Counted from the stretch's first letter, positions 1-64,000 are shown. The stretch is 64,000 nucleotides of DNA from Frischella japonica (GCF_014489845.1 NZ_JABURY010000010.1:1-64000); one strand, 5' to 3'. Notes: a model not told the origin generated them from the sequence alone. Program-made: numbers and translations.

Positions 1-1
1 T

Positions 2-1138
2 GAAAAATATTGGGGTATTACGCCCGAAACTGCGGTTGCGATTGCTCTATTGCAATTAACTCAAGGTCAACATATGTATGAGTTATCCAGTCAATTTTAT
101 AAAATTCCGCAAAATTTAGCTAGTTTGACCGATTATTACAGTATGAACGAGCCAAAAAATCCATATTGTAAATTGAGTTATTTAGTAAAATATCTTTTTG
201 GTGAACCTGGTGATAGTCTTAAAAAGTTAAAAAAATTATTTAATAATGCAACGGATCCGCAAGAAAAGTTGATATATGCAGATTTTCATGATTTAGTTTT
301 AGAAGCTCTTAAGGATGAAGATGAAGTTAGCGGTCAACCAATTATTTATAACATCTCACCTAAGCCAGAAAGCGATTCCGAACCGTTAATCATCGATGAG
401 CAAGATTTTATCGAAAATCCACCTTGTGTCATTACGCCATTGCAAGCTAAAAAGCGGGGGGTTGATCTCGATGAATTATATACTTATGACTCCTCATGGA
501 GAGCAGTTATTTTTGCGCCATTAACGATAACTAATCCCTACATTTTCGACGCTATTATCCAATTTTATAAAGTGCAAAATAAAATAAATCCCAACTCCAC
601 TATTATTTGGGGTGGAGAACAGGCGTATTGCTTTGGAAAAAAAATAGTGATTGATTTCAGTGGCACCCCTTATCAAGTGGGTATGGGAATTTATGGTAAA
701 AACCAAGCTCAACTAATTTATGGAGTAATGGATTTTGCCAAGATTGCTGTTGCAATGAATAGACAAGCCCCCGATACGGAAAAATTATTCGCACTGCGAA
801 AACAACACTATTACTTCGATAGTCCCAAAGGAAGCCCAAACATTGATAAATCCAAGCCCGGTATAATGTATTTGGATGAAGCTTTAGTCGCCGGAATTTT
901 TAATGATAATAATTATCGGGCAATCAAACAGCTTGAAAAAATCACACCGGATATGGGCGAAGTCTATGATGCCTCACTGCTGTTTATGGCATATATGCAG
1001 CAGAAAAAACTAGATTATGCCATGGAGAAACTACAAAGAAAACTCGATACTACTGAACTAAAACAGGTGTACCAAAGAGCACAAAAACGCCTGCCACAAT
1101 ATCAAGAATACTGGCAGGAAAAGTTAGCAAAATTATAA
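2..1138 (+). CDS. Hypothetical protein, 5' end outside window
   Basis: The reading frame is open from base 2 with no stop and no convincing start, so the gene begins upstream of the window; a TTG at 50 is only an internal codon. The visible part is about 378 residues, with no signal peptide or membrane segment in what can be seen. The middle is mixed alpha/beta and contains an IIWGGEQAYCFG stretch. The C-terminal third is strongly charged and helical (many K, Q, E) and could be a short coiled coil. I do not recognise the family. A GGGGC/GCCCC hairpin follows the stop directly. The next gene is 640 bases away, so there is no operon partner to suggest a role. Confidence 0.75.
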   Translation, partial: EKYWGITPETAVAIALLQLTQGQHMYELSSQFYKIPQNLASLTDYYSMNEPKNPYCKLSYLVKYLFGEPGDSLKKLKKLFNNATDPQEKLIYADFHDLVLEALKDEDEVSGQPIIYNISPKPESDSEPLIIDEQDFIENPPCVITPLQAKKRGVDLDELYTYDSSWRAVIFAPLTITNPYIFDAIIQFYKVQNKINPNSTIIWGGEQAYCFGKKIVIDFSGTPYQVGMGIYGKNQAQLIYGVMDFAKIAVAMNRQAPDTEKLFALRKQHYYFDSPKGSPNIDKSKPGIMYLDEALVAGIFNDNNYRAIKQLEKITPDMGEVYDASLLFMAYMQQKKLDYAMEKLQRKLDTTELKQVYQRAQKRLPQYQEYWQEKLAKL

Positions 1139-1141
1139 AAA

Positions 1142-1155
1142 GGGGCTAATGCCCC
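1142..1155 (+). terminator. Short GC hairpin after the first gene
   Basis: GGGGC-taat-GCCCC begins 4 bases after the stop codon of the preceding gene. On the plus strand it is followed by A-rich sequence rather than a T run. It is therefore either a weak or Rho-assisted end, or it works better for transcripts arriving on the minus strand, where CCCC is followed by a T run. Confidence 0.4.
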
Positions 1156-1776
1156 AAAACAATAGGATAAATTCAAAATAATCGATAAGTTTGCTTTTTT
1201 ATCAACAAGCCTATCTGATTTTGGTAAGTTTTATAACATAAAATAGTCATACTTTGGTACTGACTAGTCAGTTCTTTTAAGTGATATCTAAGCTTGTTAT
1301 CTAACTTTGCTTTGGGTTTGAGGCATTATATGCTTCGATTTACATTAGACAAATAGCACACTCTATGTTCGGTTAATTTTACATATAAATTAATAGGAAT
1401 GTGCGAATTAAATCGTCATATGTAAAGAAAATATTATTTATTTCGCGTTATGATGATCTAAAACTAACCAATAACCGAGTAAATATTTGCTAATTTGAGT
1501 TAATATTATGGGGCATTGTTTTATCAGCAATTCATCTATTACTATCAATTATTGAGATTTAATATTATTGATTATTTAAATAAAAAAAGAGTGAGAGTAT
1601 CTTTATCAATTTTAATGTTAATATTAAAATTGCCTTTTATTTAGCAAAACGACTCATAGCAGATTAAATGCTAAAGCAAAATGACCGTTTCAATATGAAG
1701 GGACTAGCGGATATCCGTTACTCACAATAAAAAAATCACTTTAATAATAAAAAAATGTTATCGAAGGTTGTTAAAA
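1156..1776. other. AT-rich spacer, no gene seen
   Basis: This 620-base stretch holds no open frame with protein-like composition on either strand. The only structure noted is a perfect 10-bp inverted repeat at 1607-1616 and 1623-1632 (CAATTTTAAT / ATTAAAATTG), made almost entirely of A and T. The promoter of the endonuclease V-like gene must lie near its right end, but I could not pick it out with confidence. Confidence 0.5.
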
Positions 1777-2292
1777 ATGATTATTGCCATAGATGTATAT
1801 TATATTGCCAATCGTGCCAAAACAGTGGGGATAACCTTTGAGCGTTGGACTGATAGCAAGAATGATATTATTGCTTTAGTTAGTGATTATCAAAACGATG
1901 TCGCACCTTACCAATCGGGGCAATTTTATCAACGTGAGTTACCTTGCATAATCTCATTGTTAACTAAGATTGATTTATCTAAAATCACCATGATTGTCAT
2001 TGATGGTTATGTACATTTAGATCATGGTAAATTTGGTTTAGGCGGTCATCTATATAATGCATTAAATCAAACCATACCTATAATAGGTGTTGCTAAAAAG
2101 CCTTTTTTAGGTAATCGTGAGTATTTAATAGAAGTCATACGGGGTAAAAGTGCACATCCTTTATATGTGACAGCAATTGGCATTGCATTAGAAGATGCAG
2201 CTGAGAGCATTAAATCAATGGCTGGAAAATATCGAATGCCCGATCTGCTCAGTTATTTAGATCAACAAACAAAATTATTTAAATTTGAATGA
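1777..2292 (+). CDS. Endonuclease V-like protein (short form)
   Basis: The protein is 171 aa and collinear with the endonuclease V (Nfi) fold, whose members cut DNA or RNA one base 3' of deaminated adenine (inosine). The metal-binding acidic residues are all present: D6 in AIDV, E54 in YQRELP and D76 in VIDGY. They are followed by the family signatures HGKFGLGGHL and PIIGVAKKPF. E. coli Nfi is about 223 aa, so this is a compact version lacking some loops, including the classic PYIPG wedge sequence (here PYQSGQF). The ATG at 1777 is preferred over an in-frame TTG at 1768 because GAAGG (1763-1767) is well spaced from it. Activity on inosine is inferred from the family. A specialised function is possible because the wedge differs. 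Confidence 0.8.
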   Translation: MIIAIDVYYIANRAKTVGITFERWTDSKNDIIALVSDYQNDVAPYQSGQFYQRELPCIISLLTKIDLSKITMIVIDGYVHLDHGKFGLGGHLYNALNQTIPIIGVAKKPFLGNREYLIEVIRGKSAHPLYVTAIGIALEDAAESIKSMAGKYRMPDLLSYLDQQTKLFKFE

Positions 2293-2313
2293 ATACCAAA
2301 TATGTTTGGTATT
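2292..2313 (+). terminator. Hairpin at the end of the endonuclease V-like gene
   Basis: A 9-bp perfect stem AATACCAAA / TTTGGTATT with a 4-base loop overlaps the stop codon and is followed by AT-rich sequence. It is a plausible terminator, but the T tract is short. Confidence 0.5.
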
Positions 2314-2495
2314 ATTAATCGTAATTTTGAGGAATTTTATTTAAAATTCCAATAATAATAACGGACTCATAATACAAAAATAATAAATTTTTAAAATTTT
2401 TCTTCCAAAAAATTTGGCAACAAGTGTTTAACTTTACGATCAGTATTAATTGTGCATTAAAACGAAATTTTTTCGATATTTCTACAAATTAGTAA

Positions 2496-2645
2496 CTCAG
2501 CGATAACAAACTAAGTGCAGTAACAAAATTAACTTTGAATGGCTATGGGATAAATGGTAAAGATAATCCTAAAATATTAGTTGGTTTCTATTACCTTTCA
2601 GTAAGCGGTGGTTATTTTTCTAATATGGTAAATAGGCAATTATAA
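2496..2645 (+). pseudogene. Possible gene fragment in spacer
   Basis: An open stretch of 49 codons with protein-like composition (it includes LNGYGINGKDNP and GFYYLSVSGGYF) ends in a TAA. It has no start codon upstream and follows an in-frame stop. It sits alone in an AT-rich 890-base spacer. It may be a remnant of a decayed gene. I do not recognise the family, and chance cannot be excluded. Confidence 0.25.
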
Positions 2646-3105
2646 ATAAACCCGTTATTTATTTTTTTATGTTAATTGACAGAATAAACTGCGATTTATG
2701 GCGATAGTATTTTTACCGAATCACTGAATGTAAGAAATATTTATCACCGATAAATTATACACAGCAAAACATCTAGTATTATCAACGTTCAATAATAAGA
2801 TAATTTAATTATTAGTTGATAAAAAATGATGGTTTAAATGTGCCATTCACATCATTATTTTTGAAATGGTTTTGTCACAATTGAAAACATACCTCATTAT
2901 CTGCTAAAGATATCAGTTTTGCCGCATAAACATCATGTTTATCTCCATGCTTTAATAAAAATAATAGGAATTTGCAATAAACGTATTGGTTCTGTTTAAA
3001 TGATAGATAAGATTATAATTTTTAAAGGTGACAATTCATGCTTGACATAGTTTTTTAAAGGTAAGTTAATATTTATATAGATTATTTTGTCATCACAATA
3101 AGTAG
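2646..3105. other. AT-rich spacer
   Basis: No gene is seen here. A plus-strand promoter-like pair (TTGACA at 3042-3047, TAATAT at 3067-3072, spacer 19) precedes the terminator hairpin at 3106. Together they could define a very short RNA, but the spacer is longer than ideal. Confidence 0.4.
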
Positions 3106-3137
3106 AAACCTAAGTTCAAATTCCCACTTAGGTTTTT
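3106..3137. terminator. Bidirectional terminator hairpin downstream of fsa
   Basis: A perfect 10-bp stem AAACCTAAGT (3106-3115) / ACTTAGGTTT (3126-3135) has a 10-base loop. It is followed by T's on the plus strand, and by UUU after the stem on the minus strand. It lies 50 bases beyond the fsa stop codon and most simply ends the fsa transcript. Confidence 0.7.
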
Positions 3138-3186
3138 ATAAAAATAACCATTAACTAAAATATGTAAGATTTGCAATTGTTAATCA

Positions 3187-3849
3187 TTATAGCTTTAGAT
3201 CGCCGAAAGCATTTATCCAATCATTATCAAACTGTTTAATCGCAGCGTCTACTGCAGGGTCAGCAATGAATAATTCCGCAATATCTGTTGGAATAGTAAT
3301 TGATTTACAACCAGCTAATAAGCAATCAAGGACTTGTCGTGGTGTCCGAAAACTTGCCGCTAAAATCATTGATGAGGGGCAATGCATCTCAAGTAATGTT
3401 TGTAATTCAGCAACGACTTCAATTCCGCTACCACCTTGAGCATCGATACGATTAACATAAGGCGCGACATATTTAGCACCAGCTAAAGCTGAGAGAAATC
3501 CTTGTCCTGCACCATAAACGGCCGTACCTAGTGTAGTTATTTCTTGGGCTGACAACTCTTTAATTGCGATTAATCCTTCGCTAGTGACAGGAACTTTGAT
3601 TACAATGGTTGGAAAATACAGTCTTAATTTTTCTGCCTCTTTAATCATATCTTTAGCATTATTTGCGATAACTTGTGCAAATAATTGACTTTTAGCACCA
3701 ACTGCTGCTTGTAATTCATTCAATACATCAAAAATAGGTTTTTTCTCTTTTGCCACAATACTTGGATTAGTTGTTACCCCTTGTATCGGTAATATTTTTG
3801 CTAATCTTTTAACCGATTTTACATCAGCAGTATCTAAATAAAGTTCCAT
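3187..3849 (-). CDS. fsa: Fructose-6-phosphate aldolase (FSA, TalB-like small aldolase)
   Basis: This 220-aa protein has the usual length of E. coli FsaA/FsaB and matches them along the chain. It starts [10 protein letters not shown] and has the Schiff-base lysine K85 in IKVPVT, the [11 protein letters not shown] block and [12 protein letters not shown] makes or splits C3-C3 aldol bonds using dihydroxyacetone- or hydroxyacetone-type donors with glyceraldehyde-3-phosphate. The ATG at 3849 is preferred over one at 3855 because AAAGG is properly spaced only from 3849. It has its own promoter region with a perfect CRP site and a TTTCGAA operator-like repeat, features shared with the PTS and ybiYW. 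In this context its likely substrate is 1-deoxyfructose-6-phosphate made by the nearby YbiW-type lyase, as reported for E. coli FsaA. That role is inference here. Confidence 0.93.
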
Positions 3850-3872
3850 ATTCATCCTTTTAGTAGTTAAAT

Positions 3873-3888
3873 TTACGTTCGAAAGTAA
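3873..3888 (-). promoter_or_regulatory. Operator-like near-palindrome in the fsa promoter
   Basis: On the minus strand it reads TTAC-TTTCGAAC-GTAA, a 16-base repeat with a single central mismatch. It overlaps the predicted start point if TAAAAT (3888-3893) is the -10. The TTTCGAA core recurs at the PTS and ybiY promoters. I infer it binds one of the two neighbouring DeoR-family regulators. Confidence 0.55.
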
Positions 3889-3933
3889 TTTTAATGCAAA
3901 AAGAAAGTTGAATCTTTTATTTATTTAAAAATT

Positions 3934-3949
3934 TGTGAGTTACATCACA
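3934..3949 (-). promoter_or_regulatory. CRP (cAMP receptor protein) site, fsa promoter
   Basis: TGTGA-GTTACA-TCACA matches the CRP consensus half-sites perfectly. Its centre (3941.5) is about 61 bases upstream of the start point implied by TAAAAT at 3888-3893. That is the classic class I spacing. Confidence 0.8.
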
Positions 3950-4220
3950 TAAATTTTTGTTAAAAAACTATTGAGGTATTGAGCTACTTTTTATTATATT
4001 GATGAGATACCATTGTCGCAACATATTAAAATAATTAATATTTAATGTGATTTTGATGTTTAATAACGAGCAAAATTATGCAACATAACACATTAATATT
4101 TATGCAGCTGTGGCTATAGATATTATTTTCATCGTATTATCGCCAAAATTTAATATGATACGAACAATACGATTTAAAAATTGGCAATAATAAACATTAC
4201 ATTATTCACAAATGAGTCCT
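3950..4220. other. Spacer between fsa promoter and PTS operon end
   Basis: No open frame with coding character was seen. It holds the far-upstream part of the fsa control region and, at its right edge, the PTS-operon hairpin. Confidence 0.45.
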
Positions 4221-4251
4221 AACCATCATGCTGAATAATAACATGATGGTT
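4221..4251 (-). terminator. Hairpin after PTS IIC gene
   Basis: A perfect 10-bp stem AACCATCATG / CATGATGGTT with an 11-base loop begins about 10 bases after the IIC stop. The minus-strand side lacks a strong U tract, so termination efficiency is uncertain. Confidence 0.5.
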
Positions 4252-4260
4252 TGAATTTTA

Positions 4261-5592
4261 TTAATGAGATTGTAGCATCGTAGTCGATTGCTCTTGTTGT
4301 TCTTTGGCGTAGGCAATAGCATCCATTTTTCTAAAGAAGGGATAATAGCCAATGACTGAGATAATGAGAATAACTAATTGAATCAGTGCGCCTTGCCAAC
4401 CGGCTACCAAAAATCCTGATAAAATGCCAGGTGTACTCCAAGGCAACATGACACCCGAAAATGGAGCCATAAATCCTATTGCAATAGAGGTATAAACTAA
4501 AATTCCACTTATAATAGGCACCAAAATAAATGGGATAAACATAATTGGATTAAGAACTATGCCGAAACCAAATGTAATTGGTTCATTAATATTAAATAAA
4601 GTTGGAAATATAGTTGCTTTACCTAAAAATTTATATTGTTTTGATTTTGCTGAGAAAATCATAGCAAACACAATTCCAAATGTAATTCCTGAACCAGTAA
4701 ATAAAATAAAAGTATCCAAAAACTGTTGTGTTACAATATGAGCGCCATCACCAATATTTAAAGAGCCATTTTGAGCAAGCAAACGTGTATTATCGATGGC
4801 ATTAGCTGTTAATATCGATGTTACGATACCATTTACGATTGATTGACCGTGTACACCAAACCACCATAAAAATGATATAAAAAATGCGATGGCAATAACA
4901 CCACCAAATGAATCGGTTAAACCTTGTAAAGGCACTTGAATTAAACTATAAATTGCTTCTAATAGTGTGGTTTTACCATAGGTTTTAAACATGGCATAGG
5001 TTATTAATGAAAGTAAAAATATACAGCATGCAGGGATGAAGGCAGTAAATTGTACAGCAACAGTTTTTGGGACTGCTTTAGGCATTTTGATAACAATATT
5101 ACGCCGTAAAAAAAGCGTATAAATAAAACCAACGGTAAGTCCAATGATAATCGCAGAAATCATGCCTTGACCACCAATCCATGCCTTGGCGACGGTATTA
5201 TTCACTACTTCACCAGAAATAGGTGCCACAACATAAGAATTCGATGTTATAAAAAAAGCGGAAACCGCTAACACGCCAGCGGGCAATGGCTCAAAACCTT
5301 CATTTTTCACATATGCATAAGCAATCGCAAAACAAGAAATTAGCCCCATTATTGCAAAGGTTCCACCATAAACCTGCATAAATGGCTCAGTCCAATCATT
5401 ACCTAAAATACTGGCAATCCAATCATTTACCGTTTTAGATGGTATTTGCCCGACAACTAAAAAAAAACTACCTACAACGGTTAATGGCAAAATACTTAGC
5501 ATTCCATCTTTTACCGCAGTAATTCCTTTAGAGTTAACAAATGTTAAAACTTTCGGAAGAATTTTAGTATTAATATATTCAACGATACTCAT
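4261..5592 (-). CDS. PTS IIC permease, lactose/chitobiose family
   Basis: This 443-aa polytopic membrane protein is of the Lac/Cel (chitobiose) PTS IIC type. It has about ten hydrophobic segments, the conserved WWFGVHG stretch near residue 240 and NINEPITFGFG near 335, which line the sugar site in this family. It starts one base after the IIB stop, so IIA-IIB-IIC form a tight minus-strand operon. Family members usually carry beta-disaccharides or chitobiose, but no phospho-beta-glucosidase gene lies nearby. The neighbours are instead fsa, ybiY and ybiW. I infer that the imported sugar is 1,5-anhydroglucitol, another anhydrohexitol, or a glycoside of one. The substrate cannot be read from sequence alone. 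Confidence 0.92.
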   Translation of the reverse strand: MSIVEYINTKILPKVLTFVNSKGITAVKDGMLSILPLTVVGSFFLVVGQIPSKTVNDWIASILGNDWTEPFMQVYGGTFAIMGLISCFAIAYAYVKNEGFEPLPAGVLAVSAFFITSNSYVVAPISGEVVNNTVAKAWIGGQGMISAIIIGLTVGFIYTLFLRRNIVIKMPKAVPKTVAVQFTAFIPACCIFLLSLITYAMFKTYGKTTLLEAIYSLIQVPLQGLTDSFGGVIAIAFFISFLWWFGVHGQSIVNGIVTSILTANAIDNTRLLAQNGSLNIGDGAHIVTQQFLDTFILFTGSGITFGIVFAMIFSAKSKQYKFLGKATIFPTLFNINEPITFGFGIVLNPIMFIPFILVPIISGILVYTSIAIGFMAPFSGVMLPWSTPGILSGFLVAGWQGALIQLVILIISVIGYYPFFRKMDAIAYAKEQQEQSTTMLQSH

Positions 5593-5913
5593 CTATTGTT
5601 CCGCCTTAGTTTGATATAGATTTAATGCAAAATTTAATACGTTTTCCCCGTTCATTGTGCCATAGTCAATCATTGGTATCACTTCAATTGGCACATTAGC
5701 TGGGGCACAAACTTCTTTCGCTTTTTTTAAAGCATATCCCACTTGCGGTCCTAATAAAGCCACGTCCATATCATTAACATAATCTCTAAGTTTGGCATGT
5801 GAATGAGCTTGAATATCTACATCAATACCTTGTTGTTGAGCGGTTTCTAACATTTTTTCAACTAACATACTCGTTGAGAATCCAGCAGCACAGAATAATT
5901 TAATCTTAATCAT
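5593..5913 (-). CDS. PTS IIB, lactose/chitobiose family
   Basis: This 106-aa cytoplasmic domain protein has the phosphorylated cysteine at position 8 in the N-terminal P-loop (FCAAGFSTS), followed by the VALLGPQVGYAL helix region typical of CelA/ChbB. It accepts phosphate from the IIA histidine and passes it to the sugar bound by IIC. It is the middle gene of the IIA-IIB-IIC operon, 27 bases after IIA and abutting IIC. Length and motif agree with the family. No unusual residues were seen apart from A-A in place of the common S-A after the cysteine. Confidence 0.95.
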   Translation of the reverse strand: MIKIKLFCAAGFSTSMLVEKMLETAQQQGIDVDIQAHSHAKLRDYVNDMDVALLGPQVGYALKKAKEVCAPANVPIEVIPMIDYGTMNGENVLNFALNLYQTKAEQ

Positions 5914-5940
5914 GATATTTTCCTTATTTTTATAAATTGC

Positions 5941-6267
5941 TTATTGTTTTTCGATTAACGTGTTTAAGATTTTGCGTAATTCGATAATTTGTTCAATTAA
6001 TGTGATTTCAGATATCGCATTCATCAAATGATCTTGAGCGTGTACAAAAAGAGCATTTACATTTAATGATTCTCCATTCGCTTCCAATGTTAGTAATGTA
6101 GTCTGTTCGTTATGCGCTAATAACAAATATTCATTCGCTTGTTTAAAATTTTCTTCTGCTAAACTATAGTTTTTTTCATTTACGTTTGATAACGCATTAT
6201 AAGCATAGGATTTCGCTGCTCCAGAATTAACAATTAAGTTCATGATCGCTTGTTCAATATTGTCCAT
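5941..6267 (-). CDS. PTS IIA, lactose/chitobiose family
   Basis: This 108-aa all-helical protein has the Lac-type IIA active-site block FVHAQDHLMNA. H76 is the expected phosphohistidine, taking phosphate from HPr. It resembles ChbA/CelC in length and in the SYAYNAL and FKQANEYLLLAHNEQTTLL helices. It is the first gene of the PTS operon. Upstream lie a CRP site and a TTTCGAA operator-like repeat, so the operon should respond to cAMP and to the adjacent DeoR regulator. Confidence 0.95.
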   Translation of the reverse strand: MDNIEQAIMNLIVNSGAAKSYAYNALSNVNEKNYSLAEENFKQANEYLLLAHNEQTTLLTLEANGESLNVNALFVHAQDHLMNAISEITLIEQIIELRKILNTLIEKQ

Positions 6268-6339
6268 TACTTGTTCCTTATATTAATTTCCAATAATTTG
6301 TAAAAAGATTAGCTTAAAAAAAAGAAAAATAAATTTTTT

Positions 6340-6352
6340 TACTTCGAAAGTA
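6340..6352 (-). promoter_or_regulatory. Operator-like repeat in the PTS promoter
   Basis: On the minus strand it reads TACTTTCGAAGTA, with TACTT/AAGTA arms around TCG. It touches the downstream edge of the CRP site. The TTTCGAA core matches the repeats at the fsa and ybiY promoters. Confidence 0.55.
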
Positions 6353-6366
6353 TGATTTAAATCACA
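6351..6366 (-). promoter_or_regulatory. CRP site, PTS operon promoter
   Basis: On the minus strand it reads TGTGA-TTTAAA-TCATA, with one mismatch in the second half-site. It lies about 85-100 bases upstream of the IIA start codon and directly beside the TTTCGAA repeat. Confidence 0.7.
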
Positions 6367-6689
6367 ATAAAAGAAAAATATCAGCTTTCTATAGAAAGTT
6401 TAAAAAGAAAATAAAAAAGTGATAAATATCAAATAACGGTTTTTTATTATTGAAAATATCGATTAACTAGGTGCTATTGCAAATAGATTTGCCGATGTTA
6501 GATTAATTATAATTTTTGATTAAAAGAAAATTCAATTTTGTTAGTAATGATAAAAAGAGGAAATAGTTAATTGGCTATTTAAGTGGCTATCTACTCAATC
6601 AGAAAGACCACTAGCGTAATATATAGTAGTCTTGACTAATCTTTAATGGGATTTAAAAGTGTTTGTTGGCGTGTGAATGGGTAAAACGA
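6367..6689. other. Spacer between PTS promoter and DeoR gene
   Basis: AT-rich sequence upstream of the PTS control sites and downstream of the regulator's stop. No coding frame or clear hairpin was seen. Confidence 0.4.
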
Positions 6690-7433
6690 TTAAGGTAATT
6701 TATAAACATTTATAGACTTTTTCATTATGTCGTTTTCAAAATTTATATCAAGATTATTGTCAGTAATGATGTGTTTAATTTTATCGATCGCTATTGTATA
6801 GGCAAACACCGAACCAAATTTAGAAGAATCAGTAATAACATAGTTTTGAGCACCTTTATCAAGCACACAATTAATGACTTCTGCTCGCATCATATCCCGC
6901 CCAGTAAATCCCATTTCAGGATGATAACCATCGATACCCAAAAAGGCTTTATTAAAATGAGTTTGTGTTATGCACATACGAGTTAATGGTCCTATTACAC
7001 TGTCGCTTTTGGCTTGCAGTAATCCACCTAATAAAATCACATCAAATTTTGCTTCTTTTAACAGCTGAGCAATATAAGTACAAACTGTAATAACAACAAT
7101 TTCACCTTCAAAATTTAGTAATTCTCGAGCGAGTAAGGCATTAGTACTACCACCTTCTATAAAGATTGAATCCCCGTCTTCAATGAAGTTTAATGCATAT
7201 TTAGCCAATCGCTGTTTTAGTGAAAAGTTTAGTTGAATGCGCTCACTCATTACATCCCGGTCCAAAATTTCAGCAAAGCCATGTGTTCGTTTGATAAAAT
7301 TTTGTTCTTCAAGGTAGGATAAATCATTGCGAATAGTCACTACGGATACATTAGTTAGTTTGGACAATTCATTAACACTAATTTTTTGCCGGTTATTGAT
7401 TAATTCCAATATTTTCTGGTGTCTTTTGTGCAT
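6690..7433 (-). CDS. DeoR-family transcriptional regulator (YciT-like)
   Basis: This protein of about 247 aa has an N-terminal winged helix-turn-helix (VNELSKLTNVSVVTIRNDLSYLEEQ, roughly residues 18-42). The C-terminal DeoRC sensor domain carries IFIEGGSTNALLAR, LLGGLLQAKSDSVIGP, DGYHPEMGFTGRDMMR and ITDSSKFG. The closest relative I recognise is E. coli YciT. DeoRC domains bind phosphorylated sugars. The gene diverges from ybiY and is followed by the PTS operon on the same strand. It is the best candidate to repress the three promoters carrying the TTTCGAA repeat. The start could be GTG at 7442 (three residues longer) or ATG at 7433. Neither has a strong ribosome site. Confidence 0.88.
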   Translation of the reverse strand: MHKRHQKILELINNRQKISVNELSKLTNVSVVTIRNDLSYLEEQNFIKRTHGFAEILDRDVMSERIQLNFSLKQRLAKYALNFIEDGDSIFIEGGSTNALLARELLNFEGEIVVITVCTYIAQLLKEAKFDVILLGGLLQAKSDSVIGPLTRMCITQTHFNKAFLGIDGYHPEMGFTGRDMMRAEVINCVLDKGAQNYVITDSSKFGSVFAYTIAIDKIKHIITDNNLDINFENDIMKKSINVYKLP

Positions 7434-7616
7434 GCCAATCACTATAAAATGCTAATTATTTAGTTGCTCATTATCATACACAAATTTTGTTAAAAATTAA
7501 AATAACCCGTTGCTATCAGGTAGTTTTTAATTTTATTCAGTGCGGTAAATACTAGATAAGTCGTCATTTATTTTTCTTAATTTGATTGATGGAAAAATTT
7601 TTTTTAATCGTAAAAA

Positions 7617-7632
7617 TGTGATTTATATCACG
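7617..7632 (+). promoter_or_regulatory. CRP site, ybiYW promoter
   Basis: TGTGA-TTTATA-TCACG has one mismatch to consensus. If TAATAT at 7657-7662 is the -10, the site centre lies about 42-44 bases upstream of the start point, close to class II activation spacing. Confidence 0.75.
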
Positions 7633-7640
7633 GACACTTT

Positions 7641-7650
7641 CTTTCGAAAG
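7641..7650 (+). promoter_or_regulatory. Operator-like palindrome in the ybiYW promoter
   Basis: CTTTCGAAAG is a perfect 10-base palindrome lying between the CRP site and the TAATAT -10, where a bound repressor would block RNA polymerase. It shares TTTCGAA with the fsa and PTS promoters. Confidence 0.6.
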
Positions 7651-7681
7651 ATGCTCTAATATTGCAAAAAGGAGCATGGTT

Positions 7682-8581
7682 ATGATTTTCAATCTACAAC
7701 GCTATTCAACTCATGATGGTCCAGGAATAAGAACCGTTATTTTTTTTAAAGGTTGTTCATTGAGCTGTTTTTGGTGTCAAAACCCAGAAAGTCAATCACT
7801 TAAATCTGAAATTTTATATGACAAACGCTTATGTATACATGATTGTCAATTGTGTGTAAAAAAAATTCCGCAAATTTTTAATAAAGAGTGTGAAGAATTG
7901 ACCATTGACCGTGCTCACTTTAATGAACAATTGATTGAAAATGTAAAGTTTGTTTGTCCTAGTTTGGCAATTAGTGTTTGCGGGGAACCTCAAACTGTCG
8001 ATGAAATTATGGTGGTTGTTAATAAAGATGCGCCATTTTACTTACGCACAAACGGTGGTGTAACTATATCGGGAGGTGAGCCATTCATGCAACCGGATTT
8101 AATTCAGCAAATTTTACAACGTTGTAAAGAAAAAAATTATCATACAGCCGTTGAAACTTGTTTACATGTACCCTGGAAATATGTCGAACCGTCCTTACCT
8201 TATCTTGATCTCTTCTTAGCTGATTTAAAACATACTGATGAAAAAAAATTCAAAGAATGGACAAACGGTTCGGTGAAACGCATTTTGGATAATTTTCGAC
8301 AATTATCCATTACCGGTAAAGCAATTACCGTAAGAGTACCAATAATCCAAGGCTTTAATGCTGATAAATCATCAATGCGCTCAATTATTGATTTTGCAGC
8401 TAATGAAATAACCACTCATGAAATTCACTTTTTACCCTATCACACATTGGGTATTAATAAATACAAAATGTTAGATATGCCATATTACGCACCAACTGAA
8501 CCGCTAAATGACAATGAGTTAGTTGACTATGCAATGCATTATGCTGCGGAAAAAAAATTAACAGCTGTTTTAAGAGGATAA
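7682..8581 (+). CDS. ybiY: Radical SAM glycyl-radical-enzyme activase (YbiY-type)
   Basis: This 299-aa protein uses S-adenosylmethionine and a 4Fe-4S cluster to install the glycyl radical on its partner YbiW. The radical-SAM cysteines are C25-x3-C29-x2-C32 (KGCSLSCFWC). A cysteine-rich ferredoxin-like insert follows (about residues 55-110). TISGGEP and LHVPWKY mark the SAM-binding core. The first residues MIFNLQRYSTHDGPGIRT match E. coli YbiY closely. ATG 7682 is chosen over ATG 7676 because AAAGGAG (7668-7674) is only one base from the latter. It is the first gene of a two-gene operon, with ybiW 30 bases downstream. Control sites upstream are a CRP site and a palindromic operator. Confidence 0.94.
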   Translation: MIFNLQRYSTHDGPGIRTVIFFKGCSLSCFWCQNPESQSLKSEILYDKRLCIHDCQLCVKKIPQIFNKECEELTIDRAHFNEQLIENVKFVCPSLAISVCGEPQTVDEIMVVVNKDAPFYLRTNGGVTISGGEPFMQPDLIQQILQRCKEKNYHTAVETCLHVPWKYVEPSLPYLDLFLADLKHTDEKKFKEWTNGSVKRILDNFRQLSITGKAITVRVPIIQGFNADKSSMRSIIDFAANEITTHEIHFLPYHTLGINKYKMLDMPYYAPTEPLNDNELVDYAMHYAAEKKLTAVLRG

Positions 8582-8611
8582 ATGCTATCAAAATAGCCAA
8601 AGGAGACAACG

Positions 8612-11044
8612 ATGACAAAACTAAATTTAACAGAGATTACCCCCAGAATTCAAGCACATAAAGATGCTTTAATTCATATTATTAAACCCCATATTTGCGT
8701 TGAACGTGCTGAACACTATACTGAATCATATAAAAAACATTTCGCACAACCAATTGTTATCCGTCGCGCATATGCTTTGGTTAATCATTTGGCAAAAAAA
8801 ACAATTTGGATAAAACATGATGAATTAATTGTTGGTAACCAAGCTAGTCATCCTCGAGCGGCACCCATATTTCCAGAATATACCGTCGGCTGGATTGAGA
8901 AAGAAATCGATGAACTAGGCGATAGACCTGGTGCTGGTTTTGAAGTCAGTGAACGTGATAAAGCAGTGTTGCATGATATCTGTCCGTGGTGGCATGGTCA
9001 AACAGTATTAGATCGCTGCTATGCACTTTTTACTGATGAACAGAAATCGTTACTTGATACGGTAATGATTAAAGCAGAAGGAAATATGAATGCTGGAGAT
9101 GCTCATTTAGCAATTAATTTTCCACTGATTCTAGAAAATGGCATTGATGGCATTATTGCTAAAATTAGAGAACGTCGTGAGCGCTTAGATTTAACTAACT
9201 TAGATGATTTTTATAAAAGTCATTTTCTAAAAGCTTCCGATATGTCAATGGTGGCAATGAGTGAATATATTGAACGTTATGCTAAGTTAGCCAATAAAAT
9301 GGCAGAAACCGAAACACGCGACTGGCGTAAAAAAGAGTTACAGGGAATCGCTGATAACTGCCATTTAATTGCGCATCAACCGCCAAAAACTTATTGGCAA
9401 GCATTACAACTATGCTATTTTGTGATGTTAATATTACAAATAGAGTCAAATGGTCATTCCGTTTCCTTTGGGCGTTTGGATCAATATCTTTACCCATTTT
9501 ATCAAAAAGATGTTGAACAAAATAAACTAATAACTCGAGAAAATGCTATAGAATTATTACATAGTTGTTGGTTAAAACTTTTAGAAATTAATAAAATTCG
9601 TTCTGGTTCTCACTCAAAAGCCTCTGCAGGAAGTCCAATGTACCAAAATGTTACTATTGGTGGGCAAAAACTTGTAAATGGTAAACCAATTGATGCGGTA
9701 AATAGTTTATCGTTGGCGATATTAGAATCCTGTGGTCGTTTAAAATCAACACAACCCAATCTTAGTGTGCGTTATCATGCAGGATTAAGTAATGAATTTT
9801 TAGATGCATGTGTGCAAGTTATTCGTTGTGGCTTTGGTATGCCAGCGTTCAATAATGATGAAATTGTAATCCCTGAATTTATTAAACTGGGCGTTGAACC
9901 ACAGGATGCCTATGATTATTCTGCAATTGGTTGTATCGAAACGGCGGTTCCAGGTAAATGGGGATATCGTTGTACAGGTATGAGTTTTATTAACTTTACA
10001 CGTGTTGTACTGGCAGCACTTGAGGGAGGTAAAGATGCAACGAGCGGAGCCGTTTTCTTAGCACAAGAAAAAGCATTGAGTAAAGGTAATTTTACGAACT
10101 TCAATGAAGTGATGCAATCTTGGGATAAACAAATTCGTTATTACACCCGTAAATCTATTGAAATCGAGTATGTCATAGATACCATGTTAGAAGAAAATGC
10201 TCACGATATTATTTGCTCTGTTTTAGTCGATGATTGTATCGAACGTGGTAAAACACTCAAACAAGGCGGGGCTAAATATGATTGGGTTTCAGGTTTACAG
10301 GTCGGATTAGCCAATACAGCCAACAGTCTTGAAGCAGTTAAAAAATTGGTATTTGAACAAGGTATGATTAGTCAACAAGAGCTAGCTGAATCTTTAGCGT
10401 CAAATTTTGACGGTTTAAACGGTGAACAATTACGTCAACGTTTATTAAATGGTGCACCTAAATACGGTAATGATAATGATGAAGTTGACCAGTTATTAGT
10501 TGATGCCTATCACAGTTATATAGATGAACTCAAAAACTATAAGAATCCACGTTATGGTCGTGGCCCAATAGGTGGGACTTATTATGCAGGTACCTCCTCA
10601 ATTTCTGCCAATGTTCCATTTGGTGCACAAACGGCAGCGACGCCAGATGGACGTAAAGCTTGGACTCCTTTAGCAGAAGGCGCGAGTCCTTCATCAGGTA
10701 CCGATACATTAGGTCCTACAGCGGTATTCAATTCCATCGGTAAATTACCAACCGATAAAATTTTGGGTGGGGTATTACTTAATCAAAAACTTAATCCATC
10801 TACGCTCGATCATATCCAAGATAGGCAAAAGCTAATGCTTATGTTACGAACCTTTTTTGAAGTGCACAAGGGGTGGCATGTACAATACAACGTGGTTTCA
10901 CGTGAAACATTATTGGCAGCAAAAACAAATCCCGATCAGTATCGAGATTTAGTGGTTCGTGTTGCTGGTTACTCTGCATTCTTTACCGCATTATCACCAG
11001 AAGCACAAGATGATATCATTGCCCGAACTGAGCATGTTATTTGA
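8612..11044 (+). CDS. ybiW: Glycyl radical enzyme, YbiW type (1,5-anhydroglucitol-6-phosphate lyase)
   Basis: The protein is 810 aa, exactly the length of E. coli YbiW, and collinear with it from end to end. The thiyl-radical cysteine is C441 with E443 (GCIETAV). This C-x-E pair marks the dehydratase/lyase branch of glycyl radical enzymes rather than true pyruvate formate-lyase (C-C). The radical-bearing glycine is G786 in RVAGYSAFF. E. coli YbiW has been reported to open 1,5-anhydroglucitol-6-phosphate to 1-deoxyfructose-6-phosphate, and the neighbouring fsa fits the next step. The enzyme is oxygen-sensitive, so the route is anaerobic. AAAGGAG precedes the start. A hairpin follows the stop. 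Older annotation would call it pyruvate formate-lyase, which the active-site residues argue against. Confidence 0.94.
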   Translation: MTKLNLTEITPRIQAHKDALIHIIKPHICVERAEHYTESYKKHFAQPIVIRRAYALVNHLAKKTIWIKHDELIVGNQASHPRAAPIFPEYTVGWIEKEIDELGDRPGAGFEVSERDKAVLHDICPWWHGQTVLDRCYALFTDEQKSLLDTVMIKAEGNMNAGDAHLAINFPLILENGIDGIIAKIRERRERLDLTNLDDFYKSHFLKASDMSMVAMSEYIERYAKLANKMAETETRDWRKKELQGIADNCHLIAHQPPKTYWQALQLCYFVMLILQIESNGHSVSFGRLDQYLYPFYQKDVEQNKLITRENAIELLHSCWLKLLEINKIRSGSHSKASAGSPMYQNVTIGGQKLVNGKPIDAVNSLSLAILESCGRLKSTQPNLSVRYHAGLSNEFLDACVQVIRCGFGMPAFNNDEIVIPEFIKLGVEPQDAYDYSAIGCIETAVPGKWGYRCTGMSFINFTRVVLAALEGGKDATSGAVFLAQEKALSKGNFTNFNEVMQSWDKQIRYYTRKSIEIEYVIDTMLEENAHDIICSVLVDDCIERGKTLKQGGAKYDWVSGLQVGLANTANSLEAVKKLVFEQGMISQQELAESLASNFDGLNGEQLRQRLLNGAPKYGNDNDEVDQLLVDAYHSYIDELKNYKNPRYGRGPIGGTYYAGTSSISANVPFGAQTAATPDGRKAWTPLAEGASPSSGTDTLGPTAVFNSIGKLPTDKILGGVLLNQKLNPSTLDHIQDRQKLMLMLRTFFEVHKGWHVQYNVVSRETLLAAKTNPDQYRDLVVRVAGYSAFFTALSPEAQDDIIARTEHVI

Positions 11045-11073
11045 TTACATTTTTATACTTTATCTAACTAAAA

Positions 11074-11095
11074 TAAGCCATCATTTGATGGCTTA
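11074..11095 (+). terminator. Hairpin after ybiW
   Basis: The stem TAAGCCATCA / TGATGGCTTA has a minimal loop and is followed by a T-rich stretch (ATTATTTATTTTC). It starts 30 bases after the ybiW stop. Confidence 0.55.
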
Positions 11096-11411
11096 ATTAT
11101 TTATTTTCATTATTCAATAATATTAGCCTTCATTTACAACTTTATTAACAATCAATAAAGGGTGGTTTTATCATTAAAATATTACTTGAAAGATAAATAA
11201 TCACTCAAGTAGTATTTCAATCGGTTAAACATTTAATGATTGTTGTCAAAGAGTTGTGTAAGATAGTCGCCAGTTACTCTAAAAACAGTATAGATGATAT
11301 AAAAACTATAATTAAAACAACTGTTAAATCTATTACACATCACATATGTAATGACGCGACGGAATGATTCTCCTGATTAATTAAATTGTTGGAATAAAAG
11401 GCTAGCTATAA
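11096..11411. other. Spacer upstream of second DeoR regulator
   Basis: No gene is seen. It contains an interrupted inverted repeat ATTACA (11332-11337) / TGTAAT (11347-11352), which could be an operator for the following regulator. It contains no TTTCGAA core. Confidence 0.35.
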
Positions 11412-12170
11412 ATGTTTTATTTAATGAATGAACGTCAAAAAGAAATTATTTACCGAGTCAATGAATTAGGACAAGTTAAAGTCGCTGATTTAGCCCAGTA
11501 TCTGGCTGTTTCGGTTGTTACCATTCGGCATGATCTTAATTTCTTAGAAGAAAAAGGTTACTTAAAACGTGAACATGGTTATGCCGTGACAATGGATAGC
11601 GATAATTTAGATGCGCGAATGAAAATTAAATTTCCGCTAAAACAAAAAATTGCTGAATATGCTGCTTCATTAGTCAATAATAATGAAGTTATCTTTATCG
11701 AAGGGGGAAGTACTAACGCTTTACTTGCTCGTCATTTAGCCTTTACTCGTCGAATAACGTTAATTACTTCAAGTTATTATATTGCTCAAATACTTAAAAC
11801 CACTGATATTAAAGTAATTGTGATTGGTGGCGAATATCAAAAGAAGAGTGATAGTGTTGTTGGCGAACTTGCATGTTTAGCCATTGCGCATATTTCTTTC
11901 GATAAAGCGTTTATTGGTGTTGATGGATTTACTGAACAAACGGGTTTTACTGGGCGCGATAATATGCGCACAGAATTAGTCAATACAATTTTAGATAAAC
12001 CTAGTGAAAATATCATTATTACTGATTCATCAAAATTCGGTCAACAACAGAAATATTTATTTCAACCGCTTAGTGCCATTAATCGAGTAATTACCGATTC
12101 TAATATAGATAGTAAAAATGAACGTTACTTACATGATAATGCAATTATTGTTGATAAGGTTAAATATTAA
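11412..12170 (+). CDS. DeoR-family transcriptional regulator (YciT-like), paralog
   Basis: This 252-aa protein has the same layout as the DeoR regulator at 6690-7433: a winged helix-turn-helix (VADLAQYLAVSVVTIRHDLNFLEE) and a DeoRC domain with IFIEGGSTNALLAR, GFTGRDNMR and ITDSSKFG. The two are clearly paralogs and both resemble E. coli YciT. The second ATG at 11424 would give MNERQKE, which aligns with YciT's own start. ATG 11412 has AAAGG 11 bases upstream. The gene lies 367 bases after ybiW in the same direction. Together with the first copy it brackets the PTS-ybiYW island, so it may tune the same regulon or answer to a second sugar phosphate. Confidence 0.88.
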   Translation: MFYLMNERQKEIIYRVNELGQVKVADLAQYLAVSVVTIRHDLNFLEEKGYLKREHGYAVTMDSDNLDARMKIKFPLKQKIAEYAASLVNNNEVIFIEGGSTNALLARHLAFTRRITLITSSYYIAQILKTTDIKVIVIGGEYQKKSDSVVGELACLAIAHISFDKAFIGVDGFTEQTGFTGRDNMRTELVNTILDKPSENIIITDSSKFGQQQKYLFQPLSAINRVITDSNIDSKNERYLHDNAIIVDKVKY

Positions 12171-12249
12171 TTGCGGTTTATATTTGTGGACATTTTTATT
12201 GTGAGTAATCATACTTAATAGGCGAAAAACTTGATTTGCGCCATTCGCA

Positions 12250-12286
12250 ATGTACATAACCATAAAAAATTGTTTGTTATGTACAT
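12250..12286. repeat. 11-bp perfect inverted repeat
   Basis: ATGTACATAAC (12250-12260) and GTTATGTACAT (12276-12286) flank a 15-base AT-rich loop in the spacer between two convergent genes. There is no T run, so it is not a typical terminator. Role unknown. Confidence 0.5.
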
Positions 12287-12381
12287 GGCAGTCTATCTAA
12301 TTCTTTTCGGTAATTAAACCGCTTAATTTTTATTGTATATGAAATATTTATATTTTCTTAAATCGTCAATTATCCGTTTTA

Positions 12382-12735
12382 TCAGAATATTTCCCATATC
12401 TTTTCAGGTGGGCGACCAATTATAGCGCGATGATTATTTACCACGATGGGGCGTTCAATCAATATCGGGTATCGATGCATCGCATTAAATAATTGTTGTT
12501 CAGTAATATTTTCACCATCTAGATATAATTCTTGATAAAGCTGTTCTTTCGTTCGCATAATTTGCCGTGCTGAGTTAAAACCAAGTTGGTTAACTAAGGT
12601 TTGTAACTGTTCGATTGATGGCGGATTATCTAAATATAATACAATGTTTGGTTTAATACCTTTATCAATGAGTAACGCGAGTGTTGTTCGGCTTTTAGAG
12701 CATTTAGGGTTATGGTATAAGGTAATAGTTGTCAT
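12382..12735 (-). CDS. yfgD: ArsC/Spx-fold protein, YfgD-type arsenate reductase homolog
   Basis: This 117-aa thioredoxin-fold protein of the ArsC family has the active cysteine C12 in YHNPKCSKSR and the C-terminal ERPIVVNNHRAIIGRPPE block. It matches E. coli YfgD (about 119 aa) better than the plasmid ArsC (about 141 aa). Family members reduce arsenate with glutathione and glutaredoxin. YfgD itself has no proven arsenic role, and no ars operon genes lie nearby. It stands alone on the minus strand, convergent with the DeoR gene. Confidence 0.88.
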   Translation of the reverse strand: MTTITLYHNPKCSKSRTTLALLIDKGIKPNIVLYLDNPPSIEQLQTLVNQLGFNSARQIMRTKEQLYQELYLDGENITEQQLFNAMHRYPILIERPIVVNNHRAIIGRPPEKIWEIF

Positions 12736-12859
12736 TTTGATTGAAGATTATTATTGGAACGTCATACTTTATCGTTATTTTTTAAATCTGCAATAAATAA
12801 AGAGAAATAAATCAAAAAACAGGTATAATTTCGGCGTCTTTTTTCGTTGTGGATTTATC

Positions 12860-14794
12860 ATGCTATCATTATCAACACATCATCTCGAATTACTTAGCCC
12901 AGCTAAAGATATTGAAATTGCTAAACATGCTATCTTGCATGGCGCGGATGCCGTTTATATTGGCGGCCCTCAATTTGGTGCTCGGCATAATGCCGGTAAT
13001 TCGGTTAGTGACATTGCTAAATTAGTCACTTTTGCTCATCTCTATTATGCTAAAGTTTTTGTAACTTTAAATACAATTTTACATGATAATGAATTGGAAC
13101 CAGCTAGACAATTAATTCATCAACTTTACAACGCAGGTGTCGATGCATTAATTATTCAAGATATGGGGATTTTAGCTTTGGATATTCCACCAATTGATTT
13201 ACATGCCAGTACGCAAATGGATATTCGAACCCCTGAAAAAGCTAAATTCTTGGCTGATGTCGGTTTTTCACAAATTGTGTTAGCAAGAGAGTTAAATTTA
13301 GCTGAAATTAATGCCATTCATCAACAGAGTCCAGCTACCATTGAATACTTTGTGCATGGTGCGTTATGTGTCGCATTTTCCGGGCAATGTTATATTTCTC
13401 ATGCACAAACTGGGCGAAGTGCCAATCGTGGTGATTGTTCACAAGCCTGTCGCTTACCCTATACTTTGAAAGATGATCAAAACCGGGTGGTCGCTTATGA
13501 GAAGCATTTGTTATCAATGAAAGACAATAATCAATCAAATAATTTATTAGCCTTAATTGATGCGGGTGTCCGTTCTTTTAAAATTGAAGGGCGGTATAAA
13601 GATTTAAGTTACGTAAAAAATATAACAGCTTTTTATCGGCAACATTTAGATAATATTTTAACAAAGCGTCCGGATTTATGTCGTGCTTCAAGTGGTAAAA
13701 CAGAACACTTTTTTATACCAGATCCAGATCGTACTTTTCATCGTGGTAATACCGATTATTTTGTACATGGTCGTCAGGCGAATATCGGGGCATTTGATTC
13801 ACCTAAATTTATTGGTATAAATGTCGGTGAACTGATAAAAATTTCCGCTAATACGTTAGATATTCGGGCAAAATCTCCTTTGGTCAATGGTGACGGTCTT
13901 AATGTATTAGTTAAGCGTGAGATAGTTGGTTTTCGTGCTGATAAAGTAGAAAAATTATCGGCTGATGTATATCGCGTTTACCCAAATGTATTACCGAAAT
14001 CATTAATGTCATTGCAATTACCTTGCCAGATTAATCGTAATTTTGATCATGTGTGGCAACAAAACTTATTAAAACAATCCAGCCAACGGCGAATAGGGGT
14101 TTCATTTGCTTTAACAGATTGTCAGGGTGGCATTGAGCTCTTTGTAAAAAGCGAGGAGGGGATTACTGTTAGTAAAAGGTTAATAGCTAATTTTAATATT
14201 GCACAACAAATTGATAAAACGCGCCAGAATTTACAAGAAAGTTTAGCAAAATTGGGACAAACTATTTACTATGCTATAACCATCGACATTGACTTGCGTA
14301 CCCTTTACTTTATTCCAAGTAGTCAATTCAATCAATTAAGACGTGATGTGATTGATATGCTAACCCAAACGCGGATTGAGCGTTATTGTCGTAAAAAACG
14401 CCGCTCGGAGTTATCTCCCATACCTGTATATCCAGAAACCCATTTAACTTTTTTAGCTAATGTTTATAACGACAAAGCACGTGAATTTTATCAACGACAT
14501 GGAGTGGAATTGGTTGAAAGTGCTTATGAAGCGCATCAAATAACAGATGATGCGCCTCTTATGATTACCAAACATTGTTTACGTTATGCTTTTAATTTAT
14601 GTCCTAAACAAGCCAAAGGTGTGCAAGGTGTTAGAACCAAAGTGACACCAATGAAACTTATCCATAATAAGGAAGAGTTGACTTTGAAATTCAATTGTAA
14701 GGCTTGTGAAATGCAGGTTTGGGGAAAAATTAAGCCACATATTCTTAAAATGCCGTTACTTGGCAGTGAGGTCATTTTTTTAGATAAAAAGTAG
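12860..14794 (+). CDS. rlhA: 23S rRNA 5-hydroxycytidine C2501 synthase (U32 peptidase family)
   Basis: This 644-aa protein has the U32 (collagenase-like) N-terminal barrel. LELLSPAKD and AVYIGGPQFGAR are at the start. The cysteine-rich signature GALCVAFSGQC followed by NRGDCSQACRLPY lies near residues 165-200 and probably holds an iron-sulfur cluster. The length and the long C-terminal extension match E. coli RlhA (YdcP, about 650 aa), which hydroxylates C2501 of 23S rRNA using prephenate-dependent chemistry. The start ATG at 12860 fits E. coli's short N-terminus. A bidirectional terminator separates it from the convergent htpG. Confidence 0.9.
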   Translation: MLSLSTHHLELLSPAKDIEIAKHAILHGADAVYIGGPQFGARHNAGNSVSDIAKLVTFAHLYYAKVFVTLNTILHDNELEPARQLIHQLYNAGVDALIIQDMGILALDIPPIDLHASTQMDIRTPEKAKFLADVGFSQIVLARELNLAEINAIHQQSPATIEYFVHGALCVAFSGQCYISHAQTGRSANRGDCSQACRLPYTLKDDQNRVVAYEKHLLSMKDNNQSNNLLALIDAGVRSFKIEGRYKDLSYVKNITAFYRQHLDNILTKRPDLCRASSGKTEHFFIPDPDRTFHRGNTDYFVHGRQANIGAFDSPKFIGINVGELIKISANTLDIRAKSPLVNGDGLNVLVKREIVGFRADKVEKLSADVYRVYPNVLPKSLMSLQLPCQINRNFDHVWQQNLLKQSSQRRIGVSFALTDCQGGIELFVKSEEGITVSKRLIANFNIAQQIDKTRQNLQESLAKLGQTIYYAITIDIDLRTLYFIPSSQFNQLRRDVIDMLTQTRIERYCRKKRRSELSPIPVYPETHLTFLANVYNDKAREFYQRHGVELVESAYEAHQITDDAPLMITKHCLRYAFNLCPKQAKGVQGVRTKVTPMKLIHNKEELTLKFNCKACEMQVWGKIKPHILKMPLLGSEVIFLDKK

Positions 14795-14939
14795 GTGAAA
14801 ATAAAACGTTTTATTGATTCTTGCTACAATGGCATGGGTAAATAGCAAATTATTTACATTCCCGATAAATTCATGCTTGATAGTCAGTTGTAATTTATTT
14901 AAATATCTGATGTTATTTAAGATATTGAAGAAAATAAAT

Positions 14940-15011
14940 ATGAAACATCATCGCAATAAATATGTGTTCACAGTTCATCGCCTAGTTTTTTCAACTAATT
15001 CTGGCTACTAG
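14940..15011 (+). pseudogene. Possible IS200/IS605-type tnpA N-terminal relic
   Basis: A 23-codon frame starts MKHHRNKYVF and reads YVFTVHRLVFSTNSGY before a stop. It resembles the first beta-strand of IS200-family transposases (pattern Y-x-x-x-H-x-V-F-x-T-x-x-x-Y). Nothing of the rest of a transposase follows. It is either a relic or chance resemblance in a 290-base spacer. Confidence 0.2.
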
Positions 15012-15032
15012 TCATCTAATATAATTATAAAA

Positions 15033-15062
15033 AAACCGATATAATCTAAATTATATCGGTTT
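15033..15062. terminator. Bidirectional terminator between rlhA and htpG
   Basis: A perfect 13-bp stem AAACCGATATAAT / ATTATATCGGTTT with a 4-base loop has A's on the left and T's on the right. It suits both converging transcripts. Confidence 0.85.
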
Positions 15063-15084
15063 ATTTTAGGAGGCTATTAATAAG

Positions 15085-16959
15085 TTATTTCATGAGTAAT
15101 TTATTTACATTTTTAATAAATTTACTCGGATCATTTAAAGCGCCTTTTTCGGCTAACAAAGCTTGATCAAGTAATAATTCTACCCAATCTTTAAAATCAA
15201 CATCATCTTGCGTATCAGCAGCTTTTTTAACTAACGGATGCACAGGATTAAGTTCGAAAGTATATTTTACTTCTGGTGCTTTTTGGCCTGCTGCCGCAAA
15301 CAGTTTAGCCATTTGCGTTGTCATTTCACCTTCTTTTGTTGTCACTATTGCCGGAGTATCTGTTAAACGATGTGTTAATTTAACATCTTTAACTTTATCC
15401 CCTAAAACAGTTTTTACTCGGCTAACAAATGGTTCAAGTTCTTTTTCTGCTTGCTTTTGTTCGTCAGTTTCTTGATCTGCTAGTTTTTCAATAGATTCAT
15501 CAGATTTACTCACTGATTGGAAGGCTTTCCCAGAAAATTCAGTTAAGTTACTCATCATCCATTCGTCAATGCGATCTGAAAGCAGTAGCACTTCTATACC
15601 TTTTTTACGGAACAATTCAAGGTGTGGGCTATATTTTGCTGCTTGATAACTATCAGCGGTAATGTAATAAATCTTCTCTTGACCTTCTGACATACGATTA
15701 ATATATTCTTCCAAAGCCACTGTTTGCGCATCACTATCGTTATGGGTTGAAGCAAAACGGAGCAATTTGGCGATAATCTCTTTATTTGCAAAATCTTCAC
15801 CGGTACCTTCTTTAAGTACTAAGCCAAATTCAGTCCAGAATTGTTGGTATTTTTCTTTATCTTCTTTAGCTAATTTTTCTAACATCTGTAAAACACGTTT
15901 ACTACAGGCGTTACGTAAATTTTGTGTTACTTTGCTATCCTGTAAAATTTCACGTGAAACGTTTAAAGGAAGATCATTAGAGTCGATTAAACCTTTTACA
16001 AAACGCAAGTAATTAGGCATAAATTGTTCGGCATCGTCCATGATAAAGACACGTTGTACATAAAGTTTCAAACCGTGTTTATGATCACGATTCCACATAT
16101 CCCATGGTGCTTTTGACGGAATATAGAGTAGGCTAGTATATTCCTGTTTACCTTCAACACGGTTATGGCTCCAAATCAGTGGTTCGTTATAATCATGGGA
16201 CAAATGTTCATAAAATGCTTTATATTCATCATCAGAAATATCTGCTTTACTACGGGTCCAAAGTGCTTGGGCTTTATTGACTTTTTCCCACTTAATTTCT
16301 TTACTTTCTTCTTCAATGGTTTGAATTTCAACCGGTAAAGAAATATGATCAGAATATTTACTGATGATTGAACGCAGACGCCAGTCATCTAAAAACTCTT
16401 TTTCATCGTCTTTCAGGTGAAGTGTAATTTCCGTACCGCGACTTGATTTATGGGCATCAGAAATAGTGTATTCACCTTCCCCAGCGGATTGCCACATGAC
16501 CGCTTCATCTTCTTTAGCAGTTGCAGCACGGGTTACCACGGTAACGTTATCGGCTACAATAAATGCCGAATAGAAGCCAACACCAAATTGACCTATTAGT
16601 TGACTATCTTTAGCTTGATCGCTGCCGATTGACTCTAAAAAAGCTTTAGTCCCTGATTTAGCAATGGTACCTAAATTTTCAATGACTTCATCACGAGTCA
16701 TACCAATACCATTATCAGCAATAGTAAGTGTACTTGCATCTTTGTTAACCCAAATTTTAACACCTAATTCACCATCTCCAGCATATAGGTTAGGGTTTTC
16801 TAATGCTTTAAAGCGAAGTTTATCTGCAGCATCAGACGCATTTGAGATAAGTTCTCTTAAGAATATTTCTTTATTAGAATAAAGTGAGTGAATCATTAAG
16901 TGAAGAAGTTGTTTCACTTCTGATTGAAATCCACGAGTTTCGGTTCCTTGGTTACTCAT
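15085..16959 (-). CDS. htpG: Hsp90-family chaperone HtpG
   Basis: This 624-aa protein has the length and all blocks of bacterial Hsp90. The N-terminal GHKL ATPase contains [17 protein letters not shown] (about residues 38-54), [11 protein letters not shown] and [11 protein letters not shown]. The middle domain contains NVSREILQ and the C-terminal domain is the dimerisation domain. It is an ATP-driven cytosolic chaperone that works with DnaK. The start [11 protein letters not shown] agrees with enterobacterial HtpG, and AGAGG lies upstream. A sigma-32-like promoter lies 40-70 bases before the start, so heat-shock control is likely. Confidence 0.98.
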
Positions 16960-16998
16960 TGATTAATACCTCTAAATTTATTATTAAGACATCTATCT

Positions 16999-17026
16999 AT
17001 ATAGGCATAAAAATTAATATTTCAAG
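16999..17026 (-). promoter_or_regulatory. Sigma-32 (heat shock) type promoter for htpG
   Basis: Read on the minus strand, CTTGAA (17021-17026) is followed after 15 bases by CCTATAT (16999-17005). The sigma-32 consensus is CTTGAAA and CCCCATNT with a 13-15 base spacer. The position, just upstream of a classic heat-shock gene, supports it. Confidence 0.65.
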
Positions 17027-17840
17027 TCTGAAAAAAGATATCGCCTAAATTAAAATTTATAGAAGCAATAATTAAAACAATATTTACTATAATGATAGGC
17101 TAAAAAGAGGAACTGCTGATAATCGAGGAGATTTTCTAAATCTCCAAAAGCTTAATAATTGTAGAAAAAATAATAATAAAAGTAGATATAAGTCTTACTA
17201 TTATTATCGATTATTCAAGAGTTAATCTAATTATCAATGCTTGTAGACATGCCATTTAATTTGCCATTTTTATTAACACATTGATAATTGGCATTAAGTA
17301 TAGATATATCAAATATCCATGCTCCATTCAATAATGACATTAATATTATCTATAGCATATTAAGTCTCCATATCGGTTAATTATTTAGCGTCGTAGGCAT
17401 ATTTAAAGATACTGTTATAAAGTTAGTATGAATAGTTTTTCGAACTTTTTGGACCATTTTGAATACCATATTGTCATAACATTCATAAATAATTCAATAA
17501 ATGAATTTAAATCAGTAATCGTTTTTTTTATTTATGGTGTGATTGCCAGCTTATAATCGATAATAGTCGAGAAAGATCTCAGCGTTAAATCTGCAATAGT
17601 TGCACATGGAGATAGGAGTATTAAACAGAGTAATTTATCATTTATGTAATCTTACTTTTTGCAAATATTCATATTTATCATTTTTTTCAATGGCTTTCCA
17701 TCTGTTTGTATCGTTTGGATTAGTAAAATGATATTAATAAATTAATTTTATGGAGTGTTGTATCTAATTATTGGTAATTAATAAAAAATTAAAATGTTAG
17801 ATATTGAATAGTAAGAAAATTTGCCTAAATAAAACAATAA
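17027..17840. other. Long AT-rich spacer, possible decayed coding remnants
   Basis: No intact gene. Two short protein-like open stretches were noted. One is a 38-codon ATG frame on the minus strand near 17235-17350 that includes NANYQCVNKNGKLNG. The other is a roughly 30-codon plus-strand stretch near 17560-17650 that includes VEKDLSVKSAIVAHGDRS. Neither has a clear ribosome site or a recognised family. They may be remnants of lost genes. Confidence 0.3.
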
Positions 17841-17872
17841 AAAAAGCTAAAACTTTAGTGTTTTAGCTTTTT
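17841..17872 (-). terminator. gapA terminator
   Basis: The perfect stem AAAAAGCTAAAAC / GTTTTAGCTTTTT with a 6-base loop lies about 20 bases after the gapA stop. The A's on the plus-strand left arm supply the U tract on the minus strand. Confidence 0.88.
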
Positions 17873-17891
17873 TAGATAGTTTGAATGACTA

Positions 17892-19171
<1,280 letters not shown>

Positions 19172-19200
19172 TTGAATAAAAAATAACGCATAATTATACT
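19172..19200 (+). promoter_or_regulatory. Sigma-70 promoter for rep
   Basis: TTGAAT (19172-19177) and TATACT (19195-19200) are spaced by exactly 17 bases. They put the start point about 45-55 bases before the rep start codon. Confidence 0.6.
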
Positions 19201-19251
19201 AATATTAGGTTTTTAAAGAGTGATTGAGTATACTAGTCACATTTTTTATAG

Positions 19252-21291
19252 ATGGTTACCGTTGTGCGTTTAAATTTAAGTCAACAGCAAGCCGTTGAGT
19301 TTGTATCTGGTCCATGTTTGGTTCTAGCTGGTGCAGGATCGGGTAAAACGCGGGTTATTATTAATAAAATTGCTTATTTGATTAAAGTTAAAGAATACCA
19401 ACCAAAACATATTTTTGCGGTTACATTTACTAATAAAGCTGCTAGAGAAATGAAAGAACGAATTACTCACTCACTTGGTCGCCAAGAAACGAGAGGGTTA
19501 AAAATTTCAACTTTCCATACATTGGGGCTAGATATAATTCGCAAAGAGTATAAACAGGTCGGTATTAAAAGTAATTTTTCTTTATTCGATGATCATGATC
19601 AGTTTGCATTACTTAAAGAGTTGACCGAACAGTGGTTTGATGGTGATAAAGAACTCATCAACCAATTGCGTAGTTGCATTTCAAATTGGAAAAATGATCT
19701 TGTTGATAGCACGTTAGCCATGGCTAAAGCGCAAGGTAAAAAAGAACAATTATTTGCACATTGTTACAAATTGTATGAACAGCAACAAAAGTCATGTGGT
19801 ATTTTGGACTTTGATGATTTGATCTTATTACCGACATTATTATTAAAAAATAATGAAACTGTCCGCGAAAAATGGCAAAACCGAGTACGTTATCTGCTCG
19901 TTGATGAATATCAAGATACCAATACTAGTCAATATGAATTAATTAAATTATTAGTTGGTCATCGTGCGAAGTTTACCGTCGTAGGTGACGATGATCAATC
20001 GATTTATTCTTGGCGTGGTGCCCGACCGCAAAATTTAGTATTACTCAACCAGGATTTCCCGAATCTTAATGTTATCAAATTGGAACAAAATTACCGCTCG
20101 TCGGGGAGAATCCTTAAAGCAGCTAATATTTTAATTGAAAATAATCCCCATTTATTTAGTAAAACTCTCCATTCTGAATTAGGTTATGGTGAATATATTA
20201 ATGTATTATCAGCAAATAATGAGGAAGATGAAGCAGAAAAAGTCGTGAATCACCTTATAGGTCATCGTTTTGCTAATAATGCTCGTTATGGTGATTATGC
20301 AATTTTATATCGTGGTAATCATCAGTCGCGTTTAATTGAAAAAATGCTTATGCAAGGCCGTATTCCTTATAAAATTTCAGGGGGAACCTCGTTTTTTTCG
20401 CGAATTGAAATTAAAGATATCATGGCTTATTTGCGACTATTAGTAAATTTAGATGATGATAATGCGTTTATTCGGGTTATTAATACACCTAAACGAGAAA
20501 TTGGCCCTGCCACCTTACAAAAATTAGGTGAATTAGCAGGAACACGTTCATTGAGTTTATTCAAAACAGCTTTTGATGGTGAGTTAACCGAAATATTATC
20601 TGCTAAACGATTAACATCATTGCAAGGATTTGTTGAATGGTTTAATCAATTATCACAACAAGCACAACATGATCCAATGTCTGCAGTTTACGAATTATTG
20701 CAAGGAATTGATTATGAAAGTTGGATGTATGAAACATCGTCTTCACCAACCGCTGCTCAGATGCGTATGAAAAATGTTGAACAACTTATCACTTGGCTGG
20801 ATGATATGCTAAAAGGTAATGATATTGATGAACCATATACTTTGGAAGATGCCGTAGCGCGCTTTACTTTGCGTGACATGCTCGAACGCAATGAAAATGA
20901 AGATGAACAAGATGAAGTGCAATTAATGACGTTACATGCTTCGAAAGGTTTAGAATTTCCTTATGTTTATTTAATTGGCATGGCAGAAGGACTATTACCG
21001 CACCAAACCAGTATTGATGAAGAAAACATTGAAGAAGAAAGACGATTGGCCTATGTTGGTATTACGCGAGCACAGCGAGTTCTGACGCTTTCATACAGCA
21101 GAGAACGTAAGCAATTTGGTGAGAGTAGTCAATTAGAGCCAAGTCGTTTTCTTTTTGAATTGCCACAAGATGATCTTAATTGGAGTAATGGTCGACAACA
21201 ACCGACAGCGGAACAGCGCTTTGAGCACGGTAAGAGTCGACTTGCCCTAATCAAAGCTCAATTGGCTAAAGCCAGAAACAAAAGTGATTAA
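19252..21291 (+). CDS. rep: ATP-dependent DNA helicase Rep
   Basis: This 679-aa superfamily 1A 3'-5' helicase works at replication forks, where it clears protein roadblocks and helps restart. Motif I is AGAGSGKT near residue 28. Motif Ia is [13 protein letters not shown], motif II is VDEYQDTN, then [22 protein letters not shown], and motifs V/VI in [12 protein letters not shown] and [13 protein letters not shown]. It matches E. coli Rep (673 aa) better than UvrD. The Rep family start is MRLN, so GTG 19264 giving MRLNLSQQQ may be the real start. Neither it nor ATG 19252 has a good ribosome site. Confidence 0.96.
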
Positions 21292-21395
21292 TAAAATTAA
21301 TAGATTTATTGTGAATAAGATAATTAAATAACTTTCGGCAAAATTTATAATAAGCAATGTTAAGGTTTTTAAGTTTTGGTTTTGTCAAAAATTAA

Positions 21396-21421
21396 AAAAA
21401 TGCGCCAATTGGCGCATTTTT
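21396..21421. terminator. Bidirectional terminator between rep and acrB
   Basis: AAAAATGCGCCAA / TTGGCGCATTTTT is a perfect 26-base palindrome with A and T runs on its two sides. It suits both converging genes. Confidence 0.88.
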
Positions 21422-21435
21422 AATTTATCTAAACG

Positions 21436-24400
21436 TTATTTTGTTGGTATAGAAATATCTTTATCTTGATTATTCTTTTTACGATCAAATTTATCGACAA
21501 ATTTAGTTAAATATAAAAAGAATAATGGTATATAGAATATAGCGATAAATGTAGCGGTAATCATACCACCGATAACACCAGTACCAACTGAATTTTGACT
21601 GGCTGACCCTGCGCCACTATTAATCGCAAGTGGTAAAACACCCAGAATAAAGGCAAAAGAGGTCATTAAAATCGGTCGTAATCGTAAACGGCATGCTTCC
21701 AATGTAGCATCAAAAATGCTTTTACCTTCTTTTTCAATAGCATCTTTAGCAAACTCTACAATTAGAATCGCATTTTTAGCAGTTAATCCTAAGGTTGTTA
21801 ATAATCCAACAAAGAAATAGATATCATTTTCAAGTTTGAATAATGAGGTTGCTAAAACCGTACCAAATACGCCAACAGGTATTGTTAAAAGTACCGAAAT
21901 TGGAATAGTCCAGCTTTCATAAAGAGCTGCTAATGAAAGAAATACAACGATAAGAGAGATAAACATCAGCATCATTTTTTGAGAACCGGTTTCCCGTTCT
22001 TGATAAGATAATCCTGTCCAATCATAAGTAAACCCTCGAGGTAACTGTTGAGAAATATTTTCCATGATTGCCATTGCTGAGCCCGAACTTTCTCCAGGAA
22101 TTGCCACACCACTGATTTCCATGGCTGAAACACCATTGTAACGAACCAATGAAGGTGATCCGAAGGTTTTAGATGTTTTAGCAAAAGCATCATAAGGAAC
22201 CATATCGCCATTATTATTTTTAACATGCCAAATACTAAAATCATCAGGTAACATACGATATTTGGCATCTGATTGGACATAGACTTTTTTTACACGATTG
22301 TTATAAACAAAATCATCAATATACGCTGATCCTAAGGCGGTTGATAACACACTATTAACGTTGCTAACTGACACACCTAATGCTTGTGCTGTTTCAAAAT
22401 CGACATCAATTTTATATTGCGGAACATCGAGCATCCCACCTGGTCTGACTTGGGTTAGTAGTGGATTACGCATTGCGGCAGATAAGGTTTGATAAAATGC
22501 TCCCATCAACGCATTATGACCTTGACCTGCACTGTCCATTAAAACGTAAGAGAAACCATTAGACATACCTAAAGAAGGAACAGCTGGCACATTGAGTGCA
22601 AAACTGCGCGCCTCAGTAATGGTTCTTAAGAAGCCATTTGTACGCTGAAGAATTGCACCAATTTTTTGATCACTACTTTTTCTTAAATCCCAATCTTTAA
22701 GTTTAATAAATCCTAAACCGACATTTTGTCCACGCCCGGCTAGACTAAAGCCAGCAACAGTGAATGTTTCTTTTACGGAGTCGGCTTCTTTGGTTCTAAA
22801 GTAATTGGTTGCTTTACCAAGTACAGCTTCAGTCTGATCAAGGGTTGAACCTGGTGGCAACTCAACCATCATAATAATTACCCCCTGATCTTCATCAGGT
22901 AAGAAAGAAGTAGGCAGTTTCAAGTAACCAACGATGAAAACTAAAAGAATGATAATATAACCTAAAAGACTAATTATTGGTTTATTTAATGTTTTAATAA
23001 CGCCTTTTTCATAGACGTGCTGGCTTTTGGTAAAAGCAAAATTAAAATAATAAAAAATCTTATTTGTCGCTAATGATATCCAATTAAATGGCGGAATATT
23101 TAAGATTTTTTGGAAAATCGATTTTTTTTCTGTTCCGTGTTTTGATGGAGCTTTAAGGATTTGTACACATAATGCTGGTGTTAAAATAATAGCCATTATT
23201 ACGGATAAAGCCATGGAGGTAACAATCGTTATTGAGAATTGACGATAAATTCCACCGGCCGCACCGCCAAAAAAAGCCATGGGAATAAATACTGCAGAAA
23301 GTACCACGGCAATACCGATCAGTGCGGAAGTGATTTGCTCCATCGATTTTACAGTAGCATCATAAGGTGATAACCCCTCATCATGCATAATACGTTCCAC
23401 GTTTTCAATAACTACGATTGCATCATCCACTAATAAACCAATGGCAAGAATCATCGCAAACATGGATAAGGTATTGATAGTAAAGCCTGTGATATATAAA
23501 ACCGCAAATGTACCTAATAAAACGACCGGAACAGTAATCGTTGGAATAATGGTTGAACGGAGATTTTGTAAGAATAAAAACATCACCAAAACAACTAATA
23601 CGATCGCATCAATTAATGTTTCAATCACATTATCAATTGATAATTTTACAAATGGCGTAGTGTCATAAGGAAAATCATACTTAATGTCATCTGGAAAAAT
23701 CTTAGCTAACTCGGCTAACTTGGCATCTACAGCATCGGAAGTATCCAGTTGGTTAGCACCGGTTGCCAAATAAATGGCTAAACCACTTGATATCTGTCCA
23801 TTATAACGTGATATAAAGTTATAATCTGCAGCACCTAACTCCACTTTAGCTATATCTTTTAATAGTAAATTAGAACCATCGGTATTGACTCGAACTAAAA
23901 TATTTTGGAACTGTTTTGGCGTTTTGAGTCGAGATTGAGCAGTAATAGTGGCATTTAATTCTTGACCTTCTTTAATCGGATAAGCACCTAACTGACCTGC
24001 TGTAACTTGTGCATTTTGTGCTTGAATAGCCGCAATCACTTCTTGAGTAGATAATTTAAAATAGTTCATTTTATTTGGATCGAGCCAAATACGCATCGCA
24101 TATTCTGAACCAAATAAAGTGGTATCACCAACGCCTTGTACTCGGCGTAGTGGATCTTGAACTGTGGAGTAGATAAAGTCAGCAATATCAGCTTGTTTTT
24201 TTTCAGGATTGGTTGAATAAAAACCAATGACTTTTAAGAAGTTAGTGTTATTTTTTGCTACCGATACACCATTTTTCTGGACACTATCAGGTAGACGTGA
24301 TTTAACACTTTCCACTTTATTTAACACTTGAACCTGAGCGAAATCGGGATCTGTGCCTGGTGCAAAAGTTAAAGTAGTTTGAACGATTCCTTGAGCACTA

Positions 24401-24645
24401 CTGGTTGATTTCATATAAAGTAAGTTGTCAATACCAGTAAGATTTTGCTCAATTAATTGGGTGACTGTATTTTCGATAGTCTGAGCATCTGCACCTGGAT
24501 AACTTGCTGTTACTGTTACTGCAGGGGGAGCAATATCAGGATATTGTTCAATTGCAAGTAATTTGATGCAAAGAGCTCCTCCCAACATCATCATAATTGC
24601 AATTACCCAAGCAAAAACTGGGCGATCAATAAAAAACTTAGCCAT
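21436..24645 (-). CDS. acrB: RND multidrug efflux permease, AcrB/MexB (HAE1) family
   Basis: This 1069-aa inner-membrane proton-drug antiporter forms the trimeric pump of a tripartite efflux system. It has 12 membrane segments with two large periplasmic loops. The proton-relay pair D407-D408 lies in LLVDDAIVVIENVER, and the partner lysine is in LTAKNAILIVEFAK. The start MAKFFIDRPVFAWVIAI is the AcrB start. It lies 20 bases downstream of the adaptor gene in one operon. No outer-membrane tolC-like gene and no acrR/tetR regulator is adjacent. Hydrophobic drug or bile efflux is the family role. The exact substrate range cannot be read from sequence. Confidence 0.95.
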   Translation of the reverse strand: MAKFFIDRPVFAWVIAIMMMLGGALCIKLLAIEQYPDIAPPAVTVTASYPGADAQTIENTVTQLIEQNLTGIDNLLYMKSTSSAQGIVQTTLTFAPGTDPDFAQVQVLNKVESVKSRLPDSVQKNGVSVAKNNTNFLKVIGFYSTNPEKKQADIADFIYSTVQDPLRRVQGVGDTTLFGSEYAMRIWLDPNKMNYFKLSTQEVIAAIQAQNAQVTAGQLGAYPIKEGQELNATITAQSRLKTPKQFQNILVRVNTDGSNLLLKDIAKVELGAADYNFISRYNGQISSGLAIYLATGANQLDTSDAVDAKLAELAKIFPDDIKYDFPYDTTPFVKLSIDNVIETLIDAIVLVVLVMFLFLQNLRSTIIPTITVPVVLLGTFAVLYITGFTINTLSMFAMILAIGLLVDDAIVVIENVERIMHDEGLSPYDATVKSMEQITSALIGIAVVLSAVFIPMAFFGGAAGGIYRQFSITIVTSMALSVIMAIILTPALCVQILKAPSKHGTEKKSIFQKILNIPPFNWISLATNKIFYYFNFAFTKSQHVYEKGVIKTLNKPIISLLGYIIILLVFIVGYLKLPTSFLPDEDQGVIIMMVELPPGSTLDQTEAVLGKATNYFRTKEADSVKETFTVAGFSLAGRGQNVGLGFIKLKDWDLRKSSDQKIGAILQRTNGFLRTITEARSFALNVPAVPSLGMSNGFSYVLMDSAGQGHNALMGAFYQTLSAAMRNPLLTQVRPGGMLDVPQYKIDVDFETAQALGVSVSNVNSVLSTALGSAYIDDFVYNNRVKKVYVQSDAKYRMLPDDFSIWHVKNNNGDMVPYDAFAKTSKTFGSPSLVRYNGVSAMEISGVAIPGESSGSAMAIMENISQQLPRGFTYDWTGLSYQERETGSQKMMLMFISLIVVFLSLAALYESWTIPISVLLTIPVGVFGTVLATSLFKLENDIYFFVGLLTTLGLTAKNAILIVEFAKDAIEKEGKSIFDATLEACRLRLRPILMTSFAFILGVLPLAINSGAGSASQNSVGTGVIGGMITATFIAIFYIPLFFLYLTKFVDKFDRKKNNQDKDISIPTK

Positions 24646-24665
24646 TATTAAAAACTCCGATTTTT

Positions 24666-25916
24666 CTACTTGAGATTATTTTCAATGATTGTATCTAACT
24701 GTTTTTGACTGAGCATATCTGGTTCTTTTATATTTATAATATTTACGATAGTCTTATTTTTAGGGTCATTAAGATTTCTTCCTGCCAAATTCAATAATCC
24801 CGAAATTACTACTTTTTCGCCAGCATTAATACCACTAGTCACAATCCAATATCCTGGTATACCAGAATAAACTTTAACATTGTTACGTTGTTCTAAATAA
24901 TATGTTTGCTGCTCATTGCCGCCGGCGGTGTTATTCATTGGAATAGCAATGATTGCCGTATAATTACCAAGTTGGTTACTAGTGATACCTTTTTGCGGAA
25001 CCAGAATCGCATTTTCAATATTACCAAGGGTATAGTGAGGTTTTACGAACATACCAGGTAAGATCTTAGAATTAGGATTAGCAAATTCAGCTCGTAAAGT
25101 TACCGTTCCAGTTGTTTCATTAACTGTTTTATCTGAAAACTTTACACTTCCGTTATATTCATATTTAGAACCATCATTAAAGAATAATTCTACCTTTTCG
25201 GCAGGTTTATAAAGTGTGTCACGATCTTTCTCATTGCGTTCAAAAATGGTAGCCGCTTGAGTCATATCGACATAGATCGGATCAAGTTTCTGCACTAATG
25301 CCATAGGTGTTTGTTGCCCAGCATTGACTAATGCACCTTCAGTAACATTTGATTTACCAATGTACCCCTGAATTGGTGAGTAAACTTTGGTATAGTCAAG
25401 ATTGACTTTTGCCGTGTGTAAATTTGCTTTGGCAACCAGAACTGCTGCATCGGCTTGTTGGGAGTCAGCTTGCGCTTTATCATAATCTTGTTGACTGATA
25501 GACTTGGTTTTCAATAATCCTTCATAACGTTTTAAGGTTAAATGAGCAATATTCGCATTAGCTTCGGCGCTAGCAACACTCGCTACTGCACTATCATAAG
25601 TGGCTTGATAAATTGCCGGGTCGATTTGATAAAGTGATTGTCCTTCAGTAACGTTACTACTTTCATCAAACTCACGTTTAAGAATAATGCCACTGACTTG
25701 TGGTCTAATTTCAGCAATCTGTGATGCGACAACACGCGCAGGTAATACTGTTTTGATGGTATAATTAAGCGGTTGAGTTTGAAATATTTTAACTGCTACC
25801 GGCGGTATTTTATTGTTATCAGCATTAGATTTATTTTCACCACAACTTGTCAGTAAGATGCTTCCCCCTATCATCAAGGCAAGGGTAGCTGGATGTAATG
25901 CTTTTTTTAATCTCAT
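24666..25916 (-). CDS. acrA: RND efflux periplasmic adaptor lipoprotein, AcrA/MexA family
   Basis: This 416-aa membrane fusion protein bridges the AcrB-type pump and an outer-membrane channel. It has a signal peptide with lipobox LLTSCG (cysteine about residue 25), then the lipoyl/barrel start (IRPQVSGIILKREF), a long helical hairpin (about residues 100-180, rich in A, K, Q), the returning half-motif (YSPIQGYIGKSNVTEG), beta-barrel and membrane-proximal domains. First gene of the two-gene pump operon. Confidence 0.95.
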   Translation of the reverse strand: MRLKKALHPATLALMIGGSILLTSCGENKSNADNNKIPPVAVKIFQTQPLNYTIKTVLPARVVASQIAEIRPQVSGIILKREFDESSNVTEGQSLYQIDPAIYQATYDSAVASVASAEANANIAHLTLKRYEGLLKTKSISQQDYDKAQADSQQADAAVLVAKANLHTAKVNLDYTKVYSPIQGYIGKSNVTEGALVNAGQQTPMALVQKLDPIYVDMTQAATIFERNEKDRDTLYKPAEKVELFFNDGSKYEYNGSVKFSDKTVNETTGTVTLRAEFANPNSKILPGMFVKPHYTLGNIENAILVPQKGITSNQLGNYTAIIAIPMNNTAGGNEQQTYYLEQRNNVKVYSGIPGYWIVTSGINAGEKVVISGLLNLAGRNLNDPKNKTIVNIINIKEPDMLSQKQLDTIIENNLK

Positions 25917-26335
25917 ATTAAAATAACCTCGGTAAAAAATTAGAATGTTAGTATGTAAAAAAGTAGATCATAAATTGTAAAGGAAGTTGATTCTACAGAA
26001 TTTCAGATTTGAATGTAAGCTACTATTCTCATGATAGCACAGAGAACTAAAAATTTATATATTTAAGGTAATGGGATGTTAAGAAAACTTATGATTAATC
26101 AAGATTATTATTTGCTAGGTGACCTAATTGAGATTTACTTTTTCTGAATTCAAGATTTTATGGTGAAAAATGATATATTTTGTTTTTTTTGATAAATTTA
26201 TGATAATAAAATTCATATCTCTTTGTAATCTAACACAATAAATATTAAAATTAAACGGATAAAGTTTTTAAGAAGCTTGAGTATCACTAATCAAATACAG
26301 TAATATAGCAACACAAAATTAATATAGAGATAGGT
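25917..26335. other. Divergent promoter region of acrAB and zipA
   Basis: 419 bases without a credible gene. A divergently placed acrR, the usual arrangement in E. coli, is absent. A 23-codon ATG frame near 26076 has no supporting features. Confidence 0.45.
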
Positions 26336-27304
26336 ATGATGGATAATTTACGAATTGTACTAATTGTTATTGCCTCGTTGGTAATCATTGCATTACTGAT
26401 TCATGGATTTTGGATTAATAAAAAAGAGCGTTCACATCTTTTTGAATCTAAAAGACAATCAAGAAATAAACTAGACTCTAATGACCTATCTTGGCAAGAT
26501 TCTCGTTCTTTTGAAGAAGATTTTAATGATAATTTTACCGATGATTTACATTCACGAGATATCATCGCGAAGAGAAGCGATGAAAGCGTTTCCAATTCCT
26601 CTCCAACGTTTTTTGATAACTCAGCGAAAGATTTTATAATCGAATCACAACCGTCTATACCTATCCAACGGGATTTATTTGCTGAAGAGGACCCTTTATA
26701 TGCTAAAAATTCTAATCAACATCAGCCAAATAACACTTTTGATAGTCATATTGATGAGCGACCAGAGGTGGAAAGTATTAAACCATCACCTATAAAAGAT
26801 AATCCAATTACGTTCATGCCGGAAAAAGAGCTGTCTGAAAGTCTTGAACAAGAAAATAAACAAACAGAACAAACAGAACAAAAAGATAGCCAAAATGATG
26901 TGTTAGTATTACATGTAACGGGTCTAAATGGTGAAAATATCCGCGGTGATTTATTATTAAGTAGTATTATTCAATCAGGTTTTCAATTTGGTGAAATGCA
27001 AATTTTTCATCGACATTTAGATCCTGCTGGAAATGGACCGGTACTTTTCAGCTTGGCTAACATGGTAAAACCTGGAACGTTAGATCCTGAAACAATGCAT
27101 GAGTTTTCGACACCTGGTGTATCGATTTTTATGATGATACCATCTTATGGTAATACTTCACAAAATTTTAAATTAATGTTGCAATCTGTTCAACGGATTG
27201 CTGATGATGTCAATGGCGTTGTTTTAGATCATCAACATCACATGCTTACTCCGCAAGAAATTGATAGCTATAAAAAACGAATAAAAGCGATATGTAATGG
27301 ATAA
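26336..27304 (+). CDS. zipA: Cell division protein ZipA
   Basis: This 322-aa division protein tethers FtsZ to the inner membrane. A single N-terminal membrane helix (about residues 5-25, [19 protein letters not shown]) leads into a charged and glutamine-rich linker, then the C-terminal FtsZ-binding domain from about residue 190 ([51 protein letters not shown]). The linker includes a tandem 9-base repeat encoding QTEQTEQ. It is followed 76 bases later by ligA, the same order as in E. coli. Confidence 0.96.
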
Positions 27305-27374
27305 ACAGCTTTATTAAAATGATATCTATTTTTTAACAACTTTAATTATAAACGATAAGACGAGCTGTGAGTAA

Positions 27375-29420
<2,046 letters not shown>

Positions 29421-29433
29421 ATGGAGAGGAATT

Positions 29434-29955
29434 ATGCCACTACTTGATAGCTTTAAAGTCGATCATACTAAAATGAAAGCACCTTTTGTTAGAGTTGCTA
29501 AAATTATGCAAACGCCAAAAGGTGATACGATAACTGTCTTTGATTTACGCTTTACTACACCTAATAAAGCACTACTTTCCGAAAAAGGAATTCATACACT
29601 TGAACATCTGTTTGCTGGTTTTATGCGAGATCACCTCAATAGCGAACAGGTGGAAATTATCGATATTTCTCCTATGGGGTGCCGTACTGGATTTTATATG
29701 AGTCTAATCGGTCAACCATCTGAAAAAAAAGTTGCTGATAGTTGGTTAGCCGCGATGCAAGATATAATGCAAGTAAACTCACAAAAAGATATTCCTGAAC
29801 TAAATGAATATCAGTGTGGTACTTATAAAATGCATTCGCTTGACGACGCAAAACTAATTGCTAATATGATTATTCAATCGGGAATATCCATTTGTCAAAA
29901 TAGTGATATTATGTTGACTGATGCCCAGATTGAACAGATAAATCGTTTGAACTAA
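29434..29955 (+). CDS. luxS: S-ribosylhomocysteine lyase (autoinducer-2 synthase)
   Basis: This 173-aa iron/zinc enzyme splits S-ribosylhomocysteine to homocysteine and the AI-2 precursor DPD. The metal ligands H54 and H58 (HTLEH) and C128 (EYQCGT) and the catalytic C83 (MGCRTGFY) are all present. GAGAGGA precedes the ATG 14 bases after ligA, and the tautomerase gene follows by 11 bases, so these may be co-transcribed. It links the activated methyl cycle to possible AI-2 signalling. Confidence 0.98.
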
Positions 29956-29966
29956 AAGGAAAGGAT

Positions 29967-30155
29967 ATGCCAAATGTTGTGATAGATTTTTTGGAAGGTA
30001 GAACCATCGAACAAAAACGAGAGATGGCGAAACGAGTTACTCAGGCAATCGTTGAAACATTGAATTGTAAACCAGAAGCAGTACAAATTATCATTCATGA
30101 AATTTCGAAAGATCAGCTCGCTAATGGTGGTGTATTACGGTGTGATAGGGACTAA
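29967..30155 (+). CDS. 4-oxalocrotonate tautomerase family protein
   Basis: This 62-aa protein has the catalytic N-terminal proline exposed after Met removal (MPNVVIDFLEGRT) and the family helix QKREMAKRVTQAIVETL. Members form hexamers and move protons in 2-hydroxymuconate-type enols. The natural substrate here is unknown, and no aromatic-degradation genes lie near. It follows luxS by 11 bases with AAAGGA upstream. Confidence 0.85.
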   Translation: MPNVVIDFLEGRTIEQKREMAKRVTQAIVETLNCKPEAVQIIIHEISKDQLANGGVLRCDRD

Positions 30156-30180
30156 TTTGCCAAGGGACATTATAAAATTG

Positions 30181-30202
30181 AAAGGTTACCTGAGTAACCT
30201 TT
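30181..30202 (+). terminator. Hairpin after the tautomerase gene
   Basis: AAAGGTTAC-ctga-GTAACCTTT is a perfect 9-bp stem about 25 bases after the stop. It ends in TTT, then AGCG, so the T tract is weak. Confidence 0.5.
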
Positions 30203-30241
30203 AGCGATAATAAATACCCGTTGAAAAGATGTGTGGGTTGC

Positions 30242-30577
30242 TTAAAAATCTAACTCATCCCACCATATATCAATTAGCTGGCCTGTTTTAACCCTATTAA
30301 GTCCATGATTAACTAACCAATCGCTAACGATCTTACGATGTTCTTCAGTGCAATTACCAATTTTTTGCATACATATTAAACCTTGCCAATTTAGATCACC
30401 ACTTCCTTCATAAGCTAGACCATTTGGTTTAATAGCTTCGTTAATAAATAGATCAACAACGCTATCCAAAGTTTTAGCATCAGTACCTTCTGCAAATGAC
30501 CAACTAACGGTAAAACCTAATTCCTTGAATTCTTCAATATGTAATTTTTTTTTCAAACGACGACTGCGATTAGTCAT
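30242..30577 (-). CDS. yggL: YggL family ribosome-associated protein (DUF469)
   Basis: This 111-aa protein matches E. coli YggL (about 108 aa): the basic start NRSRRLKKKLHIEEFKELGF, then LDSVVDLFINEAI, GLICMQKIGNCTEEHR and the WWDELDF end. YggL associates with the 50S ribosomal subunit. ATG 30577 is chosen over a longer start at 30637 because it fits the family and AAGGA lies 9 bases upstream. Confidence 0.92.
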   Translation of the reverse strand: MTNRSRRLKKKLHIEEFKELGFTVSWSFAEGTDAKTLDSVVDLFINEAIKPNGLAYEGSGDLNWQGLICMQKIGNCTEEHRKIVSDWLVNHGLNRVKTGQLIDIWWDELDF

Positions 30578-30760
30578 GAAATAGTTCCTTATTAATAGAA
30601 TAAAAAAGTACCTGGTCAGAGTTTTCATCATTAGCAATTGACTTTATCTGATTTAAATATTGTATGCAACATTGTTTTGCTATTAATTTGTCTACATTCC
30701 GATAAAATCAATATTCGCGTATATTTGATGAAAATAAAAAGTGTAATATTAATAATTGTT

Positions 30761-31984
30761 TTATTTAAGTTTCTTGGCATTTTTATGAATACCATTTTTC
30801 TTTACTGAAGTCGGTTTAATATTAGGATTGACGGCAAATCCTTCAGTAGTTAATTTTGGAATATTAACTTGGATCAATTTTTCAATTGATTTTAATTGTG
30901 GCAGTTCATCAACACAGACCAGCGAAATAGCTTGACCACTATTTTGAGCTCGTCCAGTACGACCGATACGATGTACATAATCTTCGGCAATCTGTGGTAG
31001 ATCATAATTCACGACATAAGGCAAGTGTTCAATATCAAGTCCTCTCGCAGCAATATCAGTAGCAACGAGAGCTGTAATTTTCCCATGTTTAAAATCGGCT
31101 AGTGCTTTCGTTCGAGCGCCTTGACTTTTATTGCCGTGAATTGCCGAAGCTTTAATACCATCTTTATTAAGCTGATCAGCTAAATGATTTGCACCGTATT
31201 TGGTACGCGTGAAAATAAGAACTTGTGACCATTGTTGTCTACCTATTAAATAGGATAATAGTTCACGTTTACGGCTTTTATCAACATGGTGTACATACTG
31301 GGTGATTTGCTTAGAAGTACTATTAGTCGTAGCTACAGCTAAGGTTTCTGGAGAATTTAAAAGCGTGTGTGCCAGTTGCGTTACAGCATTAGAAAACGTA
31401 GCTGAAAACATTAAATTTTGGCGTTTTTTGGGTAATTTAGTAATCACTCGGCGAATATCGTGAATAAATCCCATATCTAACATGCGATCAGCTTCATCAA
31501 GCACCAGAACTTTTACTGTTTTTAGGTCGACAGCATTTTTTTGGACTAAATCTAATAATCGTCCTGGCGTTGCCACTAGGATATCAACACCGCCACGCAA
31601 TTTCATCATTTGTGGATTAATACTTACACCACCAAAGACAACTAAAGAGCGAATTGGTAAAAAACGACTATAATCACGAATATTATCACCTATTTGTGCA
31701 GCCAGTTCACGAGTTGGCGCTAAAATTAAAGCATATATTGGTCGCCTACCTTTTTTCGGTTCTATCACATCATTTTTAAGGTTAGATTTAACAAGCCACT
31801 TCTGTAATATAGGTAAGACAAAACTAGCCGTTTTACCGGTACCGGTTTGTGCACTGCCCATAATATCTTTACCGGCTAGAATTTTTGGGATTGCTTGTTG
31901 TTGAATTTCGGTGGGTTGGGAAAATCGTAGGGCATTAACAGCTTCCACTATCTTGGTGTCCAAACCAAGTGAATTAAATGACAT
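30761..31984 (-). CDS. rhlE: DEAD-box RNA helicase RhlE
   Basis: This 407-aa ATP-dependent RNA helicase is tied to ribosome assembly and RNA decay. It has the Q motif with [10 protein letters not shown], motif I AQTGTGKT, motif II DEAD ([19 protein letters not shown]), SAT, and motif [11 protein letters not shown]. The match to E. coli RhlE is close across the core, but the C-terminal basic tail is short (about 30 residues against about 80 in E. coli), which may weaken non-specific RNA binding. Confidence 0.95.
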
Positions 31985-32217
31985 AAAGATCCTTGATAAA
32001 TTATAACGCTAATAACAATTTGTCATTATAGCTTAAATGATCATATTTTATTAGGTGTTATTCAGAGCTTATAGAAATTAACATTTATTAAAACTAATCA
32101 TCGTTAGTCTTATTTTAAGCGGTTTTTTATCTATTTGGTGGAAAAAACGTGCATTTTATTATTGCACGTTAAATCTTTTTTCATTAATGCGGAATACATT
32201 ATAACCAATTTTTGTCG

Positions 32218-33141
32218 TTATTTTGGTAGATGCGTAATATAATTTTTTATGATATTAATACTGTTGTCGAACAGTTTTTGTTCCTGACTATTGAAATCAA
32301 GTGTAATAATTTTTTTTATCCCATGTTGATCTAGTATTGCCGGTACACCGATTGCCACATCATGATAACCATATTCACCATCAAGGATACAAGATAAAGC
32401 AAGCGCTCGGTGACTATTGGTCATGATATGTTGGCAAATTTCAGCAATCGTACTGCCAATACCATATTCGGTACAATGTTTACAGTTAACAATTTCAAAC
32501 CCCATTTTACGTGCTTTATCGCCAATTAATTCAAAATTGAGTTGTGTTTTATTCAGTTGATTAAGTTGAATACCATAAAGTGAGGAATGAGACCAAACCG
32601 GAAATTGAGAATCGCCATGTTCACCGACAATAAACGCGTCAATGCTTTGTGGGCCGATATCCATTGATTCTCCTAGTAAACGGCGTAATCGTACAGTATC
32701 TAGCCATACCCCTGTACCTAAAATGCGATGTTTAGGTAACCCAGATAATTTCCAAACATAGTATGTAATCGCATCACATGGATTAGTCGCAATAAGAAAA
32801 ATGCCTTTAAAACCATTTTTCATCATTCCGGGAACTATATTGGCAACAATCTTAGATGTGCCAATAAGCTCTTCGGCACGACTTTTTTGAGCGAGACCAG
32901 AAGTAACACATATAATAGCAATATCAATATCAGCACAATCATTGGCTTCGCGAAGCGAAATTTTCACCATATTTTGTCGATATGCGGCTGCATCTAATAA
33001 GTCTTGTTGATGCCCATATACCAATTCTTTATTAAGATCTACGAGTGCTATTTCTTCACAAAAACCACGATTAACCAATGTATAAGCGGTGGTGGAACCA
33101 ACATTGCCAACGCCAATAATCATAATTTTACGTAATTTCAT
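32218..33141 (-). CDS. L-lactate / L-2-hydroxyacid dehydrogenase
   Basis: This 307-aa NAD-dependent enzyme belongs to the lactate/malate dehydrogenase superfamily. It has an N-terminal Rossmann motif IGVGNVGSTTA, then the catalytic histidine in VGEHGDSQ and the substrate-binding arginine in LDTVRLRRLL. The specificity loop has glutamine (GLAQKSR) where malate dehydrogenases have arginine, so a 2-oxoacid such as pyruvate is favoured. It also resembles L-2-hydroxyisocaproate dehydrogenases, so larger side chains are possible. ATG 33141 is preferred over 33153 because GGGAG is 5 bases upstream. This class is commoner in Firmicutes than in Gammaproteobacteria, so lateral transfer is possible. Confidence 0.85.
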   Translation of the reverse strand: MKLRKIMIIGVGNVGSTTAYTLVNRGFCEEIALVDLNKELVYGHQQDLLDAAAYRQNMVKISLREANDCADIDIAIICVTSGLAQKSRAEELIGTSKIVANIVPGMMKNGFKGIFLIATNPCDAITYYVWKLSGLPKHRILGTGVWLDTVRLRRLLGESMDIGPQSIDAFIVGEHGDSQFPVWSHSSLYGIQLNQLNKTQLNFELIGDKARKMGFEIVNCKHCTEYGIGSTIAEICQHIMTNSHRALALSCILDGEYGYHDVAIGVPAILDQHGIKKIITLDFNSQEQKLFDNSINIIKNYITHLPK

Positions 33142-33454
33142 TTCATCTCCCATATCTATTTGAAATATAATGATATTATATTAATGCTATTTTTTTATTT
33201 AAGGTAGAACAATTTTTTTGGGCACTTTGTGATTAATTTTCTTATTACTTGAGTTATAAAAAGGGCTGAATAATGAGAAAAAATTAAGTGTTTCGCTTTT
33301 AGTTAATTTATTTTTAAATGGATAGATTTATTGGATCGAGCTGCAAAATGCTAGTATTAGCTGACTGTGACATGCGCCAGATAACATAACTTGACAAACT
33401 ATATTAACCGGTTTTTTGTTGTTCAACGGTAGTTTATTTAAGTCTGATAAATAA
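33142..33454. other. Spacer between the dehydrogenase and pntB terminator
   Basis: No gene is seen. A TATAAT (33175-33180 on the minus strand) about 35 bases upstream of the dehydrogenase start is its likely -10. The matching -35 is poor. Confidence 0.4.
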
Positions 33455-33478
33455 AAAACTCGCCATTTGGCGAGTTTT
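33455..33478 (-). terminator. pntAB terminator
   Basis: AAAACTCGCCA / TGGCGAGTTTT is a near-continuous palindrome with T's on both strands, 20 bases after the pntB stop. Confidence 0.85.
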
Positions 33479-33498
33479 ACGTATTTTAACAGTGATAC

Positions 33499-34923
33499 TT
33501 AGATGTCTTGTAATACTTTCTCAACACTTGCCTTAGCATCGCCAAATAACATGTAACTATTTTCTTTAAAAAATAATGGGTTTTGCACGCCGGCATAACC
33601 AGTATTCATGGAACGTTTAGATATAATTACTGTTTTCGCTTTCCAAACTTCAAGTACTGGCATTCCAGCAATCGGACTGCTAGGATCTTCAGAGGCTGCT
33701 GGGTTAACGGTATCATTAGCACCAATAACCCAAACGACGTCGGTATCAGGGAAATCGTCATTGATTTCATCCATTTCTAAAACGATATCATAAGGTACTT
33801 TAGCTTCAGCGAGTAATACATTCATATGACCAGGTAACCGACCAGCTACAGGGTGAATACCAAATCGAACTTCAATCCCCATGCCACGTAATTTTTCAGT
33901 AATACTACTTACAGCACTCTGTGCTTGTGCAACAGCCATTCCATATCCAGGAACAATGATAACTGAACGCGCTTCTTTTAGCGCTTGAGCAACATCAATC
34001 GGTTGCATTTCACGATATTCGCCCATTTCTTCTTCAGTGCTTGCTGCTTTACCATCAGATCCAAAACCACCCGCTATGACGCTGATAAATGAACGATTCA
34101 TTGCTTTACACATAATGTAAGAGAGAATTGCTCCTGATGAACCGACTAATGCACCTGTAACAATTAATAAATCATTATCAAGCATAAAGCCGGCTGCAGC
34201 AGCGGCCCAACCTGAATATGAATTTAGCATTGAAATCACGACAGGCATATCAGCGCCACCGATTGAAGCAACTAAATGAACACCAAAAGCTAAAGCGATT
34301 AATGTCATAATGATTAAACAAAACGATGCAAAGGCTGTATTATCATGAAAATTTAGGAACATAGTCATTAAAAGAACTGAGAACAGTATTGCACCTAAAT
34401 TTAAATAATGCTTATAAGGTAATGACAACGGTTTAGAACTGATGCGACCATTAAGTTTGCCGAAAGCGATAATTGAGCCAGAAAATGTTACTGCACCAAT
34501 AAATACACCAACAAAAATTTCTATTAAATGAACCATGAGCTCATTATTAGTATTAGTCTCAACTAGATTTTTTAATAGTTCATGCGATGAAAATTGTTCA
34601 CTGTCAAGGTAACTGTTAAAACCGACTAATACCGCAGCCATACCAACAAAACTATGAAGTAATGCAACGAGTTCTGGCATTTGAGTCATTTCCACTTTTT
34701 TGGCTAAAATGATGCCAATTGCACCGCCGATTATTATGGCTATGATTACCCATCCGATACCACTATTTAAACTTCCTATCGTCGCAATTAAGGCAATGCT
34801 CATACCGATTATGCCGTAAATATTGCCAGATCTAGCTGTTTCTTGTTTAGATAAGCCACTTAAACTAAAAATAAATAGTAGTGCTGCAATAACGTAAGCG
34901 GCTTGAATAATTCCTGAATTCAT
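33499..34923 (-). CDS. pntB: NAD(P) transhydrogenase subunit beta
   Basis: This 474-aa subunit has an N-terminal block of about nine membrane helices (proton channel) and a C-terminal NADP(H)-binding domain with [14 protein letters not shown] and [22 protein letters not shown]. With PntA it couples proton entry to NADP+ reduction by NADH, supplying NADPH. It lies 2 bases after pntA. Full length relative to E. coli (462 aa). Confidence 0.97.
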
Positions 34924-34925
34924 GT

Positions 34926-36482
34926 TTATTCTCCTTTAGCTTTGCTATTGTTACCGCCACGTTGAAACATTTTTAGCATACGGTGGGTGACAAAAAATCC
35001 GCCAAAAATATTGATACTAGCAATCAAGATGGCAATTGTAGCAAGGAAAATGATAAACCCATTACTAGCTGTGACTTGTAATATTGCACCGACCATAATA
35101 ATACCTGAGATGGCATTAGTTACTGACATTAATGGAGTATGTAGTGAATGTGTCACATTCCATACTACGTAATAGCCAACAACACACGATAAAGCAAATA
35201 CGGTGAAATGCGATAAGAAACTTTTCGGTACTGCTGAAGCAATCCAAAAGAATAACAATATCGCAAATGCTAAAATACTAAAACGTAATGCAGGCGACAT
35301 AGGTTTCGCTTCAGGCTTGACAACCGGTTTAGCCGCTGGTTTTTGCGGTTGCGCTGATACCTGAATCGGCGGTGCCGGCCAAGTAATTTCTTGGTCTTTC
35401 ACTACAGTAACACCACGAATGACGACATCTTCAAAGTTAATATCGATCTCACCGTTTTTTTCTTTGGCAAGTAATTTCAATAAATTAACAATGTTTGTAC
35501 CGTATAATTGTGACGCTTGTGCCGGCATGCGGTTAGCCAAATCAGTGTAACCGATAATTTTGACTTTATTTTCGGTTTCATAAACTTCGCCTGGGTGAGT
35601 TAGCTCGCAGTTACCACCGGTTAAAGCAGCTAAATCAACAATAACACTTCCTGGCTTCATTGATGCAACCATTTCTTTAGAGATCAATTTTGGCGCTGGT
35701 TTTCCAGGAATTAAAGCGGTTGTAATAATAATATCTACATCTTTCGCTTGAGCAGCAAAAAGCGCCATTTCTGCTTCAATAAATGCCGCTGACATTTGTT
35801 TGGCATAGCCATCGCCACTGCCAGCTTCTTCTTGGAAATCAAGTTCTAAAAATTCCGCACCCATACTTTGGATTTGTTCGGCTACTTCAGGACGAGTATC
35901 AAATGCGCGGACAATGGCACCAAGACTAACTGCGGCTCCAATTGCAGCCAGACCAGCAACACCGGCTCCAATGACTAATATTTTAGCTGGTGGAACTTTA
36001 CCTGCAGCCGTGACTTGGCCAGTGAAAAAACGACCAAATTGATTAGCTGCTTCGATGACAGCACGATATCCAGAAATATTGGACATAGAACTTAATGCAT
36101 CAAGTGATTGGGCGCGTGAAATCCGTGGTACACAATCCATCGCCATAACCGTAATATTTTTCGCGGCTAGTTTTTCTAGGAGTTCTTTATGTTGTGCGGG
36201 ATAGATATAGCTGATTAACGTTGCTCCTTCTTTAATAAGGGCAATTTCCTCATCAGTAGGCGCATGTAATTTAAGTATTAAGTCATTTTGCCAAATATCA
36301 TGCGTAGTTTGGATCGAAGCTCCAGCATCAATAAAGGCTTCATCTGCAAAGTTAGCGATTTGACCAGCACCTTGTTCTACCGAAACGGTAAAGCCAAGTT
36401 TTAGCAATTGACCTACAGTTTGAGGTGTAGCTGCTAATCGACCTTCGTTCGGTAACCGCTCTTTGGGGATACCTATATGCAT
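34926..36482 (-). CDS. pntA: NAD(P) transhydrogenase subunit alpha
   Basis: This 518-aa subunit has an N-terminal NAD(H)-binding domain related to alanine dehydrogenase ([18 protein letters not shown] at the start, [15 protein letters not shown] near residue 170, RAFDTRPEV), then a proline-rich linker (about 370-395) and four C-terminal membrane helices. First gene of the pntAB operon. AAGGAC lies upstream of the ATG. Confidence 0.97.
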
Positions 36483-36916
36483 TGTATAGTCCTTATGGTT
36501 ATGTGAAGTTAGTAATGTTTATTAAGGGAATATAACATTACGATGTTCAGTAAAAAGATTTTGCCGATAAATTTAACACGTTAGTCAATTAAAATCTATT
36601 TATCAGTCTGAGTAAAATCCTAATTATGAATCAGATTGATTAATTTACAAACATTTATAAATAACAATTATTTCTCAACCTGAGACATAATTTTAAATTG
36701 TGAATTGTTATTTAATGGCCTGATTATAAAAATAAATTATTAAATTTTTATAGTGTTTGTTATTAATCTAGAAGAGTTAAAAAGTCGTTTTAATATGTTA
36801 TAAATAGCAAAAAATTAAGTTATAAATTATCTTTAATTAAAGATGAGTTAATTCGTGAAAACATCTATAATCCGTCGTAAATAATGTACATCTAATTAAT
36901 TATTATTGGAGTAAGC
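36483..36916. other. Divergent spacer pntA / ybgI
   Basis: 434 AT-rich bases with no coding frame. A TATAAT at 36866-36871 could be the -10 of ybgI, with a weak -35. Confidence 0.4.
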
Positions 36917-37666
36917 ATGCTTAATTATACTTTAGAACAGAATCTTAATGATTTTTTACAAACTTCTATCTATCGAGATTTTGCTCCAAATGGATTACAA
37001 GTAGAAGGTCGAGCCCAAATTAAAAAGATAGTGACAGGGGTAACGGCTTGTCAACGTTTATTGGATGCTGCTGTTGAACTAGATGCTGATGCGGTTTTAG
37101 TGCATCATGGTTTTTTTTGGAAAAATGAACCCGTTACAATTACCGGAATGAAATATCGTCGTCTTAGGACATTATTACAACATAATATTAATTTATTTGG
37201 TTACCATCTTCCTTTAGATGGTCATCCTTTACTTGGTAATAATGTTTTACTTGGTCATTTATTAGGTATTGATATAGAAGAACGAATATCAATTACTGAT
37301 TTATTATTTAAAGGTCAGTTGCTCAAACCACAAACTGCTTTAGCGTTTAAAGATACCATTGCAAGCAAATTAGAACATTCAGTATTGCATTGCGGTGATA
37401 ATGCCCCAGAAATTATAAACCGGGTTGCTTGGTGTTGTGGTGGCGGACAAGATTTTATTGAACAGGCTGCTTTGCAAGGTTGTGATGCTTTTATTACAGG
37501 TGAGGTTTCTGAACGAACAATTCATATTGCTCGTGAATATGGGATTAATTTTTATGCTGCAGGCCATCATGCAACAGAACGTTACGGGATTAAAGCATTA
37601 GGTCAATGGTTGGCGGAGGAATATGGATTTGAATCTACATTTATTGATATTGATAACCCAGCATAA
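36917..37666 (+). CDS. ybgI: NIF3/YbgI family metal-binding protein
   Basis: This 249-aa protein matches E. coli YbgI (247 aa, Nif3-like dinuclear-metal hexamer). Likely metal ligands lie in VHHGFFWKNE, YHLPLDGHP and AAGHHATERYG. Historic names include GTP cyclohydrolase I type 2, but the physiological reaction is unsettled; a role in DNA repair or iron-sulfur-linked metabolism has been suggested. GGAG precedes the ATG. It stands alone, 210 bases before dapA. Confidence 0.92.
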   Translation: MLNYTLEQNLNDFLQTSIYRDFAPNGLQVEGRAQIKKIVTGVTACQRLLDAAVELDADAVLVHHGFFWKNEPVTITGMKYRRLRTLLQHNINLFGYHLPLDGHPLLGNNVLLGHLLGIDIEERISITDLLFKGQLLKPQTALAFKDTIASKLEHSVLHCGDNAPEIINRVAWCCGGGQDFIEQAALQGCDAFITGEVSERTIHIAREYGINFYAAGHHATERYGIKALGQWLAEEYGFESTFIDIDNPA

Positions 37667-37876
37667 ATAATTAACCGTATATCATATTTAAAAGTAAATA
37701 AGGTAGAAATTTTGGACAGTCAAATAATAAATAAAAATAATATGATTTATAAAATTGTTACAATTAATTATTTCCTATATAAAGCACGGCGGTTAAGTTG
37801 AATTTCGTTGGAAAATGCCCCATACTGTGGCAAAAATTTTCCTATCATCAAATATAATTACAATCGAGGTTATGTT

Positions 37877-38755
37877 ATGTTTACAGGCAGTATTGTAGCG
37901 CTAGTTACGCCAATGGATGTTAAAGGCAATGTAGACAAAGTAAGCCTAAATAAATTAGTTGAATACCATATACAAAATGGCACCTCCGCAATTGTTTCAG
38001 TCGGAACCACCGGCGAATCTGCGACTTTAGATCATAAAGAACATATTGATGTGATTAAACAAACCATTGAATTTGCAAATGGACGGATTAAGGTTATTGC
38101 TGGTACAGGCTCAAATGCCACGGCAGAGGCCATTTCACTGACTAGACAAGTTGAAACACTCGGGGTTGCTGGTTGCCTTACTGTTACGCCTTACTATAAT
38201 AAACCGACTCAAGAAGGTTTATACCAACATTTCAAGGCTATTGCGGAAAATACCGGATTACCGCAAATTCTTTATAATGTTCCAGGTCGTACAGGTTGTG
38301 ATCTAAAACCCGAGACAGTGGCAAGATTAGCTAAAATAAATAATATTGTCGCGTTGAAGGATGCAACTGGCGATTTAAGTCGTGTATATACGACACGTAA
38401 ATTAGTTGGCGAAGACTTTAAATTACTTAGTGGTGATGATAATACCTTTGTGGACTTTATGTTGTTGGGGGGAGACGGTGTTATCTCAGTGACGGCCAAT
38501 ATCGCAGCTAAAGAAATTGCCAATATTTGCCAGCTAGTGAAAAAAGGGCATGTTCAAGAAGCTAGAGAAATTAATGAAAATTTAGTGAAACTACATTCCA
38601 CATTATTTATTGAATCTAATCCTATTCCCATTAAATGGGCTTGTGAAAAATTAGGACTTATTCAAAATGCCACGATGCGTTTACCTTTAACACCACTAAG
38701 TAATAATGCTATACCAGAGCTTGAAAAAGCGTTAAAATTAGCCAAATTAGTTTAA
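37877..38755 (+). CDS. dapA: 4-hydroxy-tetrahydrodipicolinate synthase
   Basis: This 292-aa enzyme condenses pyruvate with aspartate semialdehyde, the first committed step to lysine and diaminopimelate. The Schiff-base lysine is K161 (VALKDATGD). Y133 lies in LYNVPGRTG, with GTTGESATL at 43-51. ATG 37877 with GAGGT upstream gives exactly the E. coli length. An upstream in-frame extension to 37808 is not supported. It is followed by bamC and purC, the enterobacterial order. Confidence 0.98.
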
Positions 38756-38783
38756 AATCATTTTGGAATTAAAGTTGAAAAAT

Positions 38784-39425
38784 ATGTTTAAACAATCATT
38801 AGTATTATCAGCAATCTTATCCTTATTAATTGTTGGTTGTAGTTCCGATGATCGATTTCAACGTGAAGTTGATGGAAATGAAGATTATCTGAGTACCCCT
38901 GAAATAAGGCCTTTAATTGTTCCAAATGGAATGAAAGTTCCTCAGCCAATCCCTGATTTTTTTATTAATAAGTCCGCTTCAGAAGGTATGGTTGGTCACA
39001 ACGTTGATATACGTCCACCTGTTTTGCCATTAGCTATTGTGCCAGATAGTTCTGCGACTTACCAAACAGGTGAGGTTTTAGTTGATTTGCCTGAATATGT
39101 TGGCTTTTGGGCTCAGATTCCGGCAATGTTGACTCATCATAATATTGCGATTGAACAGAATGATAATCAAACTATTAAAACAGGCTCACGGTTTATAACA
39201 CAGGGTGATAAAACTGGATCGATTGAAGCAAGGTATTTATTACAACGTCATGTTACTTTTGGTAGAGAATATATCAAGATTCAACTCATTTCATTAAAGC
39301 AAAACGGGCAGGATATTTCTGCTGATGTTTTAGAAAGTCAACGTTACACCGTTGATTTTTATAACATGTTAGTAAATGATTTACCATCTTCTACTATGAC
39401 TTCTAAAACAGAAGCAGAAAATTAA
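38784..39425 (+). CDS. bamC: Outer-membrane assembly lipoprotein BamC, truncated form
   Basis: This 213-aa lipoprotein belongs to the BAM beta-barrel assembly machine. It has a signal peptide with lipobox IVGC (C19). The lasso segment follows (residues about 20-75, with DRFQREVDGNEDYL and DIRPPVLPLAIV), then one helix-grip domain. E. coli BamC is about 344 aa with two helix-grip domains; here the chain stops after the first, at a normal TAA followed by a hairpin, with no second-domain coding seen before purC. The position between dapA and purC confirms identity. TTG 38763 would add 7 residues but lacks a clear ribosome site. Confidence 0.9.
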   Translation: MFKQSLVLSAILSLLIVGCSSDDRFQREVDGNEDYLSTPEIRPLIVPNGMKVPQPIPDFFINKSASEGMVGHNVDIRPPVLPLAIVPDSSATYQTGEVLVDLPEYVGFWAQIPAMLTHHNIAIEQNDNQTIKTGSRFITQGDKTGSIEARYLLQRHVTFGREYIKIQLISLKQNGQDISADVLESQRYTVDFYNMLVNDLPSSTMTSKTEAEN

Positions 39426-39427
39426 AA

Positions 39428-39449
39428 TAAGGAGCAGCAATGCTCCTTA
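39428..39449 (+). terminator. Hairpin after bamC
   Basis: TAAGGAGCA-gcaa-TGCTCCTTA, directly after the stop, followed by ATTATAT. A 9-bp stem with a weak T tract. It may separate dapA-bamC from purC. Confidence 0.6.
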
Positions 39450-39594
39450 ATTATATCTAGAGCAGTTTGCTTATTTTGGCTTTAACTCCGGGCATTTTAA
39501 TAAATTACTTTGAAATGCAGGACATAATTAATAAATAACAAAATGTTTTGTTAATGACACGATTCTTTTAATCGATTAAATACTGGATTTGAAA

Positions 39595-40305
39595 ATGAAA
39601 AAAATAACAGAGCTTTATCGCGGAAAGGCAAAAACTGTCTATACTACTGAAAATCCTGATTTTCTGATTCTTGAATTTAGGAATGATACGTCAGCTTTTG
39701 ATGGTCAACGTATTGAACAGTTTGATCGTAAAGGAATGATCAATAATAAGTTTAATTATTTTATTATGACCCAATTAGCGCAAGCTGGCATTCCAACACA
39801 AGTTGAAAAGTTAGTTTCTGATACTGAAATTTTGGTTAAGAAATTAACGATGATTCCGGTTGAATGTGTAGTTCGTAACCGTGCTGCTGGTTCTTTAGTT
39901 AGGCGTTTAGGTGTTAAAGAGGGTGAAATTTTGAATCCACCAACCTTTGAATTATTTTTAAAAAATGACGCCTTACATGATCCAATGGTTAATGAGTATC
40001 ACTGTCGAGCTTTTGGTTGGGCGACGGAACAACAATTAAATCGAATGAAGGAACTTAGTTTCAAAATTAATACCATCTTGACTGATTTATTTGCTAAATC
40101 AGGTTTGATTCTTGTCGATTATAAATTAGAGTTTGGTTTATTTAATGGGGAAATTGTGCTTGGCGATGAATTTTCGCCGGATGGTTGTCGACTCTGGGAA
40201 AATGATACCATGAAAAAAATGGATAAAGACCGTTTTCGTCAAGGTTTAGGTGGAGTGATTGAGGCCTATGAAGAAGTTGCTCATCGTATTGGTGTGCCTC
40301 TTTAG
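39595..40305 (+). CDS. purC: SAICAR synthetase
   Basis: This 236-aa purine biosynthesis enzyme joins CAIR and aspartate with ATP. The start [16 protein letters not shown] is the ATP-binding loop of the family. [36 protein letters not shown] and RFRQGLGG follow. Same length as E. coli PurC (237 aa). ATG 39595 is preferred to TTG 39589. Confidence 0.97.
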
Positions 40306-40340
40306 TTTTGTAATAAATTAATAAAAATCCATTCATTAAT

Positions 40341-40360
40341 AGTGCAGTAAGAACTGCACT
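40341..40360 (+). terminator. Hairpin after purC
   Basis: AGTGCAGT-aaga-ACTGCACT is a perfect 8-bp stem 36 bases after the stop, without a clear T run. Confidence 0.45.
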
Positions 40361-40483
40361 AAGTTAAAATAACCCTCATTAATTGTATATAATTATTCAC
40401 GCTTACTAAAAATAATCTAAATTATATCCGTGTGTTAATTTTATTTTTTATTGTTTAGTTCACTTTAGGTAAATCTTGCTGCG

Positions 40484-40939
40484 ATGATGACTCAATTTGA
40501 TATCACATTTTTTATTCTATTAGCATTAGCTGGTCTTTGTTATGTAACACATAATAACACTGTTACTTTTGCTGTTTTATTGTTACTCCTTTTTAAATTA
40601 ACACCTTTATCGGCTTATTTTCCAATTTTAAATCAGTATGGTTTAACAGTTGGCATAATTATGCTGACTGCTGCCATGATGGTACCTTTAGCTGATGGCT
40701 CAATTGGTATTAAAGAGATTTTAAAATCATTCGTTACTTGGCAATCCTTGTTAGCCATTGTGGTTGGAATTTTGGTGTCATGGCTTGGCTCTCGAGGAAT
40801 TACATTGATGAAACTTGATCCGACTATTGTTAATGGTCTAATTGTTGGCACATTAATCGGCGTAGCCTTTTTTAAAGGAGTACCTGTAGGGCCGTTGATC
40901 GCGGCAGGTGTACTCTCGTTGATGTTAGGAAAAGGGTAG
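40484..40939 (+). CDS. yeaL: YeaL/UPF0756 (DUF441) membrane protein
   Basis: This 151-aa inner-membrane protein has four hydrophobic segments (about residues 5-30, 45-70, 82-105, 115-148). It matches E. coli YeaL (148 aa) along its length, including SWLGSRGITLM and the C-terminal FFKGVPVGPLIAAG. Function unknown. A second ATG follows directly at 40487. It lies 9 bases before tmcA. Confidence 0.88.
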   Translation: MMTQFDITFFILLALAGLCYVTHNNTVTFAVLLLLLFKLTPLSAYFPILNQYGLTVGIIMLTAAMMVPLADGSIGIKEILKSFVTWQSLLAIVVGILVSWLGSRGITLMKLDPTIVNGLIVGTLIGVAFFKGVPVGPLIAAGVLSLMLGKG

Positions 40940-40948
40940 ATTGATATT

Positions 40949-42967
40949 ATGAAGGATAATTTTCGTCATTTAATTGTGATACAAGGTGATGAAAATCGAA
41001 TACAACAACAGTTAATGACGATTTGTCAAAAAATTGTCGATGATTGGGTTATTATCACGGAACACCCCGAACTTGCCAAACTATCTTTTAATAGCCTGCA
41101 TCCGAAAGAGGCAAAACAACTTTTGGGTAGAGAGTTCACTCATGCTATTTTTGATGCCCGACAAATGTTTAATTTAGATGCTTTTGCTGTTTTAAGTGGC
41201 ACATTAACTGCTGGCAGCATTTTGCTGTTATTATTACCCCATCATTGGTATCATTGGTTGGATCAAGATAGTTTACGCTGGAATGATGATGTGAAACCAA
41301 AATCAGTACCGCATTTTGTAAGTCATTTATTGCACTCAATTAGTTATCATCATCAAAGCTATCCAAGTCATTGTCATTTGTTGACAGATAAGCAGTTACA
41401 AAGCCCACAAGGATTAATCGGTATAATTAAAGCTAATCAGTTCAAGCATAATGTTTTGGGGGAATTTGCTAATAATACTGAACAAAGCGACATACTACAT
41501 CAACTATTAAGTAATGCTGACGATATAGCATTATTAACCGCTAAAAGAGGTCGTGGTAAATCGGCGTTAGCTGGTATGTTCTGTCATCATCGTCGATGTT
41601 GGGTTACTGCACCTAATAAAAACGCTGTAACAACATTGCTGAAATTCGCGCCAGATGAGACGATCTTTTTTGCACCAGATGAACTTATTTTACATCTTAA
41701 TTATTCAACTGATCGCCCAGACTGGCTAGTCATTGATGAGGCAGCAATGATTCCGTTACCGCTGCTATATCAATTATTAAATCAGTCTTATCGCATTTTG
41801 TTAACCTCTACGATTGATGGTTATGAAGGTACTGGACAAGGGCTATTATTAAAGTTATTTAAACAAATAAGTAAAACTAAACTTACTCATCATTATCGGT
41901 TGTATAACCCCATAAGATGGGCTCATAATGATCCTTTAGAAATCTTTACTGATCAGCTTATTGTCGCGGATCAATATAAAGCCAGTCATACTGTCACGAA
42001 TGATGAAGTAATGATAAAACCATTACCACAAGCTCAGTTAGTAAGTTCATCTGAGTTATTGGCGCAATATTTTGGTTTACTTAAGAGTGCGCATTACCGT
42101 ACAACGTTGCTTGACTTACGTCGCATTCTTGATGCCAATCATCTTCATTTATATGTTGCGATGTTAGCTCACAATATTATTGGTGCATTAGTAGTGATAG
42201 AAGAGGGAGGATTAACTGATGTATTAGTAGAAGATATTATTCGAGGTTTTCGCCGACCACGAGGTAATTTGGTGGCGCAGTCGTTAGTTGCCCACGCAGG
42301 TGAACGACAGGCCGCGGTATGCAAGTCTTTGCGGATTAATCGCATTGCCTTAGCGGAAAATCATCGTCAGCAGGGGATTGGAACACAAATGATAAAGCAT
42401 CTTATTCAAGATCCCCAAACAAATTCTTATGATTACTTGTCAGTTAGTTTTGCTTATGCGTCAGATGTTGCTAATTTTTGGTTAAAATTAGGTTTTAGCA
42501 TAGTTCATATCGGTACTCATAAGGAAGCCAGTAGTGGTAGTTATGCTGTTATGGCGATGTATCCTATCACTGACAGAGCAAAACAACTCCAGAAAAGAAT
42601 GTGTCAGCGTTTAGCGCGTAATTGGTATTGGCTAAAAAATCGCATTAATCAGCCAATCTCAATTATGATAAATCATGCTCAACAATTGACACGGGACGAT
42701 AAACTTGAATTAACATTATTTGCCACAACATTATACGCTTATTCGGCAAGCTTTGCGGTATTATCGCGTTTAGCTAATCAGATTAAATCTCATAATAATA
42801 TTAAAATCAGACAGTCGGCACCAATATTATTAGCATTGTATTCTTCGGCATTTAATGAACAAAGTGTCGGCAAACAATATAGTATTTCTGGTAAACGTGA
42901 ATTAATTAAATTACTGCGACAAGAAGTTCAAGCGCTATTAAATTTTCAGGAACTATTTAATGACTAA
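40949..42967 (+). CDS. tmcA: tRNA(Met) cytidine acetyltransferase TmcA
   Basis: This 672-aa enzyme uses ATP and acetyl-CoA to make N4-acetylcytidine at the wobble base of elongator tRNA-Met, preventing misreading of AUA. It has an N-terminal DUF1726 region, a helicase-like domain with Walker A AKRGRGKSALAG (about residue 200) and Walker B VIDEAAMIPLPLL, and a GNAT acetyltransferase domain (about 385-540, RIALAENHRQQGIGTQMI). A C-terminal RNA-binding tail follows. The full E. coli length (671 aa). Its last 8 bases overlap cysZ. Confidence 0.96.
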   Translation: MKDNFRHLIVIQGDENRIQQQLMTICQKIVDDWVIITEHPELAKLSFNSLHPKEAKQLLGREFTHAIFDARQMFNLDAFAVLSGTLTAGSILLLLLPHHWYHWLDQDSLRWNDDVKPKSVPHFVSHLLHSISYHHQSYPSHCHLLTDKQLQSPQGLIGIIKANQFKHNVLGEFANNTEQSDILHQLLSNADDIALLTAKRGRGKSALAGMFCHHRRCWVTAPNKNAVTTLLKFAPDETIFFAPDELILHLNYSTDRPDWLVIDEAAMIPLPLLYQLLNQSYRILLTSTIDGYEGTGQGLLLKLFKQISKTKLTHHYRLYNPIRWAHNDPLEIFTDQLIVADQYKASHTVTNDEVMIKPLPQAQLVSSSELLAQYFGLLKSAHYRTTLLDLRRILDANHLHLYVAMLAHNIIGALVVIEEGGLTDVLVEDIIRGFRRPRGNLVAQSLVAHAGERQAAVCKSLRINRIALAENHRQQGIGTQMIKHLIQDPQTNSYDYLSVSFAYASDVANFWLKLGFSIVHIGTHKEASSGSYAVMAMYPITDRAKQLQKRMCQRLARNWYWLKNRINQPISIMINHAQQLTRDDKLELTLFATTLYAYSASFAVLSRLANQIKSHNNIKIRQSAPILLALYSSAFNEQSVGKQYSISGKRELIKLLRQEVQALLNFQELFND

Positions 42968-43691
42968 TAAACATTGTTTTCACTATTTTTTACAGGGCTA
43001 TTCACTCATTCAGATGCCAGGTATTCGTCGCTATGTTATCTTACCCATGTTAGCCAACATAATTATTATGTCCCTGATGTTCTATTGGTTTTTTGCTAAA
43101 ATATCTTCTTGGATAGATTTTGGTTTCGCTTTTTTACCTGATTGGTTGCACTGGTTAAGCTATATCATGACCCTAGTTGTAGTTGTGACAATGGCTGTCT
43201 TTTTTTGTTATTTCTTTAGTACAGTTACTAATTTTATTGCCGCGCCTTTTAATGGATTATTAGCAGAACATGTCGAAGCAATATTGACTGGTTTACCAGC
43301 ACCAGAAACGACTTTTTGGGATATTATTAAAGATATTCCCCGTATTATGAAACGGGAAATACAAAAATTAATCTATTATTTAATATGGGCTATTCCATTA
43401 CTTTTAACCTATTTTATTCCCCTATTTGGTCAAACTATTACGCCGATTATTTGGTTTATTTTTACCGCATGGATGGTTAATATTCAATATGCTGATTATG
43501 CTTTTGATAATCATAAGATAAGTTTTAATCAAATGAAGGTGCTGCTCAGTCAAGACAAACTCGATAATGTGGCATTTGGTTCATTAATTAGCTTTTTCAC
43601 TATGATTCCGTTATTAAATTTAGTTATCATGCCGATTGCTGTGTGCGGTTCCACTGCTATGTGGGTTGATCGTTATCGAGATCAAATTTGA
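42960..43691 (+). CDS. cysZ: Sulfate transporter CysZ
   Basis: This 243-aa polytopic inner-membrane protein matches E. coli CysZ (253 aa). It has the conserved WLHWLSY segment, YFFSTVTNFIAAPFNGLLAEHVEA and the central DIPRIMKREIQK. IQYADYAFDNHK and FTMIPLLNLVIMPIAVCGSTAMWVD follow. It is a channel for sulfate uptake feeding cysteine synthesis. Its ATG lies within the last codons of tmcA (ATGACTAA overlap), implying translational coupling; the usual partner cysK is not next to it. Confidence 0.94.
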   Translation: MTNKHCFHYFLQGYSLIQMPGIRRYVILPMLANIIIMSLMFYWFFAKISSWIDFGFAFLPDWLHWLSYIMTLVVVVTMAVFFCYFFSTVTNFIAAPFNGLLAEHVEAILTGLPAPETTFWDIIKDIPRIMKREIQKLIYYLIWAIPLLLTYFIPLFGQTITPIIWFIFTAWMVNIQYADYAFDNHKISFNQMKVLLSQDKLDNVAFGSLISFFTMIPLLNLVIMPIAVCGSTAMWVDRYRDQI

Positions 43692-43997
43692 ATCACTTTA
43701 ACGCATTTTTTGATTTTTATCAGCTTAATTATTTTATTGATTAAAAAAGTGTTAATAAATCGGTTACTGGAAATTTGATGATTATGATAGCCTAAAATTA
43801 TCTAAAGAGGCTGAGTTTTGATAATGGAAAATAGTTCGATAATTTGTTTATATCTATCGCAGATATTACGCCATATTTTAATTGAATTTACGATCAATAT
43901 ATTTCCTGAGATGTTGATATGACGCACAAACTGAATTATGAAATGGACATTATAATAATTTGATAAAACATAATTCAGTGTTGCTGAAATTTTTTTA
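43692..43997. other. Spacer between convergent cysZ and mmuM
   Basis: 306 AT-rich bases. No gene, and no strong terminator hairpin was recognised. Confidence 0.4.
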
Positions 43998-44933
43998 TTA
44001 TCGATTTAGTTCCTCGACTAACCGGCGAATATCTTCAGGTGTCGTGCGGCAGCATCCACCAATCAACTTAGCCCCATTTTCTTGCCATTCTCTTACTTGG
44101 TTACTTAACGTAAGATGATGATCGTTAACTGACCAAGTTTTGGTATTAGCATCATATAGCTCGCCAGAGTTAGGATAAACAACTAATGGTTTAGCAGTGA
44201 ACTGATTAAATGTTTTTAATGCACTCGTAACTTTGTCTAAAGCGATACAGTTTACTCCCATGAAAATGACTTGATCGATAGTGTTTAACCACTCGATGAC
44301 GTGTTTTAATGGCGTGCCATCGCTTAAATGTTGACTATCTTTCAAAGTAAATGAAACCCAGCAAGGCATCGTTGGGTATTGTTTAATAATGTCAATTAAC
44401 ACTTTGATTTCTGTGAAAGATGGCATTGTTTCACAAGCCAAAATATCAACGCCAGCTTCAATTAAAGTGTTGATTCGATCAATATGAAAAAGGGTCATTT
44501 CTTGATCACTTAACGCATAGTTACCGGTATATTCGGAACCGTCAGCTAAATAAGCGCCATATGGTCCGACCGAACCAGCAATGACTAATGGTCTTGATGT
44601 AGCGTGTTGTTGTAAATAAATTGTTTTAGCGCGTTGCGCTAAAATTACACTTCTTTTGATTAATTCGATCGCCTCTAATGGTGATAGACCACGTTTTGCA
44701 AATCCCAAAGGTGTTGCTTGATAACTTGCCGTTATTGCGCAATCGGCACCAGCGTTAAAGTAATCATAATGAACAGCACTTATTAGGTGAGGTTGCTCAA
44801 TTAATATTTTAGCTGACCAGAGTGCATCATTAAGATCACATCCGCGATTTTGCAATTCAGTGGCAAGAGCGCCATCGATGACGGCATAGCCCTTATGATC
44901 GATTTGCCATTGAAAAGGATTAATCATCTGCAT
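43998..44933 (-). CDS. mmuM: Homocysteine S-methyltransferase
   Basis: This 311-aa zinc enzyme (E. coli MmuM is 310 aa) transfers a methyl group from S-methylmethionine, or from S-adenosylmethionine, to homocysteine, giving methionine. The zinc ligands are the cysteine in GVNCIA and the pair in [23 protein letters not shown] marks the N-terminal barrel. ATG 44933 follows AAGGA by 8 bases and overlaps the end of mmuP by 14 bases, so the two are translationally coupled. The longer in-frame start at 44993 lies deep inside mmuP and is unlikely. Confidence 0.95.
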
Positions 44934-46350
44934 TAGTTTTTTCCTTCGATTTTTTATAGTTATTCGTAATTTGGTAAGCAATATAACAGGCAATTACAAA
45001 AGGGATGCCACAATAAAGTGCAATGCGTTGCTCGGGATCAAATGCCAGTCCAATACATGCAATTAAGCACATTATAGCGCCGAGAATAGGTACATAAGGA
45101 TAAAAAGGCGCTTTGTATTTTAAAGCGGATAATGGTTTACCTGAACGAATATAGTCACGCCTAAAAAAGAAATGTGAGGCACAGATACTCAACCATACGG
45201 CTACAACAGCAAATCCAGAAATAGCATTCAATGCGACAAATACTGTGTTAGGTGCGACAAAGCTGGTAAATAATGCAAACAATCCGCCAATCATACTTAT
45301 ACTTAGAGCGATAATTGGTACACCATTTTTTGATAGTTTAGTAAAATAGCTGGGTAAAATACCTTGATTCGATAATGACCATAACATTCTTCCTGACGCA
45401 TATAGACCAGAATTGGCTGCCGACAAAATTGCCGTTAGAATGACAAAGTTCAAAATATCAGCAGCATAGGGTAGGCCGATATTATCAAAAACTTGCACAA
45501 AAGGGCTCTCTATGACACCGGCCTGGTTCATCGGTAATAACGCAGATAAAACGATCACCGTACCGATAAAAAAAATGATTAATCGTATAATTGTGGTTTT
45601 TATTGCTAAAGGAATGGTTTTTTCAGGATTAACCGTTTCACCGGCAGCAATACCGATTAATTCAGTACCAGAGAAAGAAAAATTAACGGCAACCATGGTC
45701 ATGATAATCGGAATAATACCATTTGGAAACCAACCAGAACTGGTTAGATTAGTGAAGAAGGGGGCGGATGAACCGTCTTTCATCGGTATAAAGCCAAAAA
45801 TGGTTGCCGTCCCTGCAACAATAAATATAATAATTGTTAAGACTTTGATCAATGAAAACCAGAATTCACTTTCCGCAAAAAAGCGAGTGGTAATGATATT
45901 TAAAGTAAAAATCACACAGCAAAAAAATAGGCACCATATCCAATCTTCAATACCGGGAAACCAATGCCGCATACACATAGCAGCCCCAGTAAAACTAGAA
46001 CCTAATGCCACAGTCCAGGTTAACCAATATAACCACGCTACAGTATAACCCGTGGCAGGACTAATATAACGGCTGGCATAAGTATGAAATGCCCCAGTTT
46101 CAGGCATAGAAACTGCCAATTCACCAAGACATAACATAACTAAGTATACCACTAAGGCACCAATTAAATAAGCGAGAACAGTGCCAGCTGGACCAGCTTC
46201 GCTAATAATATAGCCGGTATTGAAAAACAGACCAGTACCAATCACACCGCCCAGTGATAACATCACTAAATGGCGTGTTTTCATGGTGCGCTGAAAATGG
46301 TTCTGTGATTGCTTTTGATCGGGGGTTTGTGATTTTTGATAGTTTTCCAT
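44920..46350 (-). CDS. mmuP: S-methylmethionine permease
   Basis: This 476-aa, 12-helix amino acid-polyamine-organocation transporter matches E. coli MmuP along its length. It has [29 protein letters not shown] at the start, [28 protein letters not shown] and [15 protein letters not shown]. It imports S-methylmethionine, a plant compound, for mmuM. The ATG at 46350 aligns with the family. A GTG 12 bases upstream is possible. No MetJ box was recognised upstream. Confidence 0.92.
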
Positions 46351-46560
46351 TATGATACCCACACAACTAAAATGTTTATTATATTAACAACATCCACTAA
46401 TAAAACAAAATGAATTTAACGAGTTATAATAAGTCCTGAACTGAAATGTAAGCAGTAGTTGTATTTTGTCCTAAATCACGTTAATTTGTTCTATGTTTAC
46501 TCAATAAACACCGATCGAATGATTTTAAATGCTTAATTTATTGAATTAGAGGAATCTAGA

Positions 46561-47475
46561 ATGGTATTTGATATTGTTAGTGATATTCATGGACAGGTCA
46601 AAAAATTACAATATTTATTAGCAAAATTAGGTTATTGTCAATCTGATCAAGGTTATTGCCATACTGAATATAAAATGATTTTCGTTGGTGATCTTATTGA
46701 TCGAGGTGACTACCAATTAGAAACCTTAAATTTAGTTAAGGATATGGTTGATAATCAAAATGCCTATGTCATTATGGGTAACCATGAGTTTAATGCCATT
46801 GGATGGGTAACACCTGATCAACAACAACCAGGTGATTTTTTACGAGAACATAATGTAACACATCGTAAACAACACCAAATATTTCTCAAACAATTACAGG
46901 AAAATAGCCATCAGCATATCTATTGGATTAACTGGTTTAAATCACTACCACTATTTTTGGACTTAGAACAGATACGGGTAATTCATGCATGTTGGGATAA
47001 TTATATTATTGACCAAATCAAACCTTATCTTAATGAAAAAAATTGTTTGTTAGCTTCTGTTTTTCAAAATGCATTTAATAAACAGCATCCTTTATATGAT
47101 TATTGTGAAATCTTATTAAAAGGCAAAGAAATTACCTTACCTGATGGTGTATATTACTCAGATAAAGAAGGTACGAGACGACATAAATCACGTATCAAAT
47201 GGTGGTTGGAAACAGCGCAAACGTTGCAACAACTTTGTTTGCTTCCAGATGATGAAAAAATTGCTGAATTGGGATTGAAAATTAATTTTCAATCAGAAGG
47301 TTATCATGATACTAAACCAGTTTTTTTTGGGCATTATTGGTTAAGCGGAAAACCGATTGTCCAGACTCCTAAATTGGCATGTGTTGATTATTCTGCAGCG
47401 TTACCGAATGGTAAATTAGTCGCTTATCGTTGGCAAGGCGAATCTAGCTTAATTAGTGAGCATTTTATCTATTAA
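46561..47475 (+). CDS. PPP-family metallophosphoesterase
   Basis: This 304-aa calcineurin-like phosphatase has the three metal-binding blocks: SDIHG (D8, H10), VGDLIDRGD and MGNHEFNAIGW. FGHYWLSGKP and CVDYSAALPNGKLVAYRW in the C-terminal part are the ApaH/PrpA-like later blocks. The substrate is uncertain: a protein serine/threonine phosphatase or a dinucleotide phosphatase are both possible. It is longer than PrpA (about 218 aa) and unlike ApaH in the middle. GAGGAA precedes the ATG. It stands alone before pyc. Confidence 0.88.
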   Translation: MVFDIVSDIHGQVKKLQYLLAKLGYCQSDQGYCHTEYKMIFVGDLIDRGDYQLETLNLVKDMVDNQNAYVIMGNHEFNAIGWVTPDQQQPGDFLREHNVTHRKQHQIFLKQLQENSHQHIYWINWFKSLPLFLDLEQIRVIHACWDNYIIDQIKPYLNEKNCLLASVFQNAFNKQHPLYDYCEILLKGKEITLPDGVYYSDKEGTRRHKSRIKWWLETAQTLQQLCLLPDDEKIAELGLKINFQSEGYHDTKPVFFGHYWLSGKPIVQTPKLACVDYSAALPNGKLVAYRWQGESSLISEHFIY

Positions 47476-47576
47476 AATTTATTCTCTTCTTATAGCTCAA
47501 TAACCTTAACAACAATAACCGTTTTTTATGTTATTGAGTACATTTATTACTTTGAGTAATACCTTTATAGAACTGA

Positions 47577-47605
47577 TTGTCTAATAAACGTGCATTACGT
47601 ATACT
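47577..47605 (+). promoter_or_regulatory. Sigma-70 promoter for pyruvate carboxylase
   Basis: TTGTCT (47577-47582) and TATACT (47600-47605) are separated by exactly 17 bases, leaving an untranslated leader of about 80 bases before the pyc ATG. Confidence 0.6.
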
Positions 47606-47692
47606 CTAAAATATTGTTTAAATTTATCGCAAGTTATGCATTTGCTTGTGTTACCCTTCTAATCATTTATCGAAAATAACAATAGAGGTCAT

Positions 47693-50600
47693 ATGAAAGA
47701 GATTCGCAGTATTTTAGTCGCTAATCGCAGTGAAATTGCGATCCGTATTTTTCGAGCTGCTTATGAATTAGGTATTCGTACCGTAGGTATTTTTTCGTTT
47801 GAAGATCGGCTGGCATTGCATCGTTTAAAAGCTGATGAATCTTATTTGGTTGGTAAAGGTAAAAAACCAATCGAAGCTTATTTAGATATTGACGATATTA
47901 TTCGTATTGCTAAGGAAGCTAACGTTGATGCTATTCATCCTGGCTATGGGTTTTTGTCAGAAAATCCCGATTTTGCTGATGCCTGTGAAAAAGCGGGCAT
48001 TGCTTTTATTGGACCGAAAGGCGATGTAATGCGTAATCTTGGTAATAAAATTGCTGCTCGCCATATGGCTGAAGTGGCTAATGTTCCTGTGGTACCAGCC
48101 ACAGGGGCATTACCAGAAGATATTGATCAAGTCAAAAAAATGGCCAATGCCATTGGTTATCCATTTATGCTTAAAGCAAGTTGGGGCGGTGGTGGTCGAG
48201 GGATGCGTATTGTCGAAAATGAATCAGAACTTGAACCGGCTATCAATGTTGCTCGTCGAGAAGCCAAAGCAGCATTTGGCAATGATGAGGTATTTTTAGA
48301 AAAATTAGTTCGCCGAGCACGTCATGTTGAAGTACAAGTTTTGGCAGATACTCACGGTAATACCGTTCATCTGTTTGAACGTGATTGTACGGTACAAAGA
48401 CGAAATCAGAAGGTCGTCGAAAGAGCTCCAGCACCCTATTTTAATGCCGAACAACGTGAAGCATTATGTCAGGCAGCATTACGATTAGTGAAAGCCGCGA
48501 ATTATACCCATGCGGGGACTGTTGAGTTTTTATATGATGTTGATGAAGCTAAATTTTATTTTATCGAAGTCAATCCACGTATTCAGGTTGAACATACCGT
48601 TACGGAAGAAGTTACGGGTATTGATATTGTGAAAGCGCAAATTCGCATTACTGAAGGTTACCAAATTGGTGATGAAAAAAGTTATGTTCCTAAGCAAGAG
48701 AATATTCAACTGCATGGGCATGCCTTACAGTGTCGAGTGACCACTGAGAATCCGGAAAATCATTTCACGCCTGATTATGGGCGGATTTCAGTATATCGCA
48801 GTGCTTCGGGTAACGGCATCCGCTTGGATGCGGGAACTGCCTACACCGGTGCTGTGATTTCACCTTATTATGATTCACTATTAGTTAAAGTGACAGCTAA
48901 AGGGCGAAGTGTTGAAGAAGCTACCTCAACGATGGCAAGAGCCCTACGTGAGTTTCGGATTCGAGGTTTGGCAAGTAATTTACTCTTTTTACAAAATGTT
49001 ATTTTGCACCCTTCATTTAATAAGGGGGATTACACAACCCGCTTTATTGATTCAACACCGGAATTATTTAAATTTAACAAGCCTCAAGATCGTGCATCAA
49101 AGTTATTGGCATTCTTTGGAGAAGTTGCTGTTAATGGTAATCCGGAAATGAAAGGTCGTACGCTACCAAAACTACCTTTAGGTTTGCCAACATTACCACA
49201 CGTCAAATTAGATTATAACATCCCAAAAGGTTCACGGGATCGCTTACAAATGCTAGGAATTAATGGCTTTATTGATTGGATTAAAAGTAATCCCAAGGCT
49301 CTAATTACAGATACTTCGATGCGTGATGCTCATCAGTCTTTATTTGCAACACGTATGCGTAGCTATGATATGTTAGCTATTGCTCCCTATTATGCGCGCA
49401 TGCTACCAGAATTATTTTCCATAGAGTGTTGGGGGGGAGCAACGTTTGATACTGCTATGCGATTTTTAAAAGAAGATCCTTGGGAACGTTTAGTTCAATT
49501 ACGTAAGGCAATACCTAATACGCTATTACAAATGTTATTACGTTCATCAAATGCTGTAGGCTATACTAATTATGCCGATAATGTAGTGACATTTTTTGTT
49601 AAGCAAGCGGCTGAAAATGGAATTGATCTTTTCCGTGTATTCGATTCGTTGAATTGGGTTGACAATATGCGTGTTGCTATCGATGCGGTACTAGATTCTG
49701 GCAAACTATGTGAAGGGACTATTTGTTATACTGGTGATATATTTGATCCAAATAGAGCGAAATATAATTTAAATTATTATGTAAAATTGGCAAAGCAATT
49801 AGAGCAAGCCGGTGTGCATATGTTAGGTATCAAAGATATGTCAGGAGTATGTCGCCCTGAAGCTGCAAAAACGCTTGTAAAAACCTTAAAAGAAGAAGTT
49901 GCCATGCCAATACATTTTCATACACATGATACAAGTGGAATTGCCGCTTCATCAGTTTTCTCAGCGTTGGAAGCCGGTTGCGATATTGTTGATGCTGCAA
50001 TGGATGCTTTAAGTGGCATGACATCACAACCAAATTTAGGTTCAATTGTTGCTGCATTGGAACATACCCAACGTGATACTGGATTAAATCGTGAGTCATT
50101 ATTAGAAATCTCCAACTATTGGGAAGGTGTGCGCGCATTATATAAACCGTTCGATGTAAATATTGCCGGAACTTCGGATGTTTATAATCATGAAATGCCA
50201 GGGGGACAATATACCAACCTACGAGAACAAGCTCGAGCAATGGGGCTTGCAGAACGTTGGCCTGAAGTTGCCAAAGCTTATCGTGATGTCAATACTTTGT
50301 TTGGCGATATTGTTAAGGTAACACCAACCTCTAAAGTTGTTGGTGATTTGGCAATTTATATGGTTGTTAATAATCTTACAAGTGCTGATGTTGCTAATTC
50401 TGAACATGAAATTGATTTTCCTGCTTCTGTCGTATCGATGATGAGAGGTGAGTTAGGTTTTCCACCAGATGGTTTTCCAACAGCAATCCAAAATCGTATA
50501 TTAAAAGGTGAAAAACCAATTAATGGTCGAATTGGCGCCTTTTTACCTGCAGTCGATTTAGAAAAGGTTCGGTTAGAATTAGCCAATTTATTAGATAAAC

Positions 50601-51145
50601 CAGTAATAGAAATTGATGATAAACAATTAGCTGCTTATTTGATGTACCCGAAAGTTTATTTAGATTATCAAGCTTATATTCGTTGTTATGGCGATGTATC
50701 AAAGATTCCAACCAACCACTTTTTCTATGGTTTACAAAATCAAGAAGAAGTCGATATCGAAATTGAAAAAGGTAAAGTGATTGTTATTCGTCGCATTGGT
50801 AAGGCTGAAAGTGATGAGTCAGATAAAGTAAAAGTATTATTTGAAATGAATGGTCAGCCTAGAACTGTTTCAGTTCCATTAGCTGGTCGCCAACAGCAAG
50901 CAAATACCAGACTTAAAGCAGAAATCGGTAATATCAGCCATGTGGCTGCACCAATGCCAGGTATGATCGCATTATTGATGGTGAAATCTGGACAAAAAGT
51001 CCTGAAAGGCGAAGCGTTATTATCGATTGAAGCAATGAAAATGGAAACGACAATTACTGCAGAGTGTGATGGGGTGGTTAAAAATGTTTATATAAAACCA
51101 GGTAGTGTGATTGAGACTAATGATTTATTAATTGAAATTGCCTAG
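47693..51145 (+). CDS. pyc: Pyruvate carboxylase (single-chain)
   Basis: This 1150-aa biotin enzyme makes oxaloacetate from pyruvate, bicarbonate and ATP. It has an N-terminal biotin carboxylase (about 1-450, ILVANRSEIAIRIFRAA, ASWGGGGRGMR and EVNPRIQVEHTVTE). The carboxyltransferase follows (about 530-830, DTSMRDAHQSLFATRMR, LLRSSNAVGYTNY and HTHDTSG), then the allosteric/PC-tetramerisation region and a C-terminal biotinyl domain with EAMKMET near residue 1115. GAGGT precedes the ATG and a hairpin terminator follows. Most enteric relatives use phosphoenolpyruvate carboxylase for this step, so the gene is notable. It would feed aspartate and reductive succinate routes. Confidence 0.98.
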   Translation: MKEIRSILVANRSEIAIRIFRAAYELGIRTVGIFSFEDRLALHRLKADESYLVGKGKKPIEAYLDIDDIIRIAKEANVDAIHPGYGFLSENPDFADACEKAGIAFIGPKGDVMRNLGNKIAARHMAEVANVPVVPATGALPEDIDQVKKMANAIGYPFMLKASWGGGGRGMRIVENESELEPAINVARREAKAAFGNDEVFLEKLVRRARHVEVQVLADTHGNTVHLFERDCTVQRRNQKVVERAPAPYFNAEQREALCQAALRLVKAANYTHAGTVEFLYDVDEAKFYFIEVNPRIQVEHTVTEEVTGIDIVKAQIRITEGYQIGDEKSYVPKQENIQLHGHALQCRVTTENPENHFTPDYGRISVYRSASGNGIRLDAGTAYTGAVISPYYDSLLVKVTAKGRSVEEATSTMARALREFRIRGLASNLLFLQNVILHPSFNKGDYTTRFIDSTPELFKFNKPQDRASKLLAFFGEVAVNGNPEMKGRTLPKLPLGLPTLPHVKLDYNIPKGSRDRLQMLGINGFIDWIKSNPKALITDTSMRDAHQSLFATRMRSYDMLAIAPYYARMLPELFSIECWGGATFDTAMRFLKEDPWERLVQLRKAIPNTLLQMLLRSSNAVGYTNYADNVVTFFVKQAAENGIDLFRVFDSLNWVDNMRVAIDAVLDSGKLCEGTICYTGDIFDPNRAKYNLNYYVKLAKQLEQAGVHMLGIKDMSGVCRPEAAKTLVKTLKEEVAMPIHFHTHDTSGIAASSVFSALEAGCDIVDAAMDALSGMTSQPNLGSIVAALEHTQRDTGLNRESLLEISNYWEGVRALYKPFDVNIAGTSDVYNHEMPGGQYTNLREQARAMGLAERWPEVAKAYRDVNTLFGDIVKVTPTSKVVGDLAIYMVVNNLTSADVANSEHEIDFPASVVSMMRGELGFPPDGFPTAIQNRILKGEKPINGRIGAFLPAVDLEKVRLELANLLDKPVIEIDDKQLAAYLMYPKVYLDYQAYIRCYGDVSKIPTNHFFYGLQNQEEVDIEIEKGKVIVIRRIGKAESDESDKVKVLFEMNGQPRTVSVPLAGRQQQANTRLKAEIGNISHVAAPMPGMIALLMVKSGQKVLKGEALLSIEAMKMETTITAECDGVVKNVYIKPGSVIETNDLLIEIA

Positions 51146-51170
51146 CTGAAAACAATAATACAAGCTTAAT

Positions 51171-51200
51171 AGCCGTTCGTAACCGATCGGCTGTTTTTTT
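51171..51200 (+). terminator. pyc terminator
   Basis: The stem AGCCG-T-TCG / CGA-T-CGGCT has one T-T mismatch and a TAAC loop. It is followed by G and seven T's, 25 bases after the stop. Confidence 0.88.
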
Positions 51201-51568
51201 ACTGATCAATTAATTTAAATCAACACGTTAAACATTTCGATCATTATTAAATTCCCATAGTGGGTTAAGATTTATTCATGTTAAAAAACGTACTAAACGC
51301 TGATTTATTAATTTTACTACGTCTTGCCATTATAAATATGTGTGATAATTCTATTTCTTAAAAAAATTGAAATCCATACTACATGATGGCTGTAGTTAGC
51401 TGATACTTTTTAGATTTTTATGTTTACCAAATTTATAAACAAATTTTTGCGAAAACAATATTAATTGTTTAAAATTATATAGTTAGAAAAAAATGTTTTA
51501 GTTTTTAGTTTATTTTTTGTTAGTTTTTTGTTATATTGCCAATGGCAGAATATATCATTGGATATCAT
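51201..51568. other. Spacer upstream of zapC
   Basis: About 370 AT-rich bases with no coding frame. The zapC promoter should lie near the right end but was not pinned down. Confidence 0.4.
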
Positions 51569-52165
51569 ATGACAAATAAATTTATAGTAAGACCTGGCGA
51601 TAACTGGCGCTGGTATTTCGATAAAAAATACGATTGTTTAATGTTAGAAATATCACATGATATGGTATTTCGTTCGCGTTTTTCATCGAAGACTTTGGCT
51701 CCGGATGCGTTTAAAACTACTCGTTTTTCAGTTAATGATACGAGTGCTTATTATCATTTTTATGAAAGTTGTATGGGATTAAATTTAAGCGAACCACAAA
51801 AAGTCGAATTAATCCTTAATGCCATAGTAGCACGTAATTTTTTAAAACCTCAAATGCCTAAAAGTTGGTATTTTGTGCAACAACCTATGCAATTTACACC
51901 ACGCTTTGCCGAATTAATTGAAGCACAAGTTCAAGATAGTGGTCAACGTATTAATCTCTTGGTTGTTGAGATAGGGGAATATGCATCATTATGTTTAATT
52001 GCTGAAACGAGTGTTTGTATGGCCGGTAAGCAATTTAATATGGCTGATGCAGTTAAGGTAATGAATGATCGCCTATGTAGTAAAAATCCTGTTGTTGATA
52101 ATTCTCAAGATCCAGAGGATGAAGAACAAACTATCCGCGATTTGCTTTATCAGTTTTGTTCTTAA
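51569..52165 (+). CDS. zapC: Cell division protein ZapC
   Basis: This 198-aa protein stabilises the FtsZ ring. It matches E. coli ZapC (180 aa) at the start (RPGDNWRWYFDKKYDCLMLEI), in LKPQMPKSWYFV, and in INLLVVEIGEYASLCLIAE and AVKVMNDRL. The C-terminal acidic tail (DPEDEEQTIRDLL) is longer than in E. coli. ATG 51569 fits the family; an upstream in-frame TTG at 51536 is unlikely. The neighbour ycbX is also next to zapC in E. coli. Confidence 0.9.
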   Translation: MTNKFIVRPGDNWRWYFDKKYDCLMLEISHDMVFRSRFSSKTLAPDAFKTTRFSVNDTSAYYHFYESCMGLNLSEPQKVELILNAIVARNFLKPQMPKSWYFVQQPMQFTPRFAELIEAQVQDSGQRINLLVVEIGEYASLCLIAETSVCMAGKQFNMADAVKVMNDRLCSKNPVVDNSQDPEDEEQTIRDLLYQFCS

Positions 52166-52241
52166 ATAAGTATTTTTTATTTTAGTGATTAGCTCTTGAT
52201 AATTATCACATTCTTTATCAAATAATGTTCAATGGATTGAA

Positions 52242-53375
52242 TTAAGTTTTTTTTGTTATCAATTTAATTTTTATAGATTCACTTTTAGGAATGCAACTAC
52301 AGGCTAAAATGTGGTTTTCTGCTTGTATTGCAGATTTCGTCATAGCGGTAATACTACCGTCTTCAAGAATAACTCGGCATCTACCGCAGACTCCTGATCG
52401 ACAAGAATAAGGAATGCTTATACCTTGCTGCTCTAATTGTTCCAATAGTGGTTGCTGGCAATTACCATTAATGATTTGTTTAGCGATAGTGATTTTACAA
52501 GTTTTGACAATGTTTTTAGGATTTTTAGAAACTGATTTTATATACGTTTTAGCTGGTTGACGGGTTAATATTTCAACAGGATCATTAATTGAAATTTTTC
52601 CACTATTGCGAGCTATCATTTTCATACCAAAATCAATGTCACCTTTTTCATCTGAACGGAATGAACATAATGTTGCCATTGGTTCTTTATTTGGTAGCCA
52701 TTGCAGTGTAGATAAATTGATTTGTGTTAATACGCAACGACTACACGGTTTAACTAAATCAAAAATAATTTCGCCAATTTTAATCGTTCGCCAACCATCT
52801 TCAGCAAATGGTAGACTACCATCGATAATAATATTCCCGCGAAACTGTTCAATAGAAAGTATTTCAGGGCATCGCTGCTGTAAATAATCAAAAGAAGCTT
52901 GATTTAACAATAAAAAAGGATGCCCATCGGCAAATCCTAAAGGAATACTTGGAAAATGTTTTACCCGCCGATCAGAGAAATGACCAATCCAACGTAATTG
53001 CACATCAAGCTGTAAAAATTCACTTAAAAATTGATTGACGGTAATAGGAGCAATATGTGATGAAAAATAGTTATTCCAAACTTGGGTTTTTTCGAGTGTT
53101 GGCGAAAAATCAGTAAATTTAACTCGAATCCGATTAATACTGTGTAGCGACTTAGCAATAGGTTGATAGTAGATCTCAAGTTCCTGTTTACTAATGGCAG
53201 TTTTTAGCTGTAATAATTGAGGTTTTTCCCTAGCGGTAATAAATTTTCCATTTGGTTCAGTGACCATGAATAACCGATCATTTTCTAATCCACCTGGTAA
53301 TACGAAAGAGGTTTGCAATGCTATTCCTTGCATCGATTTTACTGGATAAGTGGCAAGTTGTTTAACCTTTATCAT
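52242..53375 (-). CDS. ycbX: MOSC-domain protein with C-terminal 2Fe-2S ferredoxin (YcbX)
   Basis: This 377-aa molybdenum-cofactor-dependent reductase detoxifies N-hydroxylated bases such as 6-hydroxylaminopurine. An N-terminal MOSC beta-barrel part (YPVKSMQGI, ENDRLFMV) is followed by the MOSC domain with the likely molybdenum-ligand cysteine in VKPCSRCVLTQ, then a plant-type ferredoxin (about 295-377) with YSCRSGVCGRC and the later CSC. Same architecture and length as E. coli YcbX (369 aa). Confidence 0.93.
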   Translation of the reverse strand: MIKVKQLATYPVKSMQGIALQTSFVLPGGLENDRLFMVTEPNGKFITAREKPQLLQLKTAISKQELEIYYQPIAKSLHSINRIRVKFTDFSPTLEKTQVWNNYFSSHIAPITVNQFLSEFLQLDVQLRWIGHFSDRRVKHFPSIPLGFADGHPFLLLNQASFDYLQQRCPEILSIEQFRGNIIIDGSLPFAEDGWRTIKIGEIIFDLVKPCSRCVLTQINLSTLQWLPNKEPMATLCSFRSDEKGDIDFGMKMIARNSGKISINDPVEILTRQPAKTYIKSVSKNPKNIVKTCKITIAKQIINGNCQQPLLEQLEQQGISIPYSCRSGVCGRCRVILEDGSITAMTKSAIQAENHILACSCIPKSESIKIKLITKKT

Positions 53376-53599
53376 ATTATATTTAATTTGTTAAAATTGC
53401 TTAGCATTATACAGCTCATTAACTTGAGAGGATAGTGGATGTACCTAATTGTCCTTTGTGACTAGTGCAAAAATTAATAACTTATTTTATCGTTAAGCTA
53501 AGTTAGCTATTGATTACATTTAGCCAGCAAAAGTAAATCTATTATGAAATCATCATGAGTGATGGGGTCATTCTGATAACATAATTTTCTAATCAATAT

Positions 53600-53618
53600 T
53601 GATTGCTATTCGCAATCA
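53600..53618 (+). repeat. Inverted repeat upstream of the autotransporter
   Basis: TGATTGC (53600-53606) and GCAATCA (53612-53618) form a perfect 7-bp repeat around TATTC, ending about 41 bases before the start codon. It could be an operator or an mRNA leader hairpin. Confidence 0.45.
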
Positions 53619-53659
53619 TGTATTATTTAATCTTGAATAAATCTACAGAAAGGAAAAAA

Positions 53660-56107
53660 ATGAAACTCAAATCAATTGCTCTCCTAGTAACAGGGGCTAT
53701 GAGTATTGGTAACGCACATACAAAAAATTATGATCTGGCAACCAGTAATGTTTTGCCTTCAAATCAAATCAATGAACGTTATTTTGTTACTAATAGCAGT
53801 AATACAACAGCAAATATCACTATTAATGATGACTTTATTGTTAACAGTGAGGGCTCTTTCCATCTTGGTTTTGCCGGTAAAATTGACCAGCAAGCCGGTT
53901 CTGTTGCGGCCGGCGATATTAATATGATTGTTAATGGTAATATGCAAGTTTATAACGATACTTGGATTGGTAAATTTGATACTAGATTTTTTACACAATA
54001 TTTAGGTTTGCACAAAGATTTTCCTTATAGCCCTATTGAAAAAAATATTGATTTGCACGTTACAGGCGATATAAATGTCGAATTAGGGGCGGATAAAGAA
54101 CGTGGTGGTTTGATGATTTTAGCCGGTAATGTAATGGGTACAGGAGTGAATACTACTGGTCAAACCACGGTTAGAGTAGATGGTAATACCAATATCCGGA
54201 GTGGCGATAATCATTTAGCAGGGACAGCTTCGGCACCCGCAAGATTAATTACCAAGAGTTTTAATTTGACTGGGGGGGATATTGAAATTATCGGCGTTAA
54301 TACGGTATTGGAAACGACCAATACTAATAACGATCAATCATCAGTTTTAGTTGGCAAAACTGGGAAAATGATTGTTATGCGAGGTGGTACGGTAGATGTA
54401 AGTCGGGGTGGTGATTTTAATGTAGTTGACGAAGGTATTTTGACTGCTAGTCGTGGTAATGGTTTTGTCAAACTTTCTTCTAATGGACAGTTAAATATTG
54501 GTGAGCACGCTCGAATTGAATCATCAAAAGGATCGCTTTCGATAAGTGATCAAACTGCGCAAACTTCAAAATTAAATATAGCTGGTATCATTCATTTTGG
54601 TGTGGCAGATAATCGTCAAATCAATAAAATTTCTGGTGATAATGTCGATGTTAAATCATCGGCTAAATTTTCTGCTACTAATGATTTTATTAAAGAGGCT
54701 TTAAATTTCAGTTCTGGTCAAGCAAATATTGTGGTATTAGCAGGTAATCAATCATTGAAAATTGCTGATATGCAAGAAGGTGAAACGCGTTCTTTGATCA
54801 AAAATATTTATGGTGATTTCAATTTCAAATTAGTGGGTAATGAATTAAATTTTGTAAATGCTAGTAACATCACTAATTTAAATGATGATCAGCAGTCAGA
54901 AGCCGCTGCTAAACGTCAACTTAATCGTTATTATCGACAAGCAGGAATGAACTCAAAAAATATCGCCAAAGGTTTTACCGCTAATTTAGTTAAAATTGCT
55001 GATAAAAGTTTAAATAATGTCCGAAATGCCGCGAATGTTGTTTCTGATAGAACTACTGCTGGCGATCTAAATTGGGAAGTATTCAAAGCTATTGCAAACG
55101 GTAATACGACTATCGAAAGCGGAAAAATGGTTACACATTTCACTCAGTCATTAGCTGGATTATATAATAACAACCGTGGATTACACCTTACTGAAATTGC
55201 TCTCAATTCATTTAATTATACCAAACTTATTATTGATAATCGCCTGCAAGAATTCAATAATTACACAACATACGATAATGACAATATATGGATTAATTTA
55301 ACGCATCAGTACGAAAATACTGATAGTGCTAACGGAATTTCTGGTTATAAATTTTCAGCAAATGGATTTATGTTAGGTTTTGATAAAGCAATCATGGATA
55401 ACTGGGTATTAGGTTCGGCTGTAGGTTATAGTGATGGTAATTATAAAGACAAGTCGGCAGTTTCTAATGATTCTGATCTTAAAAATTATCAAATTCAATT
55501 GTATACTCGTTATAATCTACCAAATGCTATTTTCACAAAGGCTTATTTGGGTTATGTATATGGTCAAAATAAACTTAAGCAGGATGATGGCTCTTATTTA
55601 GCTAAAGAAAAATTTCATAGCAAAACGTGGCAAATTGGTACTGCTGTAGGTTATGATTGGCAAATATTACAACCATTAATTTTCACACCAACATTTGGTT
55701 TAGCATATGTTTATACTGAAAATAGTAGACATAACGTCAAATATAACCAAATTGATCTGATTAAATATGGTAAAGCATCTAATTCTGCGATAATCATTCC
55801 TGTTGATTTGTCTGCCAAATATACTTTATTACAAAACAACGAAGATCAATTAACTATCAAAGCAAAGGCGGGTTATACTTTTAATCTTAGTGATGATGAG
55901 TTTGATGGTGATATCACGGTTAATGGTATTAATGGTTTAACTAAAATGAAAACACATACTTCCGATCGGACTAAAAATCAGTTTAACCTAGGTACCGGCA
56001 TGACATTTAAACATAAATCTTTTGCAATTGATGTCGATTATCACTATTTTGGTGAGAGTCAACGTGATGCACACTATTTAACATTCACGACAAAGTATCA
56101 TTTCTAA
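53660..56107 (+). CDS. Autotransporter (type Va secretion), unknown passenger function
   Basis: This 815-aa protein has a Sec signal peptide (MKLKSIALLVTGAMSIGNA). The beta-helix-like passenger (about 30-440) is rich in N, G, D, T and short repeats such as GDINMIVNGN and TGDINVELG. A helical linker (about 440-530, KRQLNRYYRQAG ... IADKSLNNVRN) leads to a 12-strand beta-barrel translocator (about 555-815) ending in the outer-membrane signature YHF. ATG 53660 with AAAGGA upstream is preferred over upstream in-frame codons. No protease triad, lipase GDSL or RGD motif was noticed, so an adhesin is the simplest guess. Surface-exposed passengers of this kind diverge quickly. Confidence 0.92.
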   Translation: MKLKSIALLVTGAMSIGNAHTKNYDLATSNVLPSNQINERYFVTNSSNTTANITINDDFIVNSEGSFHLGFAGKIDQQAGSVAAGDINMIVNGNMQVYNDTWIGKFDTRFFTQYLGLHKDFPYSPIEKNIDLHVTGDINVELGADKERGGLMILAGNVMGTGVNTTGQTTVRVDGNTNIRSGDNHLAGTASAPARLITKSFNLTGGDIEIIGVNTVLETTNTNNDQSSVLVGKTGKMIVMRGGTVDVSRGGDFNVVDEGILTASRGNGFVKLSSNGQLNIGEHARIESSKGSLSISDQTAQTSKLNIAGIIHFGVADNRQINKISGDNVDVKSSAKFSATNDFIKEALNFSSGQANIVVLAGNQSLKIADMQEGETRSLIKNIYGDFNFKLVGNELNFVNASNITNLNDDQQSEAAAKRQLNRYYRQAGMNSKNIAKGFTANLVKIADKSLNNVRNAANVVSDRTTAGDLNWEVFKAIANGNTTIESGKMVTHFTQSLAGLYNNNRGLHLTEIALNSFNYTKLIIDNRLQEFNNYTTYDNDNIWINLTHQYENTDSANGISGYKFSANGFMLGFDKAIMDNWVLGSAVGYSDGNYKDKSAVSNDSDLKNYQIQLYTRYNLPNAIFTKAYLGYVYGQNKLKQDDGSYLAKEKFHSKTWQIGTAVGYDWQILQPLIFTPTFGLAYVYTENSRHNVKYNQIDLIKYGKASNSAIIIPVDLSAKYTLLQNNEDQLTIKAKAGYTFNLSDDEFDGDITVNGINGLTKMKTHTSDRTKNQFNLGTGMTFKHKSFAIDVDYHYFGESQRDAHYLTFTTKYHF

Positions 56108-56131
56108 TTATTTGTTAATGAATTTTCGCGA

Positions 56132-56160
56132 TGTCACTTCTTCTAGCCGAAGAAGTGACA
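56132..56160. terminator. Strong hairpin between autotransporter and ygfZ
   Basis: TGTCACTTCTTC / GAAGAAGTGACA is a perfect 12-bp stem with a 5-base loop between convergent genes. Neither strand has a T run after it, so it is an atypical terminator or an RNA-stabilising 3' hairpin. Confidence 0.6.
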
Positions 56161-56212
56161 GAGAGACTCTTTAAATTTCTTAGGTAATAATATAAAAAAT
56201 GAATTATTAAGA

Positions 56213-57142
56213 CTATTTTTTATAAACAGATAAGGATTGTTGACTATTTTTTAGTCTGAAGATCATTTCATCTTGCGAAAGATCGTTATTTAAGATCGCC
56301 TGTACCCAAATTGTGTTATCTTGTAATTTCAAGGATGTGAGTATAAATCCAGTTTCACGCCAATTGTCTCCTATTTTTTGTTCAAGCGTTTCACCGACAG
56401 CTGGTAATATTCCTTCTTTGCCAGTTAGCAAATAAAGAGCTCGCTTATTAATACCTCGATATTGCGCTCGTGCAACCATTTCTTGACCGCAATAGCAACC
56501 TTTTGTAAAACTAATGGCATCAAAAAGTTGAAGATTAAACGCTTGTGGTAAAAATTGTTCACTTGCTTTAAGGTCAATAATAGGATAATTAGCTTGCATA
56601 TCCAGTAATGTCCATTGTTGAGATGAAGAGTGGGGTAAATGAGTTAAAACAGATAAGGATGCCATATCTTGGGAAGGTCCTATAACGATATAACGTGGTT
56701 CAGGATAATCAATTTTTATATAAGTAAGATTTTTGATGGTGGCACAATTATTTGTTTTGGTTAATTTAGTTAATTCTTCAATTTGCACAGATGTGATGTT
56801 TCTACCTACCAATCCCATCATGGTCAGTGAAAAATCTGCTGCTATGGTGACTTTAGAAAATATGGCAAATTTTTTGAGAGCATCTATTTGCCGATCGAGA
56901 ACGCTTTTACGAACAATATAGTAAATATTATCGGCACGTTTAAATAATAATAAATTACTCAATGTCTTACCTTTCGGATCACAATGTACACTAAGTAACC
57001 AATGACTTTCATTTAATTGATTAATATCGGCAGTAAGTTGCCCTTGTAAGAATTTGCTGTTATCAGCACCAGAGACCTTGACTAATTGCCAGTCATCAAG
57101 CGTTAAAGTTGATAATGGTAAATTTTGCGCGGGATATAGCAT
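56213..57142 (-). CDS. ygfZ: tRNA-modifying / Fe-S cluster protein YgfZ
   Basis: This 309-aa folate-binding protein of the GcvT-like fold supports 4Fe-4S enzyme assembly or repair, including MiaB. The signature K214-G-C216-Y-C-G-Q-E is intact with the essential cysteine C216, and FLQGQLTADI lies near the start. E. coli YgfZ is 326 aa. In E. coli it is divergent from sdhE-cptA; here it is divergent from cptA alone. Confidence 0.93.
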   Translation of the reverse strand: MLYPAQNLPLSTLTLDDWQLVKVSGADNSKFLQGQLTADINQLNESHWLLSVHCDPKGKTLSNLLLFKRADNIYYIVRKSVLDRQIDALKKFAIFSKVTIAADFSLTMMGLVGRNITSVQIEELTKLTKTNNCATIKNLTYIKIDYPEPRYIVIGPSQDMASLSVLTHLPHSSSQQWTLLDMQANYPIIDLKASEQFLPQAFNLQLFDAISFTKGCYCGQEMVARAQYRGINKRALYLLTGKEGILPAVGETLEQKIGDNWRETGFILTSLKLQDNTIWVQAILNNDLSQDEMIFRLKNSQQSLSVYKK

Positions 57143-57379
57143 AGTTGAGCACCTAAAAACGTATTTTGTTGTAATATATCATACCTCTTCAAAGTAATTA
57201 AGCTCATGAACTACCTAAAAGGGATTAAACTCATCTATAAAATTTAATGACTAATTTGATTAAATCAATCATTTAATTTGCCAGATGGGTTGCAAAAAGA
57301 CTTCAGATTTAATAAAAATTAGTTAAAAAAGTTAAGAATAACCGTTCAACAATTTTAATTTAATTTCCCTAATTAATTT

Positions 57380-57784
57380 ATGTGGCGAACTGAACTTAAG
57401 TTATCTTTAAAACAATATTTGATATTTTCTGGATTCTATCTGGTATTCATTATTTTATTAATGGCATCATTTTATCAAACTAGTCTAGATGATTTCACAT
57501 CGATAGCGATAGTGTTGCTAATCATCGAATGGTGGCGAGCGTGTTGTTATAGTAGCAAGATGTGCGGTGAATTGGCATTATTTTATCACATAGGGCAGAT
57601 ATATTGGTCTCGCCAACGTTGGAATGTGATAAAAAAACCGTTATTCTTGCACTACTTCGTCATAATCAATTTGCAATCCAGGCGCAATGGTAAATATGGT
57701 ATATTGTTTTTAACATATGACAATTTATCTTATCAAGATTGGCGAGGATTATATTATTTTCTTAAACTGTTTTATAATAATTGA
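57380..57784 (+). CDS. cptA: YgfX/CptA-like inner-membrane protein
   Basis: This 134-aa protein has two adjacent membrane segments (about 12-31 and 40-48) and a soluble C-terminal domain with WNVIKKPLFLHYFVIINLQSRR and YQDWRGLYYFL. Those features match E. coli YgfX/CptA (135 aa), described as a toxin that disturbs FtsZ and MreB with SdhE (CptB) as partner. The divergent ygfZ supports the assignment. The usual upstream gene sdhE is missing: 57143-57379 has no such frame. Sequence similarity is low, so I rely partly on context. Confidence 0.72.
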   Translation: MWRTELKLSLKQYLIFSGFYLVFIILLMASFYQTSLDDFTSIAIVLLIIEWWRACCYSSKMCGELALFYHIGQIYWSRQRWNVIKKPLFLHYFVIINLQSRRNGKYGILFLTYDNLSYQDWRGLYYFLKLFYNN

Positions 57785-57882
57785 GCTTCTTAATTAAAGG
57801 TTTGCTATATTCAAGATTATTTTTGCAAACTAGGATTGAGTATAATTATCGGTTAGCTACATGGTAATTAAATGCATTTATT

Positions 57883-58749
57883 TCATATTTCGGCAGTTTT
57901 ATGTGTTAGACCAATTTGATAAAGTTGATTTTTTTTCAACCCATAAATTTCTGCGACTATAGCTGCTGCTTTTTTCAGTGGCAATTCTCGTTGTAATTGA
58001 TGAAGTAATTGAATGGCTTTTGGATCAAGCGTTTGTTGCTCAACTTGTTGAAAACCTTCAATAATTAGTACAAATTCACCTTTTTGACGATTAGAATCTA
58101 TTTTTAACCAAGCAATAAGTTGACCAAGAGGTTGATGAATCACTGTTTCCCAAGATTTGGTCAGTTCCTTGGCTAAGACCACCATGCGATCAGCGCCATA
58201 AATAGTGAGCATATCATTCAAACTATCCATAATCCGATGGGTTGATTCATAAAATACGATAGTGCGTGTTTCTTGTTGTAACTGTGTTAATAGATCAATT
58301 CTAGACTTGCTTTTTGATGGTAGAAAGCCTTCGTAACAAAAGCGGTCTGTCGGTAACCCTGATACGCAAAGCGCAGCAATAGCCGCACAGGGGCCCGGTA
58401 TTGGTACGACGTTAATTTTCTGCTCGTAACAAGCTTTTACTAGATGATAACCAGGGTCATTGATTAATGGTGTTCCTGCATCTGATATTAAAGCGATTGA
58501 TAAGCCAGATTTAAGTTTTTCAATGAGCACGGCAGATTTTTGTTGTTCGTTGTGATCATGTAAAGCAAACAAACGACCTTGTATAGCCAAATGTTGTAAT
58601 AATAGACCACTATGACGAGTATCTTCAGCGGCAATTAAATCGACTTGTTTTAAAGTTTCGATCGCCCTAAGGGTAATATCACCCAAATTACCGATGGGGG
58701 TTGCAACAATATAAAGGGTAGACGGTTCCACTGTGATGAATGACGACAT
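57883..58749 (-). CDS. rsmI: 16S rRNA (cytidine1402-2'-O)-methyltransferase
   Basis: This 288-aa SAM-dependent enzyme of the tetrapyrrole-methylase fold works with RsmH to complete m4Cm1402 at the ribosomal P site. The start block [18 protein letters not shown], then [22 protein letters not shown] and [26 protein letters not shown] are all family signatures. ATG 58749 is preferred over a TTG at 58758. Confidence 0.96.
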
Positions 58750-59083
58750 AATATCCAATAAATATAGTATGAAAAATTTTTTTAATAACTTAACATAAAA
58801 AAGATACGAATTGGAATGATTATTCCAAATAGAATTTTTTAATACAAATAAAAATTATTTCTATTAATGCTATTATCATGTTTTTTTACAAAAGTTGTGT
58901 ATAATAATAGCAATCTATACTGAAAATAATCCATTATGCTAAACTGCATATTACAGAAAAATAAACATTTAAATTCAGTTGATTATGTAAATTATTAGTA
59001 ATGATAATTTATGATTGCTATGATAGTCTTATTGTAACGATTAATGTTGTAGAATTGAATTATTTGATTTAATGTGAATTATT
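58750..59083. other. Divergent spacer rsmI / nlpD
   Basis: No gene is seen. TATAAT at 58900-58905 is a likely -10 for nlpD, giving a leader of about 190 bases. Its -35 is weak. Confidence 0.4.
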
Positions 59084-59096
59084 AAGGAGTATTGTC

Positions 59097-60131
59097 TTGA
59101 TTACGTTAGCTAACCAAAGCATGATTAAAAGTTCAATGAAAAAATGTTTCATAAGTTCTTTTATTCTATTCATAGCATCTTGTAGTCAAACTGATCCCGC
59201 TCGGGTAAAAGACATATCTGATTCGCCAGAATTTGTCGCTGGCTCAACCACAGAAAATGTTAGTGAAGTGACATCTGATTATACAGTTCCACCTAAAAAT
59301 ATTTCATCCTCGGAAACGTTTTCTTCAACTACTACAACCAGTAGTAATGGTGATATTGTAGAAACGTCACAAGAACGATTTTTTTATAATCGTAATTATG
59401 AAGATATTCCTAAAGGCGGTTATCAAGGTAACACTTATACCGTTAAACGTGGAGATACTTTATTTTATATCGCTTGGATAACAGGTAATGATTTCCGTTC
59501 TTTAGCAGCTAAAAATAGAATTTCTGCACCTTATGAATTAAGTGTCGGGCAAATATTGGATGTGAGTGGTGGTACTACAACGGTTGTGGTTACCCGAAAA
59601 ACTGTTATACAGCCAACACAAACAAAAACTAATCCAAAACCAATTACAACAACTACTACCACCACAACTTCGAGTAATAATCAAAAGCCAGTCACACAAA
59701 TTAATACCACCACAAGTACTCCCCTTGTTGATCAAAGAAAGCAGCCAATTATCTCGCCAAATACAGCTGCCATCGTTTGGCAATGGCCAGCTAAAGGTAA
59801 AATTATTGAACGATTTTCAAATGCATCTAAAGGAATTGATATAGCGGGAAATGTCGGGGATAAGATAGTTGCTGCAGCAGACGGAAAAGTTGTCTATGCC
59901 GGTAACGCATTACCAGGATATGGTAATTTAATTATTATTAAGCACAATGATGATTATTTAACTGCTTATGCACATAATCAAAGTTTTTTAGTGAAAGAGC
60001 AACAAGATATTAAAGCTGGGCAGCAGATAGCCACAATGGGCCGTACGGGTACTAGTTCACCACGACTACATTTTGAAATTCGTTACAAAGCGAAATCAGT
60101 TGATCCAACGCGTTATTTATCTAACCCATAA
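59097..60131 (+). CDS. nlpD: Murein hydrolase activator NlpD (lipoprotein)
   Basis: This 344-aa outer-membrane lipoprotein has a signal peptide with lipobox IASC (C29), a serine/threonine-rich linker, a LysM domain (about 108-155, YTVKRGDTLFYIAWITG), a long T-rich spacer (about 160-215) and a C-terminal LytM/M23 domain (about 225-344). The M23 zinc ligands are degenerate: KGIDIA where active enzymes have HxGxD, and SPRLHFEI with R for the first H of HxH. It is therefore an amidase activator (AmiC) rather than a peptidase. Start TTG 59097 is supported by AAGGAG 7 bases upstream. ATG 59121 or 59136 are alternatives. rpoS, normally next, is absent. Confidence 0.93.
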   Translation: MITLANQSMIKSSMKKCFISSFILFIASCSQTDPARVKDISDSPEFVAGSTTENVSEVTSDYTVPPKNISSSETFSSTTTTSSNGDIVETSQERFFYNRNYEDIPKGGYQGNTYTVKRGDTLFYIAWITGNDFRSLAAKNRISAPYELSVGQILDVSGGTTTVVVTRKTVIQPTQTKTNPKPITTTTTTTTSSNNQKPVTQINTTTSTPLVDQRKQPIISPNTAAIVWQWPAKGKIIERFSNASKGIDIAGNVGDKIVAAADGKVVYAGNALPGYGNLIIIKHNDDYLTAYAHNQSFLVKEQQDIKAGQQIATMGRTGTSSPRLHFEIRYKAKSVDPTRYLSNP

Positions 60132-60206
60132 GAATTTGACTAGGGATTCAAAATGTGACTGTTAAAGAATTGTTAAAATATTAATTCTAAATGAAAGGAG
60201 TTATCC

Positions 60207-60959
60207 ATGGCAGTAAAAAAATTAGTCTTAATTAGACATGGTGAAAGTGAATGGAATAAAGAAAATCGCTTCTGTGGTTGGACAGACGTAGATCTTTCTG
60301 AAAAAGGTCATCAAGAAGCAATTGAAGCGGGTAAGTTACTAAAATCAGAGGGATTTAAGTTCGATTATGCATATACTTCTGTTTTAACTCGAGCGATTCA
60401 TACTTTATGGCATGTTCTTGATGGCGTGGAACAACCGTATGTTCCTGAAGAAAAAAGTTGGCGCTTAAATGAACGCCATTACGGAGCCTTGCAGGGGCTA
60501 AATAAGGCAGAAACGGCAGCAAAATATGGTGATGATCAAGTGAAATTATGGCGTCGTGGTTTTGCAATCACGCCACCAGCTTTAGAAAAATCAGATGAAC
60601 GTTATCCAGGTCATGATTCTCGTTATAAAGGTTTAACTGACAAGGAGTTACCATTAACTGAAAGTTTAGCGCTAACCATTGAACGTGTTTTACCTTTCTG
60701 GAAAGAGAGTATTGCACCTCGCGTTGCAGCTGGTGAACGAGTTATTATTGCCGCTCACGGTAATTCGTTACGTGCCCTAGTTAAATATTTAGATAACATA
60801 AGTGATGATGATATTATTGAACTTAATATTCCGACAGGAGTGCCGTTAGTTTATGAGTTCGATGATAATATGAAAGTTATAAAACACTATTATTTAGGGG
60901 ATGCTGATGCGATTGCAGCAAAAGCCGCAGCTGTTGCCAATCAAGGCAAAGCCAAATAA
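60207..60959 (+). CDS. gpmA: 2,3-bisphosphoglycerate-dependent phosphoglycerate mutase
   Basis: This 250-aa glycolytic enzyme interconverts 3- and 2-phosphoglycerate. The phosphohistidine is H11 in [28 protein letters not shown] and [15 protein letters not shown] carry the rest of the active site. Same length as E. coli GpmA. AAAGGAG precedes the ATG. It stands between nlpD and a strong terminator. Confidence 0.98.
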
Positions 60960-60982
60960 TTAGACTATTGTGATAAACTAAC

Positions 60983-61007
60983 AAGGAAGCAAAGTGCTTC
61001 CTTTTTT
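60983..61007 (+). terminator. gpmA terminator
   Basis: The stem AAGGAAGCA / TGCTTCCTT with a 3-base loop and a run of six T's lies 24 bases after the stop. Confidence 0.9.
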
Positions 61008-61059
61008 AAAGCTTAATAGATCATTTATACGCTACACTTTTTTATCAATTTAGATAGTA

Positions 61060-61707
61060 TTAGCAAGTTATCACTTTAGTTTGTTTAGTGACTTGCTCAA
61101 CTAATTGAGTATCTACTGATTGGTTGGTAATCAGTCCCGTTACTTCACACCAGTCGCAAATTTTATATAAACTTTTACGTGTAAACTTGCTGTAATCAGC
61201 TAAAATAAAGCGCTGTTCAGAGTGAGCTATAATGACCTGATCAATATAGGCATCCGATGATGAAGGGCTTGATGGACCATTTGAGTTACTAAAGCCATCA
61301 GTCCCTAAGAAGCAAAAATCAACATGAATTTGATTAATCATAGCTACTGTCCAGCCACCACAAACCGAACTGCTTTTATTACGTAATTCGCCACCAAAGA
61401 GAAAAACTTGATTTTCTGATTGAATTAACAAACTTGCCACCGGTAATGAATCTGTGAATATTTTAAAACCCGATTTAATAGATAAAAGTTTAGCTAACTC
61501 CAAAGTAGTACTACCGGTACCAATAATCATGGAGCTATTTTGCGGGATTAATTTTAATGTTTTTTGAGTTATCGTTTTTTTAATAATAATTTCTTTTTCT
61601 CGGACTTGAAAAGAGTGCTCAAAAGCAGATTGCTTTAATGTTGCTTCACCATGGCTCTTAATAGCAAAGCCAATCTGTTCTAAATGAGCCGATATTCCGT
61701 TAAATTG
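61060..61707 (-). pseudogene. DeoR-family regulator, lacking the DNA-binding domain
   Basis: The frame runs about 216 codons from just inside an in-frame TGA (61708-61710). It reads HLEQIGFAIKSHGEATLKQ, which is the end of a DeoR winged helix, followed by a full DeoRC sensor domain (IIGTGSTTLELAK, FGGELRNKSSSVCG, FLGTDGF, LADYSKFTRKS). The recognition helix and everything before it are missing, and the first ATG (61530) lies inside the sensor domain. It cannot bind DNA in the normal way. It is divergent from a wrecked hxlB, and both look like parts of one decayed locus. Confidence 0.8.
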
Positions 61708-61767
61708 TCATATTAATTTTACATTAAATATTATCTTAAAAAATTTTCATCAAATTTGACACGATAT

Positions 61768-62261
61768 AGTAACAATAGGTCAACAAATTGATCCTAATTT
61801 GGTTAGTCATTTTTTTAAATTATATAACTCAAGCGAAACATATTTTTGTCGCTGGTGCGAGTCGTTCAGGGTTAATGATTAATGCTTTTGCTAATCGTTT
61901 ATTACATTTAGGTTATTCCGTAAGTATCGTTGGTGAAATTAATTCCCCCTATTCCCACCAGCCAATTTGTTGATTATTAATTCAGGATCAGGGGCAACGC
62001 TACGTTAATTGAACAGGCGAAACTCGTAAAGCAAATAAGGTTAATATTTCCTTAATTACCAGCAATATGGCATTGAGTCTAGCAAAACTTGCTGATTGTG
62101 TGATAACAATACCGTGTGAAATGCGAACAAGTAAACAACCCATGGGTTCATTATTTGAACAATCTAGCTTACTTTTAACGGATTGTCTGGTATTGTGTTT
62201 AATGGCTCAGCAAGCAGAAACCAGCCAGTCAATGACGGTCAGACATGCTGACCTTGAATAA
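61768..62261 (+). pseudogene. hxlB: 6-phospho-3-hexuloisomerase (SIS domain), multiply frameshifted
   Basis: Pieces of one HxlB/PHI-type isomerase lie in three frames. GQQIDPNLVSHFFKLYN is near 61776-61828. HIFVAGASRSGLMINAFANRLLHLGYSVSIVGEI follows to about 61940, then LLIINSGSGATLR with a stop at 62008. The last piece is SLAKLADCVITIP ... QPMGSLFEQSSLLLTDCLVLCLM ... MTVRHADLE to 62261. HxlB links hexulose-6-phosphate to fructose-6-phosphate. At least two frameshifts and one in-frame stop make it non-functional. No hxlA partner is present. Confidence 0.82.
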
Positions 62262-62432
62262 GTTGGATATTAAAACGATGAGTTGTTATTCAGCTTAATA
62301 GTTGTTTAAATGTATTTAATAAGCTTACAAAAATCGGATATGTTGTATTAACTATAATTAGATTAAGTTACTTTATTTCATAACAATAAAAAAATCATTA
62401 TAATAGCGAGTTTTGGAGCATTAATCATTGAG

Positions 62433-63416
62433 ATGAATATGAATCGAAGTAACATTAAGTCATTTAAATCACAACTACATCCTCGTAATCGACATCGCAA
62501 TGGTTATGATTTTCAAACTTTGATGGCGATATTACCAGAATTTTCTCAATATGTATCTCATAATCAATATGGTAACTTATCAATAGATTTTTCTGATCCG
62601 AATGCGGTGAAATTGCTTAATAAAGCATTATTGTTACAATTTTATCGCATCAATTATTGGGATATCCCGAAAGACTATTTATGTCCACCCATCCCAGGTC
62701 GGGCTGACTATATTCACTATTTAGCTGATTTATTGGCACAAGACAATCAAGGTAAAATACCAAAAGGGCGAGGGATTCGCGTGTTAGATATTGGTATAGG
62801 AGCGAATGTGATTTACCCCATTATTGGACATGCTGAATATGGTTGGTCTTTTATCGGAAGTGATATTAATCAAACAGTTATTAAACTTGCTAAACAGATT
62901 GCTCACGCAAATGAAAATTTGTCATCAGCATTAGAGTGTCGTTGGCAAAAAGATAATCAGCATATTTTTAAAAATGTGATAAACCTTCATGAACGATTTG
63001 CTTTAACACTATGCAATCCACCTTTTCATGCTTCCTTAAGTGAAGCACAAGCCGCAACACAACGTAAGTTATTCAATTTGGGAAAATCATTTGATCCTGC
63101 CAAACAACCTATGCAGAATTTTGGAGGGCAAAATAGTGAATTATGGTGTAAAGGGGGAGAAGTAGCTTTTATTGGTAAAATGATTCAAGAGAGTACATTA
63201 TACAAACAGCATTGCTTATGGTTCAGCTCGTTGATTTCAAAAAAGGATTCGTTAGCGATCATTAAACGTAAATTGAAACAAATTAATGCGCAAGATGTTA
63301 TTACTGTTCCGATGGCGCAAGGGCAGAAAATTAGTCGCTTTATAGCCTGGAGTTTTTATACTTCACAACAACGACAACAATTATTAGGTCAATGGCAGCA
63401 CACATCGCATGAGTAA
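62433..63416 (+). CDS. rlmF: 23S rRNA (adenine1618-N6)-methyltransferase
   Basis: This 327-aa SAM-dependent enzyme matches E. coli RlmF (YbiN, 308 aa). It has LHPRNRHRNGYDFQTLM at the start, the SAM-binding LDIGIGANVIYPIIG, the N6-adenine methylase motif CNPPFHAS, and NFGGQNSELWCKGGEVAFI. It modifies A1618 of 23S rRNA before 50S assembly. The start at 62433 could instead be ATG 62439. Convergent with mutS. Confidence 0.95.
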   Translation: MNMNRSNIKSFKSQLHPRNRHRNGYDFQTLMAILPEFSQYVSHNQYGNLSIDFSDPNAVKLLNKALLLQFYRINYWDIPKDYLCPPIPGRADYIHYLADLLAQDNQGKIPKGRGIRVLDIGIGANVIYPIIGHAEYGWSFIGSDINQTVIKLAKQIAHANENLSSALECRWQKDNQHIFKNVINLHERFALTLCNPPFHASLSEAQAATQRKLFNLGKSFDPAKQPMQNFGGQNSELWCKGGEVAFIGKMIQESTLYKQHCLWFSSLISKKDSLAIIKRKLKQINAQDVITVPMAQGQKISRFIAWSFYTSQQRQQLLGQWQHTSHE

Positions 63417-63422
63417 TAAATC

Positions 63423-63453
63423 AAAGGATAGCAATTCTAATTTGATATCCTTT
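63423..63453. terminator. Hairpin between rlmF and mutS
   Basis: AAAGGATA (63423-63430) / TATCCTTT (63446-63453) with a 15-base loop, followed by one more T and A's. A plausible shared terminator for the convergent pair. Confidence 0.55.
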
Positions 63454-63474
63454 TAAAAGATCATACGTAGCTTA

Positions 63475-64000
63475 CTACAACATCCCTTTGAGGCGATATA
63501 AAATATTCAATGCTTCTTTGGGCGTTAAACTATCAGGATTAATATCATGTAAAGCTTGTTCAACTTCTGATGGTTCATGTTCAGTAATTAGGGTTAATTG
63601 CGAACTATCGACATGACTACATGAGGTTTGTAGTGAGAGTGATTCTAACTCTTTTAATTTCTGTTTTGCTCGTTTTAATATCGTATTGGGTACTCCGGCC
63701 AAGCCTGCAACTGCGATACCATAACTTTTATTTGCTGCACCTTCCCGCACGGTGTGTCGAAACGCAATGGTATTGTCATGTTCAATGGCATCGAAATGAA
63801 TATTATAGATGCCATTGATATGATTGGGTAGTTGGGTTAATTCAAAGTAATGGGTCGCAAATAGGGTCATCGCCTTAATGTGATTAGCTAGATTTTCAGC
63901 ACATGCCCAAGCTAATGAAAGCCCATCATAGGTTGATGTGCCTCGACCGATTTCATCCATGAGTACCAAGCTTTGTTCAGTTGCGTTATGCATAATGTTG
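63475..64000 (-). CDS. mutS: DNA mismatch repair protein MutS, C-terminal part
   Basis: The gene runs off the right edge of the window; about 175 C-terminal codons are visible. They contain the ABC-ATPase Walker B and signature region ([22 protein letters not shown]), the switch histidine in [12 protein letters not shown], the helix-turn-helix dimer interface ([15 protein letters not shown]), and the C-terminal tetramer-forming tail ending in [10 protein letters not shown]. MutS binds mismatches and recruits MutL. Confidence 0.97.

Follow-up and report, generated by a model that had tools for sequence, protein, structure and literature searches.

A conserved YciT-type operator at three promoters of Frischella japonica, paired with CRP-like sites, of which the one at ybiY holds a position that is FNR-like in other families

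A 64,000-nucleotide stretch of the genome of Frischella japonica (GCF_014489845.1 NZ_JABURY010000010.1:1-64000; hereafter the window), a relative of bee-gut symbionts, contains three promoters, those of fsa, a PTS operon and ybiYW, that raise the question of whether a shared operator and adjoining CRP sites unite them in a single regulon and, if so, which regulator controls it and which pathway it serves. An earlier note, made from this sequence alone, had paired the heptamer TTTCGAA with CRP sites at all three promoters. The cores are present (3878-3884, 6343-6349 and 7642-7649), and both the CRP sites and the existence of a shared operator were borne out; the heptamer itself was not, as it occurs 9 times in the window against 16.8 occurrences expected from shuffles. 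Because it is not enriched, the TTTCGAA core by itself carries no signal, and since it also differs from the conserved unit, CTTTCN-WW-NGAAAG, it was rejected as the motif. The coordinates of the genes and sites discussed here are collected in Table 1.

Table 1. Genes, operators and CRP-like sites of the putative regulon, by position in the window
Feature	Sequence	Position	Strand	Remarks
fsa, fructose-6-phosphate aldolase family		3187..3855	-	NCBIfam PRK12653/TIGR00875 above cut-off
fsa operator	CTTTCGAACGTAAA (- strand letters)	3872..3885	-	rank 3; centre ~23 bases before start codon
fsa CRP site	TGTGATGTAACTCACA	3934..3949	-	10/10; 63 bp from operator centre
PTS operon, lactose/cellobiose family		4261..6267	-	EIIC 4261-5592, EIIB 5593-5913, EIIA 5941-6267
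PTS site of the earlier note	TACTTTCGAAGTA	6340..6352	-	weak half-site; overlaps CRP site edge
PTS-promoter CRP site		6351..6366	-	9/10; 8/10 at matching place in G035
Principal PTS operator	CTTTCTATAGAAAG	6385..6398	-	rank 2; 33 bp upstream of CRP centre
DeoR1, YciT-like DeoR-family regulator		6690..7442 (likely start ATG 7433)	-	NF040887 296 bits
ybiY-promoter CRP site	TGTGATTTATATCACG	7617..7632	+	9/10; centred close to -41.5
ybiY operator	CTTTCTTTCGAAAG	7637..7650	+	rank 1 in window; 19 bp from CRP centre
ybiY, glycyl-radical activase		7676..8581 (likely start 7682)	+	TIGR02494 above cut-off
ybiW, glycyl radical enzyme		8612..11044	+	TIGR01774
DeoR2, second YciT-like regulator		11412..12170	+	NF040887 310 bits

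Comparison of the sequences upstream of ybiY defines the operator as a 14-bp inverted repeat, CTTTCN-WW-NGAAAG, with a 4-bp centre. The sample consisted of 80 loci encoding glycyl radical enzyme relatives, in each of which the sequence 5' of ybiY was read, and with few exceptions the Enterobacterales, Aeromonadaceae and Orbaceae have the CTTTC-N-WW-N-GAAAG block there, most commonly as CTTTCATTCGAAAG. The ybiY-promoter operator is conserved in about 80 gammaproteobacterial species, with the exact motif in 73 of the 85 ybiY promoters compared; the operator core is kept upstream of orthologous genes, a check that the earlier note had proposed. The ybiY promoters of Pasteurellaceae (L020 and L021) have a layout that differs from that of the other families.

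The window was scanned with a matrix built from 14 distinct operator versions, all from ybiY promoters outside the Orbaceae, and over its 64,000 positions the ybiY operator ranked first (18.2 bits; 0.02 such scores expected per 64 kb), the PTS operator second (16.9 bits; 0.12 expected) and the fsa operator third (12.9 bits; 0.85 expected, hence without window-wide significance by itself), with the caveat of some circularity in that the consensus, as distinct from the matrix, was settled on all promoters including those of the window. A pattern search of the 2.66 Mb genome recovered the exact sequence CTTTCNWWNGAAAG only twice, at ybiY and at the PTS operon. Genome-wide, the operator count shows no excess over a reversed-pattern control, so the informative part is the location of these two exact copies.

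The CRP sites, unlike the TTTCGAA heptamer, are a real signal at these promoters: CRP sites with at most one mismatch occur only four times in the 64 kb, and three of the four lie at the fsa, PTS and ybiY promoters. Their quality is as the earlier note had described it, perfect at fsa and with one mismatch at the other two. Its statement that no other promoter carries the pair also holds within the sample covered: 17 other near-matches to the operator were examined in the genome, and none has a CRP site of at least 8/10 within 110 bp.

At fsa, the operator is found at the same place in genomes G008 (18.3), G004 (17.8) and G035a (14.0), and in Zophobihabitans (21.5) it lies 18 bases further upstream than in the window. 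The spacing between the operator and CRP centres is kept at 61-63 bp in three genera (63 bp in the window, 61 bp in G008 and 62 bp in Zophobihabitans). In G004 the operator is accompanied by an 8/10 CRP site, and in G035 the operator is present and no CRP site was found at fsa. The fsa operator is degraded in G001, which belongs to the same genus as the window, and none was found at fsa in G022 or G034 or at the second fsa copy of G035.

At the PTS promoter, the earlier note had placed the operator at TACTTTCGAAGTA. With a matrix score of 3.7 this site ranks only 46th, about 47 such scores being expected per 64 kb, and it was rejected on that rank as the principal operator and kept as a possible weak second site, loosely conserved in G035. 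The true operator lies upstream of the CRP site and had been missed. An intact PTS cluster was found in only one further genome, G035, where the operator stands at -121 and the CRP site at -88; the corresponding positions in the window are -124 and -91, so that both genomes have the same spacing of 33 bp. In G001 and G004 the PTS EIIC gene is reduced to remnants.

At ybiY, the operator is placed between the CRP site and the -10 element (TCTAAT, 7655-7660), which is a repressor position, as had been noted earlier. The -10 is at most 1 bp away from where it would ideally stand in a CRP class II promoter, and as TGTGA-N6-TCACA is found near -41.5 and a CRP protein is encoded, the ybiY promoter can be assigned from its sequence to that class. 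The downstream YbiW is 77-78% identical to its Escherichia orthologues.

Which protein would recognize these operators? For both DeoR1 and DeoR2, NF040887 (YciT) is by far the best NCBIfam model, with AgaR and SrlR scoring about half as much or less; as both scores are below the curated cut-off of 450, the two proteins are classed here as YciT-like and not as YciT. They cluster with E. coli YciT in a tree in which 19 YciT-like rows are separated from 5 other DeoR rows by a fully supported split (100/100). The branching order within the YciT-like clade is not supported either way. YciT-like regulators adjoin these operators in Orbaceae, Hafnia, Yersinia, Aeromonas and elsewhere, and no operator was found at the promoter of DeoR2 itself.

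ChIP-exo mapped E. coli YciT, a DeoR protein whose motif is palindromic, to 49 sites, and its targets ybiV, ybiY and fsaA change in expression upon deletion of yciT (PMC8464067). The E. coli ybiYW genes are active anaerobically, and YciT is enriched on the ybiY promoter near -5 of the predicted start, where an activator near -20 was also seen and left unnamed (PMC12132413, 2025). The earlier note's suggestion of a new DeoR-family motif must hence be withdrawn, as the motif coincides with the YciT target promoters ybiY, fsaA and ybiV of E. coli (PMC8464067, PMC12132413). The E. coli genome used here carries the exact operator twice, as CTTTCATTCGAAAG before ybiY and as CTTTCGAACGAAAG before ybiU, and a one-mismatch version once, before ybiV. 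The operator is therefore probably the one that E. coli YciT uses, the identity of the motif resting on the shared target promoters. The E. coli YciT regulon (ybiY-ybiW, fsaA and ybiV/ybiU) and that of the window thus have orthologous targets and the same type of operator, but they differ in several respects. The window has CRP in place of the FNR-type box, its fsa and ybiY are not divergent neighbours but have the PTS operon and DeoR1 between them, each of its promoters has an operator of its own, two YciT-like proteins are encoded in place of one, and its ybiW is without an adjoining ybiV/ybiU.

The CRP site proved to be specific to Orbaceae and to stand where an FNR box stands elsewhere, which goes beyond the single-sequence reading of the earlier note. 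At a fixed distance of 19 bp upstream from the centre of the ybiY operator there is an FNR-like box in 70 Enterobacterales (mean 9.0/10) and in 4 Aeromonadaceae (10/10), and a CRP-like one in 9 Orbaceae (mean 9.6/10). When composites were searched for with one mismatch allowed, so that the CRP and FNR skeletons stay distinct, 6 of the 395 genomes of the order, all of them Orbaceae, had the CRP composite, and 28 of the 395, none of them Orbaceae, had the FNR composite. A few Kosakonia-like ybiY promoters are without the FNR box, apparently through loss. Class II promoters with an activator box at -41.5 are expected to have their hexamer at -12 to -7, and with the FNR box centred at -41.5 the hexamer in this position is TTTAAT in 56 of the 70 Enterobacterales. 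The ybiY promoter of Enterobacterales and Aeromonadaceae, with TTGAT-N4-ATCAA at -41.5, is predicted from these features to be of the FNR-activated type known from class II promoters of anaerobic enzymes, whereas Orbaceae have CRP half-sites in that position.

Loss of FNR was considered as the cause of the CRP site and rejected, since the Orbaceae genomes checked have genes for CRP (RETVGR helix) as well as for FNR-type proteins (IETISR or IETVSR helix). The FNR state is presumably the older one at the ybiY slot, because it is more widely distributed. In E. coli, the FNR box is a good candidate for the activator left unnamed at the ybiY promoter, because 19 bp upstream of -5 is -24; if this box is the activator site, the true ybiY start would be some 18-20 bp further downstream than predicted. 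A literature search found no paper linking ybiY with FNR. Taking both parts together, we consider it reasonably likely that base changes at a fixed promoter position put the activation of the glycyl-radical anhydroglucitol pathway in Orbaceae under CRP, which responds to carbon status, in place of FNR, which responds to oxygen, with the YciT-type operator kept, and that FNR activates ybiYW in E. coli. This activator exchange, and not the operator, would appear to be the new part.

YbiW cleaves 1,5-anhydroglucitol-6-phosphate to 1-deoxyfructose-6-phosphate after import by a PTS (review PMC12441222). Genes for a YbiW orthologue, its activase, a PTS and an aldolase are all present in the window, and together they resemble an oxygen-sensitive radical pathway degrading 1,5-anhydroglucitol, which is the presumed substrate. 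The best explanation, and in our view a highly probable one, is a regulon under a YciT-like repressor and CRP for the anaerobic use of 1,5-anhydroglucitol, with exchange of FNR for CRP in Orbaceae; from sequence comparison we infer the DeoR protein responsible, its binding, the repression, the inducer, the substrate and the real use of CRP or FNR. The three promoters would together make up a small regulon that serves the anaerobic use of this or a similar sugar, in which PTS import would be followed by glycyl-radical cleavage by YbiW and aldol cleavage by Fsa, which would carry 1-deoxyfructose-6-phosphate onward. DeoR1, DeoR2 or both would bind CTTTCN-WW-NGAAAG at each promoter and block transcription, at ybiY by filling the space between the activator and the -10, and a sugar phosphate would release the YciT-like repressor; release by a phosphorylated intermediate is usual in the DeoR family. 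CRP-cAMP would activate the same three promoters, at ybiY in the class II manner from about -41.5 and 19 bp upstream of the operator centre, so that control would respond to carbon status (low glucose) in Orbaceae where FNR would confer low-oxygen control in Enterobacterales and Aeromonas. The PTS operator is upstream of the CRP site and hence in no simple blocking position, which counts against this explanation; repression at this promoter may depend on DNA bending or on a further site, for which the half-site at 6340-6352 is a candidate.

It might be argued that an AT-rich palindrome has merely been paired by chance with CRP-like sites, given the lack of TTTCGAA enrichment, the 0.85 matches expected for the fsa site alone and genome-wide operator counts no higher than those of the reversed-pattern control. 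We regard chance as extremely improbable, since a matrix trained outside the Orbaceae ranks the three sites 1, 2 and 3, position and spacing are kept across genera, and the CRP and FNR composites are mutually exclusive over 395 genomes; conservation across families already contradicts it. Alternatively, the operator could be that of a different member of the DeoR family, one of the AgaR/SrlR kind. Half-sites of the CTTTC type are common in this family, whose members have similar recognition helices, and in G029 an AgaR-like DeoR gene is preceded, at a distance of about 120 bp, by an exact copy of the operator. AgaR/SrlR/UlaR-type sugar operons also resemble the window in combining a DeoR repressor with CRP on a PTS operon, but the DeoR proteins of the window match AgaR and SrlR far worse than YciT, and the operator is a 14-bp repeat with a 4-bp centre. 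Among 35 Orbaceae genomes, moreover, the exact motif occurs in 6/6 of those with ybiW and in only 4 of the 29 without it (one stray match each, in one case before an AgaR-like regulator, and at a rate close to that of the reversed-pattern control), a YciT-like protein is present in 16/16 chosen genomes, and E. coli ybiY DNA enriched YciT (PMC12132413), all of which make a regulator of the AgaR/SrlR kind unlikely.

The two YciT-like proteins may divide the targets, with DeoR2 acting on ybiYW (and on fsa where there is no DeoR1) and DeoR1 on the PTS operon and fsa through slightly different operators. Several Orbaceae carry a pair of YciT-like copies against a single one in the other families examined, G022, G034 and G008 have only DeoR2 beside ybiYW, and in Zophobihabitans the DeoR1 relative is found apart, adjoining a glucitol-type PTS, with an operator and a 10/10 CRP site between them. 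The recognition helices of DeoR1 and DeoR2 (SVVTIRNDL and SVVTIRHDL) are nearly identical, however, and one matrix fits all sites, so that we hold such a division of targets to be possible but rather doubtful. It is a refinement of the YciT-like repressor and CRP regulon, not its opposite.

The regulon is real and conserved, and its motif is already known in kind from E. coli; it is the apparent exchange of FNR for CRP and the added PTS promoter that set the regulon of the window apart from that of E. coli. YciT, whose role has so far been loosely related to osmolarity, would gain a specific and conserved job in the control of the 1,5-anhydroglucitol radical pathway, and FNR becomes a testable candidate for the activator of ybiYW seen in the 2025 E. 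coli footprints (PMC12132413). The ybiY promoter of Orbaceae would be a clean natural example of how one global regulator can take the place of another without a change in promoter position, in a lineage that has kept the genes for both.

The YciT-type operator shared by the ybiY, PTS and fsa promoters also precedes ybiV and ybiU in E. coli, suggesting from sequence that both genes belong to the same regulon. A CRP-like site (9/10) lies about 20 bp from the ybiV operator. In G053, the operator-bearing ybiU homologue is followed by a YciT-like gene, and ybiYW is absent from this neighbourhood.

Coordinates of operators, CRP site and altered genes
Feature	Locus and position	Remark
Operator before ybiV	L147 7514-7527 (E. 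coli G061)	one mismatch to motif
Operator before ybiU	L147 8535-8548 (E. coli G061)	exact
Operator	L144 6256-6269 (G053)	exact; ~40 bp before ybiU homologue
Operator	L138 6741-6754 (Zophobihabitans)	exact; between DeoR1 relative and glucitol-type PTS
CRP site	L138 6814-6829 (Zophobihabitans)	10/10; same interval
PTS EIIC remnant	L136 15741-15872 (G001)	beside DeoR1
PTS EIIC remnant	L135 6465-6966 (G004)	beside DeoR1
CTTTCTTTCGAAAG	L205 1501 (G029)	upstream of AgaR-like DeoR gene
DeoR-family gene	window 61081-61731	in-frame TGA

Some ybiY promoters depart from the usual layout. Those of Kosakonia and Enterobacter sp. Bisph1 (L076, L079, L080) retain the operator, but their FNR box is gone, and TCACA now stands in place of one of its halves. 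The upstream layout differs in Pasteurellaceae (L020, L021), with ATACTTTCATTCAAA near the start codon and a regulator only 48-50% similar to DeoR2. Judging from CTTTCTTTCGAAAG, half-sites are common to different DeoR subfamilies. The window's interrupted DeoR-family gene is probably a pseudogene, given its in-frame stop.

The glucitol-type PTS of Zophobihabitans is divergently oriented from its neighbouring DeoR1 relative, and the pathway's PTS may be exchangeable. Because EIIC remnants persist beside DeoR1, the import operon is decaying in two relatives, G001 and G004. The fsa operator is likewise degraded in G001, a congener.
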